Source of the DNA: Mumia xiangluensis
Lineage (GTDB): Bacteria; Actinomycetota; Actinomycetes; Propionibacteriales; Nocardioidaceae
NCBI RefSeq assembly: GCF_010994095.1
Contig: NZ_WJYO01000001.1
Coordinates: 1,054,001-1,118,000 of the forward strand
Direction of reading: 5' to 3'
DNA length: 64,000 bases
A model generated the notes under the pieces. It made no database searches. It saw only the letters and a program-made list of their open reading frames with translations, and was not told where the DNA came from. Positions 1 to 64,000 of the stretch are shown in pieces (the stretch's first letter is position 1; each line of letters opens with the position of its first letter). Position numbers and translations under genes: made by a program.

Positions 1-50
1 GTGGTGCTGCCCTCGGGGACGTCGTCGTACGTGGTCGTCACGGGAGCCAT
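1..50 (-). CDS. 5 prime end of an unidentified gene, cut by the window edge
   Basis: An open frame on the minus strand starts with ATG at 50-48 and runs off the left edge. It reads MAPVTTTYDDVPEGSTT. A purine-rich GGCAGG lies immediately upstream on the minus strand, and the gene would be divergent from the aldo/keto reductase that starts at 113. Only 16 complete codons are visible, so no family can be assigned. It could also be a chance frame. Confidence 0.4.
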   Translation of the reverse strand, partial: MAPVTTTYDDVPEGST

Positions 51-112
51 CCTGCCGTGCCCGAGCCGGTGGGCGACCGACCTCGTCGGGCGGGTCGCAC
101 TAACGTGGGGGC

Positions 113-1123
113 ATGGACTTCCGTCATCTCGGCAACAGCGGACTCAAGATCAGCGCGATCTCGTACGGCAACTGGCTGACGCACGGCTCTCAGGTCGAGG
201 CCGACGTCGCGACCGCGTGCGTGAGGCAGGCCCTCGAGGAGGGCATCACCACGTTCGACACGGCGGACGTGTACGCCAACACCGCCGCGGAGTCGGTGCT
301 CGGCGACGCCCTCGCCGGCGAGCGCCGCGAGTCGCTGGAGATCTTCACGAAGGTCTACTGGCCCACCGGACCCCGCGGGCACAACGACTCGGGTCTCTCG
401 CGCAAGCACATCATGGAGTCGATCAACGGCTCGCTCCGTCGGCTCCAGACCGACTACGTCGACCTCTACCAGGCCCACCGCTACGACGTGGAGACGCCGC
501 TGGAGGAGACGATGCAGGCCTTCGCCGACGTCGTACGCTCCGGCAAGGCCCTCTACATCGGTGTCTCGGAGTGGACCGCGGAGCAGCTCCGGGCCGGCCA
601 CGCGCTCGCGCAGGACCTCGGCATCCAGCTCATCTCGAGCCAGCCCCAGTACTCGATGCTGTGGCGTGTCATCGAGGCCGAGGTCGTCCCGACCAGCGAA
701 GAGCTCGGCATCAGCCAGATCGTGTGGTCGCCGATCGCGCAGGGCGTCCTCACCGGCAAGTACAAGCCGGGACAGCCCGCTCCCGAGGGTTCGCGCGCCA
801 CCGACGACAAGGGCGGCGCGGACATGGTGTCCCGCTTCATGGACGACGACCTGCTCGGCCGGGTCCAGAAGCTCCAGCCGATCGCCGACGACGCGGGCCT
901 GTCCATGGCGCAGCTCGCCGTCGCCTGGGTGCTGCAGAACCCGAACGTCGCCTCGGCGATCATCGGCGCATCCCGCCCCGAGCAGGTGACGGACAACGTC
1001 AAGGCTGCCGGCGTCACGCTCGACGCCGAGGTCCTCGCGTCGATCGACGACGTCCTCGGAGACGTGGTCGTCCGTGATCCCGCGATGACCGCCCGCAACG
1101 CGCCGAAGCACCGCCCGAGCTGA
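113..1123 (+). CDS. Aldo/keto reductase, potassium-channel beta-subunit type
   Basis: A 336-residue NAD(P)H-dependent oxidoreductase with a TIM-barrel fold, expected to reduce aldehydes or ketones in the cytosol. The catalytic tetrad of the family is visible: D49 and Y54 in FDTADVYAN, K80 in FTKVYWP and H122 in YQAHRYD. The segment IIGASRPEQV near residue 285 is the usual C-terminal cofactor-binding region. The overall pattern (GNSGLKISAISYGNW start, VVWSP-type strand) matches the KCNAB/YghZ-like branch of the family. The start follows a TAACGT hexamer at 101-106 by 6 nt without a ribosome binding site, so the transcript is probably leaderless. The PNPOx-like gene follows after 14 nt and is probably co-transcribed. 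The physiological substrate cannot be read from the sequence. Confidence 0.9.
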   Translation: MDFRHLGNSGLKISAISYGNWLTHGSQVEADVATACVRQALEEGITTFDTADVYANTAAESVLGDALAGERRESLEIFTKVYWPTGPRGHNDSGLSRKHIMESINGSLRRLQTDYVDLYQAHRYDVETPLEETMQAFADVVRSGKALYIGVSEWTAEQLRAGHALAQDLGIQLISSQPQYSMLWRVIEAEVVPTSEELGISQIVWSPIAQGVLTGKYKPGQPAPEGSRATDDKGGADMVSRFMDDDLLGRVQKLQPIADDAGLSMAQLAVAWVLQNPNVASAIIGASRPEQVTDNVKAAGVTLDAEVLASIDDVLGDVVVRDPAMTARNAPKHRPS

Positions 1124-1137
1124 CCGAGGGAGACAGG

Positions 1138-1566
1138 ATGAGCCCGTTGGAGGACAAGGGACCGAGCCGGCACCTCACCGCGCTGTCCGAGCCGGAGTGC
1201 TGGTCGTTGATGGCCACCCAGGAGGTCGGTCGGATCGGGTTCGTGGCCGAGGGATACCCGCAGATCTTCCCGGTCAACTTCCAGGTGCACGAGCAGCGGG
1301 TCCTGTTCCGGACCACCCCGTACGGCGCGGTCGCGCGGGCAGTCACCGGCACGCCGATCGCGTTCGAGGTGGACACGATCGACGGGTCGACCCAGACCGG
1401 ATGGTCGGTGCTGCTCACCGGCACGGGTCAGCACGAGACGGACCCGAAGGTGCTGGCCGACCTGTGGGGGCCGGACCGGGCGACGCCGTGGGCCGACGGC
1501 AGCCGCGTCCTGTGGATCGGGCTCACCCCTCTCGCCGTCAGCGGCCGCCGGATCGCCTGGTCCTGA
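1138..1566 (+). CDS. Pyridoxamine 5 prime-phosphate oxidase-like FMN-binding protein
   Basis: A 142-residue single-domain protein of the PNPOx-like split-barrel class. It opens with an LSEPECWSLMATQEVGRIGFV segment, followed by QIFPVNFQVHEQRVLFRTT, which is the typical flavin-binding strand pair of small actinobacterial members. Such proteins bind FMN, F420 or haem as dimers, and their substrates are usually unknown. The coding start is preceded by GAGGGAGACAGG, a usable ribosome binding site, and lies 14 nt behind the aldo/keto reductase. The stop TGA is only 2 nt from the ATG of the acyl-CoA dehydrogenase, so the three genes probably form one operon. The family call is secure; the reaction is not known. 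Confidence 0.8.
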   Translation: MSPLEDKGPSRHLTALSEPECWSLMATQEVGRIGFVAEGYPQIFPVNFQVHEQRVLFRTTPYGAVARAVTGTPIAFEVDTIDGSTQTGWSVLLTGTGQHETDPKVLADLWGPDRATPWADGSRVLWIGLTPLAVSGRRIAWS

Positions 1567-1568
1567 CC

Positions 1569-2732
1569 ATGACCCAGCAGGTGAGCGCCGACGAGTTCGC
1601 GGACGTCCTCGACCAGGTGCGCCAGTTCGTGCGCAAGGAGGTCGTCCCGCGCGAGCGCGAGATCGCCGACTCCGACGCGATCCCCGACGACCTCCGGGCG
1701 ATGGCACGCAAGATGGGGCTGTTCGGGTACGCGATCGACCAGGAGTGGGGCGGCCTCGGGCTCGACCTCGTCCAGGAGGTCGAGCTCGCCATGGAGCTCG
1801 GCTACACGTCGTTGGCGTTCCGCTCGATGTTCGGCACCAACAACGGGATTGCTGGGCAGGTCCTGGTCAACTTCGGGACCGACAGCCAGAAGGCGACGTG
1901 GCTCGAGCGGATCGCGAGCGGCGAGGTCGTGGCGTCGTTCGCGCTCACCGAGTCCGGGGCCGGCTCGAACCCCGCGGGGCTGCGCACCAAGGCCGTCCGC
2001 GCCGGCGACGGGTGGGCGATCACCGGCGAAAAGCGGTTCATCACCAACGCCCCGCTCGCGGACGTGTTCATGGTGTTCGCGCGCGTCGCGGACGACGGCG
2101 ACGACGGGCAGATCGCGGTCTTCCTCGTCCCGGGCGACGCCGCCGGCCTCACGATCGGGCCGCACGACCGAAAGATGGGCCAGGAGGGCGCCTGGACGGC
2201 CGACGTCCACCTCGACGACGTCCGCGTCCCGGACGACGCACTCGTCGGAGGTGCGGTCGAGGTCGGCTACCGCGCCGCGATGACGTCGCTGGCGAAAGGG
2301 CGCGTCCACATCGCCGCTCTCGCCGTCGGTCAGGCGCAGCGGGCGCTCGACGAGTCCGTCGCGTACGCGGCGACCGCGACCCAGGGCGGCACTGAGATCG
2401 GCGACTTCCAGCTCGTGCAGGCGATGCTGGCCGACCAGCAGGTCGGCGTTCTGGCCGGGCGCAGCCTCGTCCGCGACACCGCGCTCCGCTACGTGAGCGG
2501 TGAGGACCGCCGGGTCGGCCCGTCGGCCGCGAAGCTGTACTGCACCGAGATGGCGGGGCGCGTCGCCGATCTCGCGGTCCAGGTCCACGGAGGATCGGGC
2601 TACATGCGTGAGTCGACGGTCGAGCGGATCTACCGCGACGTCCGGCTGCTGCGCCTGTACGAGGGGACGAGCGAGATCCAGCGGCTGATCATCGGGTCGA
2701 ACCTCCTGCGGCAGAAGCGTCGCGACTCCTGA
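1569..2732 (+). CDS. Acyl-CoA dehydrogenase
   Basis: A 387-residue FAD-dependent flavoenzyme that oxidises the alpha-beta bond of an acyl-CoA thioester and passes electrons to ETF. The domain order is complete: an N-terminal helical domain (about 1-115), a middle beta domain with FALTESGAGSNP (FAD/substrate contact, near 128-140) and ITGEKRFITNA, and a C-terminal helical domain with QVHGGSGYMRE and LYEGTSEIQRLII. The Glu of YEGTSEIQ is in the place of the catalytic base of short/branched-chain members. ATG at 1569 is chosen because it sits 2 nt after the upstream stop and gives the standard length. The gene ends back-to-back with the convergent kinase (the TGA at 2730-2732 abuts the other gene's stop). 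The chain-length preference cannot be told from sequence alone. Confidence 0.93.
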   Translation: MTQQVSADEFADVLDQVRQFVRKEVVPREREIADSDAIPDDLRAMARKMGLFGYAIDQEWGGLGLDLVQEVELAMELGYTSLAFRSMFGTNNGIAGQVLVNFGTDSQKATWLERIASGEVVASFALTESGAGSNPAGLRTKAVRAGDGWAITGEKRFITNAPLADVFMVFARVADDGDDGQIAVFLVPGDAAGLTIGPHDRKMGQEGAWTADVHLDDVRVPDDALVGGAVEVGYRAAMTSLAKGRVHIAALAVGQAQRALDESVAYAATATQGGTEIGDFQLVQAMLADQQVGVLAGRSLVRDTALRYVSGEDRRVGPSAAKLYCTEMAGRVADLAVQVHGGSGYMRESTVERIYRDVRLLRLYEGTSEIQRLIIGSNLLRQKRRDS

Positions 2733-3362
2733 TCAGCCCAGGCTGACCACGAGGTCGGCACGCCCGCGCGTCGCCTCGACGAGCCGGGCGTTCGCCTCGT
2801 CGCTGCGTTCCGTCCACGCCTGCGCCTCCGCCGGCGACTTCCCGTAGGCGACGTGCCGCGCGAGCAGCCGCCGTACGCGCAGCTCGTGGGGGACCTCGAC
2901 GTACCAGCACTCGTCGAGGAGCGCGTGCACCTCGCGCCAGCCCGCCTCGTCCAGCAGCAGGTAGTTGCCCTCGGTGAGGACGAGGTCGGCGTCGCGGGAC
3001 ACGGCGATCGCTCCCGCCAGCGGCTGCTCGAGGCGACGCTCGAACGACGGCACGTAGACGACCGGCTCCTGCCGCGCTGCGACGCGGCTCAGCGCGGCGG
3101 CGTACCCGCCGACGTCGAACGTCTCCGGCGCTCCCTTCACGTCCCGAAGGCCGAGCCGGTCGAGCGCGACGTCCGCGAGGTGGAAGCCGTCCATCGGGAC
3201 GTGCGCGACCGCGAGATCGGTGGTCCGGGCGGTGACCTGCTCGACGAGCCAGGACTTCCCGACCCCCGGCGGCCCGGTGATGCCGAGGACGCGCCCGCCG
3301 CGGCGTACGAGGTGACGCGCGCGGGCGGCGACGCGCTCGAGGTCGTCCAGGACGGTCGTCAC
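2733..3362 (-). CDS. Nucleoside/nucleotide kinase family protein (uridine kinase/phosphoribulokinase type)
   Basis: A 209-residue P-loop kinase. Walker A is GPPGVGKS at residues 30-37; VPMDGFHLADVALDRLG is the uridine kinase/pantothenate kinase substrate loop; and LTEGNYLLLDEAGW corresponds to the Walker B/lid region of this superfamily. Proteins of this type phosphorylate a small hydroxyl substrate such as a sugar, nucleoside or pantothenate; the exact one is unknown. A GTG start at 3362 is preferred over upstream codons because it directly precedes TTVLDDLE, the normal family N-terminus, and has GGGG upstream on its strand. The gene is convergent with the acyl-CoA dehydrogenase and divergent from the Rho-N-like gene. 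Confidence 0.8.
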   Translation of the reverse strand: MTTVLDDLERVAARARHLVRRGGRVLGITGPPGVGKSWLVEQVTARTTDLAVAHVPMDGFHLADVALDRLGLRDVKGAPETFDVGGYAAALSRVAARQEPVVYVPSFERRLEQPLAGAIAVSRDADLVLTEGNYLLLDEAGWREVHALLDECWYVEVPHELRVRRLLARHVAYGKSPAEAQAWTERSDEANARLVEATRGRADLVVSLG

Positions 3363-3437
3363 GAACCCCAGTGTGACGGCGCATGGGCGGTGGCGCTGCG
3401 GGTACACCGGAGACGAGCGACGAAGGAGTGGAGCCAG

Positions 3438-3710
3438 ATGCCCCGAGGCAAGTCACCCGGTCCGAGCGTGAAGGACAAGGAGCTGTACGAGGAGCTGCGC
3501 GACGAGGGCAACTCCAAGCAGAAGTCGGCCCGGATCGCGAACGCCGCCGCCAACCGCGGGCGATCCTCGGTCGGCCGCAAGGGCGGCAAGTCCGGCGACT
3601 ACGACGACTGGCCCAAGCAGGACCTCTACGACCGCGCCAAGGAGATCGGTATCGACGGGCGTTCGTCGATGACGAAGAAGGAGCTCATCGCGGCGCTCCG
3701 CAACAGCTGA
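3438..3710 (+). CDS. Small Rho-N/SAP-like protein (DUF7218 type)
   Basis: A 90-residue, highly charged protein. Residues about 1-55 are rich in Lys, Gly and Ser (KDKELYEELRDEGNSKQKSARIANAAANRG). The last 35 residues (WPKQDLYDRAKEIGIDGRSSMTKKELIAALRNS) form a helix-extended-loop-helix typical of the Rho termination factor N-terminal/SAP nucleic-acid-binding fold. The ATG lies behind GAAGGAGTGGAGCC, a clear ribosome binding site. Homologues are common single genes in actinobacteria and are usually annotated only as Rho-N domain proteins. A role in nucleic acid binding is inferred from the fold; no specific function is known. Confidence 0.8.
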   Translation: MPRGKSPGPSVKDKELYEELRDEGNSKQKSARIANAAANRGRSSVGRKGGKSGDYDDWPKQDLYDRAKEIGIDGRSSMTKKELIAALRNS

Positions 3711-3758
3711 GGGCGACGAGCACTACGCTGGTGCCCACGCCGAACCGACGGAGGTCGC

Positions 3759-4358
3759 ATGGGCATCGTGACGCGGGGGTTCCGCGGTCGACGGGGTGGT
3801 GGCGACGTGACGCTGCCCCCCGGCCAGTACCTCGAGACGGGCTTTCCCGTGCTCTCGGCGGGTCCGACGCCGCAGATCGCCCCTGCGGCGTGGGCGTTCG
3901 AGATCACCACCGAGTCCGGCCAGGAGCACCGGTGGAGCTGGGCCGAGCTCCAGGCCCTCCCGCGCGAGGACATCACCGTCGACATCCACTGCGTTACCAA
4001 GTGGTCGAAGCTCGGCACCCGCTGGACCGGGGTCAGCCTCGACGTACTGCTGTCCGGGATCGACACGAGCGCCTCGTACGCGCTGGTCCACTCGTACGGC
4101 GGCTACACCACCAACCTGCCGCTCGCTGACCTGCGCCAGGGGCAGGCGTGGGTCGCGTACGGGTACGACGGCCGCCCGCTGCGCCCGGAGCACGGCGGTC
4201 CCGCCCGCCTGCTGGTGCCTCACCTGTACTTCTGGAAGTCCGCCAAGTGGGTGCAACGGCTCGAGCTCCTCACCGAGGACCGGCTCGGCTTCTGGGAACG
4301 CGCGGGCTACCACGCGTACGGCGACCCGTGGCGCGAGCAGCGCTACGCGGGCGACTGA
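3759..4358 (+). CDS. Sulfite-oxidase-like molybdopterin oxidoreductase (YuiH type)
   Basis: A 199-residue oxidoreductase with only the molybdopterin-binding domain of the sulfite oxidase superfamily. The molybdenum-ligating cysteine is C78 in DIHCVTKWSK, and the HGGPARLLVPHLYFWKSAKWV segment is the second hallmark of the family. It has no signal peptide and no dimerisation domain, unlike true sulfite oxidases. The start ATG follows CGGAGGTCGC, a good ribosome binding site, and a TACGCT hexamer lies about 28 nt further up (3725-3730). The FAD/NAD reductase gene begins 12 nt downstream, suggesting it supplies electrons. The substrate is unknown; MsrP-like repair of oxidised methionine is one possibility but is not shown by the sequence. 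Confidence 0.88.
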   Translation: MGIVTRGFRGRRGGGDVTLPPGQYLETGFPVLSAGPTPQIAPAAWAFEITTESGQEHRWSWAELQALPREDITVDIHCVTKWSKLGTRWTGVSLDVLLSGIDTSASYALVHSYGGYTTNLPLADLRQGQAWVAYGYDGRPLRPEHGGPARLLVPHLYFWKSAKWVQRLELLTEDRLGFWERAGYHAYGDPWREQRYAGD

Positions 4359-4370
4359 CGGGGGACGGGC

Positions 4371-5093
4371 ATGGTCGGGATGCCATGGCGTCGAGCCGTC
4401 GTGCTCGCGCACCGTCGGGAAGCGTCGATGGCGGCGACGCTGCTCCTGCACGTCGAAGGACAACCCGCGGGTGTCGCCGGTCAGCGGGTCGAGATCCGGC
4501 TGACGGCCGAGGACGGCTACACCGCGGACCGCGAGTACTCGCTCGCGCGGACGGGCGAGGCCGACCGGGCTGAGATCACCGTCCAGGCGATCGACGGAGG
4601 CGAGGTCTCCCCGTTCCTCGTCGAGGACATCGAGGTCGGGGTCGAGCTCGAGGCGCGCGGTCCCATCGGGGGCTGGTTCGTGTGGCGCCCGGACCAGACC
4701 GAGCCTGTGACGCTGATCGCCGGCGGATCCGGGGTGGTCCCGTTGATGGCGATGATCCGAGCCCGACGCGCGGCCGGGAGCAAGGTGCCGTTCCGGCTGA
4801 TCTACTCGGTGCGCTCCCGCGAGGAGATGTTCTACCGGGCCGAGCTGCGTCAGCCCGACCCAGGCGTCGACGTGACGGTCGTGCACACGCGCGAGGCGCC
4901 GGAGGGATCACCCCGGCCCGCGGGCCGGATCACCGTCGCCGACGTCAACAGCGGCGGCTGGCCGCCGGACTTCGCCCCGTCCTGCTACGTGTGCGGGCCG
5001 ACCGGATTCGTCGAGTCCGTCGCCGACATGCTCGTCGCGCTGGGGCACGACCCGCACCGCGTCCGCACCGAGCGATTCGGTCCCACGGGATGA
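4371..5093 (+). CDS. FAD-dependent ferredoxin/flavodoxin-type reductase
   Basis: A 240-residue reductase of the ferredoxin-NADP+ reductase fold. The FAD-binding motif is REYS at residues 54-57; the pyridine nucleotide pocket is shown by GGSGVVPLMAMIRA and later CYVCGPTGFVE; and the C-terminus ends ERFGPTG, a typical NAD(P)-site tail. No iron-sulfur ferredoxin domain is fused, so it must pass electrons to a partner. Its position 12 nt behind the molybdopterin oxidoreductase makes that enzyme the obvious partner (inference from context). An alternative ATG at 4380 would shorten it by three residues. Confidence 0.85.
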   Translation: MVGMPWRRAVVLAHRREASMAATLLLHVEGQPAGVAGQRVEIRLTAEDGYTADREYSLARTGEADRAEITVQAIDGGEVSPFLVEDIEVGVELEARGPIGGWFVWRPDQTEPVTLIAGGSGVVPLMAMIRARRAAGSKVPFRLIYSVRSREEMFYRAELRQPDPGVDVTVVHTREAPEGSPRPAGRITVADVNSGGWPPDFAPSCYVCGPTGFVESVADMLVALGHDPHRVRTERFGPTG

Positions 5094-5159
5094 CGCTGGA
5101 TGCGGCGGGCTGTCCCGCGCGACATGATGGGCCCAGGACGACCGGAGCGGGGGCAGGCG

Positions 5160-5615
5160 ATGACCGACACGAGTGACGACGTCGAGCTGAGGATCACCGG
5201 AGGTCTCGCCGGCACGCAGACCGCGGAGCTGGCGGTCTCCGAGCGGGGGACCGCGGACCTCCTGGCGGTGCTCGACGCGCACGAGATCGGCTACGACGTG
5301 CTCGAGAAGCGCATCGAGTCGCTGCCGGGCGGCACGATCCTCTCCGTCGGGTCGTTCCACCTCGGCGAGGACGGGTCGGGCCTCGGCGAGGCTCTGCACG
5401 ACTACGCTCGCCGCCTCGAGCCGACGGTGCCCCTGGTGACCATCGGTGGCGTTCCGTACGAGATCGCCGAGACCGCCGCAGTCGCCTCGGCGCTGATCGC
5501 GCTGCGGACCGCGCAGGACCAGCAGGACGCCGACGCCGACGAGGCGCGGGCGACGTGGCAGCGCGAGTACGAGATGGAGCAGGGTGCGGAGGACTCGGAG
5601 GAGCCGAAGACCTAG
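5160..5615 (+). CDS. Uncharacterised 151-residue acidic protein
   Basis: I do not recognise a family. The protein is soluble, has no signal peptide or membrane segment, and ends in a strongly acidic tail (about residues 118-151: QDQQDADADEARATW...MEQGAEDSEEPKT). The ATG at 5160 is chosen because GGAGCGGGGGC sits at ribosome-binding distance. An in-frame ATG at 5100 would add 20 arginine/proline-rich residues with no ribosome binding site. The 3 prime neighbour is convergent after a 157-nt gap. The codon pattern (G/C third positions throughout) supports it as a real gene. Confidence 0.65.
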   Translation: MTDTSDDVELRITGGLAGTQTAELAVSERGTADLLAVLDAHEIGYDVLEKRIESLPGGTILSVGSFHLGEDGSGLGEALHDYARRLEPTVPLVTIGGVPYEIAETAAVASALIALRTAQDQQDADADEARATWQREYEMEQGAEDSEEPKT

Positions 5616-5772
5616 CAGTACCCGGCCATCAAGTGGTGGCGGCGGGCCGAATACCGGTCCGTCCCTCACGCGGTCCCTTCACGCGAAGACTTGCTTGTGT
5701 GACCGGTGGTTCGTCGTTCCTGCGAGTCTTGCGAGGAGGACCTAGCGGTCGCGCGGGGACGGGTCGCCGCGC

Positions 5773-6675
5773 TCAGGCGGCGTGAAACCACTTGGCGAGC
5801 TTGTCGAGCTCGCCCTCCGTGGCTGCCGCAGGCTTCGTGGGCTCTGGCTCTGGCGCGGTCTCTGGCGCGGTCTCTGGCGCGGTCTCGGCTGCTGGCGAGG
5901 GCTCGGAGTCGGGCGTGACTGCCTCGGCGGGTGCGGGCTCCTCGACCGCGCGCTCCACCGGCAGCCAGTCTGCGGGCACCGGGAGACTGGGGCGTGGCGC
6001 GCCGGGCTCGTCCAGCAGCGCCGTCAGCCGCTCGATCTCACGCGCGAGCTGGATCTCGGGCGCGACCTCCTCCTCGGCGACGAGGTACTTCGCGACGTGC
6101 TCAGTGACCACCGGGTCGGAAGCCGGCACCGGTGCGGGGGGCGCGGCGGTCGCCACCGGCGGAGCGGGCAGGACGAGGCCGACGCTGTCGAGGCGGGCCG
6201 CCCCCACCGTCCGTGCGACGAGCGTGACCGTGAGGACCAGCGTGATCGACACCCAGGTCGTCACCAGAGGCTCGACCGTCACCTCGGGCGCGAGGGGGAG
6301 GATGAGGTTGAACGGCACCAGGGCCGCGCCGAGGGCGAGAAGGAACACGGTGCCGAGCGGCCGCCACCACCGGCTCTCCCACCCGAACAGCACGCGGTCG
6401 CGCTCGTCGACGCGGGCCCGGTAGGCGGGGACGTCGATCTCGAGGCTGCTCAACCACCGGCGCTGGGAGGCCGTCGTACGGCGCCACCTGCGGCGTACGA
6501 GCCAGTCGGCGACGACGCCGGTGACCATCGCGACGAGGATCAGCGCCAGCACGGGAACCACCAGTGCGTCAGGGAGGCCCGTCATCGTGAGCACGATGCT
6601 CAGAATTGCGGCGACCGTGGTGGTCACCAGTCCGATCCACAGGGCTGCGGGCGTCCCCGAGCGTCCGGCCTCCAT
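5773..6675 (-). CDS. Four-helix membrane protein with acidic Pro/Ala-rich tail
   Basis: A 300-residue protein of unknown function. Hydrophobic segments at about 10-31, 36-58, 105-127 and 138-157 predict four transmembrane helices, with an arginine-rich loop (LVRRRWRRTTASQRRW) between helices 2 and 3. The C-terminal half is soluble and rich in Pro, Ala and Glu. It carries three perfect ETAP repeats encoded by a 12-bp DNA repeat at 5849-5884, and ends in a helix GELDKLAKWFHAA. The start at 6675 is chosen over one 51 nt further up because GAGGAGGTGGC immediately precedes it. No neighbour suggests a role. Confidence 0.7.
   Translation of the reverse strand: MEAGRSGTPAALWIGLVTTTVAAILSIVLTMTGLPDALVVPVLALILVAMVTGVVADWLVRRRWRRTTASQRRWLSSLEIDVPAYRARVDERDRVLFGWESRWWRPLGTVFLLALGAALVPFNLILPLAPEVTVEPLVTTWVSITLVLTVTLVARTVGAARLDSVGLVLPAPPVATAAPPAPVPASDPVVTEHVAKYLVAEEEVAPEIQLAREIERLTALLDEPGAPRPSLPVPADWLPVERAVEEPAPAEAVTPDSEPSPAAETAPETAPETAPEPEPTKPAAATEGELDKLAKWFHAA
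5849..5884. repeat. Three perfect 12-bp tandem repeats inside a membrane-protein gene
   Basis: TCTGGCGCGGTC is repeated three times without mismatch (5849-5860, 5861-5872, 5873-5884). The period is a multiple of three, so copy number changes would keep the frame; on the minus strand each unit encodes ETAP. This is a typical slippage-prone low-complexity region. Confidence 0.9.
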
Positions 6676-6825
6676 GCCACCTCCTCGTCCGAGCGCCTCC
6701 CCGACGGAAGCACGAAACCAGTCCAACAGGACAACGCGGACTCGTCCACTCCAAGTTCCGGGCAGTCGGTGAGGTTCATCACCGAAGCGCTACGACGCCG
6801 GGGATCGCATGCCTAGGATGGGCGC

Positions 6826-7446
6826 GTGATCGACATCGACGACGAGGTGACGCCGCGCGACGGCGCCGTGGACGCGACCGGCATGCGAAGCGCGCTCGCC
6901 TGGCTGATGGCCGTAGGAGGCGCGATCGGCGTCCTGGCCTCGTCGATCCTCACCTACGACAAGATCGCGCTGCTCCTCGACGGAGACAAGAAGCTCGCCT
7001 GCTCGTTCAACGTGTGGGTCGACTGCGGTGGCGTGGTCTCCAGCTCGCAGTCCTCCCTGTTCGGGTTCCCCAACACGTTCCTCGGCATGATCGGGTTCGC
7101 GGTCGTGACCACCCTCGGGGTGCTCCTGCTGTCCGGCGTCCGCCTGCCGGAGTGGTTCTGGGTCGGCCTCCAGGTCGGGGTCGTGCTCGCGATCGCGCTG
7201 ATCTTCTTCCTCCAGTTCACGAGCATCTTCGACCTCTACAAGCTCTGCCCGTACTGCATGGTCGTGTGGACGGTGACGATCCCGCTCTTCGTCTCGGTCA
7301 CGGCGCGCAACCTGCGCTCGTGGGCGCCGACCGCGGCGATCACGCGGTTCGTGTCCAACTGGACGCTGCTGATCATCCTGCTGTGGTACGTCGCCGTCGT
7401 CGCCGTGATCTGGTTCCAGTTCGGGCCGGACCGCCTCTTCTCCTGA
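6826..7446 (+). CDS. Vitamin K epoxide reductase (VKOR) family membrane protein
   Basis: A 206-residue integral membrane quinone reductase homologue. The four conserved cysteines of the family are present: C59 and C67 in the extracytoplasmic loop (KKLACSFNVWVDCGG) and the CPYC pair C141/C144. Hydrophobic segments at about 24-44, 84-104, 111-133, 145-163 and 180-200 give the expected bundle. Bacterial VKORs reoxidise a DsbA-like thioredoxin and pass electrons to menaquinone, supporting disulfide formation in secreted proteins; no DsbA gene lies nearby. A TAGGAT hexamer at 6814-6819 ends 6 nt before the GTG start, indicating a leaderless transcript. Confidence 0.9.
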   Translation: MIDIDDEVTPRDGAVDATGMRSALAWLMAVGGAIGVLASSILTYDKIALLLDGDKKLACSFNVWVDCGGVVSSSQSSLFGFPNTFLGMIGFAVVTTLGVLLLSGVRLPEWFWVGLQVGVVLAIALIFFLQFTSIFDLYKLCPYCMVVWTVTIPLFVSVTARNLRSWAPTAAITRFVSNWTLLIILLWYVAVVAVIWFQFGPDRLFS

Positions 7447-7460
7447 CCCTCGGCCGTCTC

Positions 7461-8924
7461 CTACCAGTCGCGGGCGATGCGGTCGCGGAACCACGCGTAC
7501 GAGGCCTTCGGGGTCCGGTCGCCGGTCGCGAAGTCGACATGGGTGAGCCCGAAGCGCTGGGTGTAGCCCTCCGCCCACTCGAAGTTGTCGAGCAGCGACC
7601 ACGCGAGGTAGCCGCGCACGTCGACCCCGGCGTCGCGGGCAGCGCCGACAGCGTCGATGTGGGCGTCCAGGTACGCGATGCGTGCCGCGTCGTCGATCGT
7701 GCCGTCCGGTCCCGGCTCGTCCGGGTAGGAGCAGCCGTTCTCGGTGATCACGACCGGCGGCAGGGCATCGCCGTATGTGTCGCGTAGTCCGACGAGCAGC
7801 TCGGTCAGGCCCTCGGGGACGACGGGCCAGCCGAAGCCGGTCGTCGGGTGGTCCTCGATCGGCACGATCTCGAACGGCAGCGGGTTGTCGGCGCCGGGGG
7901 CCGTGACGAGCGTCGGGTTGTAGTAGTTCACGCCGAGCAGGTCGAGCGGCTGCGCGATGGTGTCCAGGTCGCCGTCGCGCGCGACCGCACCCTCGGCCTC
8001 GGCGAGCACGTCGGGGTAGCTGCCCAGCAGCACGGTGTCGAGGAACATCCGGTTGTGGAACGCGTCGTAGACCTGCGCCGCCGCGGCATCCTCCGGTGAC
8101 GCCGACGTCGCGCGTACGGGGGTCAGGTTGTTCACCAGCATCACGGGGACGTCCCCGGCGCTGCGCAGCGCCTGCACGGCGAGCCCGTGGCCGAGCAGCT
8201 GGTGGTGGCCCGCCGCGAAGGCGTCGAGCAGCAGCACCCTGCCCGGCGCGTGCGTCCCGAAGGCGTAGCCGAGCGCCATGTGCACGAAGGGTTCGTTGAG
8301 CGTCCCCCAGCAGGCGACCCGGTCGCCGAGAGCGTCGGCGACCACGGCGGCGTACTCGGCGAAGCGTTCCGCGGTGTCACGCACCAGCCATCCGCCGGCG
8401 TCCTCCAGCGGCTGCGGGAGGTCCCAGTGGAAGAGGGTCGCGAAGGGGGCGATGCCACGCTCGAGCAGCCCGTCGACGAGCCGGTCGTAGTAGGCCAGGC
8501 CACCGGGGTTCACACGGCCATGGCCCAGAGGCTGCACGCGTGGCCACGCGATCGAGAACCGGTACGCGTTCGCGCCGAGGCCGCTCAGGAGCTCGACGTC
8601 CTCGGGCCACCGGGTGTAGGAGTCGCAGGCGTTCGCGCCCGACGAGCCGTCGGCGACACGACCCGGCTCGGCGCTGAAGGTGTCCCAGATGCTCGGGCCG
8701 CGGCCGTCGGCAGTGACCGCTCCCTCGATCTGGTAGGCCGCGGTGGCTGCGCCCCACCAGAAGGAGCCCTCCTCCTCGCTGGTTGAGCGGCCCTCCTCCT
8801 CGCTGGTTGAGGCGCCCTCCCTCTCGCTGGTTGAGCGGCCCTCCTCCTCGCTGGTTGAGGCGCCCTCCTCCTCGCTGGTTGAGCGAGCGGAGCGAGTCGA
8901 AACCCTAGTCACATCTCCCGTCAT
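7461..8924 (-). CDS. Glycoside hydrolase family 1 beta-glucosidase with repeat-derived N-terminus
   Basis: A 487-residue family 1 retaining beta-glycosidase. The acid/base glutamate is in WGTLNEPF and the nucleophile glutamate in VVITENGCS; FWWGAATAAYQIEGA is the canonical family start, and the C-terminal RTPKASYAWFRDRI is complete. Oddly, the first ~46 residues are five copies of an 8-residue unit (STSEEEG plus A or R) encoded by a 24-bp tandem repeat. No ATG, GTG or TTG lies between the repeats and the catalytic domain, so the repeats must be translated. The start is ATG 8924, or GTG 8930 two codons earlier. It lacks a signal peptide, so it probably acts in the cytosol on imported beta-glucosides. 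It is divergent from the MFS transporter, whose start is only 17 bp away. Confidence 0.9.
   Translation of the reverse strand: MTGDVTRVSTRSARSTSEEEGASTSEEEGRSTSEREGASTSEEEGRSTSEEEGSFWWGAATAAYQIEGAVTADGRGPSIWDTFSAEPGRVADGSSGANACDSYTRWPEDVELLSGLGANAYRFSIAWPRVQPLGHGRVNPGGLAYYDRLVDGLLERGIAPFATLFHWDLPQPLEDAGGWLVRDTAERFAEYAAVVADALGDRVACWGTLNEPFVHMALGYAFGTHAPGRVLLLDAFAAGHHQLLGHGLAVQALRSAGDVPVMLVNNLTPVRATSASPEDAAAAQVYDAFHNRMFLDTVLLGSYPDVLAEAEGAVARDGDLDTIAQPLDLLGVNYYNPTLVTAPGADNPLPFEIVPIEDHPTTGFGWPVVPEGLTELLVGLRDTYGDALPPVVITENGCSYPDEPGPDGTIDDAARIAYLDAHIDAVGAARDAGVDVRGYLAWSLLDNFEWAEGYTQRFGLTHVDFATGDRTPKASYAWFRDRIARDW
8767..8907. repeat. 24-bp tandem repeat ending in a full copy of the GGTTTCGA family repeat
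   Basis: Five units begin at 8767, 8791, 8815, 8839 and 8863. Each starts CCCTCCTCCTCGCTGG (unit 3 has one base change) followed by TTGAG. The last unit continues into GCGAGCGGAGCGAGTCG and AAACCC, which is the complete form of a repeat also found upstream of pyrE at 14538-14569. The 24-bp period is in frame with the glycosidase gene. Confidence 0.9.
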
Positions 8925-8929
8925 GGGCA

Positions 8930-8936
8930 CATACTG
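8930..8936. promoter_or_regulatory. Candidate shared bidirectional -10 element
   Basis: CATACTG reads CATACT on the plus strand (8930-8935, 6 nt before the MFS GTG at 8942) and CAGTAT on the minus strand (8936-8931, 6 nt before the glycosidase ATG at 8924). Both gaps equal the 6-8 nt found at the other leaderless starts of this window. Both hexamers match the -10 consensus only partly. Confidence 0.45.
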
Positions 8937-8941
8937 GGCGC

Positions 8942-10159
8942 GTGTCCAAGATCACGCAACCCCCGGAGCCCGCGCTGCGCCGCGCCCGGGTGGCTACCTC
9001 GGTCGGCTTCTTCCTCCAGGCGGCGATCCTCGTCACGATCCTGTCGAGGCTGCCTGACTTCCAGGACGAGCGCGGTGTCACCGAGGGCGACGTCACGCTC
9101 CTCCTGCTGCTGACCTCGGTCATCGCCGGCGGCGGGTCGCTGCTGGCGGAGCGGATCGCGGTGCGACGCTCCAGCGCCCTGGCGCTGCGTCTCGCGCTGC
9201 TGACGATCGGCGTGATGGTCGTCGTGATCGGCTTCGCCGAGTCCAAGCCGGCGATGTACGCGGCGTTCGCCGTGTACGGGATCGGCGTGGGCGCGACCGA
9301 CGCCTCGACGAACATGCAGGGCGTGACGGTCCAGCGCCTGTACGGCCGCAGCATCATGACCAGCTTCCACGGGATGTGGAGCATCGGTGCCATCGTCGGA
9401 GCCTTGTACGCCGCGGGGTGCGCGAAGCTCGAGATCGGGCTGATGCCGTCGCTGGTGGCTGTCGGCGTGGTCGGCGTGGCAGCCACCCTGGTGATCTCGC
9501 CGTACCTGGTGCGTCCTGCCGTCGAGCACGAGGCGAGCGAGGTCTCAGAGGTGGAGCGACCGCCGCTGCACGTACCGTGGCGCCCGCTCGTCGCGCTGGG
9601 CCTCGTCGTCGTGGTCTTCTACCTGGCCGACACGTCGGTGATGAGCTGGAGCACGATCTACCTCCACGACGTCCTCGACGCGGCGAAGTCGGTGGCGCCG
9701 CTCGGCTACGCCGCGTACCAGGTCGGTGCCGTCGTCTCCCGCCTGGCGGGAGACAGGTTCGTCGTCCGGTACGGCGCGGTGGCCGTCGTCCGCGCGGGGA
9801 CCGTGGTCGGCATCGTCGCGCTCGCCCTCGTCGTCGTGGCGCCGTCCCCGGCTCTGGCGATCGCCGCGTTCGGCCTGATGGGTCTCGGCCTCCCGGTGAT
9901 CATCCCGCTCGCGTTCGCCGCGGCAGGCAACCTGCCCGGCTCCGACGCCGACGTGGCGATCGCGCGCCTCAACCTCTTCAACTACCTGGGCAACATCATC
10001 GGCGCGGGACTCATCGGGGCGCTCGCGACCGAAGGCGCGCTCCGCTGGATCTACGTCGTGCCGCTCGTGCTGGTGCCGCTGATCCTGCTGGTCGCACGGG
10101 CGTTCGCCCCCGAGCGGGAGACGATCGGCGTCGTCGCCGCGGAGGACCAGACCCCCTGA
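8942..10159 (+). CDS. Major facilitator superfamily transporter
   Basis: A 405-residue membrane protein with 12 predicted hydrophobic segments in two halves separated by a charged loop at about 196-213 (VEHEASEVSEVERPPLHVPW). The segment GIGVGATDASTNMQGVTVQRLYGRSIMTSFHGMWSIGAIVGA resembles the FucP/YbjJ-like branch that includes sugar and drug transporters. The substrate cannot be deduced. The gene starts with GTG 8942 behind CATACT, apparently leaderless, and is divergent from the beta-glucosidase, which might suggest linked sugar uptake. The next gene on the strand begins about 50 nt after its stop. Confidence 0.85.
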   Translation: MSKITQPPEPALRRARVATSVGFFLQAAILVTILSRLPDFQDERGVTEGDVTLLLLLTSVIAGGGSLLAERIAVRRSSALALRLALLTIGVMVVVIGFAESKPAMYAAFAVYGIGVGATDASTNMQGVTVQRLYGRSIMTSFHGMWSIGAIVGALYAAGCAKLEIGLMPSLVAVGVVGVAATLVISPYLVRPAVEHEASEVSEVERPPLHVPWRPLVALGLVVVVFYLADTSVMSWSTIYLHDVLDAAKSVAPLGYAAYQVGAVVSRLAGDRFVVRYGAVAVVRAGTVVGIVALALVVVAPSPALAIAAFGLMGLGLPVIIPLAFAAAGNLPGSDADVAIARLNLFNYLGNIIGAGLIGALATEGALRWIYVVPLVLVPLILLVARAFAPERETIGVVAAEDQTP

Positions 10160-10209
10160 CGACCGCGTCGCCACCGATGAGATCGGGGAGGCCGCTCGGT
10201 CTCACCGAC

Positions 10210-11094
10210 ATGACGAACTCGCCGACGCAGCCCCGGAAGCCTGACCGACCGACGACCGCCGTCGACGTGAACCAGGTCGTCCTGGGCACCGAATCCTTCG
10301 GGGACGACGCCGCACCCCTCGTCCTGCTCGCGGGCGGGACGACGATGCTCTCCTGGCCTGACGCCCTGTGCGAGCGCCTTGCCTCCGTCGGTCGGCGCGT
10401 CGTGCGGTACGACCTGCGCGACAGCGGCGGTTCGACGACCGCCGATCCCGAGGCCCCCGCGTACACACTGCGCGACCTCGCCGCCGATGCGGTAGCGCTG
10501 GTCGCCGCGCTCGACGGCCGACCCGCGCACCTCGCGGGGATCGGGGTCGGCGGGATGGTCGCGCAGACCGCGGTGCTCGATCATCCCGGCGCGTTCTCGG
10601 CGCTCACCCTCGTCGGCACTCGCGCCGTGGCGCCCGGTCCGTGCGACGGTGACCTGCCCGACCACGACCCGGCGACGATGCCGCGCCTGTTCTCCCTCCC
10701 GATGCCCGACTGGGCCGACCGCGAGGCCGTGGCGGAGTTCGGCGCCGCCCGCGCGGAGGTCCTTGGCGACGACCCCGTCGCCGCACGCGCGGCGGCCGCG
10801 CGCATCTGGGACCGTACTCCCGACACCACAGCCCCGACCCAGATGGCGAACCAGCTCGGGATGGTCTTCGCCGCGCTCGACTGCACGCCTCGCTGGCGCG
10901 AGCGCCTGCCGGAGATCGCCGTGCCCACGCTCGTCGTCCACGGCCGCCGGGACCCGTTCTTCCCGGTCGGCAACGGCGAGGCGATCGCACGCGAGATCCC
11001 CGGAGCACGGCTGCTCGTCCTGGAGGAGGCCGCCACCGCGATCCCCGAAGACGCGACCGCCACGGTCGCCGACGCCATGCTGTCGCTCGGCTAA
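10210..11094 (+). CDS. Alpha/beta-hydrolase-fold protein lacking the catalytic Ser and His
   Basis: A 294-residue protein of the alpha/beta hydrolase fold, close in layout to RdmC-type esterases: RRVVRYDLRDSGGSTT, the elbow strand HLAGIGVGGMVAQ, a lid region 135-215, and PTLVVHGRRDPFFPVGNGEAIAREIPGARLLVLE. The nucleophile position of the GxSxG elbow is Gly (codons ATC GGG GTC GGC GGG). The C-terminal EGMGHxxP motif reads EEAATAIP, so the catalytic His is also replaced; the acid Asp in GRRDP is kept. It is therefore probably a non-hydrolytic member with a binding or structural role, or a decaying gene whose frame is still open. The start could also be ATG 10176. It overlaps the convergent propeller gene by 4 nt at the stop codons. 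Confidence 0.85.
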   Translation: MTNSPTQPRKPDRPTTAVDVNQVVLGTESFGDDAAPLVLLAGGTTMLSWPDALCERLASVGRRVVRYDLRDSGGSTTADPEAPAYTLRDLAADAVALVAALDGRPAHLAGIGVGGMVAQTAVLDHPGAFSALTLVGTRAVAPGPCDGDLPDHDPATMPRLFSLPMPDWADREAVAEFGAARAEVLGDDPVAARAAAARIWDRTPDTTAPTQMANQLGMVFAALDCTPRWRERLPEIAVPTLVVHGRRDPFFPVGNGEAIAREIPGARLLVLEEAATAIPEDATATVADAMLSLG

Positions 11095-12527
11095 CGCCGC
11101 CGGACGCTGACGACCCCGGTCTCCGTCCCCTGGTAGAGCGTGCCGTCCGGGCCGGTCGTGCCGGTCATCTGGAGCGGGTTGTAGAGAAGCCCGATCCCGA
11201 GCGCCGACGTCTTGCGGACGGCGCCAGTGTGCGGGTCGACCACCGCGTACGAGTACGTGGCGAAGGTCTGGCTCCCGACCACCCCGGTCGGTCCGCTCGC
11301 GGTGACCGTGTAGATCAGGTCGTCGCCGAGCGACAGGCGCGGCAGCGCGGCCGACTTCACCGTGGACTCCCACACGACGTCGCACCCGGACTCGTCGGCG
11401 CGGACGTCGACGCGGGTCATGCCGCCGTCGAACGATCCCGAGGACGGGACGCTGGCGGGAGAGCCGTCGGGGAGGGCGGGGTACGGGTAGCCGAACGTGT
11501 TGGTGACGAACACGCTGCGCCCGGACGCGATGGGCGAGTCCTCGGTGCCGCTGTGCGCCGGGCGGGTGAGCACGGGCAGCGAGCAGATCGGGGTCGGTCC
11601 GCCATCGGTGCGGTAGACGAGGAGCCGCTCGTGCGGTGCCGCGTTGTCGGTGATCGTCACGTACTCGGTGCCCGTCCTCGGCCCGAAGAACGTTGGTGTC
11701 GCCCCGCTGCCCCAGCTGAGCTGGCCGGGCTTGCGGCCGGGACCACGGTCGTACGCCGCGCGCCAGCGCACCTCGGGGGTCCCGTCGGCGCGGGCGGAGA
11801 GGACGTAGAGCGCGTGCTCGGTCACCACCGCCGTACGACCCTCGACGGTCGAGATGCTGTTCTGGACCGGCTCGCCGAGGGCGATCGTGCGCGTCGTGCC
11901 GTCCTCCGCGACCGTCCCGACGGTGCCGTCGCTCGCGGCGATCCAGACCTCGCGGCCCCACCCCGGCGAGAGTCCCACGACAGCGGCGTCGGCCGGCAGC
12001 GCCGATCCGATCGGCGTCGACTCGTCCACCGTGAGTCGCCACGCACCGCCGACCTGGTGGTGTCCGATCCGCAGCAGGGTGTCGTTGCCGTCGACCACCA
12101 CGAGCCGGTCCTCGTCGTCGAGGTAGGCGTACACGCCACCGAACAGGCTGCCCTTGGCCAGCGGGAGCGAGGCGAGGTCGGCGCCGGTCGCGGGGTCCAG
12201 GAGGTGGACGGTCGGGGTGCGTCCGAAGATCGAGGTGCACAGCGTGACGACGTAGCCGTCCTGCCCGATCAAGATCGCCGGGCACGCCGAGGCGAGCGCT
12301 GTCCGCTTCGCGACCACGGCGCCGGTGCCGGGACCCGCGTACGGGGTGGTGTCGCTGGACGCGGAGTCGCCGTGCATCGTCGCCGTGCCGGTGGTCGTGG
12401 TCGCAGGGTTCTGCGGCGGCGGCGGGCCGAACGACGACGAGACCGCAGAGGCACCGGTGCCTGACGTGAGCGCGACCAGCAGAGCAGCGAGGGCGAGGGC
12501 GGAGCGGGTGGTTCCGACGACGGGCAC
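11091..12527 (-). CDS. Secreted PQQ/WD-like beta-propeller protein
   Basis: A 478-residue exported protein of unknown function. A Sec signal peptide is clear: the positive start MPVVGTTRSALA, hydrophobic stretch LALAALLVALTSG and a probable cleavage after GASA (residue ~28). A Pro/Thr-rich linker follows, then repeated strand patterns with aspartate-glycine turns (LLDPATGADLASLPL, VVDPHTGAVRKTSAL, GPDGTLYQGTETG) typical of quinoprotein-like eight-bladed propellers that lack the enzyme residues. The GTG start at 12527 has GGAGGACTCCC in front, an excellent ribosome binding site, with TAGCGT further up. The stop overlaps that of the convergent hydrolase-like gene. Confidence 0.75.
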   Translation of the reverse strand: MPVVGTTRSALALAALLVALTSGTGASAVSSSFGPPPPQNPATTTTGTATMHGDSASSDTTPYAGPGTGAVVAKRTALASACPAILIGQDGYVVTLCTSIFGRTPTVHLLDPATGADLASLPLAKGSLFGGVYAYLDDEDRLVVVDGNDTLLRIGHHQVGGAWRLTVDESTPIGSALPADAAVVGLSPGWGREVWIAASDGTVGTVAEDGTTRTIALGEPVQNSISTVEGRTAVVTEHALYVLSARADGTPEVRWRAAYDRGPGRKPGQLSWGSGATPTFFGPRTGTEYVTITDNAAPHERLLVYRTDGGPTPICSLPVLTRPAHSGTEDSPIASGRSVFVTNTFGYPYPALPDGSPASVPSSGSFDGGMTRVDVRADESGCDVVWESTVKSAALPRLSLGDDLIYTVTASGPTGVVGSQTFATYSYAVVDPHTGAVRKTSALGIGLLYNPLQMTGTTGPDGTLYQGTETGVVSVRRR

Positions 12528-12618
12528 GGGAGTCCTCCGAGTGACGGCGAGCAGGCCCTCGTGACGCTAGCCAGCGACTCCGTCTGTGTCAGGGCTTGTG
12601 TTCGCCCGGACCGAAAGT

Positions 12619-13776
12619 TCAGACCCGGAGCGCCTGCAGTCGCCGCAGGGCCTCGTCGATGACGCTCTCCTGCTTGCAGAACGCCCAGCGCACGAGCGGG
12701 CGTCCCGCGTCCTCGTCGTCGTAGAACACCTGGGTGGGGATGGCCACGACGCCGGCGGTCTCGGGGAGCGCGCGGCAGAAGGCGATGCCGTCATCGAACC
12801 CGAGCGGGCGGATGTCGGTGGTCGCGAAGTAGGTGCCCTGCGGCACGTACGTCGTGAAGCCCACGTCCTCGAGCCCGGCGCAGAGCTGGTCGCGCCGCGC
12901 CTGCAGCGTCGCGGCGAACCCCTCGAAGTACGCGGAGTCGTGGCCGAGCGCGTGCGCGATCGCCGGCTGGAACGGCGCCCCGGAGGTGTAGGTGAGGAAC
13001 TGCTTCGCGCCGACCGTGGCTCGGACGAGCGCCGCTGGCCCGCTCACCCAGCCGACCTTCCAGCCCGTGAACGAGAACGACTTGCCACCGCTCGAGATGG
13101 TCAGGGTCCGCTCGCGCATCCCGGGCAGCGTCGCGAGCGGCACGTGCACGGCGCCGTCGAAGGTGAGGTGCTCGTACACCTCGTCGGTGATCACGACGAG
13201 GTCGTGCTCGACAGCAAGGTCGCGGATCGCCTCGCGCTCCGCGGCGTCGAGCACCATCCCGGTCGGGTTGTGCGGGCTGTTGATCAGCATGGCCGTGGTG
13301 CGATGGCCGACCGCGGCCCGCAGCGCGTCGAGGTCGAGCCGGAAGTCCGGGGCGCGCAGCGTCACAGGCTTGCGGACGCCACCCGCGAACTCGAGCACCG
13401 CGACGTAGGAGTCGTAGTACGGCTCGAGCACCACGACCTCGTCGCCGGGATCGACCAGCCCGAGGATCGCGCCGGCGATGGCCTCGGTCGCCCCGGTTGT
13501 CACCGCCACCTCGGTCGCGGGATCCAGCGTGAGGCCGTACCAGCGCTCCTGGTGCGCCGCGATCGCGTCGCGCAGCGCGGGGATCCCGATGCCCGGCGGG
13601 TACTGGTTGACGCCGGAGCGCATCGCGTCCACAGCGACGTCGACGACGTCGTCCGGCCCGTCGGTGTCGGGGAACCCCTGGCCGAGGTTGACCGCGCCGG
13701 TCCGCACGGCGAGGGCCGACATCTCGGCGAAGATCGTGGTGCCCAGGCCGGCGACGCGTGCGCTCGTGGTCTTCAC
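12619..13776 (-). CDS. PLP-dependent class I aminotransferase (DapC/methionine aminotransferase type)
   Basis: A 385-residue fold-type I aminotransferase. LGQGFPDTDGP and the NQYPPG substrate segment are characteristic of YbdL/DapC-like enzymes. The PLP-binding lysine is in ISSGGKSFSFTGWKVGW, NSPHNPTG binds the cofactor phosphate and ring, and the C-terminal VRWAFCKQESVIDEALRRL carries the carboxylate-binding Arg. It transfers an amino group from glutamate to a keto acid; N-succinyl-diaminopimelate (lysine pathway) or methionine/aromatic keto acids are the likely substrates. The GTG start at 13776 is selected because TAGAGT (13789-13784 on the minus strand) ends 7 nt before it. The next ATG-type codon upstream would add residues across this element. 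The gene is divergent from the sortase. Confidence 0.88.
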   Translation of the reverse strand: MKTTSARVAGLGTTIFAEMSALAVRTGAVNLGQGFPDTDGPDDVVDVAVDAMRSGVNQYPPGIGIPALRDAIAAHQERWYGLTLDPATEVAVTTGATEAIAGAILGLVDPGDEVVVLEPYYDSYVAVLEFAGGVRKPVTLRAPDFRLDLDALRAAVGHRTTAMLINSPHNPTGMVLDAAEREAIRDLAVEHDLVVITDEVYEHLTFDGAVHVPLATLPGMRERTLTISSGGKSFSFTGWKVGWVSGPAALVRATVGAKQFLTYTSGAPFQPAIAHALGHDSAYFEGFAATLQARRDQLCAGLEDVGFTTYVPQGTYFATTDIRPLGFDDGIAFCRALPETAGVVAIPTQVFYDDEDAGRPLVRWAFCKQESVIDEALRRLQALRV

Positions 13777-13832
13777 GGTCCTGACTCTAGATGTCGGGGG
13801 TGCGGCAGCCACCCGGGTGCGAGACTGGAGCC

Positions 13833-14528
13833 GTGTCCGTCACGACCCCGTCACCGCCGAAGGCCGGCCGCCGCCGCAAGCGCCGTACGCCGATGGGTCG
13901 TGTGCTGACCGCGCTCGGTCTCGCGCTGATCCTCACCGGGGTCGGCATGCTCGCTTACGTGGGCTGGCAGTACTTCGGCACCAACATCGTGGCCAAGCAG
14001 CAGCAGGCCGAGATCCGTCAGGAGCTCACGCAGTCGTGGGAGGACCCCGGCGCCACCGCGGAGGCAGACATCAAGGGTGGAGGGTTCGCGCTGCTGCGGG
14101 TCCCACGCTTCGGCGACGACTACGAGGTGCCGATCGTCAAGGGCGTGGAGGACGACGACCTCGCCCGCGGCGTCGGCTGGTTCCCTGACACCGCGCGCCC
14201 CGGGAAGGTCGGCAACTTCGCGATCGCCGGCCACCGCGTCACGCACGGCGAGCCGTTCCGGCACTTCCTCGAGCTGCGCAAGGGCGACGAGGTGATCGTG
14301 GAGACGAAGACGCACGTCTTCACCTACGTGCTGCGCGACGACGGGACGGACCGCGAGCTGGACTTCAACCAGGGCTGGGTGCTCGACCCCGTCCCCGGCG
14401 AGCGTGACGCCGTGCCCACCGAGCGGCTCCTGACGATGGTGACCTGCTCCGAGCTCTTCCACACCGACAAGCGGTCGATCGTGTTCGGCGAGCTCACGTC
14501 CGCGGTGAAGAAGCAGCCCGCCGGTTGA
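13833..14528 (+). CDS. Class E sortase
   Basis: A 231-residue membrane-anchored transpeptidase. A single transmembrane segment spans about 24-48 after a basic N-terminus (AGRRRKRRTPMGR). The catalytic residues of sortases are present: H134 in FAIAGHRVTHG, C205 in TMVTCSELF and R214 in HTDKRSIVFGEL. Class E enzymes attach LAXTG-type proteins to the cell wall or act as housekeeping sortases in high-GC actinobacteria; no obvious LAXTG substrate gene is adjacent. The GTG start is 6 nt behind GAGACT (13821-13826). Its stop codon lies within the first bases of the repeat that precedes pyrE. Confidence 0.92.
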   Translation: MSVTTPSPPKAGRRRKRRTPMGRVLTALGLALILTGVGMLAYVGWQYFGTNIVAKQQQAEIRQELTQSWEDPGATAEADIKGGGFALLRVPRFGDDYEVPIVKGVEDDDLARGVGWFPDTARPGKVGNFAIAGHRVTHGEPFRHFLELRKGDEVIVETKTHVFTYVLRDDGTDRELDFNQGWVLDPVPGERDAVPTERLLTMVTCSELFHTDKRSIVFGELTSAVKKQPAG

Positions 14529-14569
14529 GCGAGCCCGCTGGTTGAGCGAGCGCAGCGAGTCGAAACCCG
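14523..14569. repeat. Copy of the GGTTTCGA family repeat upstream of pyrE
   Basis: GGTTGAGCGAGCCCGCT (partial) is followed by CTGGTTGAGCGAGCGCAGCG and AGTCGAAACCC. The complete part matches the distal end of the repeat inside the glycosidase gene with one base difference. The sortase stop codon TGA lies in the partial copy, and the region where the pyrE -35 should be lies in the full copy. Confidence 0.85.
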
Positions 14570-14586
14570 CTCGATACCCTGACCCC

Positions 14587-15126
14587 ATGAGCGATCGTGA
14601 CGCCCTCATCGACCAGATCAAGACCAAGGCCGTCATCCACGGCAAGGTCACGCTGTCCTCCGGCAAGGAGGCCGACTACTACGTCGACCTTCGCCGTGTG
14701 ACCCTCGACAGTGAGGCGGCGCCGCTGGTGGGTCGCGTGATGCTCGACCTTCTCGACGACCTCGAGTACGACTCCGTCGGCGGCCTCACGATGGGGGCCG
14801 ATCCCGTGGCGGCGGCGATGCTGCACCAGGCGGCGGCCCAGGGCCGCACCCTCGACGCCTTCGTCGTCCGCAAGGCGGAGAAGGCCCACGGGTTGCAGCG
14901 CCGCATCGAGGGCCCCGACGTCGCGGGCCGGCGGGTCGTCGCCGTCGAGGACACCTCGACGACCGGCGGCTCGGTGCTGACGGCGGTGGAGGCGCTGCGC
15001 GAGGCGGGCGCCGAGGTCGTGGCGGTCGCGGTGATCGTCGACCGCGAGACCGACGCGGCGGAGCGGGTGCGCGGCGAAGGGCTCGACTACCGGTTCGCCG
15101 TGTCGAAGACCGACCTCGGGCTGTAG
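14587..15126 (+). CDS. pyrE: Orotate phosphoribosyltransferase
   Basis: A 179-residue enzyme that makes orotidine 5 prime-monophosphate from orotate and PRPP, the fifth step of pyrimidine synthesis. The PRPP-binding motif is VVAVEDTSTTGGS, and SSGKEADYYVDLRRVT is the characteristic N-terminal orotate/PRPP loop. ATG 14587 is chosen because TACCCT at 14575-14580 ends 6 nt before it (leaderless) and it gives the standard length; an upstream in-frame ATG at 14542 would translate the repeat. The last 40 nt overlap the end of the convergent glycerophosphodiesterase gene. Confidence 0.92.
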   Translation: MSDRDALIDQIKTKAVIHGKVTLSSGKEADYYVDLRRVTLDSEAAPLVGRVMLDLLDDLEYDSVGGLTMGADPVAAAMLHQAAAQGRTLDAFVVRKAEKAHGLQRRIEGPDVAGRRVVAVEDTSTTGGSVLTAVEALREAGAEVVAVAVIVDRETDAAERVRGEGLDYRFAVSKTDLGL

Positions 15127-16145
15127 TCCGCCACGGCCTGCACCGCGTGGTCGGGCTGATCGGCGAATACCCCGTCGACCCCGGCGGCGAGCAGCGCGTC
15201 GAGCTCACGGCGGACGTCGCCGGCGTCGGCGCCGAGCGGACTCGAGCGCAGGTCGGCCGGCAGGAACGCGTTCTCGTGGCGGACGGTCCACACGTAGACG
15301 TCGAGCCCGCAGGCGTGCGCGTCGCCGACCAGCGTCGTCGCGGTGTCGAGCCCCCCGTCGTGCCGGCGTGGCACGACCAGCTCCTTCGGTGCCCCGAGGA
15401 CGTGCGCGTACTCGGCGATGCGGGCGAGCCCGGCCGGCGTCACCATCTCCTCGTAGGTCGTGCGGTCGCCGCTGCGGACGCGGTCGTACGGCCCGCCCTG
15501 TGGGTCGACGAGCTGGAGCAGCCGCAGCCGGGACTCCGCCGCGAGGTGCTGCAGGTTCGCGATCTCGAACGACTGCACGACGATGCCGGAGTCCGGACGG
15601 TCGAGGCCGCGCTCGCGCACCGTCCTCACGAGCGGCTCCTCGAGCGGCAGACCGAGGCGGCGGGAGTACGTCGACGACTTGAGCTCGGGCATCACGCCGA
15701 CCGGCCGGCCGTACCGCTCGCTGGCCAGCGCCGCCAGGTCGAGGATCTCGTCGAGCGTCGGCACGGCGTACCAGCCGTCGTACGCGGTGTTGCTCGGCCG
15801 CAGGTGGGGGATGCGTTCGGTGGCGCGCAGCGTCGTGATCTCGGCGAGCGTGAAGTCCTCGGCGAACCACCCCGTGACGACGCGGCCGTCGACGACCTTG
15901 GTCGTACGGCGTGCCGCGAACTCGGGGTGCGCAGCGACGTCGGTCGTGCCGCCGATCTCGTTCTCGTGCCGCGCGACAAGCACGCCGTCGGAGGTGCTGA
16001 CCAGGTCGGGCTCGATGACGTCGGCGCCGAGCGCCACAGCCAGCAGGTACGACGCGAGCGTGTGCTCCGGCCGGTAGCCGGAGGCGCCGCGGTGCGCGAT
16101 CACGACCGGTCGGCCGTTGCCTGCCGGTCCGGGGAGTCCAGACAT
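15087..16145 (-). CDS. Glycerophosphodiester phosphodiesterase (GlpQ-like)
   Basis: A 352-residue metal-dependent TIM-barrel enzyme that splits glycerophosphodiesters into glycerol 3-phosphate and an alcohol. The active-site residues are seen in IAHRGASGYRPEHT (His18, Arg19, Glu27), VIEPDLVSTSDGVLVARHE, and MPELK. The HENEIGGTTDVAAHPEF insert is typical of the longer GlpQ branch. It has no signal peptide, unlike periplasmic GlpQ, so it may act on cytosolic phospholipid breakdown products. The frame continues 40 nt into pyrE before its stop. The extra C-terminal tail (YSPRSVFDTANR) is encoded by the opposite strand of the pyrE end. It is divergent from the TrmH gene. Confidence 0.88.
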   Translation of the reverse strand: MSGLPGPAGNGRPVVIAHRGASGYRPEHTLASYLLAVALGADVIEPDLVSTSDGVLVARHENEIGGTTDVAAHPEFAARRTTKVVDGRVVTGWFAEDFTLAEITTLRATERIPHLRPSNTAYDGWYAVPTLDEILDLAALASERYGRPVGVMPELKSSTYSRRLGLPLEEPLVRTVRERGLDRPDSGIVVQSFEIANLQHLAAESRLRLLQLVDPQGGPYDRVRSGDRTTYEEMVTPAGLARIAEYAHVLGAPKELVVPRRHDGGLDTATTLVGDAHACGLDVYVWTVRHENAFLPADLRSSPLGADAGDVRRELDALLAAGVDGVFADQPDHAVQAVADYSPRSVFDTANR

Positions 16146-16225
16146 AGCGGGACGAGCGTACGCCGGGCGGCCAACCGTTCCGGGGTCGGCTCGCCGTACG
16201 AGACCGACGCCGTAGGTTGGTGCGC

Positions 16226-16876
16226 GTGGACGAGAGCGGGGTCGAGGCAGAGGTCGGGGTCGGCCCGTGGGAAGGCGCGTGGCCCGACGACCCGCGCCTG
16301 GACCCGGACCTGCTGCGAGACGGCGACCGGCGCAACGTCGTCGACGCGTACCGCTACTGGTCGATGGAGGCGATCGTCGCCGACCTCGACACGCGCCGTC
16401 ACCCGTTCCACGTGGTCGTCGAGAACTGGCAGCACGACCACAACATCGGGTCGATCGTGAGGTCCGCGAACGCGTTCCTCGCGGCGGAGGTCCACGTCGT
16501 CGGCCGCCGCCGCTGGAACCGGCGCGGGGCGATGGTCACCGACCGCTACCAGCACGTACGGCACCACGCTGCGGTCGAGGACCTGATCGCGTGGTCACGC
16601 GAGTCGAGGGTGCCGCTGATCGCGATCGACAACGTCGAGGGGTCGCGACCGATCGAGCGGGCGGAGCTCCCGCGAGAGTGCGCGCTGGTGTTCGGCCAGG
16701 AGGGCCCGGGGCTGTCGGGCGAGCTGCTTGACGCTGCCGACGCGGTGCTCGCGATCACGCAGTTCGGGTCGACACGCTCGATCAACGTCGGTGCGGCCGC
16801 AGCGGTCGCGATGCACGCGTGGGTCGCGCAGCACGCCGTGATCCCGGGCGCCCCGTCCCCGATTTGTGGGGTTTGA
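16226..16876 (+). CDS. TrmH/SpoU-family RNA 2 prime-O-methyltransferase
   Basis: A 216-residue SPOUT-class methyltransferase that methylates a ribose 2 prime-OH in tRNA or rRNA with S-adenosylmethionine. The three family motifs are present: NWQHDHNIGSIVRSANAF (motif 1, near 73-90), LVFGQEGPGLS (motif 2) and SINVGAAAAVAMH (motif 3), which form the trefoil knot. The start GTG 16226 is 7 nt behind TAGGTT at 16213-16218 (leaderless); codons at 16217 and 16220 overlap the hexamer. The stop codon and last four codons (ICGV) lie in the 5 prime arm of a long palindrome. The RNA target is not predictable. Confidence 0.9.
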   Translation: MDESGVEAEVGVGPWEGAWPDDPRLDPDLLRDGDRRNVVDAYRYWSMEAIVADLDTRRHPFHVVVENWQHDHNIGSIVRSANAFLAAEVHVVGRRRWNRRGAMVTDRYQHVRHHAAVEDLIAWSRESRVPLIAIDNVEGSRPIERAELPRECALVFGQEGPGLSGELLDAADAVLAITQFGSTRSINVGAAAAVAMHAWVAQHAVIPGAPSPICGV

Positions 16877-16918
16877 CAAGGAAATGAGCCGGGGATTCCT
16901 TGTCAGACTCCACAAATC
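16861..16918. repeat. Long palindrome, 23-bp arms, at the end of the TrmH gene
   Basis: Arms 16861-16883 and 16896-16918 are inverted copies with two mismatches, around a 12-nt loop. The 5 prime arm begins GATTTGTGGGG and the 3 prime arm ends CTCCACAAATC. It is much longer than a simple terminator and lacks a U-tract. It may act as a bidirectional transcription stop or be a dispersed palindromic repeat. The TrmH stop codon (16874-16876) lies inside it. Confidence 0.85.
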
Positions 16919-16957
16919 GCGGACGAGAGGGGTGCTGGCGCCACCTAGGCTCGACCC

Positions 16958-18322
16958 ATGACCAGCAGACTGCTCGTGGTCGGAGGCGACGCCGCAGGGA
17001 TGTCCGCGGCGTCGACGGCGAAGCGCGCGCTCGGCGACGAGATCGACGTGCTCGTCCTCGAGCGGCAGCCGTGGACGTCGTACTCCGCGTGCGGCATCCC
17101 GTACTGGATCGCAGGCGACGTCCCGACGCTCGACGACCTGATCGCCCGGACGCCCGAGAAGCATCGCGAGAACGGCATCGACGTCCGCACCGGTGCCACC
17201 GCGACCGAGATCGACCTCGACGCGGCGACGGTCACCGCCTGGACCGAGAGCGGCACGGAGACGTTCGCGTACGACGAGCTGCTGATCGCTACGGGGGCGG
17301 AGCCCGTACGCCCGAATGTCCCCGGCATGGATTCGCAGGGCATCTACGGGGTTCAGACCCTCGCTGACGGGCAACGCCTCCTCGACGCGCTCGCCCTGCG
17401 GCCGTCGAAGGCCGTCATCGTCGGTGCGGGATACATCGGGGTCGAGATGGCCGAGGCCTGCGTGCGCCGCGGGATCGAGACCGTGGTCGTCGGGAAGGCC
17501 CCGACGCCGATGGCGACCCTCGACCTGGACCTCGGCGAGCTGATCGCGGACCAGATGCGTGCCGACAACATCGATCTGAGGGTCGGAGTCACGGTCACCG
17601 GGTTCGAGGCCGACCTCTCCGGCCAGGTCCGCGCGGTCGTCACCGACCACGGGACGATCTCGACCGACCTCGTGATCCTCGGCGCCGGTGTCCGCGCCCG
17701 GACGGAGCTCGCAGCCGGTGCGGGCCTGAAGCTCGGGATCGACGGTGCACTGCCCGTCGACCCGCACGGCCGCGTCGACGCGGACCAGCGCGTCTGGGCG
17801 GCCGGTGACTGCGTCGAGTCCGTCCACCGGATCACCGGCCGACCGACGTACGTCCCTCTCGGGACCCATGCGAACAAGCAGGGCTGGGTGGTCGGCCGCA
17901 ACCTCGCCGGCGACGGCGTCACGTTCCCCGGGGTCCTCGGTACGGCGATGACGAAGGTGATGTCGCTCGAGATCGCCCGGACCGGGGTCGGAGAGAGTGA
18001 GGCCCGCGACGCAGGGTTCGACGCGGTGTCCGAGCGCATCGAGTCGACGACGACCGCCGGCTACATGCCGGACGCCCGCGCGATGACGGTCAAGGTGGTC
18101 GTCGACCGTGCCACGCGTCGCCTGCTCGGGGCGCAGATCGTGGGCGGCGAGGGAGCTGCGATGCGGATCGACTCCTTCGCGCTGGCGCTGTGGAACGCGA
18201 TGACCGTGGACGAGCTGATGATGACCGACCTCGGCTACGCCCCACCGTTCGCGTCGGTCTGGGACCCCGTCCAGCAGGCCGCACGCGCCGCGGTGTCGGC
18301 GCTCGGTGCGCCCCTGCGATAA
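16958..18322 (+). CDS. CoA-disulfide reductase / NADH oxidase-like flavoprotein
   Basis: A 454-residue FAD- and NAD(P)H-dependent oxidoreductase. The N-terminal FAD-binding fold starts VVGGDAAGMSAASTAKRA; the redox cysteine C45 sits in YSACGIPYWI, the signature of the CoADR/Nox/Npx group; the second dinucleotide fold is VIVGAGYIGVEMAEACVRRG (about 136-155); and DQRVWAAGDCVES precedes the C-terminal dimerisation domain. A single cysteine instead of a CxxxxC pair fits CoA-disulfide reductase or NADH oxidase/peroxidase rather than glutathione reductase. The ATG is 6 nt behind TAGGCT (16946-16951). The TAA stop is part of the GATAAT hexamer that precedes fba. Confidence 0.88.
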   Translation: MTSRLLVVGGDAAGMSAASTAKRALGDEIDVLVLERQPWTSYSACGIPYWIAGDVPTLDDLIARTPEKHRENGIDVRTGATATEIDLDAATVTAWTESGTETFAYDELLIATGAEPVRPNVPGMDSQGIYGVQTLADGQRLLDALALRPSKAVIVGAGYIGVEMAEACVRRGIETVVVGKAPTPMATLDLDLGELIADQMRADNIDLRVGVTVTGFEADLSGQVRAVVTDHGTISTDLVILGAGVRARTELAAGAGLKLGIDGALPVDPHGRVDADQRVWAAGDCVESVHRITGRPTYVPLGTHANKQGWVVGRNLAGDGVTFPGVLGTAMTKVMSLEIARTGVGESEARDAGFDAVSERIESTTTAGYMPDARAMTVKVVVDRATRRLLGAQIVGGEGAAMRIDSFALALWNAMTVDELMMTDLGYAPPFASVWDPVQQAARAAVSALGAPLR

Positions 18323-18323
18323 T
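18318..18323 (+). promoter_or_regulatory. -10 element of fba fused to the preceding stop codon
   Basis: GATAAT contains the TAA stop (18320-18322) of the flavoprotein gene. It lies 35 nt before the fba ATG, which has its own ribosome binding site, so here a short leader is expected. Confidence 0.5.
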
Positions 18324-18358
18324 GGCCGCACCGTCCTGAGGTCGATGAGGAGACACCC

Positions 18359-19381
<1,023 letters not shown>

Positions 19382-19388
19382 GGCCGCC

Positions 19389-19805
19389 ATGACGAACCTG
19401 CTCGGAGAGCCGCCGGAGACCTTCCTCCCGGAGGACCCTGCCGCGTCGGCGGACGGGTCGCCGCAGGACCTCGCCCGCGCGTACCCGTCGTCGAGCCTCG
19501 CGTGGGCGATGTGCGCCGACGAGGCGCTCGCCGACGGGGAGGACGTCATCGCGTACGCGTTCGCGCGCACCGGCTACCACCGGGGTCTCGACGCCCTGCG
19601 CCGCAACGGATGGAAGGGGCACGGCCCGATCCCGTGGTCGCACCCCGGCAACCAAGGGTTCCTGCGTGCGCTGGCCGACCTGGCCGAGGCGTCGGAGCGG
19701 GTGGGCGACCTCGAGGAGGCTCACCGCTGCCGCGAGTTCCTGCGAGAGTCCAGCCTGGCGGCGTACGAGGCGCTGGTCCTCGGCGGTCAGGCCGGCGCGG
19801 AGTGA
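19389..19805 (+). CDS. DUF3151 domain protein
   Basis: A 138-residue soluble protein of the actinobacterial DUF3151 family, with typical segments ARAYPSSSLAWAMCADEAL, EDVIAYAFARTGYHRGLDALRRNGWKG and GFLRALADLAEASERVGD. The helical content and tetratricopeptide-like pattern suggest a protein-binding role, but no function is established. It follows fba by 7 nt and is surely co-transcribed; this arrangement is conserved in the phylum (established knowledge). Confidence 0.88.
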   Translation: MTNLLGEPPETFLPEDPAASADGSPQDLARAYPSSSLAWAMCADEALADGEDVIAYAFARTGYHRGLDALRRNGWKGHGPIPWSHPGNQGFLRALADLAEASERVGDLEEAHRCREFLRESSLAAYEALVLGGQAGAE

Positions 19806-19824
19806 CCTCGCGCTGACAGCGCAA

Positions 19825-19875
19825 CAGTGGCCGCGGACTGGAGCCATCCCCCGGTAGACTCCGTCGCGGCCACTG
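19825..19875 (+). promoter_or_regulatory. Orphan promoter-like hexamer in the loop of an 11-bp inverted repeat
   Basis: CAGTGGCCGCG (19825-19835) and CGCGGCCACTG (19865-19875) are perfect inverted repeats. The 29-nt loop holds CCGGTAGACTCCG with TAGACT at 19855-19860, a 13-mer also present at the purA promoter (20895 onward). Only about 70-85 bases without a convincing gene follow before the convergent lipid kinase stop. A small RNA or an antisense transcript of the kinase 3 prime end is possible. Confidence 0.45.
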
Positions 19876-19946
19876 CCACTGCACCCATTGTCACCCCGAA
19901 GGGGTCACTGCGCAATATGTCTCTTACTGGGAGATTTCGGACAAGG

Positions 19947-20849
19947 TTAGTCGCGGCCTGAGCTGTCCTCGGGGATCAGTAGCCGGTACGCGCCCGGGAC
20001 GACCGTCCAGGTGCGCTCACGCAGCCCCTCGCCGGTCTCGCCGTCGGAGTTCCACGTCATCGCGTCCCCGGAGATGGTGACCGAGCGGCCACGGGTCGTG
20101 ACGACGTCGTCACGCTCGGTGTGGCGTCCGCGCAGCAGACGCACCCCGTAGGCCAGCCGGCGCGGGAGCGCGTTCGCGTGGGAGACCGTCACGTCCAGCA
20201 GGCCGTCGGCGGGCTCGGCCTCGGGCAGCAGCGGCGCCCCGCCACCGACGTACCGGCCGACCCCGACCGCCGCCTGCACCACGTCGTCGCCGTGGTCGAC
20301 CAGTCGGCCGTCCACCTCGACGTGAAGCCGTGCGGGTGATCCGACGACCCCCGCCTTGAGCGCCCCGACCGCGTAGCCGAGCGGTCCCAGCCGCTTCTTC
20401 CACGGCCCCGCCTCCTGGCCCGCCTGCGCGCCGACTCCGACGTGGACGGCGTTGACGACGACGCGGTCGTCGCCGTCGACCGCGAGGTCGAGCGATCGTG
20501 CCGTCGCGGTCGTCAGCCCGCGAGCGACCTCGACCGGGTCCTCCGCGAGGCCGAGCGTGCGGGCGAAGTCGTTGCCCGTGCCCATCGGGAGCAGCGCGAG
20601 CGTCCGTTCATCGAGCGTCCCGAGCGACCACAGCGCCTGGATGCACGCGTGCAGCGAGCCGTCGCCCCCGGCCACGACGACGACGTCGACCTCCGGACGG
20701 GCCGCGAGCGCGTCGCGCAGCTCGTCGGGGTCGGCGGTCCGGGCGACGTCGACCTTCCAGGCAGGTCGCAGTGCGTCGAGGGCCGCATCGAGAACATCGG
20801 CGTCGGAGCTCCCTGCCGCGGCGTTGGAGATCACGAGTGCTGTCGTCAT
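19947..20849 (-). CDS. Diacylglycerol kinase family lipid kinase
   Basis: A 300-residue DagK/YegS-type kinase that phosphorylates a lipid hydroxyl with ATP at the membrane surface. The nucleotide-binding motif GGDGS is at residues 61-65, followed by LLPMGTGNDFARTLGL, the second signature. The C-terminal half carries ADGLLDVTVSH and a beta-rich lipid-binding domain ending LRERTWTVVPGAYRLLIPED. It could act on diacylglycerol in phosphatidate recycling or on a phosphatidylinositol-type precursor; actinobacteria have several paralogues. It is convergent with fba-DUF3151 and divergent from purA. Confidence 0.88.
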   Translation of the reverse strand: MTTALVISNAAAGSSDADVLDAALDALRPAWKVDVARTADPDELRDALAARPEVDVVVVAGGDGSLHACIQALWSLGTLDERTLALLPMGTGNDFARTLGLAEDPVEVARGLTTATARSLDLAVDGDDRVVVNAVHVGVGAQAGQEAGPWKKRLGPLGYAVGALKAGVVGSPARLHVEVDGRLVDHGDDVVQAAVGVGRYVGGGAPLLPEAEPADGLLDVTVSHANALPRRLAYGVRLLRGRHTERDDVVTTRGRSVTISGDAMTWNSDGETGEGLRERTWTVVPGAYRLLIPEDSSGRD

Positions 20850-20897
20850 GAGTGAGGTCTACCACCGACGGGGACCCCGGTCCGACGGAGGGACCGG

Positions 20898-22260
<1,363 letters not shown>

Positions 22261-22290
22261 GGTCCAGCGGTCGCCGGCGCTGTGACCGCA

Positions 22291-22358
22291 CGAAGCCACG
22301 TCCGCCACTACGAAGCCACGGCTACAACCCACGCTTCGTGGTGGCAGGCGTGGCTTCG
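22291..22358. repeat. Long imperfect palindrome between convergent genes
   Basis: Arms 22291-22316 and 22333-22358 (26 nt each, three mismatches) enclose a 16-nt loop. CGAAGCCACG occurs twice in the left half (22291-22300 and 22311-22320). It lies between the ends of purA and the DUF4873 gene and could stop transcription from both sides, though it lacks a U-tract. It is unlike the other palindromes of the window. Confidence 0.8.
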
Positions 22359-22366
22359 CGCCTTCG

Positions 22367-22669
22367 TCAGAGGTGCGCGGCCGGCGGGGCGCCGGTGCCG
22401 CTCACGCGGTAGCCGCCCCACGGGTTCCGCTCGCCGAGTCGTCCGCCGACCTCTTCGGAGCCCGGCACGCGGATGCCGATCGGCTTGCGGCCGACGAGCG
22501 TCGCGAAGGCCGTGAGCTCGTCGGTGGGCGCCAGGCGGCCCTGCCAGTGGTAGGCGCCGTCGATCGGCTGCAGCACTCCCGACAGCACGGCCGCGACCGT
22601 GACGACCTCGTCGCCCGCGACAAGCTCGAGCGGACCCTCGTACGTGTCGTGGTCGTGGTCGGCGCTCAC
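22367..22669 (-). CDS. DUF4873 domain protein
   Basis: A 100-residue beta-rich protein matching DUF4873, with YEGPLELVAGDEVVTVAAVLSGVLQPIDGAYHWQGRLAP at its core and a C-terminal GYRVSGTGAPP. In other actinobacteria this domain is found fused or next to flavin monooxygenases and N-oxygenases (established knowledge of domain association). Its role is unknown. The GTG start overlaps the stop of the diiron oxygenase by 4 nt (GTGA), so translation is likely coupled and the two proteins probably work together. Confidence 0.75.
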   Translation of the reverse strand: MSADHDHDTYEGPLELVAGDEVVTVAAVLSGVLQPIDGAYHWQGRLAPTDELTAFATLVGRKPIGIRVPGSEEVGGRLGERNPWGGYRVSGTGAPPAAHL

Positions 22670-23604
22670 GCTGTCTCCGCGGGCACCGGCTCGAGCAGGC
22701 CCGCGTGCTTCCACAGGAGACGGCTCGGGCCGGTGATCATGTCGATCTCCTCGAGGGTCGCCCGGACCCGGCGCGCCGCCCAGGCACGGGTGGCGCGGGC
22801 GTGCGGATTGGTGCGGGCGACGCGTACGGCGGTGCGCATGTCGAGCCCGGCGTCCCGGTAGACGTGCGGGTGGACCAGCCCCCGCGACGCGAGGTAGGCG
22901 GATGCGGCGACCACGAGCTTCGACCACTCGCGGGTGAGGCGACGCTGGCCTGCGTACTCGATCGCGGCCTCGTCACGCGCGAACCGCATGTGGCGCGCCT
23001 CCTCGACGATGTGGACGTGCGAGACACCGCGTACGAGCGGTTGCAACGACTCGTCCGCCCGGGCCTCGCGCTGCATCTGGTCGAGCACCTCCTCGACGAA
23101 CAGCGCGCCGGCGAAGCAGGTGGCTCCGTTGGACGTCGCCTTGAGGAAACGGCCGCCCTCATGCATGAACCGGACCGGCCGGTAGTACGGCGCGTCGAGC
23201 TTGGAGAGCAGCTTGCCGAACATCACGGAGTGGCGGCACTCGTCGCCGATCTCGGTGAACCCGTACTGGACGGTGGCCGTGCGGGGGTCGTCGTCGTAGA
23301 TGCGTCGCACCATCATCTGCATGAGCAGCGTCTCGAACCAGATCCCCATCGACGCGATGCTCGCGAGCTCGAGGCGGGACAGGTCGATGCGCTGGGCGCG
23401 GGACATCGAGTCCCACAGGTCCGTCCCGTACAAGGTGATCCGGTGCTGGGGTGCGAAGAACGCGTCGTCGAGCAGCGGTGCGTCCCAGTCGAGGTCGACG
23501 AGAGGGTCGTACGACAGGGCGGCAGACGACTTCAGGAGACGTCGGCCGGACTCCTCCCGCTGGGCGGCGGTGCGTGACAGCGGGTCGTCGGCGGTCAGAG
23601 TCAT
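22666..23604 (-). CDS. AurF-like diiron oxygenase
   Basis: A 312-residue protein of the AurF (p-aminobenzoate N-oxygenase) ferritin-like superfamily. The carboxylate/histidine ligand set for a dinuclear iron centre is visible: E91 in IWFETLL, E122-x-x-H125 in DECRHSVMFG, E171 in FVEEVLD, and E202-x-x-H205 in VEEARHMRFARDEAA, with H196/H198 nearby. AurF oxidises aryl amines to nitro groups; many actinobacterial paralogues have unknown substrates. ATG 23604 is chosen because it begins the family-like MTLTADDPLSRTAA and has GAAGGAGC upstream. TACATT lies about 50 nt upstream. It sits between purA and purD without metabolic links to them. Confidence 0.82.
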   Translation of the reverse strand: MTLTADDPLSRTAAQREESGRRLLKSSAALSYDPLVDLDWDAPLLDDAFFAPQHRITLYGTDLWDSMSRAQRIDLSRLELASIASMGIWFETLLMQMMVRRIYDDDPRTATVQYGFTEIGDECRHSVMFGKLLSKLDAPYYRPVRFMHEGGRFLKATSNGATCFAGALFVEEVLDQMQREARADESLQPLVRGVSHVHIVEEARHMRFARDEAAIEYAGQRRLTREWSKLVVAASAYLASRGLVHPHVYRDAGLDMRTAVRVARTNPHARATRAWAARRVRATLEEIDMITGPSRLLWKHAGLLEPVPAETA

Positions 23605-23717
23605 CTCCTGCGCTCCTTCTGACGAGGGTGTGAGCCAGGTCTCATCGAGAATGTAACACTCACGATGGCAGATTGCGATGGCGTGCCGCCACATCGTCAC
23701 CACTAGGCTTGGCGCCC

Positions 23718-24983
23718 GTGAAGACCCTCGTCATCGGCACCGGCGGCCGTGAGCACGCCCTCGCCCTCGCGCTCTCCCGCGACCCGTCCGTCACCGAGGT
23801 GCACGCCGCGCCCGGCAACCCCGGCATCGCGCAGGTCGCGACTCTTCACGACGTCGACCCGCTCGACGGCTCAGCCGTCGCGGACCTCGCAGACTCGCTC
23901 GGCGTCGACCTCGTCGTCGTCGGTCCGGAGGCGCCGCTCGTGGCGGGTGTCGCCGACGCCGTGCGGGGACGCGGGATCGCGGTGTTCGGTCCGTCCGGCG
24001 AAGCCGCGCAGCTCGAGGGCTCGAAGGCCTTCGCCAAGCAGGTGATGGCCGCCGCCGAGGTCCCGACCGCGCTCGCCCACGTCTGCACCACGCCCGACGA
24101 GGTCGTCGCCGCGCTCGACGCGTTCGGTGCGCCGTACGTGGTCAAGGATGACGGTCTCGCTGCCGGAAAGGGCGTCGTCGTGACCGACGACCGCCAGGCA
24201 GCGATCGACCACGCTGCCGGGTGCGAGCGTGTCGTGATCGAGGAGTACCTCGACGGCCCCGAGGTCTCGCTGTTCGCGCTGTGCAGCTGGAGCGAGGCCG
24301 ACGGTGCCGTGGTCGTGCCGCTGCAGCCCGCACAGGACTTCAAGCGCGCCTACGACGACGACGCGGGACCCAACACCGGCGGCATGGGTGCCTACACCCC
24401 GCTTCCGTGGGCGCCGGACGACCTCGTCGAGGAGGTGCGGACCCGCGTCCTCCAGCCCACCGTCGACACGATGGCGCAGCGAGGCACCCCGTTCACGGGC
24501 CTCCTGTACGCGGGCCTGGCCCTGACGTCGCGCGGCCTGAAAGTCGTCGAGTTCAACGCTCGGTTCGGTGACCCGGAGACGCAGGCGCTGATGGCACTGC
24601 TCGAGTCGCCGGTCGGGCTGCTGCTGCACGCCGCGGCGACCGGCGACCTCGCTGCGGTCCCGGCCCCGGTGTGGCGCGACGGAGCCGCGGTCACCGTGGT
24701 CGTCGCCGCTGAGGGCTACCCGGTCGCGCCGCGCAAGGGTGACGTGATCCGAGGCGTCGACGATGCCGACGCGGTGGAGGGCGTCGACGTGATCCACGCC
24801 GGCACCGCGCGTGACGCCGACGGCAACCTCGTCACCGCGGGTGGTCGGGTCCTGACGGTCACGGCCGCCGGTGCCGACCTCGCCGAGGCGCGCCGACGGG
24901 CGTACGCGGCCGTCGACCTGATCCACATCGACGGCGGCTTCTCGCGACGCGACATCGCGGCGAAGGCAGCCGCTGCGTCCTAG
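23718..24983 (+). CDS. purD: Phosphoribosylamine--glycine ligase (GAR synthetase)
   Basis: A 421-residue ATP-grasp enzyme that makes glycinamide ribonucleotide, step two of purine synthesis. MKTLVIGTGGREHALALAL is the diagnostic N-terminus; the ATP-grasp part has YVVKDDGLAAGKGVVV, EEYLDGPEVSLFALC and GPNTGGMGAYTPLP; and LKVVEFNARFGDPETQ provides metal ligands. The GTG start is 8 nt behind TAGGCT (23704-23709), so the transcript is leaderless. Its TAG stop is itself the start of the TAGGGT hexamer of the next gene. Confidence 0.95.
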   Translation: MKTLVIGTGGREHALALALSRDPSVTEVHAAPGNPGIAQVATLHDVDPLDGSAVADLADSLGVDLVVVGPEAPLVAGVADAVRGRGIAVFGPSGEAAQLEGSKAFAKQVMAAAEVPTALAHVCTTPDEVVAALDAFGAPYVVKDDGLAAGKGVVVTDDRQAAIDHAAGCERVVIEEYLDGPEVSLFALCSWSEADGAVVVPLQPAQDFKRAYDDDAGPNTGGMGAYTPLPWAPDDLVEEVRTRVLQPTVDTMAQRGTPFTGLLYAGLALTSRGLKVVEFNARFGDPETQALMALLESPVGLLLHAAATGDLAAVPAPVWRDGAAVTVVVAAEGYPVAPRKGDVIRGVDDADAVEGVDVIHAGTARDADGNLVTAGGRVLTVTAAGADLAEARRRAYAAVDLIHIDGGFSRRDIAAKAAAAS

Positions 24984-24986
24984 GGT
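24981..24986 (+). promoter_or_regulatory. -10 element containing the purD stop codon
   Basis: TAGGGT starts with the TAG stop codon of purD and ends 7 nt before the ATG of the Ddn-like gene at 24994. There is no ribosome binding site, so this looks like a leaderless promoter nested in the upstream gene end. Confidence 0.6.
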
Positions 24987-24993
24987 GATCGAC

Positions 24994-25437
24994 ATGTCGA
25001 TCACCGGAGAGTACGAGCCGAGCGCCTGGAAGATGTCGCGGGACCAGGTCGCGGGGTACGAGGCGTCCGGCGGGCGCACGCACAACACGATCGTGGGCAA
25101 GCCCGTCGTGATCGTCACCTACCGCGGCCACAAGACCGGCCTCGTACGCAAGACTCCCGTCATGCGGGTCGAGCACGACGGCGCGTACGCGGTGGTGGCC
25201 TCCATCGGCGGCCGCCCGAAGAACCCGCAGTGGTACGCGAGCATCGTCGCCGACCCGCACGTGATGCTGCAGGACGGTCCCGAGCCGCGCGACTACGTGG
25301 CGCGGGAGGTCCACGGGGACGAGAAGGCGCTCTGGTGGGACCGTGCGGTCGCGGCCTACCCGTCGTACGCGGACTACCAGAAGAAGACGTCGCGTGAGAT
25401 CCCGGTGTTCGTTCTCGAAGCCGTCGACGGTGCTTGA
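24994..25437 (+). CDS. Nitroreductase/quinone reductase family protein (Ddn-like), copy 1
   Basis: A 147-residue split-barrel protein of the deazaflavin-dependent nitroreductase family (old name DUF385). It shows IVGKPVVIVTYRGHKTGLVRKTPVMRVEHDGAYAVVAS, then the NPQWYASIVADPHVMLQDG segment that contacts F420 and substrate, and a WWDRAVAAYPSYADYQ end. Members reduce quinones or nitroimidazoles with F420H2; Ddn of Mycobacterium is the type example. The ATG at 24994 is chosen by its 7-nt distance from TAGGGT. It is the first of two tandem paralogues. Confidence 0.88.
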   Translation: MSITGEYEPSAWKMSRDQVAGYEASGGRTHNTIVGKPVVIVTYRGHKTGLVRKTPVMRVEHDGAYAVVASIGGRPKNPQWYASIVADPHVMLQDGPEPRDYVAREVHGDEKALWWDRAVAAYPSYADYQKKTSREIPVFVLEAVDGA

Positions 25438-25446
25438 CTGAGGAGC

Positions 25447-25884
25447 ATGCCAGTCACCGGAGAGTACGAGCCGAGCCCGTCGGCTCGCGTGCGCAAGCAC
25501 GTCGAGGAGATGGAGGCCACCGGCGAGCCCGCGAACACGCCGCTCGGCCTGCCGATCGTCGTGATGACCTTCCAGAGCAGGCATCCGGGCAAGGTCCACA
25601 AGACGGCCGTCATGAAGGTCGAGCACGACGGGGCGTACGCGCTGGTCGCGTCGAAGGGCGGGGCTCCGCAGCACCCGTCGTGGTACCACGCGCTCATCCG
25701 GCACCCCGAGATCGACCTGCAGGACGGGACGGAGAAGCACGCCCTCCGGATCCGCGAGATCCACGGCGAGGAGCGGGCGCAGTGGTGGGACCGCGCCGTC
25801 GACGCCTATCCGCCGTACGCGGAGTACCAGACGAAGACTGATCGCGAGATCCCGGTCCTGCTCGGCGAGCCGATCCAGGCCTGA
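25447..25884 (+). CDS. Nitroreductase/quinone reductase family protein (Ddn-like), copy 2
   Basis: A 145-residue paralogue of the preceding gene, starting 9 nt after its stop. Both share the N-terminus TGEYEPS, the VEHDGAYA core, the W-Y-x(3)-I/L block (HPSWYHALIRHPEIDLQDG) and the WWDRAVDAYPPYAEYQ end, so this is a tandem duplication. The putative F420-contacting region differs (GLPIVVMTFQSRHPGKVHKTAVMKVEHDG against [29 protein letters not shown]), suggesting separate substrates. GAGGAGC precedes the ATG closely. The gene is convergent with the winged-helix regulator, with a 1-nt gap. Confidence 0.87.
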   Translation: MPVTGEYEPSPSARVRKHVEEMEATGEPANTPLGLPIVVMTFQSRHPGKVHKTAVMKVEHDGAYALVASKGGAPQHPSWYHALIRHPEIDLQDGTEKHALRIREIHGEERAQWWDRAVDAYPPYAEYQTKTDREIPVLLGEPIQA

Positions 25885-25885
25885 C

Positions 25886-26173
25886 TCAGTCGCCGAGGAG
25901 AGCCTGCAGCGCCGCCCGGTGGCGGCGGTAGGCGGCGCGCCCGGCCGACGTGAGGGAGTACGAGGTGCTGGCGCCGCGGCCGCGCCCGCTCTTGTGCACC
26001 TTCACGTACCCGGCTGCCTCGAGGGCGGACATCTGCTTCGACAGGTCGGACTCGGTGATGCCGAGGTGCTCGGTGAGGAACCGGAACGTCACGTGGTCGG
26101 AGCCGGTCAGCACCGCCATCGCGGCGAGCCGCTTCGGGGCGTGGATGACGGGGTCGAGATCGGCCAGGCTCAT
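25886..26173 (-). CDS. Winged-helix transcriptional regulator (MarR/HTH_34 type)
   Basis: A 95-residue single-domain regulator. LDPVIHAPKRLAAMAVLTGSDHVTFRFLTEHLGITESDLSKQMSALEAAGYV is a complete winged-helix DNA-binding region, followed by a basic wing KVHKSGRGRGASTSYSLTSAGRAAYRRH. It has no ligand domain, as usual for this compact class. The ATG overlaps the stop of the membrane-protein gene by 4 nt (ATGA), so the pair is one operon. The perfect palindrome at 26665-26688 just upstream of the operon is the likely operator (inference). Confidence 0.85.
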   Translation of the reverse strand: MSLADLDPVIHAPKRLAAMAVLTGSDHVTFRFLTEHLGITESDLSKQMSALEAAGYVKVHKSGRGRGASTSYSLTSAGRAAYRRHRAALQALLGD

Positions 26174-26643
26174 GCGAGCCGCGCCTTCGCGGCCGCCGCT
26201 GCACGGGCGTACGCGCGCTCGTACCACCACAGTCCTGCCCCTGCGGTGACGCATCCGACCGCGGCGCAGACCCACCACGGGGCGAGGGCGACCGCGACGA
26301 CGATCGCGCCCAGGACAACCACGGCCCCGACGACGTAGCCACGCATCACACGCCGGATCTCCACCGGCTTGCGGCCGCGCAGCGAGGGTGCCGCGCCGTG
26401 GTAGCGCTGGTACCAGCCGACGTAGACGCCGATCAGGGCTGCGAGGCCGACGATGCCGGCCGCGGCCCAGATGCGCCCCGGGTCGTCGCCGCGGGTCAGC
26501 TTTGTGAGGGCCGCGAAGGATCCGGCCCACAGGGCGGCCGCGGGGACGTACCACCAGGGGGTGGGTGGGGTGCTGGTGTAGGGGGCCGCCTCTGCTCGCT
26601 CGAGCTCGCGCAGCTGGTCACGGATCTCCGAATCGCTTTCCAT
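26170..26643 (-). CDS. Membrane protein paired with the winged-helix regulator
   Basis: A 157-residue protein of unknown function. A charged N-terminal region (ESDSEIRDQLRELERAEAAPYTSTPPTPWWYV) precedes hydrophobic segments at about 34-48, 60-78 and two near 103-141, so three to four transmembrane helices are likely. It precedes and overlaps the regulator gene, a layout known for regulator/membrane-protein pairs where the membrane protein may be the sensor or the regulated target. ATG 26643 is the chosen start; further upstream the frame crosses the palindromic operator. Confidence 0.72.
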   Translation of the reverse strand: MESDSEIRDQLRELERAEAAPYTSTPPTPWWYVPAAALWAGSFAALTKLTRGDDPGRIWAAAGIVGLAALIGVYVGWYQRYHGAAPSLRGRKPVEIRRVMRGYVVGAVVVLGAIVVAVALAPWWVCAAVGCVTAGAGLWWYERAYARAAAAAKARLA

Positions 26644-26664
26644 GTCGGAAACCTTAGGGGAATG

Positions 26665-26688
26665 CTTTCCACTTATGCAAGTGGAAAG
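26665..26688. promoter_or_regulatory. Perfect 10-4-10 palindrome, likely operator
   Basis: CTTTCCACTT (26665-26674) and AAGTGGAAAG (26679-26688) are perfect inverted repeats around ATGC. The palindrome is 21 bp upstream of the membrane-protein ATG and is A+T-rich compared with its surroundings. It is well placed for autoregulation of the two-gene operon; the purB start lies about 80 bp away on the other side. Confidence 0.75.
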
Positions 26689-26770
26689 TTGTGCGAGTTC
26701 CCGGCGGCGGTCCTCAGGGCCTGACATGCCCAGATCGGGGACGTGGGCGGCACCTGGGACAATGGAGCAC

Positions 26771-28192
26771 GTGACGACTCCGAACGTGCTCGCTCTCCGC
26801 TACGCCTCGCCCGAGATGGTCCGCATCTGGTCCCCCGAGCACAAGATCGTGCTCGAGCGGCGCCTGTGGATCGCCGTCATGGAGGCGCAGCGCGACCTCG
26901 GCATCGAGACCCCCGACGGCGTGATCCAGGCGTACGCGGCGGTCGTCGAGCAGGTCGACCTCGACTCGATCGCGGCCCGTGAGCGCGTCACGCGCCACGA
27001 CGTGAAGGCCCGCATCGAGGAGTTCAACGCCCTCGCCGGCCACGAGCACATCCACAAGGGCATGACGTCGCGCGACCTCACCGAGAACGTCGAGCAGCTC
27101 CAGGTCCGCTCGTCGCTCGCGCTGGTGCGCGATCGCGCGGTGGCGGCGCTGGTGCGGCTGGCCGCGCGTGCCACGGAGCACGAGGCGCTCGTGATGGCGG
27201 GGCGCAGCCACAACGTGCCGGCCCAGACGACCACGCTCGGCAAGCGGTTCGCGACGGTCGCCGACGAGATGCTCGTCGGGGTGCAGCGGATCGAGGAGCT
27301 CATCGCGCGCTACCCGATGCGGGGCATCAAGGGTCCGGTCGGCACCGCGCAGGACCAGCTCGACCTCCTGGGCGGCGACCGTGAGGCGCTCTCGTCGCTC
27401 GAGCAGCGCGTCGCGGACCACCTCGGGTTCGACCACGTGCTCACCAGCGTCGGCCAGGTGTACCCGCGCTCGCTCGACTTCGACGCCCTCAGCGCGCTCG
27501 TGCAGCTCGCCGCCGCGCCGTCGAACCTCGCGACCACCGTCCGCCTGATGGCAGGCAACGAGCTCGTCACCGAAGGCTTCAAGCCCGGTCAGGTCGGCTC
27601 GTCGGCGATGCCGCACAAGATGAACTCGCGCTCGTGCGAACGCGTCAACGGATTCGCGGTCGTGCTCCGCGGCTACCTCGCGATGATCGGCGAGCTGGCC
27701 GGCGACCAGTGGAACGAGGGCGACGTCTCGGACTCCGTCGTACGCCGGGTTGCGCTGCCGGACGCGTTCTACGCTGCGGACGGCCTCTTCGAGACGTTCC
27801 TGACGGTGCTCGACGAGTTCGGGGCGTTCCCCGCGGTGGTGCAGCGCGAGCTCGACCGCTACCTGCCGTTCCTCGCGACCACGAAGGTCCTGATGGCCGC
27901 GGTCCGCCACGGCGTCGGCCGGGAGTCGGCGCACGAGGCGATCAAGGAGCACGCGGTCGGCGTCGCGCTCGAGATGCGCGAGAAGGGCACGAGCGAGAAC
28001 GACCTCTTCGCCCGGCTCGCCGCCGACGAGCGTCTCGGCCTGACCGAGGCGGACCTGCAGGCGCTGGTCGCCGAGCCCCTCACGTTCACCGGGGCAGCCG
28101 TGCCGCAGGTCGAGGCGGTCGTCGCCCAGGTCGAGGAGCTGGCCGCACGTCACCCGCAGGCGGCGGCGTACAGCCCCGGCGACATCCTCTGA
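26771..28192 (+). CDS. purB: Adenylosuccinate lyase
   Basis: A 473-residue fumarase/aspartase-superfamily enzyme that cleaves SAICAR and adenylosuccinate, acting twice in purine synthesis. Family signatures are HEHIHKGMTSRDLTENV, HNVPAQTTTLGKRFA and the flexible loop GSSAMPHKMNSRSCERV with its catalytic serine. The GTG start at 26771 is 7 nt behind GACAAT (26758-26763); an ATG at 26762 overlaps that hexamer. It is followed by a very strong hairpin at 28218-28259. Confidence 0.95.
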   Translation: MTTPNVLALRYASPEMVRIWSPEHKIVLERRLWIAVMEAQRDLGIETPDGVIQAYAAVVEQVDLDSIAARERVTRHDVKARIEEFNALAGHEHIHKGMTSRDLTENVEQLQVRSSLALVRDRAVAALVRLAARATEHEALVMAGRSHNVPAQTTTLGKRFATVADEMLVGVQRIEELIARYPMRGIKGPVGTAQDQLDLLGGDREALSSLEQRVADHLGFDHVLTSVGQVYPRSLDFDALSALVQLAAAPSNLATTVRLMAGNELVTEGFKPGQVGSSAMPHKMNSRSCERVNGFAVVLRGYLAMIGELAGDQWNEGDVSDSVVRRVALPDAFYAADGLFETFLTVLDEFGAFPAVVQRELDRYLPFLATTKVLMAAVRHGVGRESAHEAIKEHAVGVALEMREKGTSENDLFARLAADERLGLTEADLQALVAEPLTFTGAAVPQVEAVVAQVEELAARHPQAAAYSPGDIL

Positions 28193-28217
28193 GCTGCCCG
28201 CGGCGGACACGCACACG

Positions 28218-28259
28218 ACGACGAGGGATCCCGGCCAGATGGCCGGGATCCCTCGTCGT
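28218..28259. terminator. Bidirectional terminator hairpin between purB and the ABC permease
   Basis: Arms 28218-28236 and 28241-28259 are 19 nt long, perfectly complementary, with an AGAT loop. It lies between two convergent genes 26 nt after the purB stop and 17 nt from the permease stop. A short T-run is almost absent, which is common in high-GC actinobacteria. Confidence 0.85.
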
Positions 28260-28276
28260 TCGTGCAGGGTCGTGCG

Positions 28277-29089
28277 TCAGCTGCTCGCTCGCATCGCCCG
28301 CGCACCGACCACGAGCCCGACGACGCAGGTGATGGCAGCCGCGGCGGCGCCCGCGACGGCGTCACCGTTCCACGAGCCCTCGATGAGCGCACGCTCGGCA
28401 TCGACGACGTAGGTCAGCGGGTTCACCTTCGAGAGTGCCTCGAGCCAGCCCGGCGCCCCCTGCAGCGGGAGCAGGATGCCGGCGAGGAGCATCAGCGGGA
28501 ACAGCAGCGTCTGCTGCACACCCCAGAAGGCCCACTGGTTCTCCTTGACCGCGAGCGCGAGGGCGTACGACAGCGCGCCCAGGCCGACGCAGAACACCGA
28601 CAGCACCACCAGCCCGACCACGAGCCCGGCGAGGTCAGGGCGGAACCCGAACGGCACCGCGACCCCGACGATCACCAGCGCCTGCACGATGGTCGGGACG
28701 ATCTCCTTGAGGGCGCGGCCGATCATCAGCGACGAGCGCGACAGCGGGCTGACGAGCGTGCGCTCGTGGGACCCCGTCTGCATCTCGAACTGCAGGTTGG
28801 CTCCCGTGGTCGACGTGCCGAACAGCGCCAGCATCACGATCACGCCGGGCACGAACCACTGGAGCGTGTCGGCCGTCGACTGCCCCGACGACGCGACGAG
28901 CAGGGGTGTGAACAGCCCGAGGAAGAACAGCGGCTGGATGATGCCGAAGATGACCGAGAACGGGTCCCGGACGACGGGCCGCAGCTCGCGTACGAAGACG
29001 AGGGCGGTGTCGTGCAGAGGGCTCGTCGCTCGGCTGACCGGCGCCGGCGCGTCGGGCGTACGGGTGGGGTGGGTGTCGACGGCGCTCAT
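28277..29089 (-). CDS. ABC-2 type transporter permease (DrrB family)
   Basis: A 270-residue permease with six predicted helices. LVFVRELRPVVRDPFSVIFGIIQPLFFLGLF and the conserved LLFPLMLLAGILLPLQGAPGWLEALSKVNPLTYVVDAERAL block are typical of the DrrB/ABC2 family of drug and lipid exporters. It forms an export pump with the ATPase encoded just upstream; the ATG overlaps that gene by 4 nt (ATGA 29086-29089). The substrate is unknown; drug resistance or lipid export are both possible. Confidence 0.88.
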   Translation of the reverse strand: MSAVDTHPTRTPDAPAPVSRATSPLHDTALVFVRELRPVVRDPFSVIFGIIQPLFFLGLFTPLLVASSGQSTADTLQWFVPGVIVMLALFGTSTTGANLQFEMQTGSHERTLVSPLSRSSLMIGRALKEIVPTIVQALVIVGVAVPFGFRPDLAGLVVGLVVLSVFCVGLGALSYALALAVKENQWAFWGVQQTLLFPLMLLAGILLPLQGAPGWLEALSKVNPLTYVVDAERALIEGSWNGDAVAGAAAAAITCVVGLVVGARAMRASS

Positions 29090-30087
29090 GCCGCCACCTC
29101 CTCGAGGGTGTCGATGCTGGTGTCGGTGCGGCCTTCGCGCAGGCTCCGACCGGTGAGGGAGAGGAAGACGTCGTCGAGAGTCGGACGCGCGACCTCGACG
29201 GTCGAGGGCGTGATCCCGGCCTGGGCGTAGTCGCCGAGGAGGCCCGCGACGATCCCGGACCCGCCGGCGACCTGGATGTCGACGGCGCGCGAGGTGTGCG
29301 TGACCTGCGCGGCCGGGTGAGCGGCGGAGGCGCGCTCGGCGGCCCGCGACGCGTCGCCGGGCGACGAGAACGTGAGGGCGATGCGGTCGCCGGCGTGGTC
29401 GGCCTTGAGAGCGGCCGGGGTGTCGTCGGCGACGACGCGGCCGTTGTCGACGACCACGATGCGCTCGGCGAGTGCGTCTGCCTCGTCGAGGTAGTGCGTC
29501 GTCAGGACGACGGTCGCTCCGTGCCGGTGGCGGAGGTCGAGGATGTGCTCCTGGAGGTTCGCGCGGTTCTGCGGGTCGAGCCCGGTCGACGGCTCGTCGA
29601 GGAACAGCAGACCCGGCGCGTGGATGAGCCCCATCGCGATGTCGAGCCGGCGCCGTTGCCCGCCCGAGAGCGTCATCACCTTCTGCTTCGCCTGCTCAGA
29701 CAGCCCCAGCGACTCCATCAGCTCGGCGGCGCGCGTGCGCGCCTGCGTGCGGGACAGACCGTACGACTGTCCGCTGACGACGAGCTCGTCGATCGCGCGC
29801 TGCGCGTGCGCGGCGCTGTTGCCCTGGCCGATGTAGCCGATCGCGCGACGGACGGCGCGCTGGTCGGTCACGACGTCGTGACCGGCGACCGTTGCGCTCC
29901 CCGTCGTCGGTGCGAGCAGCGTGGTGAGCATCCGGAGCGTCGTCGACTTGCCGGCGCCATTCGGGCCGAGCAGCGCGACCATCTCGCCCTGTGCGATGTG
30001 AAGGTCGAGGTCCTTGACCGCGGTGACGGTCTTCTTGCCGGTGTGGAACTCACGGGTGAGTCCCCGCGTCTCGATCATGGTGTCCAT
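29086..30087 (-). CDS. ABC transporter ATP-binding protein (DrrA family)
   Basis: A 333-residue ATPase. Walker A is LLGPNGAGKSTT, the signature LSGGQRRRLDIAMGL, Walker B LLFLDEPSTGLDPQ and the H-loop VLTTHYLDEAD. The C-terminal ~100 residues (after VADDTPAALKADH) form the DrrA-type regulatory domain, with the conserved end RPTLDDVFLSLTGRSLREG. It energises the adjacent permease. A second in-frame ATG (30078) gives MIETRGLTREF, the usual family start, and may be the true one. The gene is divergent from the WYL regulator, which probably controls the pump. Confidence 0.9.
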   Translation of the reverse strand: MDTMIETRGLTREFHTGKKTVTAVKDLDLHIAQGEMVALLGPNGAGKSTTLRMLTTLLAPTTGSATVAGHDVVTDQRAVRRAIGYIGQGNSAAHAQRAIDELVVSGQSYGLSRTQARTRAAELMESLGLSEQAKQKVMTLSGGQRRRLDIAMGLIHAPGLLFLDEPSTGLDPQNRANLQEHILDLRHRHGATVVLTTHYLDEADALAERIVVVDNGRVVADDTPAALKADHAGDRIALTFSSPGDASRAAERASAAHPAAQVTHTSRAVDIQVAGGSGIVAGLLGDYAQAGITPSTVEVARPTLDDVFLSLTGRSLREGRTDTSIDTLEEVAA

Positions 30088-30105
30088 GGCTCTACGTTCT
30101 CGCGG

Positions 30106-30156
30106 CTTCCGGTCAGGTTCTGTCCTGATTCAGCCCCTATGCTGAGAAACCGGAAG
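30106..30156. promoter_or_regulatory. Operator candidates between the ABC pump and the WYL regulator
   Basis: Two inverted repeats lie in the 82-bp divergent region. TCAGG-TTCTGT-CCTGA at 30113-30128 is a perfect 5-bp palindrome overlapping the -35 zone of the regulator. CTTCCGGT (30106-30113) and ACCGGAAG (30149-30156) form an outer 8-bp inverted repeat. TATGCT at 30138-30143 is the regulator -10. Autoregulation and control of the pump from here is inferred. Confidence 0.55.
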
Positions 30157-30169
30157 GATCGAGGAGAAC

Positions 30170-31117
30170 ATGGCTGGTTCGAGCGAACGCATGCTGCGAC
30201 TGCTGTCCCTGCTGCAGACGCACCGCTACTGGACGGGGCCCGAGCTGGCCGACCGGCTCGACGTCAGCGAGCGCACGCTGCGGCGCGACGTCGACCGGCT
30301 CCGCGGCCTCGGTTACCCCGTGGACGCGACCCGCGGCGCCGCCGGCGGCTATCAGCTCCAGGCCGGCGCGTCTCTGCCCCCGCTGCTGGTCGCCGACGAC
30401 GAGGCCGTCGCCATCGCGGTCGGGTTGCAGGCGTCGGCAGGCACGGGGACGAGCGCTCTCGACGACGCGACGGTCCGCGCGCTCAGCAAGATCGTGCAGG
30501 TGATGCCGCCGAGGCTGCGGCGCAGGGTGAAGGCGCTCCAGGACTACACCGACCGAGGACCGATGTACGGCGGTCCTGCCATCGACGCGGTGCTGCTCTC
30601 GGTCCTCGCGCAGACGTGCCGCGACGACGAGCGGCTCGAGATCGTCTACCGCCGGGCCGACGGCGAGGGCGGCCGCCGTACGGTCGAGCCGCACCGGCTC
30701 GTCTCGCGCGGCCGCCGCTGGTACCTCGTGGCGTACGACCTCGGCCGGGGCGACTGGCGCACCTTCCGTGTCGATCGCATGTCCGAGCCGCGTGCGACAG
30801 GGACGCGGTTCCGCCAGCGGGAGCTGCCGGCGCCTGACGCGGCGACGTTCGTGAGCGAGAAGATCGCCGCCCTGCGGCCGACGATCGACGTGGCTTTCAC
30901 GGTGCATGCGCCGCCCGCGCAGGTGAAGCAGGCGGTCCGGCGGTGGGGCACGGTCGAGGCGGCTGGTGACGGCCGGTCGCGCGTCACGATGACGGTGGAC
31001 ACGTTCGACTGGGTCGTGTTCGTCCTCGCGGCGGTCGGCGCGCCGTACGAGCAGGCCGAGCCGCCCGAGCTGATCGAGCACCTGCGCCGTACGGGCGGGC
31101 TGCTCGCCGGCGTCTGA
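30170..31117 (+). CDS. HTH-WYL domain transcriptional regulator (YafY family)
   Basis: A 315-residue regulator. The N-terminal winged helix (MLRLLSLLQTHRYWTGPELADRLDVSERTLRRDVDRLRGLGYPVDATRG, about 7-56) is DeoR-like, and the central WYL domain follows (EIVYRRADGEGGRRTVEPHRLVSRGRRWYLVAYDLGRGDWRTFRVDRM). The region after residue 225 is the WCX-type C-terminal domain. WYL domains bind nucleic acid or small ligands. ATG 30170 follows GAGGAGAAC. It is divergent from the DrrAB-like pump it likely controls. Confidence 0.88.
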   Translation: MAGSSERMLRLLSLLQTHRYWTGPELADRLDVSERTLRRDVDRLRGLGYPVDATRGAAGGYQLQAGASLPPLLVADDEAVAIAVGLQASAGTGTSALDDATVRALSKIVQVMPPRLRRRVKALQDYTDRGPMYGGPAIDAVLLSVLAQTCRDDERLEIVYRRADGEGGRRTVEPHRLVSRGRRWYLVAYDLGRGDWRTFRVDRMSEPRATGTRFRQRELPAPDAATFVSEKIAALRPTIDVAFTVHAPPAQVKQAVRRWGTVEAAGDGRSRVTMTVDTFDWVVFVLAAVGAPYEQAEPPELIEHLRRTGGLLAGV

Positions 31118-31129
31118 CCTGCGGACTGG

Positions 31130-32665
31130 TCAGGAGCGGCGCTTCTCGGCGGTCGCCTCCTGCAGCCGCTCCGTGTACGGGCGAGTGTCCCCGACGGCGT
31201 TGATCGCCCGCCACAGCGCGAACGCTGCGACCAGCACGGCGACGGCGACAGACCACAGCGTGGACGCGCCGAGCGTGAGCGCGAGAGAGCCGAGCACGGC
31301 AACGTCCGGTCCACGGACGACGGAGACGATCATCCCGGGCGGCAGTGCACCCATCGGGCTGGTGACGAGCGGACCGTCGAACCGTGGGGCCGCCGAGGCG
31401 GCCGAGCGCACGATCCCGCTCCAGATCGCCAGCGTGAGCACGACGACCTCGACCACGGACCCGCCCGGAAGGAGCATCGTGATGCCGACCGACCACAGTG
31501 CGGCCACGACACCGCCCGGCACCGCGAGCGCGACGAGGAGGGCGAGGTCGTCGAGCCCGAATGCGCGTCGCAGCCCCGGCGACCGCCAGACGATCCGCAG
31601 CGACGCGGTCGTCCACCGCGTGGCCGCGTAGCCGGCGAGCGCCGCGACCAGGACGGCGAGCGACCCGAGGCCGACGGCCGCACCGACCTGGACGACGACC
31701 GCGGCGGCCGCCAGGCCGAGGAGCCGGCGCGGCGACCGCGCGAGTCGCATCCCCTCGCGCACGACCACCGCACCGAACCCCCGTCCGAGCCCGCGCCGCG
31801 ACCTTCGTGCACCCAGCAGCCTGAACCGGCGCGCGGTGAGCAGCTCGCCGACCAACGAGAGGTCGAGCCCGTACGCCGCGCCGGTCAGGCCGGCGACCAG
31901 CGCGCCGCCGGGCTCGACGTCGGCGCGGCTCAGCCGGGAGATGCGGCGGGTCGCCAGGACCGCGGCCACGAGGCCCGCGACGACCACGACGCCGGCGACG
32001 GCGAGCGACACCGACGCGTCGACCGTGAGCTCCCACGAGAGGCCGTACGCGATAGCGGCGGCGAGCACGAGGGCGCCCAGGAGCAGCGCGTCGCCCGTCA
32101 CGCCGACGGCACGCCGCAGTCCCGGATGCGGTTGGGCAGCCGTCGCGAGCGCCGTGGTCAGGAGCCCGGTCCCGACGGCACCCACCAGCACTGCGACGAT
32201 CGTCGCCGGGGACGCGATCGTCCCGGCCAGCGCGACCCCCGGGAACGCCACGCACACCGCGACAGCGACGCCCAGCGCGGCGGCGTACGGCCGTCGGAGC
32301 AGCCCGCCGCGCGCGACCGGTGTCGCGAGCACCCACTGGCCGGTCGCGCTGCCGCTGACGACGGGACCGATCGACGCGAGCGCATGGAGGACCGCGCCGA
32401 CCGTGCCGAGCGCGACCACCACCGGCAGCTCCTCCCGCACGGCAGCGCACCCGGCGGTGGGACACCCCAGAAGCTCATGGTGGACCTGGGCGATCGCGGC
32501 GCCGACGACGACCCCGAGCATCGCGAGCGTGAAGAGCGCGACGTAGGCGTCCTCGGCGACCTGCAGCCACGTCTTGTTCGCGTGGGCGCGGCGGGCGCGC
32601 GTGAGCTGACGGCGGAATGCACGGACCGACGGGACGGCGGCGGCAGCCGCGACAGTCTCGCTCAC
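31130..32665 (-). CDS. Multi-spanning ABC permease-like protein (DUF6297 type)
   Basis: A 511-residue membrane protein with about 12 hydrophobic segments spread over the full length and no soluble domain except a short N-terminus (SETVAAAAAVPSVRAFRRQLTRARRAHANKTW). The layout, and its 4-nt overlap (GTGA at 32662-32665) behind an ABC ATPase, identify it as the permease of an ABC system; the sequence resembles the DUF6297 group of actinobacteria. The GTG start is preferred over an upstream ATG in the ATPase gene. Substrate unknown. Confidence 0.75.
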   Translation of the reverse strand: MSETVAAAAAVPSVRAFRRQLTRARRAHANKTWLQVAEDAYVALFTLAMLGVVVGAAIAQVHHELLGCPTAGCAAVREELPVVVALGTVGAVLHALASIGPVVSGSATGQWVLATPVARGGLLRRPYAAALGVAVAVCVAFPGVALAGTIASPATIVAVLVGAVGTGLLTTALATAAQPHPGLRRAVGVTGDALLLGALVLAAAIAYGLSWELTVDASVSLAVAGVVVVAGLVAAVLATRRISRLSRADVEPGGALVAGLTGAAYGLDLSLVGELLTARRFRLLGARRSRRGLGRGFGAVVVREGMRLARSPRRLLGLAAAAVVVQVGAAVGLGSLAVLVAALAGYAATRWTTASLRIVWRSPGLRRAFGLDDLALLVALAVPGGVVAALWSVGITMLLPGGSVVEVVVLTLAIWSGIVRSAASAAPRFDGPLVTSPMGALPPGMIVSVVRGPDVAVLGSLALTLGASTLWSVAVAVLVAAFALWRAINAVGDTRPYTERLQEATAEKRRS

Positions 32666-33303
32666 GCGCCGAGCTCGAGGACGTCGTCGCCGACGGCAGC
32701 GGCGAGGTCGGGGTCGTGGGTGGCCATCACGATCGCCGCACCGGCGCGCTTGTCGGCGGCGAGTCGCTGTGCGAGCCACGCCTGGCCGTCGGTGTCGAGC
32801 CGCTGCTCGGGCTCGTCGAGGACCAGCAGCCGGTACGGCCGGACGAACGCCGTCGCCAGCGCCAGCCGCTGGCGCTGTCCCGACGAGAGTGTGCCCGGGA
32901 ACTGGTCGCGTACGTCGCTGATGCCGACCGCCTCCAGCACCTCGTCGGCCTGCTCGGGCGCCTGCCCGTGGGCGCGGGCGAGCAGGTCGAGGTGCTCGAG
33001 GACCGTGAGGTCGGGGAAGAAGTCGAGATCCCCGAGGACGGTCGCCACGTCGGCGCGGAAGCGCGGGTCGGACTCGTCGACGCGACGGCCGTCGAAGGTG
33101 ACGGTGCCGGAGGTCGGACGCTCGCCCACGAGGCAGCGCAGCAGCGTGGTCTTGCCCGAGCCGTTGGGCCCGCGCAGCACCAGGCAGCGGCCGGCACGGA
33201 CGTGGAAGGACAGGTGGTCGAAGACGACCCGGTGCCCGTACGCGTGCTCGAGATCGGTGACCGAGACCAGGGACGTGGGCGTCTTCTTCGACTTGCGGCT
33301 CAC
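32662..33303 (-). CDS. ABC transporter ATP-binding protein
   Basis: A 213-residue single ATPase domain. Walker A is LRGPNGSGKTTLLRC, the signature LSSGQRQRLALATAF, Walker B LLVLDEPEQRLD and the H-loop MATHDPDLA. The short length without regulatory tail fits ATPases paired with large permeases. GTG 33303 gives MSRKSKKTPTSLVSVTDLEHAYG; codons further up would read through a region with no homology. It works with the permease encoded next, the two genes overlapping by 4 nt. Confidence 0.88.
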   Translation of the reverse strand: MSRKSKKTPTSLVSVTDLEHAYGHRVVFDHLSFHVRAGRCLVLRGPNGSGKTTLLRCLVGERPTSGTVTFDGRRVDESDPRFRADVATVLGDLDFFPDLTVLEHLDLLARAHGQAPEQADEVLEAVGISDVRDQFPGTLSSGQRQRLALATAFVRPYRLLVLDEPEQRLDTDGQAWLAQRLAADKRAGAAIVMATHDPDLAAAVGDDVLELGA

Positions 33304-33415
33304 CGCGTCAGTCTGCCACCGCCGTCCGAACCGTCCGCGTGGACCGCGGCTCGACACCCCTGGCGGGGGGTGGCAAGGTGAGCGGACGCTTAGCCCCTGC
33401 CTCGAGGAGCCCCGC

Positions 33416-34555
33416 ATGGCCGAGATCCACGGCACGTACGACGACCGCTTCCAACCGCTGGTCGACGAGCTCGCCCGGCGGGTCGACACAGGCCATGAGG
33501 TCGGCGCCTCGCTCGCCGTCGTGCAGGAGGGGCGAACCGTCGTCGACGTCTGGGGCGGGCACGCCGACGCCGCGCGGACGACGCCGTGGGTTGAGGACAC
33601 CATCACGCACGTGTGGTCGTGCACCAAGACCGTCACCGCGCTGGCCGCGCTCGTGCTGCACGAGCGGGGGCTGGTCGACGTCTACGAGAAGGTCTCCGCC
33701 TACTGGCCGGAGTTCGCCGCGAACGGGAAGGCTGACGTCGAGGTCCGCCACCTCCTCGCGCACGCGTCCGGAGTCTCGGGGATGGACCAGCCGTGCACGG
33801 TCGAGGACCTGTACGACGCTCAGGCCGCGGCGGCGCGGTTCGCGGCGCAGGCGCCATGGTGGGAGCCCGGCACTGCCTCCGGCTACCACGCGATCAACTA
33901 TGGGCACCTCGTCGGCGAGGTCGTACGCCGCGTCACCGGCCAGTCGCTGGCGGAGTTCGTCGCGGCGGAGATCGCGGGCCCGCTCGGCGCCGACTTCACG
34001 ATCGGCCTGCCCCGCGACGCGTACCCCCGGGTGAGCCCGATCATCGCCCCGACCGGCGTCGAGATGCCGCCGGGTGTCCAGCCGGGACCTCTCGCGATGC
34101 AGACCCTCGGCGGCCCGCCGCTGCACGCGACCGTGGCGCTGACCGACGGGTGGCGCGCCGCCGAGATCGGCGGAGCCAACGGGCACGGCAACGCCCGCTC
34201 GCTGGCGCGGATCCAGTCGGCGATCACGAACGGAGGCGTCGTCGGCGGCCACAAGCTGCTGAGCCCGGGGACGATCGACCTGATCTTCGACGAGCAGACC
34301 TCGGGCCCCGACCTCGTCCTCGGCGCACCACTGCGCTGGGGGATCGGCTACGCGCTCGTCGACCCGGCGACCCAGCCGTACCTCCCCGAGGGGCGCATCT
34401 GCCACTGGGGCGGCTGGGGCGGCTCGTACGTCGTCAACGACCTCGACCGGCAGATGACGGCGACGTACGCCATGAACCGCATGGGCAACGGCCTGCTCGG
34501 CTCGCACCGTGGCGCAGGCTACCTGCGCACGCTGTACGCCTGCGTCGACGCCTAG
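33416..34555 (+). CDS. Serine hydrolase of the beta-lactamase/EstB family
   Basis: A 379-residue cytosolic protein (no signal peptide) of the penicillin-binding-protein/class C beta-lactamase fold. The nucleophile motif SxxK is SCTK at residues 68-71; the Tyr of the second motif lies in SGYHAINYGHLVGEVV; and HWGGWGGS near the C-terminus replaces the KTG box. These features fit EstB-type esterases rather than real beta-lactamases. ATG follows GAGGAGCCCCGC. The stop TAG (34553-34555) is part of the TAGACT promoter of purC. Confidence 0.88.
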   Translation: MAEIHGTYDDRFQPLVDELARRVDTGHEVGASLAVVQEGRTVVDVWGGHADAARTTPWVEDTITHVWSCTKTVTALAALVLHERGLVDVYEKVSAYWPEFAANGKADVEVRHLLAHASGVSGMDQPCTVEDLYDAQAAAARFAAQAPWWEPGTASGYHAINYGHLVGEVVRRVTGQSLAEFVAAEIAGPLGADFTIGLPRDAYPRVSPIIAPTGVEMPPGVQPGPLAMQTLGGPPLHATVALTDGWRAAEIGGANGHGNARSLARIQSAITNGGVVGGHKLLSPGTIDLIFDEQTSGPDLVLGAPLRWGIGYALVDPATQPYLPEGRICHWGGWGGSYVVNDLDRQMTATYAMNRMGNGLLGSHRGAGYLRTLYACVDA

Positions 34556-34558
34556 ACT
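34553..34558 (+). promoter_or_regulatory. purC -10 element fused to the preceding stop codon
   Basis: TAGACT begins with the TAG stop of the serine hydrolase gene and ends 6 nt before the purC GTG. This is the third case in the window of a stop codon used as part of a -10 hexamer. Confidence 0.6.
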
Positions 34559-34564
34559 CTCACC

Positions 34565-35434
34565 GTGAGCGCGCCGTACGACGTCCCCGGAGCCACCCAC
34601 GTCTACTCCGGCAAGGTCCGCGACCTGTACGACCTGCCGAGCGGCAACCTGCTCATGGTCGCCAGCGACCGGATCTCCGCGTACGACCACGCGCTCGACC
34701 CGCCGATCCCGGACAAGGGCGAGATCCTCACCCGCATGTCGCTGTGGTGGTTCGACCAGCTCAGCGACGTCGCGCCCAACCACGTGGTCTCCACCGACGT
34801 CCCCGAGGTCGTCGCCGGGCGTGGCATCGAGGTCGAGCGGCTCGACATGGTGCAGGTGGAGTGCATCGCCCGCGGCTACCTGACCGGGTCGGGCCTCTTC
34901 GACTACCGCGAGTCGGGAGTCGTCTCGGGGATCACGCTCCCCGACGGGCTGACCGACGGGTCGCGGCTGCCCGAGCCGATCTTCACGCCGAGCACGAAGG
35001 CGGCGTACGGCGGCCACGACGAGCCCATCTCGTACGAGCAGGTGGCGGGCATGGTCGGCGAGGAGCTCGCCGCGTCGCTGCGCGACCTGACCCTCGAGGT
35101 CTACGCCCGCGGCGAGGCGATCGCCCGCGCGAAGGGCATCATCGTCGCCGACACCAAGATCGAGATCGGGGTCCGGGCCGACGGCACCCTGGTGCTGGCC
35201 GACGAGCTTCTGACGCCCGACTCGTCGCGGTTCTGGCCCGCCGACCAGTGGGAGCCCGGCCACGCTCAGCCGTCGTACGACAAGCAGTTCGTCCGCAACT
35301 GGCTCACCTCGCCGGAGTCGGGCTGGGACCGCGTCTCGGACACCGCGCCGCCGCGCCTGCCCGACGACATCGTCGAGAAGACGCGGGCGCGCTACCTGGA
35401 GGCGTACGAGACGCTGACCGGCGAGACCTTCTAG
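34565..35434 (+). CDS. purC: SAICAR synthetase
   Basis: A 289-residue enzyme (phosphoribosylaminoimidazole-succinocarboxamide synthase) that couples CAIR with aspartate using ATP. Signatures: [59 protein letters not shown] and [11 protein letters not shown]. The GTG start follows TAGACT by 6 nt without a ribosome binding site. It is transcribed as a single gene here, separate from purSQ 1.8 kb downstream. Confidence 0.95.
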
Positions 35435-35566
35435 CCGCCGGTCGTCACCCCGATGCGACGCCCGTCACGTGCCGCATGTCACTCTTGGGGAACCCGTACT
35501 CGTCGGTAGCCCTGTGGCGGCGCTGGTGCGGAGCCATGACGACCCTTCCTGACAGGAGCATCTTCG

Positions 35567-37117
35567 GTGAGCAATCTGGCCTCCCTCCTCGAGCGCTCGG
35601 CGGCGGAATTCCCCGACCGGACCGCCATCGTCTTCGGCGACATGCGACTGAGCTATCCGCAGGTCGATGCCGCTGCCAACCAGGTCGCGAACCTCCTGGC
35701 CTCGCGCGGGATCGGGCACGGCGACAAGGTCGCGCTGGCGTGCCCGAACCTCCCGTACTTCTCGATCGTCTACTACGGCATCCTCAAAGCCGGCGCGACC
35801 GTCGTCCCCCTCAACATCCTGCTGAAGGGTCGCGAGGTCGCGTACCACCTCGACGACTCGGACGCTCGTGCCCTCTTCGCCTTCCAGGGCACGCCGGACC
35901 TGCCGATCGGCCAGGAGACGTGGGACGGCTTCAACGCCACCGACGGCTGCGAGCACTACTTCCTCATCACCGCCGACCCGACCGCACCGTCCCCGATCGA
36001 GGGCGCGGAGACGTTCGCGGCCGCCGTCGGCAACCAGCCGCCGACGCACGAGACGGTGGAGACCGCCGACTCCGACACCGCGGTGATCCTCTACACCAGC
36101 GGCACGACCGGCCAGCCCAAGGGCGCTGAGCTGTCGCACTCCAACATGCTGAGCAACGCGCTCGTCGCCGACCGTCTGTTCGGCGCCGACGCGCAGGAGC
36201 CGCACACCTACCTCTGCGTGCTGCCGCTGTTCCACTCCTTCGGCCAGACCGTCATCCAGAACGCCGGCTTCGCCTACGGCGGCACCGTCGTGATGCTGCC
36301 GCGCTTCGAGGCGAACGCCGCGCTCTCGCTCATCGTCGGCGAGGGCATCACGTTCTTCGCGGGCGTGCCGACGATGTACTGGGGCCTGCTCGGCGGCCTC
36401 GAGGGCAGCGACATCACCGCCGAGCAGGTCGGCGCGACGCTCAAGGTCGCGGCCGCGGGCGGTTCGTCGCTCCCGGTCGAGATCATCAAGGAGTTCAAGG
36501 CACGCTTCGGCGTCGACATCCTCGAGGGGTACGGGCTCTCCGAGACCTCCCCGGTCGCCAGCTTCGCGCCCCTCGGCGCCGAGCCGCGGCCCGGCTCGAT
36601 CGGCAAGCCGATCCCGGACGTCGAGATGAAGCTGATCGACCCGGAGTGGAACGAGGTCACCGAGCTCGGCGAGATCGGCGAGATCGCGATCAAGGGCCCG
36701 AACATCATGAAGGGCTACTACAACCGGCCCGAGGCGACGGCCGAGGTCATCAAGGACGGATGGTTCCGTTCGGGGGACCTGGGCCGCAAGGACGAGGACG
36801 GCTACTACTACATCGTCGACCGCGCCAAGGACATGATCATCCGCGGTGGCTTCAACGTGTACCCGCGCGAGCTCGAGGAGGTGCTGATGACCCACCCGGC
36901 GGTCTCGCTGGTCGCGGTCATCGGCGTCGCTCACGACAGCCACGGCGAGGAGGTCAAGGCCGTCGTCATCAAGAACCCCGGCGACGAGACCACCGAGGAG
37001 GAGCTGGTCGCGTGGGCCAAGGAGCAGATGGCGGCGTACAAGTACCCGCGCATCGTCGAGTTCCGTGACTCCCTGCCGATGACCGCCACGGGCAAGATCC
37101 TCAAGCGCGAGATCTGA
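35567..37117 (+). CDS. Acyl-CoA synthetase (fatty-acid--CoA ligase)
   Basis: A 516-residue AMP-forming ligase that activates a carboxylic acid to its CoA thioester. The P-loop motif is LYTSGTTGQPKGAELSH (about 178-194); GYGLSETSP, GWFRSGDLGRKDEDGYYYIVDR and MIIRGGFNVYPRELEEVL are the A5-A8 motifs; and the C-terminal lysine is in PMTATGKILKREI. Medium- or long-chain acids are the likely substrates. The GTG start has AGGAG 9 nt upstream. It is bounded on the 3 prime side by the nested hairpin/promoter of purS. Confidence 0.92.
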   Translation: MSNLASLLERSAAEFPDRTAIVFGDMRLSYPQVDAAANQVANLLASRGIGHGDKVALACPNLPYFSIVYYGILKAGATVVPLNILLKGREVAYHLDDSDARALFAFQGTPDLPIGQETWDGFNATDGCEHYFLITADPTAPSPIEGAETFAAAVGNQPPTHETVETADSDTAVILYTSGTTGQPKGAELSHSNMLSNALVADRLFGADAQEPHTYLCVLPLFHSFGQTVIQNAGFAYGGTVVMLPRFEANAALSLIVGEGITFFAGVPTMYWGLLGGLEGSDITAEQVGATLKVAAAGGSSLPVEIIKEFKARFGVDILEGYGLSETSPVASFAPLGAEPRPGSIGKPIPDVEMKLIDPEWNEVTELGEIGEIAIKGPNIMKGYYNRPEATAEVIKDGWFRSGDLGRKDEDGYYYIVDRAKDMIIRGGFNVYPRELEEVLMTHPAVSLVAVIGVAHDSHGEEVKAVVIKNPGDETTEEELVAWAKEQMAAYKYPRIVEFRDSLPMTATGKILKREI

Positions 37118-37123
37118 CGTCGA

Positions 37124-37167
37124 GACGGGATTCCGGCGGCAGGTAGACTTTCCGCCGGAATCCCGTC
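37124..37167. terminator. 16-bp hairpin whose loop carries the purS -10 element
   Basis: Arms 37124-37139 and 37152-37167 are perfectly complementary (16 bp). The 12-nt loop contains TAGACT at 37144-37149, the same hexamer used at purA, purC and the LytTR gene. For transcripts arriving from the acyl-CoA synthetase it can act as a terminator; transcripts starting here would begin within the 3 prime arm and lack the hairpin. Confidence 0.8.
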
Positions 37168-37189
37168 CCGCCTCCCAAGGAGTGCCATC

Positions 37190-37462
37190 GTGGCTCGTGT
37201 CGTCGTCGACGTCATGCCCAAGCCGGAGATCCTCGACCCCCAGGGCAAGGCCGTTCACGGCGCGCTCGACCGCCTCGGCTTCGGTGGAGTGGCCGACGTC
37301 CGCCAGGGCAAGCGGTTCGAGCTCGAGGTCGAGGGCGAGATCACCGAGGAGCGGCTCGCCGAGATCCGCAACATCGCCGAGACCCTCCTCTCCAACCCCG
37401 TGATCGAGGACTACGCGGTCCGAGTCGACGAGTCCGTCAGCGCCGAGGGCGGCGCGGCGTGA
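37190..37462 (+). CDS. purS: FGAM synthase subunit PurS
   Basis: A 90-residue subunit of the three-part formylglycinamidine ribonucleotide synthase. [30 protein letters not shown] and [14 protein letters not shown] are typical. It bridges PurQ (glutaminase) and PurL (synthase). The GTG start follows AAGGAGTGCCATC, and a short leader is expected from TAGACT at 37144. Its end overlaps purQ by 4 nt (GTGA). Confidence 0.93.
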
Positions 37463-38127
37463 AGGTCGGCGTCGTCACCTTCCCCGGGTCGCTCGACGAC
37501 GTCGACGCCCAGCGCGCCGTACGCCTCGCCGGAGCAGAGCCGGTCGCGCTCTGGCACGGCGACCACGACCTGCGGTCGGTCGACGCGGTCGTCCTGCCGG
37601 GCGGCTTCTCGTACGGCGACTACCTCCGCTGCGGAGCGATCGCGCGGTTCGCGCCGGTGATGACCGAGGTCGTCGCCGCAGCCCACGGCGGCATGCCGGT
37701 GCTCGGCATCTGCAACGGGTTCCAGATCCTGTGCGAGTCCCACCTGCTCCCCGGTGCGCTGATCCGCAACGACCACCGCAAGTTCGTGTGCCGTGACCAG
37801 CGTCTGCGCATCGACAACGCTGCCACCGCCTGGACGAGCAGCTACGAGGCCGGCGACGAGATCGTCGTCCCGCTCAAGAACGGCGAAGGCGGCTTCGTGG
37901 CGGACGAGTTCACGCTCGACCTCCTGGAGGGCGAGGGCCGTGTCGTCGCGCGCTACCTCGACGACAACCCCAACGGGTCGCTGCGCGACATCGCCGGCAT
38001 CACCAACGAGCGCGGCAACGTCGTCGGTCTCATGCCGCACCCCGAGCACGCCGTCGAGGACCTGTGCGGTCCTGGCACGGACGGGCTCGGCTTCTTCACG
38101 TCGGTGCTCAGCGCCCTCGTGAAGTAG
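37459..38127 (+). CDS. purQ: FGAM synthase glutaminase subunit PurQ
   Basis: A 222-residue class I glutamine amidotransferase that provides ammonia to Pur[20 protein letters not shown] starts the protein; [19 protein letters not shown] has the nucleophilic Cys; and [11 protein letters not shown] contains the His and Glu of the triad. It overlaps purS by 4 nt and is translationally coupled. purL itself lies 6 kb downstream as an independent unit. Confidence 0.95.
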
Positions 38128-38161
38128 CCGCCGAAAGCACCCCCCGTACGAAGGAGCCCCC

Positions 38162-38458
38162 ATGGTCGAGTCAGTCGTCGACGTCCACGACAACACCGAG
38201 GATCAGCGCTACGACCTGATGGTCGACGGCGACCTCGGCGGCACGATCGTCTACCGCGATCCTCGTCCCGGTGTCCGGCAGCTGGTGCACACCGAGGTAC
38301 GCCCCGAGCTGGGCGGACGCGGGCTCGCGGGCGTGGTCGCCAAGGCGGCGCTCGACGACATCCGCGCCAAGGGCTGGCAGGTTGTCCCGACCTGCCCGTA
38401 CGTCGCCTCCTACATCGAGAAGCACCCCGAGTACGCCGACCTCGTCGCCGGCGGCTGA
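38162..38458 (+). CDS. Small GNAT-fold N-acetyltransferase (NATD1/YidJ type)
   Basis: A 98-residue protein of the short GCN5-like group: YDLMVDGDLGGTIVYRDPRPGVRQLVHTEVRPELGGRGLAGVVAKAALDDIRAKGWQVVPTCPYVASYIEKHPEYADLV matches the NATD1 domain, including the acetyl-CoA loop around GGRGLAG. The acceptor is unknown in all members. A strong GAAGGAGCCCCC ribosome binding site precedes the ATG, 34 nt after purQ, so it may be read through from purSQ. Confidence 0.85.
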   Translation: MVESVVDVHDNTEDQRYDLMVDGDLGGTIVYRDPRPGVRQLVHTEVRPELGGRGLAGVVAKAALDDIRAKGWQVVPTCPYVASYIEKHPEYADLVAGG

Positions 38459-38550
38459 CCTCTTTCGACCCCTCGAGTAGCGCACCTCGCCCAGCCGGGT
38501 GAGGATCGAGACGACCCCCGGCTCGGCTTCGTTCGTCAGCAGGGGTTCTC

Positions 38551-38964
38551 GTGGTCGCAAAGCTCGTGACGTGGTCGATCACCGTGTCGGCCGTGGCTGC
38601 ACTCAGCCTCGTCGGGGGCGCGGGGAAGGGGCCGGCTGATGATCCAGCGGAGACTCTGGAACGCATGCTGGTGGCGATCGGCAGCGGCGAGTACGCGGTG
38701 GCGTGCGAGATGACGGTCATCGACGGGACACCGGTTGAGGACGCCGACGCGACCGGGTGCGCGGAGCGCCTGCGGATCTTCGCCGAGGGTATGAGCCCGT
38801 CGGACCTGGGCCGTCTCAGAGAGGTCGAGGTCGAGCCGGTCTCGGCCTCCGGGTCGACGATCGCGATCACCGGGTCGCGGGTCGCGGGGGCGCCCGCAGC
38901 GTACGCCCAGTCGGTCTTCGACCTCGTCCGCCTGAACGGCAAGTGGTACGTGGTGGGCACATGA
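38551..38964 (+). CDS. Exported NTF2-like small protein, copy A
   Basis: A 137-residue protein with an N-terminal hydrophobic export signal (VAKLVTWSITVSAVAALSLVGGAG). The mature part has ETLERMLVAIGSGEYAVACEM, a C-E-R-L-R block and the C-terminal LVRLNGKWYVVGT, the pattern of short NTF2-like/DUF4878-type domains. It is paralogous to the next gene, which it overlaps by 4 nt (ATGA 38961-38964). The GTG start is preferred since no ATG would keep the signal. Function unknown. Confidence 0.7.
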   Translation: MVAKLVTWSITVSAVAALSLVGGAGKGPADDPAETLERMLVAIGSGEYAVACEMTVIDGTPVEDADATGCAERLRIFAEGMSPSDLGRLREVEVEPVSASGSTIAITGSRVAGAPAAYAQSVFDLVRLNGKWYVVGT

Positions 38965-39449
38965 GCGCGCACGCCGGCTCTGGGCGGCGGCGTGGCACGG
39001 TGCCGGTCGTCGTCGCGATGGTGGTGGTCGGGCTGGGCGTGGCCCTCTTGTCACTCACGACGAGCACCGGATCGTCCGGGCTCCCGGCGCGCCCGAGCGC
39101 GGCGGCGGCCGAGAGCTGGTCGGGATCGCCGTCGGAGACGCTCGAGCGGATGCTGAGGGCGCTGGGCACGGGCGAGGTGGAGGCTGCGTGCAGCGTGGCC
39201 GCACCCGACGGTTTCCCGATCACCACGATCTCCGGCCAGCGGCGCTGTCAGCGTGAGCTCCGCGCGAAGCTCGACGACCTCGACCCGCGGCTCCTCGAGG
39301 CCTACCGCGACATCGAGGTCCGCGGGGCGACGGTCGAGGGCAACAGCGCGACGGTGCGTCCGCACCAGGTCGTCGGGGCGCCCGTCGCGATGCTGAACGC
39401 AGTCTTCGTGCTCGTCGAGGCGGGCGACTCCTGGTACGTCGTGGTCTGA
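38961..39449 (+). CDS. Exported or anchored NTF2-like small protein, copy B
   Basis: A 162-residue paralogue of the preceding protein. A hydrophobic segment (TVPVVVAMVVVGLGVALLSL, about 13-32) after a basic start can be a signal anchor. The mature part repeats the ETLERMLRALGTGEVEAACSV ... CQRELR ... WYVVV pattern. The 4-nt overlap with copy A indicates a duplicated operon. No catalytic residues are recognised. Confidence 0.7.
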   Translation: MSAHAGSGRRRGTVPVVVAMVVVGLGVALLSLTTSTGSSGLPARPSAAAAESWSGSPSETLERMLRALGTGEVEAACSVAAPDGFPITTISGQRRCQRELRAKLDDLDPRLLEAYRDIEVRGATVEGNSATVRPHQVVGAPVAMLNAVFVLVEAGDSWYVVV

Positions 39450-39508
39450 CGGGACTGAAGCGGCGCCTCGGTTTCGGGGCCCGCCCGTGATGGTCCATGC
39501 TGGTGGGC

Positions 39509-40729
39509 GTGTTCGTCCGTTCCCCGCGCCTGCCCCGGAGCGTAGGTCTGCTCGGCCCCGCGTTCGTGGCAGCCATCGCGTACGTCGACCCCGGCAACGT
39601 CGCCACCAACGTGACGGCGGGGGCGACGTTCGGCTACACCCTGGTCTGGGTGGTCGTGCTGGCGAACGCGATGGCCGTCGTCGTCCAGTACCTGTCGGCG
39701 AAGCTCGGCATCGTCACCGGCCAGTCGCTCGCCACGCATGTGGGGGAGGCGCTCCCGCGGCCCGCGCGGATCGCGTACTGGCTCCAGGCCGAGGCCGTGG
39801 CCGTGGCGACGGACATCGCGGAGGTCGTCGGTGGCGCCGTGGCGCTGTACCTGCTGTTCGACCTCCCGCTCGTCGCCGGCGCCCTCGTGACGGTGGCCGT
39901 CTCGATGCTCGTGCTCCGTATCGGCGACCGGTTCGGCCAGAGCACGCTCGAGCGGGTCGTCATCGGCTTCCTGCTGCTCATCGCGGTGGGGTTCACGGCC
40001 GGACTCTTCGTGGCGCCGCCCGACCCCGGGGCCACCATCGAGGGCCTGGTGCCCCGGTTCGACGGGGCGGAGAGCGTCCTGCTGTCCTCGGCGATCATCG
40101 GTGCGACCGTGATGCCGCACGTGATCTACCTGCACTCCGGGCTGACCGCGGGACGCCTCGGCGAACGGGGGGTCCGCCGATCGATCCCGGACCTGCTGGC
40201 GGCGACGCGCGTCGACGTCGTGGTCGCGCTGGTGGTGGCCGGCACGCTGAACCTCGCCCTGCTGCTCACAGCCGCGTCGAGCCTGTCCGGCCAGGACGGC
40301 ACCGCGACCCTCGCCGGTGTGCACGCCCTGATGACGTCCGAGCTCGGCGCGGGTGTCGCGCTGCTGTTCGCCGTCGCGCTGCTCGGGTCCGGCCTCGCGT
40401 CGACGTCGGTAGGCTGCGCCGCGGGCGCCGAGGTGATGCAAGGGCTGCTGCGGGCGCGCGTCCCGATCCTCGTACGCCGCGTGGTGACCGTGATCCCGGC
40501 GCTCGTCGTCCTCGTGATGGGCATCGAGCCGTCGCGCGCGCTCGTGGTGTCGCAGGTCGTGCTCTCGGTCGGGATCCCGTTCGCCCTGATCCCGCTGCTG
40601 ATCCTGACGGCCAAGCGGTCGGTGATGGGGGAGGACGTCAACCGACCAGTCACGACGGTGGTCGCCGCCGCGATCGCGGGCGTCGTCATCGCCCTCAACG
40701 TCGCGCTGCTGGTGCTCACGTTCGCCTGA
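39509..40729 (+). CDS. mntH: Nramp family divalent metal transporter
   Basis: A 406-residue, 11-helix proton-coupled importer of Mn2+ or Fe2+. The metal-binding helix 1 motif is DPGN (YVDPGNVATN), helix 6 has the MPH motif (VMPHVIYLHS), and the transport signature GRLGERGVRRSIPDLL lies after it. The GTG start at 39509 is 7 nt behind CATGCT (39496-39501), matching the leaderless pattern; ATG 39497 would add four residues. The gap to the previous gene is too short for a manganese riboswitch, and no MntR box is evident. Confidence 0.9.
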   Translation: MFVRSPRLPRSVGLLGPAFVAAIAYVDPGNVATNVTAGATFGYTLVWVVVLANAMAVVVQYLSAKLGIVTGQSLATHVGEALPRPARIAYWLQAEAVAVATDIAEVVGGAVALYLLFDLPLVAGALVTVAVSMLVLRIGDRFGQSTLERVVIGFLLLIAVGFTAGLFVAPPDPGATIEGLVPRFDGAESVLLSSAIIGATVMPHVIYLHSGLTAGRLGERGVRRSIPDLLAATRVDVVVALVVAGTLNLALLLTAASSLSGQDGTATLAGVHALMTSELGAGVALLFAVALLGSGLASTSVGCAAGAEVMQGLLRARVPILVRRVVTVIPALVVLVMGIEPSRALVVSQVVLSVGIPFALIPLLILTAKRSVMGEDVNRPVTTVVAAAIAGVVIALNVALLVLTFA

Positions 40730-40764
40730 GCGTCTCGTCGGCGGCGACGCCTAGGGTGGTCAGC

Positions 40765-41181
40765 ATGGACCAGCGCATCAGCTTCCTCACGCTCGCCGTG
40801 GGCGACGTCGCCCGCAGCCGTGCCTTCTTCGTGGACGGGCTCGGGTGGGAGGAGAGCCTATACGTCCCGGGCGAGGTCCTCATGCTCGCGGTCGGCGAGC
40901 ACGTGGTGCTGTCGTTGTGGGACCGTGCCGCGTTCGAGGAGGAGGTCGGTCCGATCGCGACGGGCCCGGGGCTCGCGCCGATGACGATCGCCCACAACGT
41001 GGCGAGCCCCGCCGAGGTCGACGCCGTCCTCGCCGTGGCTGCCGCCGCGGGAGCGACGGTGCGGTCGCCGGGGACGCAGCGGGAGTGGGGCGGCTACAGC
41101 GGCTACTTCCTCGACCTCGACGGATTCGCCTGGGAGATCGCCTTCAACCCAGGCCCCATCGGTGCCTCCGTCCTGCCTTGA
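40765..41181 (+). CDS. VOC (glyoxalase/bleomycin resistance) family protein
   Basis: A 138-residue vicinal-oxygen-chelate protein with two beta-alpha-beta-beta-beta modules: ISFLTLAVGDVARSRAFFVDGLGWEES and MTIAHNVASPAEVDAVLAVAAAAGATVRSP ... YSGYFLDLDGFAWEIAFNPG. Members chelate a metal and act as glyoxalases, dioxygenases or binding proteins; the substrate is unknown. The ATG is 7 nt behind TAGGGT (40752-40757). Confidence 0.85.
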   Translation: MDQRISFLTLAVGDVARSRAFFVDGLGWEESLYVPGEVLMLAVGEHVVLSLWDRAAFEEEVGPIATGPGLAPMTIAHNVASPAEVDAVLAVAAAAGATVRSPGTQREWGGYSGYFLDLDGFAWEIAFNPGPIGASVLP

Positions 41182-41189
41182 CGGCTCAG

Positions 41190-41206
41190 TTAGGGTTGCC
41201 TGATAT
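41190..41206 (+). promoter_or_regulatory. Possible iron-regulator (IdeR/DtxR) box over the -10 element
   Basis: TTAGGGTTGCCTGATAT resembles one and a half sites of the IdeR/DtxR consensus TTAGGTTAGGCTAACCTAA (shared TTAGG, GnCT and A positions). It overlaps the -10 TAGGGT (41191-41196) of the siderophore-interacting protein gene, whose function fits iron control. The match is partial. Confidence 0.35.
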
Positions 41207-42050
41207 GAGCACGACGACGCAGCCCCCGACGTCCACGGCGAAGGCTCGCCGTAGCCCGATCAAGTTCGAGGTGGTCTCGAGCGAGCGGCTCACGCGTCAC
41301 ATGCAGCGCGTGGTGCTCTCCAGCCACCAGTTCGACGAGTTCGCCCGGAAGTTCGGCGGATTCACGGACTCCTACGTGAAGCTCGTGTTCCTCGCCGACG
41401 GCTTCGACTACCCCGACCCGCTCGACCTCGACTTCGTCCGCGAGGAGTTCCCGAGCGAGGCGCAGCCGGTCGTCCGCACCTACACGCTGCGGGCGATCGA
41501 CCTCGTCCACAGCCGCATCACGCTCGACTTCGTCGTCCACGGAGACACCGGCGTCGCCGGGCCCTGGGCGAAGCGCGCCAAGGTCGGTGACGTCATCCAC
41601 CTCAACGGCCCTGGCGGCGCCTACGCTCCGGATCCCGCCGCGCCGTGGCACCTGCTGGCCGGCGACGAGGCCGCACTCCCGGCTGTGCTCGCGGCGCTCG
41701 AGGGCATGCCGGCCGGAGCTCGCGTGCATGCGTTCGTCGAGGTCGACGGTCCCGAGGACGAGCAGCCCGTCGTGTCGGAGGCTGACGTGACGATGACCTG
41801 GCTCCACCGCGACGGCGCGCCGGCCGGTTCGACGACGCTGATCGCCGATGCCGTCCGCGGCCTCGACTGGCTCCCGGGCGAGCCGCAGGTGTTCGTGCAC
41901 GGCGAGTCCGGGCTGCTCAAGCAGCTCCGTGCCTACTTCCTCACCGAGCGCGGCATCCCGCGCGACCGGCTCTCGCTGTCCGGCTACTGGCGCCGCGGCG
42001 AGACCGAGGAGGGCTTCCGCGCCTGGAAGAGCGCGCAGACGCCGGCGTAG
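41205..42050 (+). CDS. Siderophore-interacting protein (FAD-dependent ferric reductase)
   Basis: A 281-residue flavoprotein of the ViuB/SIP family. The FAD-binding part has PVVRTYTLRAIDLVHSRITLDFVVHGDTGVAGPWAKRAKVGDVIHLNGPGG. The C-terminal domain has WHLLAGDEAALPAVLAALEGMP and ends SLSGYWRRGETEEGFRAWK. It reduces ferric siderophores to release iron in the cytosol. The ATG is 8 nt behind TAGGGT with a possible iron box at the same place. Confidence 0.92.
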   Translation: MSTTTQPPTSTAKARRSPIKFEVVSSERLTRHMQRVVLSSHQFDEFARKFGGFTDSYVKLVFLADGFDYPDPLDLDFVREEFPSEAQPVVRTYTLRAIDLVHSRITLDFVVHGDTGVAGPWAKRAKVGDVIHLNGPGGAYAPDPAAPWHLLAGDEAALPAVLAALEGMPAGARVHAFVEVDGPEDEQPVVSEADVTMTWLHRDGAPAGSTTLIADAVRGLDWLPGEPQVFVHGESGLLKQLRAYFLTERGIPRDRLSLSGYWRRGETEEGFRAWKSAQTPA

Positions 42051-42060
42051 GTCTCGATAC

Positions 42061-42257
42061 GCGGGCTCGTTCCTCGCCCGCTACTCGACCGGCGGAAGGG
42101 TGCGGGCTCGTTCCTCGCTCGCTACTCGACCGGCGGAAGACGCGGGCTCGTTCCTCGCCCGCTACTCGACCGACGGAAGACGCGGGCTCGTTCCTCGCCC
42201 GCTACTCGACCGGCGGAAGGGTGCGGGCTCTCGTCGACCGGCGGAAGACGCGGGCTC
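42061..42257. repeat. 40-41 bp tandem repeat array, four full and two shortened units
   Basis: Units begin with GCGGGCTCG at 42061, 42102, 42142 and 42182; shortened units start at 42223 and 42250. Each full unit contains the 6-bp hairpin GCGGGC / GCCCGC (one arm base varies in unit 2) followed by TACTCGACCGGCGGAAG. The array is entered from GGTCTCGATAC at 42051, so the motif is the GGTCTCGA...CTCGACC form of the dispersed family. It occupies the space between convergent genes, and its last bases contain the stop of the Eis-like gene. Confidence 0.9.
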
Positions 42258-43407
42258 AGAAGTAGTCGACCATGAACGGCGTCGCTGCGAACGCCGCGTC
42301 GATGCGCGCATCCGTCTCTGGGTCTCCGCCCTCGGCGAGGCCCGACCGGCGCAGCGTCGCGAGCGGCGTGCCGGCGTACACCGCTGCCGCGCCGCGGGGC
42401 CCCAGGGCCACCCCGTCGCCGAGCTCGGTGCGCTCCAGCCGGCCGGCGCCGTCGGACACGATCAGCGTGTAGGCGCCCGACCCGGCTGCGTCGAGCGGGT
42501 CGTTCAGCGTCAACGGGACCTCGATCTCGAGACCGGGCGGGAATCCTCGCGCGGCGATCGCAGCGGGCGCGTCGACGAGGCGGAGCATCCACCACTGGGT
42601 CGCCCGCGTCGTGATCACGTTGTCCGGGATCATCCACCACACGGGGTCGTGAGGCGCGAGGGCGACGCGGACGGTCGAGAGCACCGACGAGCCTGACCCG
42701 ACGATCCGCCACAGCGCGCGCAGCGTGGACTCCGACGTGGCGGCGATCGTCTGGACGTCGAAGCGCTCCCTGCCGAACGAGTACGACAGGACGCCGTCGT
42801 CGGCGACGTAGGTGAGGATCTCGTCGTCCTCGAGGTCGTGCGCGATCTCGACCGGTTCCCAGTCGAACGGCCCGCAGTCGCGGGCGTGCGCTGCCGTCGC
42901 GCCGATCAGGCGGGCGATCTCGGCAGCGTCGTCGGGGCCGCCGCGACGGAGCGGCACGTCGGGACCGGACAGCCGGCGGAGCGTGTCGGTCGAGATCTCC
43001 ACGACGTGCCGGGCGCCGGCGACCTCGTATCCGACGGCCCGGTACGGGGCGGTGGTGGCCGGATACAGCGCGGACAAGGGAAATCCGAGTTCACGCGACC
43101 GCTCGAGGATGCCCTGCATGAGCGCCGACCCGACGCCGCTGCCACGGTGCTCGGGAGCCACCACGACCCCGCCGATCCCGGCCATGGGGACCCGGCGACC
43201 CGCCCACCACTGGCCGAAGCTGTTGATCCGGGCTGTGGCGACGACTGCCCCGTCCACGTAGGCGGCGAGCACCCGCTTCCCGTCGATCGAGCGCTGCACC
43301 ATCGCCTTCCACTGCTCGACGTCGCCCCCCGAGATCGGGCCGAACGAGCGGGAGCGGACGTCGAGCGCGGGGTCGAGGTCGTCGGGCGACAGGTCACGGA
43401 TCTCCAT
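42256..43407 (-). CDS. Eis-like GNAT acetyltransferase
   Basis: A 383-residue multi-domain protein of the Eis (enhanced intracellular survival) family: an N-terminal GNAT domain with the acetyl-CoA loop VVVAPEHRGSGVGSALM, a second atypical GNAT domain, and a C-terminal sterol-carrier-like domain. YPATTAPYRAVGYEVAG supplies the tyrosine region used in catalysis, and the protein ends with Phe (VDYF), as required for Eis enzymes in which the C-terminal carboxylate acts as base. Mycobacterial Eis acetylates aminoglycosides and protein lysines; the substrate here is unknown. ATG 43407 is 6 nt behind TACGGT on the minus strand. Confidence 0.88.
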   Translation of the reverse strand: MEIRDLSPDDLDPALDVRSRSFGPISGGDVEQWKAMVQRSIDGKRVLAAYVDGAVVATARINSFGQWWAGRRVPMAGIGGVVVAPEHRGSGVGSALMQGILERSRELGFPLSALYPATTAPYRAVGYEVAGARHVVEISTDTLRRLSGPDVPLRRGGPDDAAEIARLIGATAAHARDCGPFDWEPVEIAHDLEDDEILTYVADDGVLSYSFGRERFDVQTIAATSESTLRALWRIVGSGSSVLSTVRVALAPHDPVWWMIPDNVITTRATQWWMLRLVDAPAAIAARGFPPGLEIEVPLTLNDPLDAAGSGAYTLIVSDGAGRLERTELGDGVALGPRGAAAVYAGTPLATLRRSGLAEGGDPETDARIDAAFAATPFMVDYF

Positions 43408-43483
43408 CGCTCGACCGTAGTGGCAGGTCGGGTTACGGTCGAAGGGATTCTCGGAACTCCGTACGACACGCGAGGAGCCCGTG

Positions 43484-43873
43484 ATGGCCAACAGCATCGT
43501 CCACTTCGAGATCCCGTTCGCCGACGGTGACCGTGCGCGGTCGTTCTATCGCGACGCGTTCGACTGGGAGGTCGCTGAGATGCCGGACCTCGACTACACG
43601 ATGGTCGTCACCGGCCCGGTGGGCGACGACCAGATGCCGAGCAGCCCGGGATACATCAACGGCGGCATGTTCCAACGGACGGAGCCGTTCACGGGACCGT
43701 CCCTGACGATCGCCGTCGACAGCATCGACGAGACGATCGCCAAGCTCGAGTCGCTGGGTGCGACCGCGGTCGGCAAGAAGGAGGCCGTCGGCGACATGGG
43801 CTACGCCGCCTACTTCAAGGATCCGGAGGGCAACGTGATGGGCCTCTGGGAGAACGCGACACCGACAGGATGA
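43484..43873 (+). CDS. VOC family protein
   Basis: A 129-residue glyoxalase-fold protein: IVHFEIPFADGDRARSFYRDAFDWEVAEMPDLDYTMV and LTIAVDSIDETIAKLESLGATAVGKKEAVGDMGYAAYFKDPEGNVMGLWEN are the two modules. This branch often occurs as a single or repeated domain of unknown function. GAGGAGCCCGTG precedes the ATG. It overlaps the cupin gene by 4 nt (ATGA), so the two are one operon. Confidence 0.87.
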   Translation: MANSIVHFEIPFADGDRARSFYRDAFDWEVAEMPDLDYTMVVTGPVGDDQMPSSPGYINGGMFQRTEPFTGPSLTIAVDSIDETIAKLESLGATAVGKKEAVGDMGYAAYFKDPEGNVMGLWENATPTG

Positions 43874-44190
43874 GCGCGCACCTCATCGAAGTCACCTCCA
43901 CCGACAACGTGGAGGGTGAGGCCTACGACGCCGGAGTCTCGATCATCCAGGAGGACACCGACGTCGTGGGGAGCGGGCCGCGGCTGCACCAGCACCCGTA
44001 CGCCGAGACGTTCGTCATCCACGCCGGGAGCGCCCTGTTCACGGTCGCGGGCGAGGAGGTCGTCGGCCGGGCGGGCCACGTGCTCGTCGTGCCCGCGAAC
44101 ACTCCGCACAAGTTCTCGGTGCTTCCGGGCGGCTACCGTGCCACGCACATCCATGCGAGCCCGACCTTCGTCACGGAGTGGCTGGAGTAG
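43870..44190 (+). CDS. Cupin domain protein
   Basis: A 106-residue single cupin barrel. The metal-binding motif 1 is represented by RLHQHPYAETFVIHAGSALFTV (two His and one Glu) and motif 2 by GHVLVVPANTPHKFSV. Such proteins bind a metal or small ligand; the reaction is unknown. It is coupled to the VOC gene. Its stop is 33 nt before purL, which has its own promoter hexamer. Confidence 0.85.
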   Translation: MSAHLIEVTSTDNVEGEAYDAGVSIIQEDTDVVGSGPRLHQHPYAETFVIHAGSALFTVAGEEVVGRAGHVLVVPANTPHKFSVLPGGYRATHIHASPTFVTEWLE

Positions 44191-44223
44191 GGGGCCTTCG
44201 GAGGCGCCGACTACCCTGGTGTC

Positions 44224-46530
44224 GTGACCGACGCGCCTGCCGCCACCGCCCCGCCCGCCAAGTTCCGCCTCGACACCGTCGAGCACGCCGACGCGACCCC
44301 GGACCACGAGCAGCCTTGGGCCGACCTGGGCCTGAAGGCCGACGAGTACGCCCGGATCCGCGAGATCCTGGGCCGCCGGCCCACCGGGGCGGAGCTCGCG
44401 ATGTACTCGGTTATGTGGAGCGAGCACTGCTCCTACAAGTCGAGCAAGGTGCACCTCAAGAAGTTCGGCGAGCTCCCGCAGGAGACGCCGCTGGGCAAGA
44501 CGCTCGCCGGGATCGGTGAGAACGCCGGCGTGATCGACGTCGGGCAGGGCTACGCGGTCACCTTCAAGGTCGAGTCGCACAACCACCCGAGCTACGTCGA
44601 GCCCTACCAGGGCGCTGCCACCGGTGTCGGCGGCATCGTCCGCGACATCCTCGCGATGGGCGCCCGCCCGGTCGCCGTGATGGACCCGCTGCGCTTCGGC
44701 CCGCTGGACGCACCCGACACGAAGCGCGTGATGCCGGGGATCGTCGCCGGAGTCGGCGGCTACGGCAACTGCCTCGGCCTGCCCAACATCGGGGGCGAGG
44801 TCGTCTTCGACGAGACCTACCTCGGCAACCCGCTCGTCAACGCGCTGTGCGTGGGCGTCCTGCGCCACGAGCAGCTGCACACCGCCCACGCGTCGGGCGA
44901 GGGCAACCAGGTCGTCCTGTACGGCGCGCGCACCGGCGGTGACGGCATCGGCGGCGTGTCGGTGCTGGCGTCGGAGACCTTCGACGCTGAGGGCCCGGCG
45001 AAGCGGCCGAGCGTCCAGGTCGGCGACCCGTTCATGGAGAAGCTCCTGATCGAGTGCACGCTGGAGCTGTTCGACGCCGAGGTCGTCGCCGGCATCCAGG
45101 ACCTCGGCGGGGCCGGCCTCTCGTGCGCGACGAGCGAGCTCGCCAGCGCGGGGGACGGCGGCATGCACGTCGAGCTCGACACGGTCCCGCTGCGCGACTC
45201 CACGCTCTCGCCCGAGGAGATCCTCATGAGCGAGTCGCAGGAGCGGATGATGGCGGTCGTCGAGCCTCGGCACCTCGACCGCTTCATGGAGATCTGCGCC
45301 AAGTGGGACGTGGAGGCGACGGTCGTCGGCGAAGTCACCGAGACGGGCCGTCTGGTGATCGACTGGCACGGCGAGACCGTCGTCGACGTGCCCCCGCGCT
45401 CGGTCGCGCACGACGGCCCGACGTACGAGCGGCCGTACGCCCGCCCGGACTGGCAGGACGCTCTCCAGGCCGACACGACGGCCTCCCTCGCGCGTCCGGC
45501 GAGCGGCGACGAGCTCCGTACGACGCTGCTCGACGTGCTGAGCTCGCCGAACCAGGCGGACAAGTCGTGGATCACCGACCAGTACGACCGCTACGTCCGC
45601 GGCAACACCGTTCTCGCGCAGCCTGAGGATGCCGGCGTCATCCGCATCGACGACGACACCAACCTCGGTGTCGCCGTGTCGACCGACTGCAACGGGCGGT
45701 TCGCCAAGCTCGACCCGTACGCCGGCGCGCAGCTGGCGCTCGCCGAGTCGTACCGCAACGTCGGTGTCTCGGGCGGCCTCCCGCTCGCGGTCACCGACTG
45801 CCTGAACTTCGGCTCGCCCGAGGACCCGGCGGTGATGTGGCAGTTCGAGCGGGCCACCGCTGGCCTCAAGGACGCCTGCGCGGTGCTCGGCATCCCCGTG
45901 ACCGGCGGCAACGTGTCGTTCTACAACCAGACCGGCGAGACCGCGATCCTGCCGACGCCCGTGGTCGGGGTGCTCGGCGTCGTCGAGGACGTCACCAAGC
46001 GCATCAAGCAGGGCTTCCGCGCGGATGGCGACGTCGTGCTCGTCCTGGGCACGACGCGCGACGAGCTCGACGGCTCGGCGTGGTCGCAGGTCGCGCACCA
46101 GCACCTCGGCGGGGTTCCGCCGCAGGTCGACCTGGCGGCCGAGAAGGCGCTGGCGGACCTGATGGTGGAGGTCGCCAAGCAGGGTCTCGCGACGGCCGCC
46201 CACGACCTGTCCGACGGTGGTCTCGCGATTGCGCTCGCCGAGGCGTCCATCCGCAACGGCGTCGGCGCGAGGGTGGCGTTCGAGGGCGCTGGGCTCGACA
46301 GGAACGTGTTCGAGGCGCTCTTCTCCGAGTCGGCCGCACGGGCGCTCGTCACCGTCGCAGCCTCGGACCTACAGGGCTTCACGGCGCTCGCCGCCTCGTA
46401 CGGGGTGCCGGTCACTCGGATCGGGACGACCGGTGGCGACGCTCTCGCCGTCGAGGGGCAGTTCTCGATCCCGGTCACGGAGCTCCGAGACCGCTGGACC
46501 GCGACGATCCCGGCGGTCATGGGCGCCTGA
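44224..46530 (+). CDS. purL: FGAM synthase large subunit PurL
   Basis: A 768-residue synthase subunit that converts FGAR to FGAM with ATP and ammonia from PurQ. Signatures are [67 protein letters not shown] and [24 protein letters not shown]. The length (about 740-770) is that of the small type that needs PurS and PurQ, both present 6 kb upstream. GTG 44224 is 6 nt behind TACCCT (44212-44217). The gene is followed by the palindrome at 46539-46579. Confidence 0.96.
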
Positions 46531-46532
46531 TC

Positions 46533-46579
46533 CTTCATCGTGCAGGATCGGTGCCACAGGCTGACACCGATCCTGCACG
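46533..46579. repeat. Palindrome A flanking the AbiEi/DUF559 gene, perfect 15-bp arms
   Basis: Arms 46539-46553 and 46565-46579 are perfectly complementary around an 11-nt loop. CTTCATCGTGCAGGATCG (46533-46550) continues to TGCCAC at 46557; this 25-nt left side recurs with one difference at 47585-47609. The element lies between the convergent ends of purL and the nuclease-like gene and can also serve as a terminator. Confidence 0.88.
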
Positions 46580-46580
46580 T

Positions 46581-47534
46581 TCACGCGCCGTCCACGATCG
46601 CGCAGTCAGGGGAGGCGCAACGCTCTGGCTCTCCGGTCCACCCGTGCTGCTGAAGGATCAGCGCGAGCTTCGCCGCCGTACGGCACGGCCAGCGAAACAC
46701 CTGGCCCCAACCCAGCCTCGCGGTGGGGCGCCCCTCGACGAGGACGTCGAGGTGACGGTCGAGATCGCTGTCGCGCTGCGTGGCGCTCTCGTGGTAGATC
46801 CGGCCGTCGAGCTCGACGACGAGCAATCGAAGGTCCGCGTCGCGATAGACCGTCCCCTCGCTCCCCACCGCCTTCAGCTGTCGGCGTGCAGCGGGGAGTC
46901 CGTGCGGGTGTTCGACCCGGCGCAGGTATCCGTGCTCGAGAACCGAATGCGTCCCTGAGGCGATGTCGGCGAGCACGGCCCGGAACCAACGGCGCCGCCT
47001 GACCCGAGCTCGCCGGCGCATCACGGACAGGATGCGGTCGGCGGTGGTCCGCCGGCTCGCGCACGCCCGCGCGAGCACGGCGACGCCGTCGATCTTGTCG
47101 TCGCACTCGGTCGCCAGGTCGAGGACTGCCTCCTCGTAGTGCAGCCGGGGTGGAGACCGGTTCCACGACACCATCGTCTCGAGGTCCTTGCGACGCGTCA
47201 CGCGAAGCCCTGGCTGCTTCGCGACATCACGGCGTCGGTCGATGGCGACCTCGACGACGTCGTCTGCGGTGGAGTCGAGGCGTACCCGCTCGGCGGCCCG
47301 GATCGCGGACTCGCCCGACAACGCCGCCGGCCATGCGTACAGCACAGCCCCCCACGCCCGCTGCCTCCACGTCGCTGCGCCGGTGTGGTCGAGGTACACG
47401 CCCGGAAAGAGTGGGCTCAACTCACGTCGCCTCAGCATCCGCCGGATGTGGTGCGGCCGCAGCCCGACGTCCAGCAGCTGTCGGCGCGCGATCACCCCAG
47501 ACTGCTGGGCGAGCATCTCGTCCCATGGTTGCAC
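46581..47534 (-). CDS. AbiEi-antitoxin-domain protein with C-terminal DUF559/Vsr-like nuclease domain
   Basis: A 317-residue protein. Residues about 5-50 (LAQQSGVIARRQLLDVGLRPHHIRRMLRRRELSPLFPGVYLDH) form the winged-helix domain of AbiEi-type antitoxins. After a middle region with AALSGESAIRAAERV, the C-terminal ~85 residues (YRDADLRLLVVELDGRIYHES ... DRHLDVLVEGRPTARLGWGQVF) match the restriction-like DUF559/Vsr fold, with D and E-x-D in place of the usual D/ExK core. No AbiEii toxin gene accompanies it. GTG 47534 is chosen; the open frame continues upstream into palindrome B, which is unlikely to be coding. Such solitary proteins are frequent in actinobacteria and their role is unknown. Confidence 0.78.
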   Translation of the reverse strand: MQPWDEMLAQQSGVIARRQLLDVGLRPHHIRRMLRRRELSPLFPGVYLDHTGAATWRQRAWGAVLYAWPAALSGESAIRAAERVRLDSTADDVVEVAIDRRRDVAKQPGLRVTRRKDLETMVSWNRSPPRLHYEEAVLDLATECDDKIDGVAVLARACASRRTTADRILSVMRRRARVRRRRWFRAVLADIASGTHSVLEHGYLRRVEHPHGLPAARRQLKAVGSEGTVYRDADLRLLVVELDGRIYHESATQRDSDLDRHLDVLVEGRPTARLGWGQVFRWPCRTAAKLALILQQHGWTGEPERCASPDCAIVDGA

Positions 47535-47584
47535 CGCACCAGCGTGCTCCGGGCGGTCGCCGTCGCGCGTGCCTCGTCCACAGG

Positions 47585-47634
47585 CTTCATCGTGCAGGAT
47601 CGATGCCACCATTCGGCACGGATCCCGCACGATC
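47585..47634. repeat. Palindrome B flanking the AbiEi/DUF559 gene
   Basis: CTTCATCGTGCAGGATCG at 47585-47602 extends through ATGCCAC to 47609 and matches palindrome A over 24 of 25 bases in the same orientation, 1052 bp away. The right half (47616-47633, GGCACGGATCCCGCACGA) pairs with the left arm with three mismatches. It lies 50-100 bp upstream of the nuclease-like gene, where its promoter or operator should be, and just before the GNAT promoter. Confidence 0.85.
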
Positions 47635-47665
47635 GAGCAAGGCAGCAGACCCCTAGGCTGGCACC

Positions 47666-48166
47666 GTGTTCCCGACCCGCGCGTACGCCCGTGACGCGGA
47701 GGCCATCGTCGCTCTGCGTGACGACCTCGCGCGGTGGCAGGTCGCGTCCGGGCTCGTCCAGTGGCAGCCCGGTGAGGTGACCCCCGACCAGGTGCGCGAG
47801 CAGATCGCGGACCAGCAGTGGTGGCTCCTGCGCGACGACGGCGCGATCAGCGCGACGGTGCGCGTGCTGGAGGCCGACCCGCGGATCTGGGACGACCTCG
47901 TGGCGCCGGAGGACGCTGACGCGCTGTACGTCCACGGGCTGATGGTGCGCAGGACCCACCGCGGCCGCGGGCTCGGGACGGTGATGCTCGACTGGGTGGC
48001 GGAGCGGGTGCGCGACGCCGGTCGTACGATCCTGCGGCTCGACTGCGCGGCCGCCAACCCGTCCTTGCGGGCCTACTACGCCGGGCTGGGGTTCACCGAG
48101 CGCGGCGTCCGCGAGTTCGACCCGCCGTGGCGGCCGCTCGTCCGTCTCGAGAAGTCGGTCGGCTGA
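47666..48166 (+). CDS. GNAT family N-acetyltransferase
   Basis: A 166-residue GCN5-related acetyltransferase. The acetyl-CoA pyrophosphate loop is LMVRRTHRGRGLGTVMLDWV, preceded by ALYVHG and followed by LRLDCAAANPSLRAYYAGLGFTERG, the usual C-terminal motif. The substrate cannot be inferred. GTG 47666 lies 6 nt after TAGGCT (47654-47659), so it is leaderless. Palindrome B ends 20 nt before the hexamer. Confidence 0.9.
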   Translation: MFPTRAYARDAEAIVALRDDLARWQVASGLVQWQPGEVTPDQVREQIADQQWWLLRDDGAISATVRVLEADPRIWDDLVAPEDADALYVHGLMVRRTHRGRGLGTVMLDWVAERVRDAGRTILRLDCAAANPSLRAYYAGLGFTERGVREFDPPWRPLVRLEKSVG

Positions 48167-48175
48167 CCGAGGTCG

Positions 48176-48562
48176 TCAGCGGGTCGCGCCTGCGAGGTTG
48201 TCGTCGTCCCCGGCCGCCAGGTAGGTGCCGTGCCCCTCGACGACGAGCCCGTCACGCAGGTGCAGCACCTCGTTGACGAGCCCGCCCTTCTGGTTGCGGT
48301 AGTTGATGACGACGGTGTCGAGCCCGGCATAGACCCCGACGACCTCGAACCGCAGGTCGGGGATGCGCCGCAGCCCCTCGGTCCAGTACGCGCGCAACGC
48401 GTCCTTGCCGCGCAGCACGCCGTCGCTGTCGTCGAGGAGCTGGGCGGCGACCGGCGACGTGAAGACGACGTCGTCGGCGAAGTGGGCGAGCACGGCTTCG
48501 ACGTCGTGGGCGTTCCAGGCGTCACGCCACTGGACGGCGAACGACTGCGGATCCGATCGCAT
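48176..48562 (-). CDS. SnoaL/NTF2-like protein
   Basis: A 128-residue cone-shaped alpha+beta-barrel protein: FAVQWRDAWNAHDVEAVLAHFADDVVFTSPVAAQLL and GVLRGKDALRAYWTEGLRRIPDLRFEVVGVYAGLDTVVINYRN are typical for nuclear-transport-factor-2/SnoaL-like proteins, which act as isomerases, cyclases or binding proteins. No catalytic assignment is possible. The ATG is 6 nt behind TAGGGT on the minus strand (48574-48569). It is convergent with the GNAT gene. Confidence 0.83.
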   Translation of the reverse strand: MRSDPQSFAVQWRDAWNAHDVEAVLAHFADDVVFTSPVAAQLLDDSDGVLRGKDALRAYWTEGLRRIPDLRFEVVGVYAGLDTVVINYRNQKGGLVNEVLHLRDGLVVEGHGTYLAAGDDDNLAGATR

Positions 48563-48609
48563 ACGGCAACCCTAGTGAGCCGCTGCGACAGCGTGCCACA
48601 CTCCGTCCC

Positions 48610-49701
48610 ATGAGGACACCGTGGTCGCGTCGTGCGCTCGGATCAGCTGAGGACCGGGCGACGTACGAGACTCTGCACACGGCCTCGCAGGCGGCGCCCG
48701 CACTCCGCCGTGGGCTGACCGAGGACAGCGCGTCGGCGGCTCTGAAGCACCTGAGGACCCTGCTCGGCGTGTCGTCCGTCGCCCTCACCGACACCGAGCG
48801 GATCCTCGCCACCGAAGGCACGCGCGAGCGCCGATCGGATGCGATGGAGCTTGCCCGGCAGGCGATCGCAGCTGGGACGACGCAGGCGTTCAGCACCCCG
48901 CATGCGCACTACCCGTACGCGATCGTGGCCCCGCTGACCGTCGAGGACGCCGTGGTCGGTGCGGTGGTGGTGAGGTCGGCGACCAGGTCGGCGGGTCTGG
49001 CGCGGGCGACGACCGAGGTCGCGCGGTGGGTGTCGGGCCAGCTCGAGCTTGCCGAGCTGGACAAGTCCCGTACGGCGCTGATGGAGGCCGAGCTGCGAGC
49101 GCTGCGGGCCCAGATCTCGCCTCACTTCATCTACAACTCGCTGGGCGCGATCGCCTCGTTCGTCCGTACCGACCCGGAGCGTGCCCGCGAGCTCCTGCTC
49201 GAGTTCGCGGACTTCACCCGCTACTCGTTCCGACGGCACGGCGAGTTCACGACGCTCGCCGACGAGCTGCAGTCCATCGAGCGCTACCTGGTGCTGGAGA
49301 AGGCCCGCTTCGGCGACCGGCTGAACGTCACGGTGCAGGTGGCGCCCGAGGTGCTGGCGGTGACGCTGCCGTTCCTGTCGATCCAGCCGCTGGTCGAGAA
49401 CGCCGTACGGCACGGGCTGGAGAGCAAGGCAGGTGGCGGCAAGATCGTGGTGATCGCCCTCGACGCCGGGACGGAGGCGGTGATCACGGTCGAGGACGAC
49501 GGGATCGGCGAGGACCCGGACCGGGTACGCCGCATCCTCGCCGGCGACGGACCAACCGACTCCGTCGGCCTCGGCAACGTCGACGAGCGGATGCGCACCG
49601 TCTACGGGAACGCCTACGGGATCGTGGTCGAGACCGCGCCGGGTGCCGGGACCAAGGTGACGGTCCGGGTCCCGAAGTACGCGCCCGGCGCCGCCCTCTG
49701 A
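48610..49701 (+). CDS. LytS-type sensor histidine kinase
   Basis: A 363-residue cytosolic sensor kinase without membrane segments. Residues about 35-145 look like a GAF sensor domain (ALKHLRTLLGVSSVALTDTERILATEG ... YPYAIVAPLTVEDAVVGAVVV). The His_kinase domain has the phospho-acceptor H172 in LRAQISPHFIYNSLGAIASFVRTDPERARELLLEFADFTRYS and the ATP-binding HATPase part with PLVENAVRHGLES, EDDGIGEDPDRV and VGLGNVDERMRTVYG. It should phosphorylate the LytTR regulator encoded next. A weak CACACT hexamer precedes the ATG by 7 nt. Its input ligand is unknown; the adjacent symporter suggests a carboxylate. Confidence 0.9.
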   Translation: MRTPWSRRALGSAEDRATYETLHTASQAAPALRRGLTEDSASAALKHLRTLLGVSSVALTDTERILATEGTRERRSDAMELARQAIAAGTTQAFSTPHAHYPYAIVAPLTVEDAVVGAVVVRSATRSAGLARATTEVARWVSGQLELAELDKSRTALMEAELRALRAQISPHFIYNSLGAIASFVRTDPERARELLLEFADFTRYSFRRHGEFTTLADELQSIERYLVLEKARFGDRLNVTVQVAPEVLAVTLPFLSIQPLVENAVRHGLESKAGGGKIVVIALDAGTEAVITVEDDGIGEDPDRVRRILAGDGPTDSVGLGNVDERMRTVYGNAYGIVVETAPGAGTKVTVRVPKYAPGAAL

Positions 49702-49761
49702 CGTAGCCGAGCGGGTCGGCGGTGTGACGGGGGCCACAGGCGCCGCCTAGACTCAGGCGCC

Positions 49762-50517
49762 ATGGGCCTGAACGTACTCGTTGCCGACGACGAGCAGCCC
49801 GTCCTGGACGAGCTGGTCTACCTGCTCGACCGCGACGAGCGGATCGACCACGTGACCGCCGTGACGTCAGGTGCTGACGTGCTTCGGGCGCTGGAGGCCG
49901 ACGAGGCCGCGGTCGACGCCGTCTTCCTCGACATCGCGATGCCTGCCCTCTCCGGACTCGAGGTCGCCCGGGTGCTCGCACGGTTCCGCAACCAGCCGAA
50001 GGTCGTCTTCGTGACCGCCCACGAGGACCATGCGGTCGACGCCTGGGACCTCGATGCCGTCGACTACGTGCTGAAGCCGGTGGCGGAGGACCGTCTGCGT
50101 GAGTCGGTCCGCCGCGTCCTGGGGGCCCGTCCCGCAGATCCGCGCGACGTCGACGCCGACGAGGTCGTCGCCGTCGAGCTCGCGGGAGTGACACGGTTCG
50201 TCCCGCGCAGCAGCGTGGCCTACGTCGAGGCGCAGGGTGACTACGTCCGGCTCCACACGGTGAGCGGCGACAGTCACCTTCTCCGTACGCCGCTGGTGAC
50301 GCTCGAGCACGACTGGGCCGATGCCGGGTTCGTCCGTATCCACAGGAGCCTCCTCGTCGACTCCGCACGGGTACGAGAGGTCCGGATGCTCGGCGGCCGG
50401 TGCACGATCCTCGTGGACGTGGGCGGCTCGTCGTACGTCGAGCTCCAGGTCGCTCGCCGTCACACCCGCGACCTGCGCACCCTCGTCCAGCAGCGCGCAC
50501 GCACCGTCGGAAGCTGA
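49762..50517 (+). CDS. LytTR-family response regulator
   Basis: A 251-residue two-domain regulator. The receiver domain has acidic pocket D9/D10, phospho-acceptor D57 (VFLDIAMPALSGLEV), T-loop VTAHEDHAVDAW and LKPV. The C-terminal LytTR DNA-binding domain has VELAGVTRFVPRSSVAYVEAQGDYVRLHTVSG and FVRIHRSLLVDSARVREVR. ATG 49762 is 8 nt behind TAGACT (49748-49753), so it has its own leaderless promoter in addition to possible read-through from the kinase. It probably controls the small membrane protein and symporter that follow after 1 nt. Confidence 0.92.
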   Translation: MGLNVLVADDEQPVLDELVYLLDRDERIDHVTAVTSGADVLRALEADEAAVDAVFLDIAMPALSGLEVARVLARFRNQPKVVFVTAHEDHAVDAWDLDAVDYVLKPVAEDRLRESVRRVLGARPADPRDVDADEVVAVELAGVTRFVPRSSVAYVEAQGDYVRLHTVSGDSHLLRTPLVTLEHDWADAGFVRIHRSLLVDSARVREVRMLGGRCTILVDVGGSSYVELQVARRHTRDLRTLVQQRARTVGS

Positions 50518-50518
50518 C

Positions 50519-50902
50519 GTGGCCGAGTCCGACCAGCCACCTCCGCGGGCCAGGGTCCGGGTCACCAGCCCGCACACGACCCTGCGTCCGCACCGGCGGC
50601 GTACGGTCGTGCAGGAGATCGACGAGGAGACCGAGATCGGTGAGGTCTACATGCGGTCGCTGATCCGGTCGCAGCTGCGTCTGGCGCTCATCGTGTCCGT
50701 CGTCGTCGCGCTGCTCGTCGGCGGGCTGCCGATCCTGTTCGTCCTCGTCGACCTCGACGCTCTGCAGGTCGGCCCGGTGCCGCTGCCGTGGTGGATCCTC
50801 GGCGCGGCGGTCTATCCGGTGCTGTTCGTCATCGGATGGGTGTTCGTCGCCGCGTCCGAGCGCAACGAGCGCGCGTTCAGCGACCTCGTCGAACGGCCCT
50901 GA
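50519..50902 (+). CDS. Two-helix membrane protein linked to the symporter
   Basis: A 127-residue protein with an arginine-rich N-terminus and two transmembrane segments at about 53-78 and 88-112 separated by a short loop, ending ASERNERAFSDLVERP. Length, topology and position directly before a sodium:solute symporter match the DUF485-type accessory proteins seen before acetate permeases, though the sequence is divergent. The GTG start is 1 nt after the response regulator stop. The symporter follows 17 nt later. Confidence 0.75.
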   Translation: MAESDQPPPRARVRVTSPHTTLRPHRRRTVVQEIDEETEIGEVYMRSLIRSQLRLALIVSVVVALLVGGLPILFVLVDLDALQVGPVPLPWWILGAAVYPVLFVIGWVFVAASERNERAFSDLVERP

Positions 50903-50919
50903 GCTGGCAGGACCTGCCC

Positions 50920-52467
50920 GTGAACACGACGTACTCCGCCATCGCCGTCGCTGCTGTCGCGCTCGCGACGCTCGGGATCGGCCTGTTCGGGCTGCGGTTC
51001 AGCCGGACCACGTCGGACTTCTTCGTGGCGTCGCGTTCGGTGAGCCCGTTGTGGAACTCCTCGGCGATCGGCGGCGAGTACCTCTCCGCCGCGTCGTACC
51101 TCGGCATCGCCGGACTGATTCTCACCTTCGGCGCCGACATGGTGTGGTTCCCGGTCGGGTGGACCGCGGGTTACCTCGTGCTGCTGGCGTTCGTCGCCGC
51201 TCCGCTGCGTCGTTCCGGCGCGTACACCCTTCCCGACTTCACGCAGATGCGTGTGCAGTCGACCGCTGCGCGCGGGGTCGCGTCGATGCTCGTCGTGGTG
51301 ATCGGCTGGCTCTACCTGATGCCGCAGTTCCAAGGCGCGGGCCTGGTGCTCCACACCGTCATCGGCGCACCTGCGTGGGTCGGGTCGGTCCTGGTGGCGG
51401 TCATCGTCGTCATCAACGTCGTGTCGGGCGGCATGCGCAGCATCACGTTCGTGCAGGCCTTCCAGTACTGGTTGAAGCTGACCGCGCTGCTCGTGCCGCT
51501 CGTCTTCCTGCTGCACGCGTGGACGGAGGACGGACGCCCGACGCCGAGCGACGCCGGTGCGTCCGCAGCGTGGCTGTCGCCGGTCGCTGCGGACACGGGT
51601 CTCGGCCTCTCGATGTACGCGACGTACTCGCTGATCTTCGCCACGTTCCTCGGCACGATGGGCCTTCCGCACGTGGTGGTCCGCTTCTACACCAACCCGG
51701 ACGGGCGGGCGGCGCGCCGGACGACGCTGCTGGTCCTCGCCCTGCTCGGCGTCTTCTACCTGATGCCCACGGCGTACGGCGTCATCGGCCGTGTGTACGC
51801 GGGCGACCTCGTCGACACGGGCGAGACCGACATCGTGGTGCTCGAGCTGCCGATGCGGATGATCGGCGGCACGCTCGGCGAGGTCCTGGGTGCCCTGCTG
51901 ACCGCGGGCGCCTTCGCGGCGTTCCTGTCGACGTCGTCCGGCGTGACGATGTCCCTCGCCGGCGTGCTCGCGCAGGGGCCGTTGGCGAGACGTGTCCTCG
52001 GTCCGGTGGCCGGCCTGCGGGTCGGTGCGGCGTTGGGGATCCTCGTCCCGCTCGGGCTCGCGCTCGTGTCCGGCCGGATCGCGGTGGCGAGCTCGGTCGG
52101 GTTCGCCTTCGCGGTCGCCGCATCGACGTTCTGCCCGCTGCTCGTGCTGGGCATCTGGTGGCCGCGGTTGACGGCTCCCGGGGCGATCGCCGGCATGCTC
52201 GCGGGCGGGTTCGGGGCCGGGGGTGCCGTCGTCGCTGCGATCGTCCGTGGCAGCGACGAGGGCTGGCTCGACCAGCTGCTCTCTCGTCCTGCCGCATGGT
52301 CGATGCCGCTGGCGCTCGCCACCATGGTGCTGGTCTCGCTGGCGACGCAGAGCCGGCGCCCGTCGAACGTCCGGCGAACGATGGTCCGGCTCCACTCGCC
52401 CGAACGTCTTCGCCTCGACCGGGCCGACGCCGACGGCATCAGCCGACCGGACCCTCCCCGAGGGTGA
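50920..52467 (+). CDS. Sodium:solute symporter (cation acetate symporter-like)
   Basis: A 515-residue, 13-helix member of the SSS family, similar to ActP/MctC. Signatures: FFVASRSVSPLWNSSAIGGEYLSAASYLGIAG, FSRTTSDFFVA, FATFLGTMGLPHVVVRFYTNPDGRAARRTT and AFLSTSSGVTMSLAGVLA. It imports a short monocarboxylate such as acetate, propionate or pyruvate with Na+ or H+. The GTG start follows GGCAGGACCTGCCC. It is the last gene of the LytS-LytTR-membrane protein-symporter cluster. Its 3 prime end overlaps the convergent protease gene by 29 nt. Confidence 0.88.
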   Translation: MNTTYSAIAVAAVALATLGIGLFGLRFSRTTSDFFVASRSVSPLWNSSAIGGEYLSAASYLGIAGLILTFGADMVWFPVGWTAGYLVLLAFVAAPLRRSGAYTLPDFTQMRVQSTAARGVASMLVVVIGWLYLMPQFQGAGLVLHTVIGAPAWVGSVLVAVIVVINVVSGGMRSITFVQAFQYWLKLTALLVPLVFLLHAWTEDGRPTPSDAGASAAWLSPVAADTGLGLSMYATYSLIFATFLGTMGLPHVVVRFYTNPDGRAARRTTLLVLALLGVFYLMPTAYGVIGRVYAGDLVDTGETDIVVLELPMRMIGGTLGEVLGALLTAGAFAAFLSTSSGVTMSLAGVLAQGPLARRVLGPVAGLRVGAALGILVPLGLALVSGRIAVASSVGFAFAVAASTFCPLLVLGIWWPRLTAPGAIAGMLAGGFGAGGAVVAAIVRGSDEGWLDQLLSRPAAWSMPLALATMVLVSLATQSRRPSNVRRTMVRLHSPERLRLDRADADGISRPDPPRG

Positions 52468-53659
52468 CGAGCTCCTGGTGACTCTGCCCAGCGGCGTCGA
52501 TCCAGGACAGCGTCACGCTGTCGCCCGCGTCGTGGGTGTCGATCGCCCGGGAGAGCGCGTCCGACGAGGTGACCGCCGCGCCGTCCAGCGCCGCGATGGT
52601 GTCGCCTGCGACGAGCCCGGCCGTTGCTGCTGCGGAGCCGTCGACGGTGCCGGCGATCACGACGCCGGACGTCGCGGAACCCGGCAGCGTGGAATCGCCG
52701 TCAGGGTCGCGCGGGACGACGGCGCTCGCCGTGTTGGCGAGCGTGACGCCGAGGAAGGCGGTGGCGCCGATCTCGACCGTTCCGCTCTCCTGTCCAGAGC
52801 TGATCTGCGTGACGATCCGCAGCGCCGAGGCGATCGGGATCGCGTACGCCGTCACGTCGGCCGCGCCGCTCGATGCTGCGGTGTCGATGCCGACCACCTC
52901 GCCGTCGTCGTCGTACAGCGGACCACCCGAGTCGCCGGAGACGATGTCGGCATCGATCTCGATGAGGTTGGTCAGGCTCTCGGAGCCGCCCTGCTCGTCG
53001 GACACCGTGATCGACTGGTGGAGTGCTGTCACGGTCCCTGCGGCGGCGCTGGCGTCGGAGGCGCCCCCGGCGTTGCCGACGCCGACGACCGCGTCGCCGA
53101 CCTCGACGGCCTCGTCGGTGTCGGTGGTGACCGTGCGGAGGTCCGAGGCGCCCTTCAGCCTCAGGAGTGCGACGTCGGTCGCGGCGTCGTACCCGACGAC
53201 CTCCGCCTCGTACGTCGCTCCGGTCGAGGCGATCTCGACCTCGATCTCCGTCGCGCCCTCCACGACGTGGTGGTTCGTGAGGATCTCGCCGTCCGACGTC
53301 AGCACCACGCCGGTCCCGGCAGCTTCGCCGGAGCCGTAGTCGAGGGTCGTCGTGATGTAGACCAGACCGACCTTCTGGGCGGCGGTGGCGCGGGTGGTCT
53401 CGTCCTGTGTCGTGTCGGCGCCGCCGTACGCGCCGTCGTACGGCTCGCCGTACGGGGACGACCACGGGTCGGTGACCGCGGCCGTCCCCCTCGCCGGAGG
53501 TGCAGCAGAACCGAGAGCGGCCGCGGACGCGTACCCGACACCGAAGGTGCCGAGCACGGCCGCGGCCGCGAGACCGGCGATGCCGGTGCGTACGAGGGTG
53601 CGAGTCGCGGAACGCCGTGCCCTGAGGTGGGTGGGCTGCGTGGCCTGGGGTGAAGTCAT
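52439..53659 (-). CDS. HtrA-type secreted/membrane serine protease with PDZ domain (S1C family)
   Basis: A 406-residue protein. An N-terminal hydrophobic segment (about 23-49) acts as signal or anchor. The protease domain has the triad H131 in TNHHVV, D162 in ATDVALL and S244 in SGDSGGPL, and the C-terminal PDZ domain (about 310-400: TSGVVIAGTVDGSAAATAGLVAGDTIAALDGAAV) is complete. It degrades or processes exported proteins under stress. An additional ATG three codons upstream (53668) is only 2 nt from the GAGG ribosome binding site, so 53659 is preferred. The last 29 nt overlap the symporter gene. Confidence 0.9.
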   Translation of the reverse strand: MTSPQATQPTHLRARRSATRTLVRTGIAGLAAAAVLGTFGVGYASAAALGSAAPPARGTAAVTDPWSSPYGEPYDGAYGGADTTQDETTRATAAQKVGLVYITTTLDYGSGEAAGTGVVLTSDGEILTNHHVVEGATEIEVEIASTGATYEAEVVGYDAATDVALLRLKGASDLRTVTTDTDEAVEVGDAVVGVGNAGGASDASAAAGTVTALHQSITVSDEQGGSESLTNLIEIDADIVSGDSGGPLYDDDGEVVGIDTAASSGAADVTAYAIPIASALRIVTQISSGQESGTVEIGATAFLGVTLANTASAVVPRDPDGDSTLPGSATSGVVIAGTVDGSAAATAGLVAGDTIAALDGAAVTSSDALSRAIDTHDAGDSVTLSWIDAAGQSHQELVTLGEGPVG

Positions 53660-53734
53660 CGTGTCCATGACCTCAGTCCAACGCCGCCACCTGGGTGAAG
53701 CCTGTGGGCGTCCTGTGGACCCGCGAAGGGTTGG

Positions 53735-55222
53735 TCAGCGGCTGCGACGCCCGGCCTGCGCCGAGAACGCCGCGGCACCGCCGCGCGACGACGAGCCGCT
53801 GCCGGTGCGCGTCGAGGAGCCGCCGCCGTTGCCGCCGGAGCGACGCCCGCCGGTCGACTGGCCGCTCGACTGTCCCGGGCCGCCGGCGCTGCCCGCGCCG
53901 CTGCCACGACGCCGGTTGCGCGAGCGGTTGCCGCTGCGGGCGACGTCGCCGCTCTGGCCGCGACCCTGACCGCCGCCGTTGCCGCGACCGCGACCGCCCT
54001 GGCCGCGACCGCCCTGCCCGCTGGACGCCGCAACGGCGAGCTCCGGCGGTGCTGCGACGCGCTCGGCCTGCGGGCCGACGAGCGTGTGGACGATCTCGGC
54101 GCCGGGCGCCACGTCGTGGTCGGTCGGCTTGATCTTGGCCGCACGCATGAGCGTCTTGACGTCGCGGCGCTGATCAGGGGTCGCGACGGTCACGACGACG
54201 CCCGAGGCGCCGGCCCGAGCCGTACGGCCGGAGCGGTGCAGGTACGCCTTGTGCTCGGTCGGCGGGTCGACGTGCACGACGAGCGAGACGTCGTCGACGT
54301 GGATGCCGCGCGCCGCGATGTCGGTCGCGACGAGGACGCGCACGACGCCGTCGGAGAATGCCGAGAGATTGCGCTGGCGCGCGTTCTGGCTCAGGTTGCC
54401 GTGCAGGTCGACGGCCGGGATGCCGGAGGCGGTGAGCTTCTTGGCGAGCTTCTTCGCCGAGTGCTTCGTCCGCGTGAAGGCGAGAGTCTTGCCCTGGCCG
54501 CCGACGAGCTCGCTGACGAGTGCCTGCTTGTTGTCGTGGCTCACCGAGAGCACGTGGTGCTCCATGTCCGGGACGTGCGACGTCGCCTCGTCGACCGAGT
54601 GGGTCACCGGGTTGTGGAGGTAACGCTTCACCAGCGTGTCGATGCCGTTGTCGAGCGTCGCCGAGAACAGCAGGCGCTGCGCGTCGCGAGGGGTCTTGTC
54701 GAGGATCCGCTTGACGCCCGGGAGGAACCCGAGGTCGGCCATGTGGTCCGCCTCGTCGAGGACGGTGACCTCGATGTCGCTGAGGTTGCAGTGGCCCTGG
54801 CCCATCAGGTCCTCGAGCCGGCCCGGCGTCGCGACGACGACGTCGACGCCGTTGCGGAGCTTGGTGACCTGCGGGTTCTGGCCGACGCCGCCGAAGATCG
54901 TCATCGTGCGCAGCTGCATCGCCTGGGCGAGCGGCGCGAGCGTCTCGAGGACCTGGGTCGCAAGCTCGCGGGTCGGGACGAGGATCAGCGCGCGGGGGTG
55001 ACCGGACCGGCGACGGCGGCCGGTGGCGGCGAGGACGGCGAGCGTCGGGAGGCTGAACGCGACGGTCTTGCCGGAGCCCGTACGGCCGCGGCCGAGGACG
55101 TCACGTCCGGCGAGGGAGTCAGGCAGCGAGGCCGCCTGGATGGGGAAGGGGGTGGTGATGCCGCGCTCCGAGAGGGAGGCAACGAGAGGTGCGGGCACGC
55201 CGAGATCGGCGAAGGTGGGCAC
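53735..55222 (-). CDS. DEAD-box RNA helicase (RhlE type) with Arg/Gly-rich tail
   Basis: A 495-residue ATP-dependent RNA helicase. The motifs are in order: Q-motif FPIQAASLPDSLAG, RTGSGKT (residues 47-53), PTRELA, GG, TPGR, DEAD, SAT and HRSGRTARAG. After residue ~395 the tail is low-complexity Gly/Arg/Ser/Gln (GQGGRGQGGRGRGNGGGQGR and similar), typical of RNA-binding extensions in actinobacterial cold-shock helicases. The GTG start at 55222 follows GAAGGACACCTCT; a longer frame to 55309 would translate the conserved leader. The leader carries two hairpins (see 55287-55338). Confidence 0.92.
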   Translation of the reverse strand: MPTFADLGVPAPLVASLSERGITTPFPIQAASLPDSLAGRDVLGRGRTGSGKTVAFSLPTLAVLAATGRRRRSGHPRALILVPTRELATQVLETLAPLAQAMQLRTMTIFGGVGQNPQVTKLRNGVDVVVATPGRLEDLMGQGHCNLSDIEVTVLDEADHMADLGFLPGVKRILDKTPRDAQRLLFSATLDNGIDTLVKRYLHNPVTHSVDEATSHVPDMEHHVLSVSHDNKQALVSELVGGQGKTLAFTRTKHSAKKLAKKLTASGIPAVDLHGNLSQNARQRNLSAFSDGVVRVLVATDIAARGIHVDDVSLVVHVDPPTEHKAYLHRSGRTARAGASGVVVTVATPDQRRDVKTLMRAAKIKPTDHDVAPGAEIVHTLVGPQAERVAAPPELAVAASSGQGGRGQGGRGRGNGGGQGRGQSGDVARSGNRSRNRRRGSGAGSAGGPGQSSGQSTGGRRSGGNGGGSSTRTGSGSSSRGGAAAFSAQAGRRSR

Positions 55223-55286
55223 AGAGGTGTCCTTCGTATCGTGGGGATGGCCGTGATTGCATCCACTCACGAATGAGGACGGGGAG

Positions 55287-55338
55287 GGCGCAAGGTGCGC
55301 GCCGCTCAAGCAGACGACCGCGGACGCAGGGTGCGTCC
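55287..55338 (-). promoter_or_regulatory. Structured 5 prime leader of the DEAD helicase
   Basis: Two hairpins precede the gene on the minus strand: GGACGC/GCGTCC with a 5-nt loop (55322-55338) and GGCGC/GCGCC with a 7-nt loop (55287-55303). A possible -10 TACTGT lies at 55351-55346. The leader would be about 115 nt, unusually long for this window and consistent with cold- or RNA-dependent control (inference). Confidence 0.45.
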
Positions 55339-55464
55339 TGGCTCCACAGTACGGGTCAGGTGGTCGTTGCGACGAATCCAGTGGCCGTGATCACACCGCT
55401 GACGGCAGGGGCCGATGCTCAAACCGTGATGCCGTGGATCCGGCGATCCCCTAGATTGCGGCGC

Positions 55465-56970
55465 ATGGGCATGACGGCCCGCGTGATCCACGGAGACGGG
55501 CCGACCACCGTGCCCCGCCCGCCGTACGCGCGCCTGCCCGTTCTCTCGGCCGCGGCGACGCTCGCGGTGGTTCTCCTCGTCACCGCGAACCAGTACGGGT
55601 TCCACCGCGACGAGCTCTACTTCCGGATGCTCGACCCTGCGTGGGGCTACGTCGACCAACCGCCGTTGATCCCGCTGCTCGCCAACGCGATGACGGAGCT
55701 GATCGCCGACGAGCCGTGGGCCGTACGCCTGCCGGCCATCGTGGCCGTCGTTGCCGCGACCCTCGTCGCGGCGGCCATCACGCGCGAGCTCGGTGGTGGC
55801 GCGCTCGCCCAGGGACTGTGTGCGTGGACCTTCGCGTTCGCGTCGTTCCCGCTGGTGGCGGGCCATGTGCTCGTGACCACCTCGACCGACCTGCTGGCCT
55901 GGCTGCTCGCCTCGTGGTTCGCGTGCAAAGCATTGCTGCGCGGCGACGAGCGGTGGTGGATCGCCGTCGGTGCGGTGGTCGGACTCGCCACGTACGGGCG
56001 GTTGCTGATCCCGTGGTGGGTGCTCGGGATGGTGGTGGGCTTCCTGCTGGTCGGGCCACGCCGCCCGTTGCGCTCACGCTCCTTCTGGGTCGGAGGCGTG
56101 ATCGCCGCCGTCGTCGCGCTGCCGAACCTCGTCTACCAGGTCGTCAACGGCTTCCCGCAGCTCGACATGGGTGCCGCCCTCGCGGAGAACAACGCCGACG
56201 AGGTCCGCGTGATGATGTGGCCGTTCCTGTTCATCCTGCTGCCGGCGGTCTGGGTCGTCGGAGCTGTCGCGCTCTGGCGGCGGCCCGCGTGGCGTCCGCT
56301 CCGCGCGTTCCTCGTCGCCTTCGTGGTGGTCGTGGTCCTGACCTTCGTCGGAGGGGCGCAGTTCTACTACCCGGTCGGCCTGCTCGCTGTGCTGTTCGCC
56401 GCCGGCTGGGTGCCGACGGCGGCATGGCTCGCACGCTCGTCGACCGCCGTACGCGCAGGGATCGGGGCCTTGCTCGTCGTGTACGTCGTGGTGTCCGTCG
56501 TCGTGTCGCTCCCGGTGATCGGGGTCGGCACGCTCGGGAGCACGCCGGTCCCCGGGATCAACCAGGCTGCCGCGGACCAGGTGGGGTGGCCGGCGTACGT
56601 GCGGCAGGTCGCCGCCGTGTGGGACGGGCTGTCCGAGGACGAGCGGAAGGACGCTGTCGTCATCACGTCCAACTACGGCGAGGCCGGGGCGATCGACCGG
56701 TACGGTCCCGCGCTCGGCCTGCCCACGCCGTACAGCGGGCAGAACGCCCTCCACGACCAGGCCCGCCCACCCGACAGCACGCAGACGGTCGTCTTCGTCG
56801 GCGGTCAGTACGGCTTCGCGCGCACGCTGTTCGAGGAGTGCGAGGTGCGCGACCGGCTGCGCAACGGCGTCGACGTCGACAACGAGGAGGAAGGGGTCCC
56901 TGTCGCGGTGTGCCGCGGTCCGCTGCGCCCGTGGCCGGGGCTCTGGGACGACCTGCGGCACCTGGACTGA
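55465..56970 (+). CDS. GT39-type glycosyltransferase membrane protein (PMT_2)
   Basis: A 501-residue integral membrane protein with about 10-11 hydrophobic helices and a C-terminal extracytoplasmic domain (from about 350). The catalytic acidic loop is in YGFHRDELYFRMLDPAWGYVDQPPLIPLLANAM, typical of ArnT/PMT_2-like transferases that use polyprenyl-phosphate sugars at the outer face of the membrane. The acceptor is unknown (protein or cell-wall glycan). ATG 55465 is 7 nt behind TAGATT (55452-55457). It is divergent from the helicase. Confidence 0.88.
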   Translation: MGMTARVIHGDGPTTVPRPPYARLPVLSAAATLAVVLLVTANQYGFHRDELYFRMLDPAWGYVDQPPLIPLLANAMTELIADEPWAVRLPAIVAVVAATLVAAAITRELGGGALAQGLCAWTFAFASFPLVAGHVLVTTSTDLLAWLLASWFACKALLRGDERWWIAVGAVVGLATYGRLLIPWWVLGMVVGFLLVGPRRPLRSRSFWVGGVIAAVVALPNLVYQVVNGFPQLDMGAALAENNADEVRVMMWPFLFILLPAVWVVGAVALWRRPAWRPLRAFLVAFVVVVVLTFVGGAQFYYPVGLLAVLFAAGWVPTAAWLARSSTAVRAGIGALLVVYVVVSVVVSLPVIGVGTLGSTPVPGINQAAADQVGWPAYVRQVAAVWDGLSEDERKDAVVITSNYGEAGAIDRYGPALGLPTPYSGQNALHDQARPPDSTQTVVFVGGQYGFARTLFEECEVRDRLRNGVDVDNEEEGVPVAVCRGPLRPWPGLWDDLRHLD

Positions 56971-57070
56971 GCGGCACCGGTGTGGCCGTTCGTCGCGTCG
57001 CGGCGACCGTTCGTCGTCGGCGACGCGCCGCACGCCGACCGCGTTGGCGCGCCCGCCGAAGGGGTCGCGG

Positions 57071-57086
57071 TGTGATCTGGCACACA
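57071..57086. promoter_or_regulatory. Possible CRP/GlxR-type site before the DUF485-actP operon
   Basis: TGTGATCTGGCACACA matches the cAMP-receptor consensus TGTGAN6TCACA at nine of ten key positions. It lies 15 nt upstream of TAGCGT (57102-57107), the -10 candidate, so it would cover the -35 region. Control of acetate uptake by GlxR/CRP homologues is known in other actinobacteria. Confidence 0.5.
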
Positions 57087-57150
57087 CCAGGTCTCCCTCC
57101 CTAGCGTCGCGATGAGAGACCCCCGTCCGACGCACCCGAGAGGTGAAGCC

Positions 57151-57489
57151 GTGATCGAGAGAACCACACCGGCAGAGGATGCGGCTTACGCGCGCATCCA
57201 TGCCACAGACGAGTTCCGCACCCTCAGACGCAAGTACATCGGCTTCGTCGTCCCCGTGACGATCGGCTTCATGAGCTGGTACCTGCTGTACGTCATCTGC
57301 TCGAACTGGGCCCCTGACTTCATGAGCATCCAGGTCGTCGGCAACATCAACATCGCGCTGATCTTCGGTTTGCTGCAGTTCGTCACGACGTTCGGCATCG
57401 CCATCTGGTACTCGAAGTTCTCCGTGAAGAACCTCGACCCGCACGCCGACAAGCTGCGCGCCGACTACGACGAGGAGATCGGACGATGA
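57151..57489 (+). CDS. DUF485 membrane protein
   Basis: A 112-residue, two-helix protein of the DUF485 family: FRTLRRKYIGFVVPVTIGFMSWYLLYVICSNWAPDFMSIQVVGNINIALIFGLLQFVTTFGIAIWYSKFSVKNLDPHADKLRADYD. These proteins are nearly always encoded directly before actP-type acetate permeases and are thought to assist them. GTG 57151 follows GAGAGGTGAAGCC; an ATG at 57112 would add 13 residues with no ribosome binding site. Its stop overlaps actP by 4 nt (ATGA). Confidence 0.92.
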   Translation: MIERTTPAEDAAYARIHATDEFRTLRRKYIGFVVPVTIGFMSWYLLYVICSNWAPDFMSIQVVGNINIALIFGLLQFVTTFGIAIWYSKFSVKNLDPHADKLRADYDEEIGR

Positions 57490-59135
57490 GCACGAACGAC
57501 GTGATCCTCGCTGCGGAGGACGGCGGCCATCAGACGCTCACGACTGTGCTGTTCGTCGGCGTCGTGCTGCTCACCGTCGGCATCACCTTCTGGGCGAGCC
57601 GCAACACCAAGACCGCTGCGGACTACTACGCGGGCGGCCGCTCGTTCAGCGGGTTCCAGAACGGCCTCGCGATCGGCGGCGACTACATGTCCGCCGCGTC
57701 GTTCCTTGGCATCTCCGGCGCGATCGCGCTGTCCGGCTACGACGGTTTCCTCTACTCGATCGGATTCCTCGTCGCCTGGCTGGTGGCGCTGCTGCTCATC
57801 GCCGAGCTGCTGCGCAACTCCGGTAGGTTCACGATGGCCGACCAGCTCGCGTACCGGATGCGTCAGCGTCCCGTCCGCACAGCGGCATCGGTCTCCACGG
57901 TGGTCGTCTCGATCTTCTACCTGCTGGCGCAGATGGTCGGCGCCGGCGCCCTGGTCTCCCTGCTCCTCGGTGTGGAGGGCGAGGCCCTCAAGAACCTGAC
58001 GATCGTCGGCGTCGGTGTCCTGATGATCTTCTATGTGGTCGTCGGCGGCATGAAGGGCACCACGTGGGTGCAGATCGTCAAGGCCGTCCTCCTCATGGTG
58101 GGCACGTTGCTGATCAGCGTCCTCGTGCTCGCGAAGTTCAACTTCAACCTGTCCGAGCTCCTCGGCACCGCGGCGTCCAATTCCGGCAAGGGCCAGGCGT
58201 TCCTCGAGCCGGGCCTGAAGTACGGCGCCAACCTCACGAGCAAGATCGACTTCCTGTCGCTCAGCATCGCGCTCGTGCTGGGTACGGCAGGACTGCCGCA
58301 CATCCTGATCCGCTTCTACACCGTGCCGACCGCACGGCAGGCGCGTACGTCGGTGAACTGGGCCATCGGGCTGATCGGCACCTTCTACCTGATGACGCTC
58401 GTCCTCGGCTTCGGTGCGGCGGCGCTGCTCAGCACCGACCAGTACGCGAAGGTCGCGGAGTCCGGCGGCAACCTGGCGTCTCCGTTGCTCGCCGAAGCCG
58501 TCGGCGGCGGCGAGGGCTCGACCGGAGGTGCGATCCTGCTGGCACTGATCGCGGCCGTGGCGTTCGCGACGATCCTTGCGGTGGTCGCAGGTCTGACGCT
58601 CGCCTCGGCGTCGTCCGTCGCGCACGACCTCTACGCCAACGTGTTCAAGAAGGGCGAGGTCACCGGTGAGGAGGAGGTGAAGGTCGCGCGGATCGCGGCG
58701 TTCGTGATCGGTGGTGTGGCGATCGCGCTCGCGATCCCGGGCCAGTCGCTCAACGTGGCCTTCCTTGTCGCGCTCGCGTTCGCCGTCGCTGCGTCGGCGA
58801 ACCTGCCGGCACTGCTCTACAACCTGTTCTGGAAGGACTTCAACACGCGCGGTGCGACGTGGAGCATCTACGGCGGTCTCATCTCCGCCGTCGGCCTGGT
58901 GTTCTTCTCGCCCGTCGTCTCCGGCAAGGTCGATCCCGCCACCGGGGAGAGCTTGTCGCTCTTCGGGACCGGCGTGGACTTCAGCTGGTTCCCGCTGGAG
59001 AACCCCGGCCTGGTGTCGATCCCGATCGGCTTCTTCCTCGGCTGGCTGGGCACCGTCACCGCCAAGGAGAAGGCGGATCCCACGATGTACGAGGAGCTGG
59101 AGGTGCGCTCGATGACCGGCGCAGGTGCCGAGTGA
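57486..59135 (+). CDS. actP: Cation acetate symporter
   Basis: A 549-residue, 13-helix SSS family transporter close to ActP: WASRNTKTAADYYAGGRSFSGFQNGLAIGGDYMSAASFLGISGAIALSGYDGFLYSIGFLVAWLVALLLIAELLRNSGRFTMADQLAYRM is diagnostic, along with GLPHILIRFYTVPTARQARTSVNWAIGL and FATILAVVAGLTLASASSVAHDLYANV. It imports acetate and related short acids. It overlaps the DUF485 gene by 4 nt and ends before a strong hairpin terminator. Confidence 0.94.
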   Translation: MSTNDVILAAEDGGHQTLTTVLFVGVVLLTVGITFWASRNTKTAADYYAGGRSFSGFQNGLAIGGDYMSAASFLGISGAIALSGYDGFLYSIGFLVAWLVALLLIAELLRNSGRFTMADQLAYRMRQRPVRTAASVSTVVVSIFYLLAQMVGAGALVSLLLGVEGEALKNLTIVGVGVLMIFYVVVGGMKGTTWVQIVKAVLLMVGTLLISVLVLAKFNFNLSELLGTAASNSGKGQAFLEPGLKYGANLTSKIDFLSLSIALVLGTAGLPHILIRFYTVPTARQARTSVNWAIGLIGTFYLMTLVLGFGAAALLSTDQYAKVAESGGNLASPLLAEAVGGGEGSTGGAILLALIAAVAFATILAVVAGLTLASASSVAHDLYANVFKKGEVTGEEEVKVARIAAFVIGGVAIALAIPGQSLNVAFLVALAFAVAASANLPALLYNLFWKDFNTRGATWSIYGGLISAVGLVFFSPVVSGKVDPATGESLSLFGTGVDFSWFPLENPGLVSIPIGFFLGWLGTVTAKEKADPTMYEELEVRSMTGAGAE

Positions 59136-59161
59136 TCGGCTGACCGACTGGCACGACGTAC

Positions 59162-59202
59162 GCTCCCCCGCTCCGGCGCTCGACGCGCTGGGGCGGGGGA
59201 GC
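59162..59202 (+). terminator. Rho-independent-like hairpin after actP
   Basis: GCTCCCCCGC (59162-59171) pairs perfectly with GCGGGGGAGC (59193-59202). The stem extends three more bases with one mismatch. It lies 27 nt after the actP stop. No T-run follows, as is common in high-GC genomes. Confidence 0.75.
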
Positions 59203-59239
59203 TGCGTGTCCCTGCCGGCGTATCGGTGAGGATGGGGAC

Positions 59240-60163
59240 GTGATCGGGGTGCTCGAGGGGTTTGGCGTCATCACCGTCGTGATCGCCGTCGGGTTCCTCC
59301 TGGCACATGTCGGCGTCCTCACTCTGGAGTACCAGGAGCTGCTCTCGCGGCTCGTCTTCTTCGTCGGCAGCCCGGCGCTGCTCTTCTCCGTCCTCGCCGA
59401 CACCGACGTCGCCGGAGCACTCTCGCAGGCGCTGGTCGCCAACGCGGCGAGCGTCGCCGTGGTCGCTGCGATCGCCATCTCGCTCGCGCGATGGCGCTGG
59501 CGGCGCGGCTGGGGCGACGCGACGATGGCCGGCCTCGGCGCGGGCTACGTCAATGCCGGGAACCTCGGACTCCCCATCGCGCTGTACGTCATCGGGGACG
59601 TGTCCGCGGTCGCCGGAGCGCTTCTCCTCCAGCTGCTGGTGCTGGCTCCCTTGGCGTTCGTCGTCCTCGACCAGGCAGCCTCGGGCGAGCGGCCCACGCT
59701 GTGGCGGGTGGTCTCGCGGCCGTTCCGCAACCCCGTCACCGTCGCCGCGGTCATCGGTGTGGTCGTGGCGCTGTCCGGGGTGTCGGTGCCGCGGTGGGTC
59801 GCCGATCCGATCGACCTCCTCGCGGGTCTCGCGATCCCCGGCATGCTGATCGCGTTCGGGCTCTCGCTGCGGCTCGGCCCGAAGCCGGGGGCGAGCGGCG
59901 CGAGCGGTCAGGTCGCGACCATCTCCGCGCTCAAGCTGCTGGCGCAACCGCTCGTCGCGTACCTGGTCGGCCGGTTCGCGCTCGGACTCGACGGCGAGGC
60001 ACTGCTGGCGGTCGTGGTGGTCGCGGGGCTGCCGACCGCGCAGAACGTGTTCGTGACGGCGGTGCGCTACGACCGTGCGGTCCCGGTCATACGCGACGTG
60101 GTCTTCGCGACGACCGTGCTCTCGTTCGGCACGATCCTCGCGATCGCTGCGCTGCTGGCCTGA
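59240..60163 (+). CDS. AEC family transporter (auxin efflux carrier type)
   Basis: A 307-residue permease with ten hydrophobic segments in two five-helix halves: GFGVITVVIAVGFLLAHVGVLTLEYQELLSRLVFFVGSPALLF opens the first, and GAGYVNAGNLGLPIALYVIGD and AGLPTAQNVFVTAVRYDRAVPVIRDVVF are the two unwound-helix signatures. Bacterial members carry malate, malonate or other carboxylates. GTG 59240 is 6 nt behind GAGGAT (59228-59233), so it is separate from actP. Confidence 0.88.
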   Translation: MIGVLEGFGVITVVIAVGFLLAHVGVLTLEYQELLSRLVFFVGSPALLFSVLADTDVAGALSQALVANAASVAVVAAIAISLARWRWRRGWGDATMAGLGAGYVNAGNLGLPIALYVIGDVSAVAGALLLQLLVLAPLAFVVLDQAASGERPTLWRVVSRPFRNPVTVAAVIGVVVALSGVSVPRWVADPIDLLAGLAIPGMLIAFGLSLRLGPKPGASGASGQVATISALKLLAQPLVAYLVGRFALGLDGEALLAVVVVAGLPTAQNVFVTAVRYDRAVPVIRDVVFATTVLSFGTILAIAALLA

Positions 60164-60166
60164 GCT

Positions 60167-60247
60167 CCCGCTGGTCGAGGCGCGAAGCGATCGAGACCCC
60201 TGGTGGTCTCGAGACGGGCTCGTTCCTCGCCCTCCTCGACCAGCGGG
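60167..60247. repeat. Inverted copies of the GGTCTCGA...CTCGACCAGCGG repeat
   Basis: CCCGCTGGTCGAGG (60167-60180) and CCTCGACCAGCGGG (60234-60247) are perfect inverted repeats. Inside, ATCGAGACC (60190-60198) faces GGTCTCGAG (60204-60212). The next ~45 bases contain further degenerate pieces (CCTCGACCGGCGAGG at 60259-60274). The element lies between the convergent AEC transporter and alcohol dehydrogenase genes. Confidence 0.85.
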
Positions 60248-60294
60248 GTGTGGGTTCCTCCTCGACCGGCGAGGGGTCTGCGGTTCTCGAGATC

Positions 60295-61335
60295 TCACCC
60301 GTTGGGCAGCACGACCGCCCGCCCGCGGATGTCTCCCGCGTGCAGCCGCTCGTACGCCGTCGGCGCCTCGTCCAGCGAGAAGGTCTCGATCTCGACGTGG
60401 ATCTGGCCGCGGTGCGCCATGTCGAGGACCTCGATCAGCTCGCTGCGTGATCCCCAGTAGGGCACGCGTACGGCAGCGTCGTACGGAGTCGCGCCGAACC
60501 CGACGGTCGCCGTGCCGCCGCCGATGCCGACGATCTCGACCGCACCCTCCATCGCCACCGAGCCCATGGCCGTCGCGATCGTCGGCGCGGCGCCCACGAA
60601 GTCGAGGACCACCTCGGCGCCGAGACCGCCCGTCAGCTCCTTGATCTTGCCGGCCGCGTCGGCGTCGGACAGCAGCGCCTCGTGCGCGCCGACCTCCTTC
60701 GCGAGGGCGAGCTTCTCGTCGTTGACGTCGAGTGCGATGACCCGCGCACCGGTGAGGGCGCGCAGGATCTGGATCCCGACGTGGCCGAGCCCGCCGGTGC
60801 CGATGACGACGGCGGTGCTGCCGGCGACGAGGTGGGGCATCACCGTCCGGATCGCGTGGTACGGCGTGAGCCCGGCGTCGGTCAGCGACACGTTGCGCAC
60901 GGGGTCGAGGTCTCCGAGCGGGACGAGGTGGCGTACGTCGTCGACGATCAGGTACTCCGCGATCGCGCCGGGCGCGCCGAGGCCGGGCGGAGCGATGCCC
61001 AGGTCGGCGGCGTACGGGCAGCAGTTCTCCGCACCCCGTGCGCAGGCGTGGCAGACGCCGCAGCCCCATGGGCCGTACACCGCGACAGAGTCCCCGACCG
61101 CGACCCCCGTGACGCCGTCGCCGAGCGCGTCGACGATGCCGGCGCCCTCGTGGCCGAGAGTGAGCGGGAGACCGAACGTGTACGCCTCCTCGGGCAGGCT
61201 CATGACGAACTCGTCGGAGTGGCACAAACCGGCGGCGGTGACCTTGAGGCGGACCTGGCCGGCCGCGGGTTCCGGCGTCTCGACCTCGACGACTCGGGGA
61301 GGACTGCCGATCTCGACGTACTGGAGTGCGCGCAT
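60295..61335 (-). CDS. Zinc-dependent alcohol dehydrogenase (MDR family)
   Basis: A 346-residue NAD(P)-dependent medium-chain dehydrogenase. The catalytic zinc ligands are C38 in GLCHSDE and H62-E63 in GHEGAG; the structural zinc is held by C91, C94, C97 and C105; and the coenzyme fold is VVIGTGGLGHVGIQILRAL. Most similar in pattern to alcohol dehydrogenases that accept aliphatic or aromatic alcohols; the exact substrate is unknown. ATG 61335 is 6 nt behind TACCGT on the minus strand (61347-61342). It is divergent from the patatin gene. Confidence 0.92.
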   Translation of the reverse strand: MRALQYVEIGSPPRVVEVETPEPAAGQVRLKVTAAGLCHSDEFVMSLPEEAYTFGLPLTLGHEGAGIVDALGDGVTGVAVGDSVAVYGPWGCGVCHACARGAENCCPYAADLGIAPPGLGAPGAIAEYLIVDDVRHLVPLGDLDPVRNVSLTDAGLTPYHAIRTVMPHLVAGSTAVVIGTGGLGHVGIQILRALTGARVIALDVNDEKLALAKEVGAHEALLSDADAAGKIKELTGGLGAEVVLDFVGAAPTIATAMGSVAMEGAVEIVGIGGGTATVGFGATPYDAAVRVPYWGSRSELIEVLDMAHRGQIHVEIETFSLDEAPTAYERLHAGDIRGRAVVLPNG

Positions 61336-61398
61336 GTCTTCACGGTAGGTCGACTGCACGGGCCCCGCCGGGTGAGCGGGACGGGGCACAATGGCGCG

Positions 61399-62250
61399 GT
61401 GACTACACGCGCACTGGTGCTCGGCGGCGGCGGGATCACCGGCATCGCCTGGGAGATCGGCCTCCTGCACGGACTCGCCGAACGGGGCGTCGACCTGTCC
61501 GGGGCCGACGTCGTGATCGGGACCTCGGCCGGCTCGGTCGTCGGGGCTCAGCTGACCAACGGGGCGGCGACGAGCGCGATGTACGAGCGGCAGCTGGCGC
61601 CGGTCGGCACGTTCGGCCCCGAGCCGGCCGCGGCGATCGGGCTCGGCGTGACCGCGCGCTGGATCGCTACCGGGCTGCGCAGCGGGCGCGACCTCGAGGG
61701 TCTCGGTCGACGCCTCGGCGCGTACGCCGTTCGTGAAGCGAGCCGCGGCCGCGTGCCGACGGAGGAGGAGCGGATCGCGGTCATCAGCAGCCGTCTCGTG
61801 TCGCAGGAGTGGCCCGGGCGCCCGCTCCGGGTCACTGCCGTGGACGCGGCCACGGGAGCGTTCCGGGTGTTCGAGGCGTCCGACGGGGTCCCTCTGGCTC
61901 GGGCGGTCGCGGCCAGCTGCGCCGTACCCGGCATCTATCCGCCCGTCTCCGTCGACGGCAGGCGCTACATCGACGGCGGTACCCGGTCGTCGGCGAACGC
62001 GGACCTCGCGGCCGGGTACGACCAGGTGGTCGCTCTCACTCCGATCGCGGCGGCCGTGCCGCGCTCGCGGGGAGCGGAGGCACAGCTCGCCGGGACCGGC
62101 GCTCGCTACACCGTCGTCGCACCGGACAGGGACGCGCGCCGCGCCATCGGCCGCAACGTGCTCGACCCGTCGGCGCGGGCGGCGACTGCGCGTGCGGGCC
62201 TCGCGCAGGCTGCGAGCGTCGCGGACGCCGTCGCCGCCGTGTGGGGCTGA
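61399..62250 (+). CDS. Patatin-like phospholipase
   Basis: A 283-residue lipid hydrolase with the Ser-Asp dyad of patatins. The oxyanion loop is LVLGGGGITGIAWE, the nucleophile S43 is in VVIGTSAGSVVGA, and the Asp is in YIDGGTRSSANADLA. It probably releases fatty acids from phospholipids or other esters in the cytosol. The GTG start is 6 nt behind CACAAT (61387-61392). The next gene starts 2 nt after its stop. Confidence 0.92.
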   Translation: MTTRALVLGGGGITGIAWEIGLLHGLAERGVDLSGADVVIGTSAGSVVGAQLTNGAATSAMYERQLAPVGTFGPEPAAAIGLGVTARWIATGLRSGRDLEGLGRRLGAYAVREASRGRVPTEEERIAVISSRLVSQEWPGRPLRVTAVDAATGAFRVFEASDGVPLARAVAASCAVPGIYPPVSVDGRRYIDGGTRSSANADLAAGYDQVVALTPIAAAVPRSRGAEAQLAGTGARYTVVAPDRDARRAIGRNVLDPSARAATARAGLAQAASVADAVAAVWG

Positions 62251-62252
62251 CC

Positions 62253-62615
62253 GTGGCTCGCCGACTCGTCCCACTCGATCCGGAGGTCTGGCAGGAGCTG
62301 CGCGTCCGGCTCGACGCGGCCGGCCCGCCGCAGCCCGCTGACCTTCGCGCCGCGACCAAGCACCTGCTGGCCGTGCTCGACCAGCGCGCGCCCGGCAACA
62401 GCGTCGAGGTGCGCGTCCCGCCGTACGCAGCGGTCCAGGTGATCCCCGGTGCCCGTCACACCCGCGGCACACCGCCGGCGGTCGTCGAGACCGACCCTCT
62501 GACGTGGATCGCGCTCGCCACCGGCCGTACGACGTGGGCCGAGGCGGTCGCGGCGGGCAGGGTCAGCGCGTCCGGGGAGCGCAGCGACCTCACGCCGTAC
62601 CTCCCGCTGGACTGA
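62253..62615 (+). CDS. Sterol carrier family protein (SCP_3 type)
   Basis: A 120-residue protein of the actinobacterial SCP-ortholog family: LRVRLDAAGPPQPADLRAATKHLLAVLDQRAPGNSVEVRVPPYAAVQVIPGARHTRGTPPAVVETDPLTWIALATGRTTWAEAVAAGRVSASGERSDLTPYLPL is nearly the full family pattern. It may bind a lipid-like ligand. In many actinobacteria this gene lies next to purF; here it follows the patatin by 2 nt and purF is not visible within the window. Confidence 0.85.
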   Translation: MARRLVPLDPEVWQELRVRLDAAGPPQPADLRAATKHLLAVLDQRAPGNSVEVRVPPYAAVQVIPGARHTRGTPPAVVETDPLTWIALATGRTTWAEAVAAGRVSASGERSDLTPYLPLD

Positions 62616-62626
62616 CCGCACCCGCC

Positions 62627-62657
62627 GCTGGTCGAGGCGCGGAGCGATCGAGACCCG
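62627..62657. repeat. Single copy of the GGTCTCGA...CTCGACCAGC repeat
   Basis: CGCTGGTCGAGGCGCGGAGC followed by GATCGAGACCC. It differs by one base from the stretch at 60169-60198. It sits between the convergent ends of the SCP_3 and DUF1906 genes. Confidence 0.85.
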
Positions 62658-62661
62658 ACCC

Positions 62662-63990
62662 TCACCGCTTCCCAGCGCGCAGGGCGGCCCACAGCTGGGG
62701 CTCGGCCGTGCGCCACCCGGGCAGCTTGACCCGCTTGCGGTAGTCCAGCACGGCTCGCTCCGTCGTCGCGTCGAACAGTCCGTTGCGCGGCACGGAGCGC
62801 GCCAGCGCCGCGGTGAGGGAGCGCTGGAGCTTGTAGACGTTCTGGCCTGTCGAGCCGCGCTTGAGCACCGGCGCGCTGTTGCCCGACAGCAGCGAGACCC
62901 AGACCTTGCGGCTGATCGTGCCGGTCTTCGCCCACCCGCGGGCGGCCCGGTAGCGGTTGATCGCGCGCTGGGCCTTCGCGCCGAACTTGGTGCCCGACGT
63001 CGACCCCTTGTAGTAGCCACGCTGCTTCAGCAGGCACTTCGCCTCGGGGACGAGGTCGGCACGGCGCTGGTTACGGCGGATGTAGCGGTACTTCGAGACG
63101 CTCGGTGTCCCGCACTGCGCCTTGGGCTTCTTCGTGGTCGATCCCGAGCCGATGTCCATCACGTTGCGGTCGATGTTGATCGTGACGCCGTTGTAGCGGG
63201 TGACGGCGTTGCCGACGTACTGGTGGATCCGCTTGCCGTCGACCCAGTAGCGGTCGTCGAGGTACGGCTCGGCCTTGAGGTTGGCCTTGCCGTTGTACCA
63301 GCCGAACCAGAGGGCGTCGGGGTAGTGGTAGCCGCTCACCGAGGCGTTGCGGAGGTTGTTCATCGTCCTGATCGCGGCCGACGCGCTCGAGTAGAGCCCG
63401 GAGCGGTAGCCGTGCTGGGCGATCCGTGAGCTCCAGCCGTGAACGAACTCGATGACGGCGGCGTTGCAGGCGGCGTTGGAGATCGGGTACCACTCGATGT
63501 CGAGCGTGAGCGTGCTTCCCCTGCCGATGGCGAGCGCGGTCGCGGCGGTGACGCTCTCGTTAGCGGCGAGCACGCCCTGGGAACGCGCGGTCGCGGGGTC
63601 TGACGACATCTTCTGCTTGTTGCCGGCGTAGCAGGGCGCCTGCATCCCGACGTGGATCGGCAGGAGGCGCCATCCGCGGGACGCCTGCGTGGTCACCCAG
63701 CTGCGGGTCAGGTTCGGTTGGGCGCAGGCTCGGGAGGAGCCGGAGATGTAGATGCCCACCGCGCCGAACGGGGACGAGACCCACCACGCGTCCATCTGCG
63801 CCTGCGTCGGCGCGGTGCAGGCGTCGAACGCGAAGCCGGTGAAGTTGCCGGGGGCGTTGACCGCGGCGTCCGCGGGCGCGGCGGCCAGAGCCGGGACGAG
63901 CGCTCCGGCGGCCAGCGTGAGGCCGGCGACCGCGGCGGTCAGCCGCCGCCTGGACGCGGCGTGGATCCGTGTGGTGAGCATCGACATCAT
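62662..63990 (-). CDS. Exported DUF1906 glycoside-hydrolase-like protein with peptidoglycan-binding-like tail
   Basis: A 442-residue secreted protein. The N-terminal signal has SRRRLTAAVAGLTLAAGALVPALAAAPADAA, a twin-arginine-type motif with AxA cleavage near residue 43. Then comes a DUF1906 (Rv2525c-like) TIM-barrel domain: GFAFDACTAPTQAQMDAWWVSSPFGAVGIYISGSSRACAQPNLTRSWV, LLPIHVGMQAPC and TLDIEWYPI, with the acidic residues D and E of a GH25-like site. The C-terminal 130 residues contain two segments resembling peptidoglycan-binding repeats (CLLKQRGYYKGSTSGTKFGAKAQRAINRYRAARG and VLKRGSTGQNVYKLQRSLTAAL). Rv2525c is a known Tat substrate. ATG codons at 63990, 63987 and 63981 are possible starts behind CGGGGG. 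Confidence 0.88.
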   Translation of the reverse strand: MMSMLTTRIHAASRRRLTAAVAGLTLAAGALVPALAAAPADAAVNAPGNFTGFAFDACTAPTQAQMDAWWVSSPFGAVGIYISGSSRACAQPNLTRSWVTTQASRGWRLLPIHVGMQAPCYAGNKQKMSSDPATARSQGVLAANESVTAATALAIGRGSTLTLDIEWYPISNAACNAAVIEFVHGWSSRIAQHGYRSGLYSSASAAIRTMNNLRNASVSGYHYPDALWFGWYNGKANLKAEPYLDDRYWVDGKRIHQYVGNAVTRYNGVTINIDRNVMDIGSGSTTKKPKAQCGTPSVSKYRYIRRNQRRADLVPEAKCLLKQRGYYKGSTSGTKFGAKAQRAINRYRAARGWAKTGTISRKVWVSLLSGNSAPVLKRGSTGQNVYKLQRSLTAALARSVPRNGLFDATTERAVLDYRKRVKLPGWRTAEPQLWAALRAGKR

Positions 63991-64000
63991 CCCCCGTAAA

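Follow-up and report, generated by a model that had tools for sequence, protein, structure and literature searches.

A solitary AbiEi/Vsr-type nuclease-like gene between palindromes in Mumia: one case of a recurring, possibly REP-like architecture in actinobacteria

A solitary nuclease-like gene of an actinobacterium of the genus Mumia lies between two copies of one palindrome, and this locus is one case of a recurring actinobacterial architecture. The reading to which we assign a probability of about 0.6 is that of a REPtron-like unit, in which a nuclease combining an AbiEi-type winged helix with a Vsr/EDxHD-type domain would read its own palindrome, cut or nick the DNA and in this way drive the copying of the palindrome.

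Layout of the locus

The window, by which we mean the whole stretch of 64,000 nucleotides that was analysed, comes from genome G000 (genus Mumia, 4.62 Mb). The gene (46581..47534, minus strand) encodes a protein of 317 amino acids and was delimited by means of the ORF list, profile matches, a homologue-supported start and a structure model. Its stop codon is located at 46581-46583 and its GTG start codon at 47532-47534; a longer ORF reaching to 47630 is disfavoured because it would overlap the 5' palindrome and because homologues back the GTG codon. The neighbours are a purL-like gene (AIRS/AIRS_C, FGAR-AT linker), whose ORF ends at 46530, and a gene for a GNAT acetyltransferase, which starts at 47666, and neither a toxin-type gene nor an AbiEii nucleotidyltransferase partner is present among the genes adjoining the element, which agrees with the earlier note on this DNA, where the gene had been placed between purL and an acetyltransferase without a toxin partner.

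Both palindromes are 41 bp long; relative to the gene, the 3' copy (46539..46579) forms 17/18 arm pairs and the 5' copy (47591..47631) 14/18. Repeat comparison delimits two direct copies of 50 nt on the plus strand, 46533..46582 and 47585..47634, the second being identical to the first at 40/50 positions. The observation from which the earlier note started, a 25-nt sequence repeated in the same orientation with one difference and delimiting a unit of 1052 bp, was reproduced exactly (46533 and 47585, same strand, 24/25 identical, spacing 1052), and each 25-mer is, as had been claimed, one half, namely the left one, of a complete palindrome (46539-46579; 47591-47631). The 18-nt stem has three matches with at most 3 mismatches in the window, two of them exact, versus a mean of 0.07 in shuffles. 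By sequence inspection, a DnaA-box-like motif, TCGTCCACAG, occupies 47574..47583 in the gap that separates the 5' palindrome from the start of the gene, and Rfam gave no match at 46400-47750. Two more strong hairpins of the window, at 28218-28259 and 37124-37167 (19/19 and 17/18 arm pairs, respectively), are possibly terminators or other solo palindromes.

Fold and conserved residues of the encoded protein

Pfam-type matches of the window protein are weak (AbiEi_4, 19.7 bits with a cut-off of 25; MTES_1575 REase, 14.1 bits with a cut-off of 38.2), and PADLOC matches it to AbiEi with an E-value of 5e-5; the fold assignment rests on a structure model. An earlier model derived from 10 sequences was poor (pLDDT 66.7) and was replaced by an AlphaFold2 model based on a 75-row alignment (pLDDT 95.1, pTM 0.89). 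In this confident model, residues 1-192 are predicted to comprise an AbiEi-like winged helix and a middle domain, and residues 196-299 a Vsr/EDxHD-like nuclease domain. In VIA-align, the C-terminal domain (residues 197-299) matches best the catalytic domain of the homing endonuclease I-Bth0305I (3r3p; Z 10.6, rmsd 2.3, 95 aligned), followed by NGO0050 (3hrl; Z 9.9, rmsd 2.5, 89 aligned) and Vsr (1cw0; Z 9.0, rmsd 2.3, 97 aligned), and residues 1-192 were aligned by the same program with AbiEi 6y8q (Z 9.4, rmsd 3.9, 178 aligned). Foldseek ranked AbiEi best (E 8.8e-5) and Rv2827c (1zel) second (E 8e-4; Z 6.3 in structure alignment with the window protein), I-Bth0305I reaching just E 0.22. The residues E200, D232, E241, H248, and D257 are kept in 74 of the 75 rows of the family's own alignment, the remaining row being gapped at each of them; judged from the aligned sequences, such acidic and histidine residues are what an enzyme still serving as nuclease would keep. 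The proposal that an AbiEi winged helix is joined to a DUF559/Vsr-like nuclease is thus supported by the structure model, but the Pfam-type calls stay below the cut-offs. For the C-terminal part, for which a restriction-type fold had been proposed, the model predicts a Vsr/EDxHD-like nuclease of that kind (pLDDT 95).

Recurrence of palindrome-bracketed genes

Genome G000 contains relatives of the window gene with 71, 65, and 28% identity, each of which is located between two copies of a palindrome that differs from gene to gene, and the comparison of insertion sites described below revealed two more, one in G000 and the other in G002. The protein family is present in 90 of the 148 searched genomes of the class, with up to 12 members per genome; plasmid records gave no match to the family and a search of phages for relatives one partial match. 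For the quantitative analysis, 86 elements were counted, consisting of the window, its Mumia relatives, loci of named genomes (51 loci, mostly from Nocardioides and Gordonia), and loci of other genomes of the class, the class-level loci being the best-scoring ones among the matches listed rather than a random draw. L148 and L149 were added to the set after the site comparison. Several rows were dropped beforehand: L044 and L045, which duplicate the Mumia quercus loci L036 and L041; L086, L088, and L092, which are only partial matches; L185 and L186, whose contigs were taken to be identical to those of L061 and L064; and L194 and L210, which lie at contig ends. The G001 relative L146 and a decayed G002 relative, L143, are outside the count.

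At a score of at least 18, a bracketing repeat was detected in 65 of the 86 elements (Mumia 14/15, named genomes 34/46, other genomes of the class 17/25), versus 24 of 558 control pairs of windows elsewhere in the same loci and 0/30 among DUF222 genes drawn from 20 genomes; at a score of 24, the corresponding numbers are 54/86 for the elements and 4/558 for the control pairs. The remaining 21 of the 86 elements have no detectable bracketing repeat. A first test with 50 loci that still included L044, L045, L086, and L088 had given 36/50 at the threshold, and one with 27 class loci 18/27. Strong palindromes occur on both flanks of 41/86 elements, compared to 1/386 background pairs and 0/30 DUF222 genes, and on at least one flank of 76/86 elements, compared to 40/386 in the background. 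The orientation is clearly direct in 29 of 54 related palindrome pairs, clearly inverted in 10, and undecided in 15. The idea that bracketing palindromes are a general trait of actinobacterial nuclease-like genes was ruled out by the DUF222 set (0/30). In one member, L199 (1501-2379 plus flanks), the bracketing repeat is 115 nt long, by far longer than in the other members, and its ends are inverted.

The DnaA-box-like motif recurs as well. The sequence TCCACAG, often in the form GTYnTCCACAGG, follows the 5' palindrome and precedes the gene in 76/86 elements (within about 170 bp upstream); its median distance to the protein match is 80 bp, and 65 occurrences are in one orientation and 11 in the other. 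It was present in 53/59 of the first elements versus 11/1848 background windows of 160 bp; it is not entirely specific to the elements, since 6/30 DUF222 genes also have it in the 250 bp upstream. The motif presumably resembles the DnaA box (TTnTCCACA), and a tie of the element to replication through it is a guess.

Palindrome types and their relation to the protein

Each lineage has its own palindrome, and a common palindrome for all AbiEi/DUF559 genes was thereby ruled out. The expectation that the palindrome of the window would be found next to other such genes consequently failed for this very sequence outside close relatives, but held in the modified form that the genes have palindromes of their own (65/86). 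Similarity between palindromes rises with the identity of the proteins (Mantel r 0.56, 0/500 permutations; 68 elements with a usable palindrome, host kinship being left in this figure), and in a regression on palindrome similarity the winged helix had a weight of 0.38, the middle domain of 0.16, and the nuclease domain of 0.09. The two palindromes within one element have a mean identity of 0.76 (45 elements). At site G, the elements of G000 and G002 have different palindromes, each of which is matched within its element.

Compensatory changes in the arms of window-type palindromes are above the level of shuffles (10 cells versus 3.3; 0/500); in the palindromes of the G129 type, the arms scarcely vary and covariation is not above shuffles (6 cells versus 8.1). 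Such compensatory changes fit a hairpin and a two-fold symmetric duplex site alike.

A second REP-like palindrome family was noticed in the window at 16855-16924. This palindrome is 70 bp long, with arms around CCGATTTGTGG..TTTGACAAGGA that also show compensatory changes, and half-sites number 15 in G000, 8 in G002, and 1 in G005, with none in G001, G003, and G004 and none for the reversed control. A scan of 12 loci (11 places) revealed no AbiEi/Vsr-type nuclease gene, at least 5 further G000 places lying outside the scan.

Insertion sites in six Mumia genomes

Seven insertion sites were compared over six Mumia genomes, one per species, wherever the flanks were found. Site A, the purL-GNAT junction of the window, is filled in G000, G002, and G003 and was not found in G001. 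It is empty in G005 and G004, where the matched flanks are 6 and 44 nt apart, respectively, and where the junction lacks both gene and palindrome, so that the empty junction for which the earlier note had proposed to look does exist in relatives. Neither gene nor palindrome is present at site B in G004 and G005, at site C in G003 and G005, at site D in G002, G003, and G004, and at site G in G003. Other gene-less sites, namely site C in G002 and G004 and site D in G001 and G005, contain a solo palindrome that is of a different type; palindromes therefore gather at sites C and D also without the gene. One of the two palindromes is gone in L041 (G003) and L042 (G004). At site B, the G001 gene (L037) is inverted relative to the flanks and has a different palindrome when compared to L033, L040, and L041, which reflects either an inversion between palindromes or an independent insertion at the same place.

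In the protein tree, clades join genes of different sites (A+C, 100/99; A+B+C, 100/100; D+F+G, 100/98), i.e. related genes occupy several places, and together with the gene-less sites this shows gain or loss. No recent jump was seen among the genomes compared (one per species). At the gene-less sites inspected, no target-site duplication was detected, the comparisons being between species and the element ends being palindromic. Two gene copies, at site C of G000 and at site F of G005, contain an internal stop.

Solo palindromes

A pattern search of G000 at 3 mismatches yielded 70 matches versus 33 for the reversed control and, being too noisy, was replaced by a covariance model for window-type palindromes, which was built from 9 sequences and run on the six Mumia genomes, the best 150 candidates per genome being scored. 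With strands merged, window-type solo palindromes outside elements number 5 in G000, 3 in G002, and 5 in G003, i.e. in the genomes with the site-A gene, three of the G000 solos matching by construction because they are among the 9 sequences behind the model; the genomes without this gene gave one weak match (G001) or no match at all (G004, G005), again among the best 150 candidates each. According to their flanks, just one solo site is common to two Mumia genomes. Three G003 solos have an identity of 0.84-0.90 to the element of G003 itself, versus 0.63-0.75 to others, but just 5/13 Mumia solos are closest to the element of their own genome, the G000 and G002 types being too similar to be separated. 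One solo of G003, L216, stands as a cleanly inserted piece of about 42 bp when the site is compared with that of G002. Another one, L218, is accompanied by a TCCACAGG motif like that at the 5' end of an element and is missing from G004; it may be a relic of a lost gene.

Seven genomes of genus g39 (f20) contain 61, 87, 54, 26, 23, 15, and 11 copies of the half-palindrome that belongs to element L206; five genomes from other genera contain 1-4 each, and the reversed-pattern control gave 0-1. As judged from coordinates and sequences, a family gene is bracketed by an L206-type palindrome or half-palindrome in at least five of the seven g39 genomes (G129, G046, G064, G139, and G118). When 20 copies of G129 away from L206 were compared, fetched from roughly two dozen complete palindromes, they were alike over 56-58 bp and not further. 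Genome G139 of the same genus also contains four inverted pairs of half-palindromes that are about 230-280 bp apart rather than 38, e.g. at C1:5908617-5908866 and C1:5978838-5979087, and possible interpretations include longer MITE-like elements on the same ends.

A third palindrome type was searched in 22 genomes of Nocardioides, Gordonia, and Ruania, all with elements (L055 and L080 were left out of 24). The four cognate Nocardioides genomes contain 6, 11, 5, and 11 half-sites and the 18 others 0-3, with 0-2 for the reversed control; after subtraction of the element's own sites, about 3, 10, 2, and 9 half-sites remain, so that compared to the 0-3 of the others the excess is small in two of the four. 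Palindromes are abundant mainly where the cognate gene is present, as observed in few, related genomes and with low solo numbers in Mumia and Nocardioides. The label of a self-contained mobile cassette given to the locus in the earlier note is only partly right: gene and palindromes are gained or lost at sites, but what scatters is mainly solo palindromes of about 42-70 bp, and the gene stays put for long, site A being common to three species.

Comparison with known systems

So far, a single enzyme class has been associated with REP palindromes. As far as extracts of two studies describe it (PMC2817692, PMC6006769), RAYT genes are bracketed by their own palindromes and co-evolve with them, REP abundance is tied to the presence of the gene, there is generally one gene per palindrome type, and the gene is stable while the palindromes are thought to be mobile. 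The same extracts describe RAYTs as Y1 HUH transposases whose flanking REPs are inverted and have a GT(A/G)G head. RAYT homologues meeting the criteria of one study were restricted to gammaproteobacteria in the part available (PMC2817692), and Actinobacteridae, in the corresponding part of the other, carry subclass 1.1 only (PMC6006769), which we take from that part to be the insertion-sequence subclass. The elements described here are similar in that a gene is located between its own palindromes, that both co-evolve, and that solos occur mainly where the gene is. They differ in encoding a Vsr/EDxHD-like nuclease, in the length of the palindromes (about 40-70 bp), and in the mostly direct orientation of the pairs. 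A Y1/HUH transposase (PF01797) was matched in 0/13 genomes, 5/14 controls being positive, and a RAYT as hidden mover was thereby ruled out for these 13 genomes. With no Y1 transposase in the 13 genomes and with a REase fold, the elements are outside the REP/RAYT class, yet they appear to work alike; the parallel drawn in the earlier note, a restriction-fold enzyme with flanking palindromes of its own in place of a RAYT, is supported for an enzyme family with a predicted Vsr/EDxHD-like fold, 65 of the 86 counted members being bracketed.

With the EDxHD enzyme I-Bth0305I and with Vsr, the window protein shares the predicted nuclease fold and possibly the set of conserved acidic and histidine residues, and the palindromes of 40-70 bp are comparable in length to the target of I-Bth0305I, on which this enzyme dimerises over nearly 60 bp according to the excerpted part of a review (PMC3943268). 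In contrast to these enzymes, the elements combine the nuclease with an AbiEi-type DNA-binding half, have palindromes on both flanks, and are intergenic rather than intronic. Residues 1-192 match AbiEi 6y8q and also Rv2827c (1zel); unlike in AbiE toxin-antitoxin systems, the window gene has no toxin-type neighbour and its nuclease is fused C-terminally. By a weak profile match and by fold, the MTES_1575/DUF559 Vsr-like REases belong to the same broad family, the window protein being below the Pfam cut-offs. From this family, a Caulobacter DUF559 Vsr-like protein has been linked to DNA damage in the summary available (PMC12907096), and an MTES_1575-type domain is part of a large HEPN fusion, the accessible section of that report not mentioning palindromes (PMC3710099). 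Among the matches listed in a search of the open-licence literature (titles and abstract starts), there were no AbiEi/DUF559/Vsr-type genes with flanking palindromes, and in the main text of a REP survey (PMC3733652) the names Frankia, Gordonia, Nocardioides, and Streptomyces and the word stem actinobacter- are absent.

Proposed mechanism and alternative explanations

In the REPtron-like unit, palindrome, DnaA-box-like motif, nuclease gene, and palindrome would follow each other in this order. The nuclease would read a symmetric palindrome of 40-70 bp, most likely as a dimer, and would cut or nick the DNA there; the cutting would drive the copying of the short palindrome into new intergenic places, and now and then the entire unit of palindrome, gene, and palindrome might be copied. 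The gene and its palindrome type would co-evolve, with the solo palindromes as putative non-autonomous offspring. Cut and gap repair, hairpin copying, and homing-like conversion are candidate reactions for the movement of the palindrome. Recognition of the palindrome by the nuclease, binding as a dimer, cleavage, and cleavage as the cause of the dispersal are what we infer from the architecture.

The palindromes might instead be operators (and insulators or terminators) of an autoregulated gene, both copies being bound by the AbiEi winged helix without any mobility. The AbiEi-like character of the N-terminal half, the 5' palindrome directly upstream of the gene, and the fact that the palindrome tracks the winged helix best all fit such a role, but we consider it unlikely, since it leaves the 3' copy and the solos elsewhere, the presence or absence of a bare palindrome, and the conservation of nuclease-type residues unexplained, and since DUF222 genes of 20 like genomes do without such palindromes (0/30). 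A free-standing selfish gene of the homing type, whose nuclease would cut element-free sites and which would be copied together with its palindromes by host recombination, would turn the palindromes into landing pads or scars and the solos into relics. I-Bth0305I as best match of the C-terminal domain, the existence of gene-less sites, and solo L218 with the adjoining TCCACAGG, a possible relic, point in this direction; it is nevertheless improbable in our view, because 20 copies in one genome which are alike over just 56-58 bp are not expected of relics, most gene-less sites lack a matching palindrome as target, and intact elements retain two putative target sites.

It is also conceivable that another, unseen enzyme spreads the palindromes and that the nuclease gene is a passenger between two of them. 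The second REP-like family, which lacks such a gene at the 12 loci scanned, the solos of other types at sites C and D, and the putative nature of the nuclease mechanism itself would be in line with this; the recurrence of a single gene family between palindromes, the sequence of which predicts the palindrome type, and the lack of a Y1 transposase in all of 13 genomes (0/13) make it very unlikely.

Implications

We see about an even chance that actinobacteria own an independently evolved REP system, in which an AbiEi-EDxHD/Vsr nuclease, perhaps controlled by DnaA, would bind as a dimer to a private palindrome of 40-70 bp and seed copies of it genome-wide. If true, a second, unrelated enzyme with the genetic logic of REP would exist across actinobacteria, and the mobility of short palindromes would have evolved convergently. 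Many orphan genes of the AbiEi/DUF559 type would then be explained, the keeper of each dispersed palindrome would become predictable for each genome, and a family of long-site nucleases with many natural specificities would be available for study.
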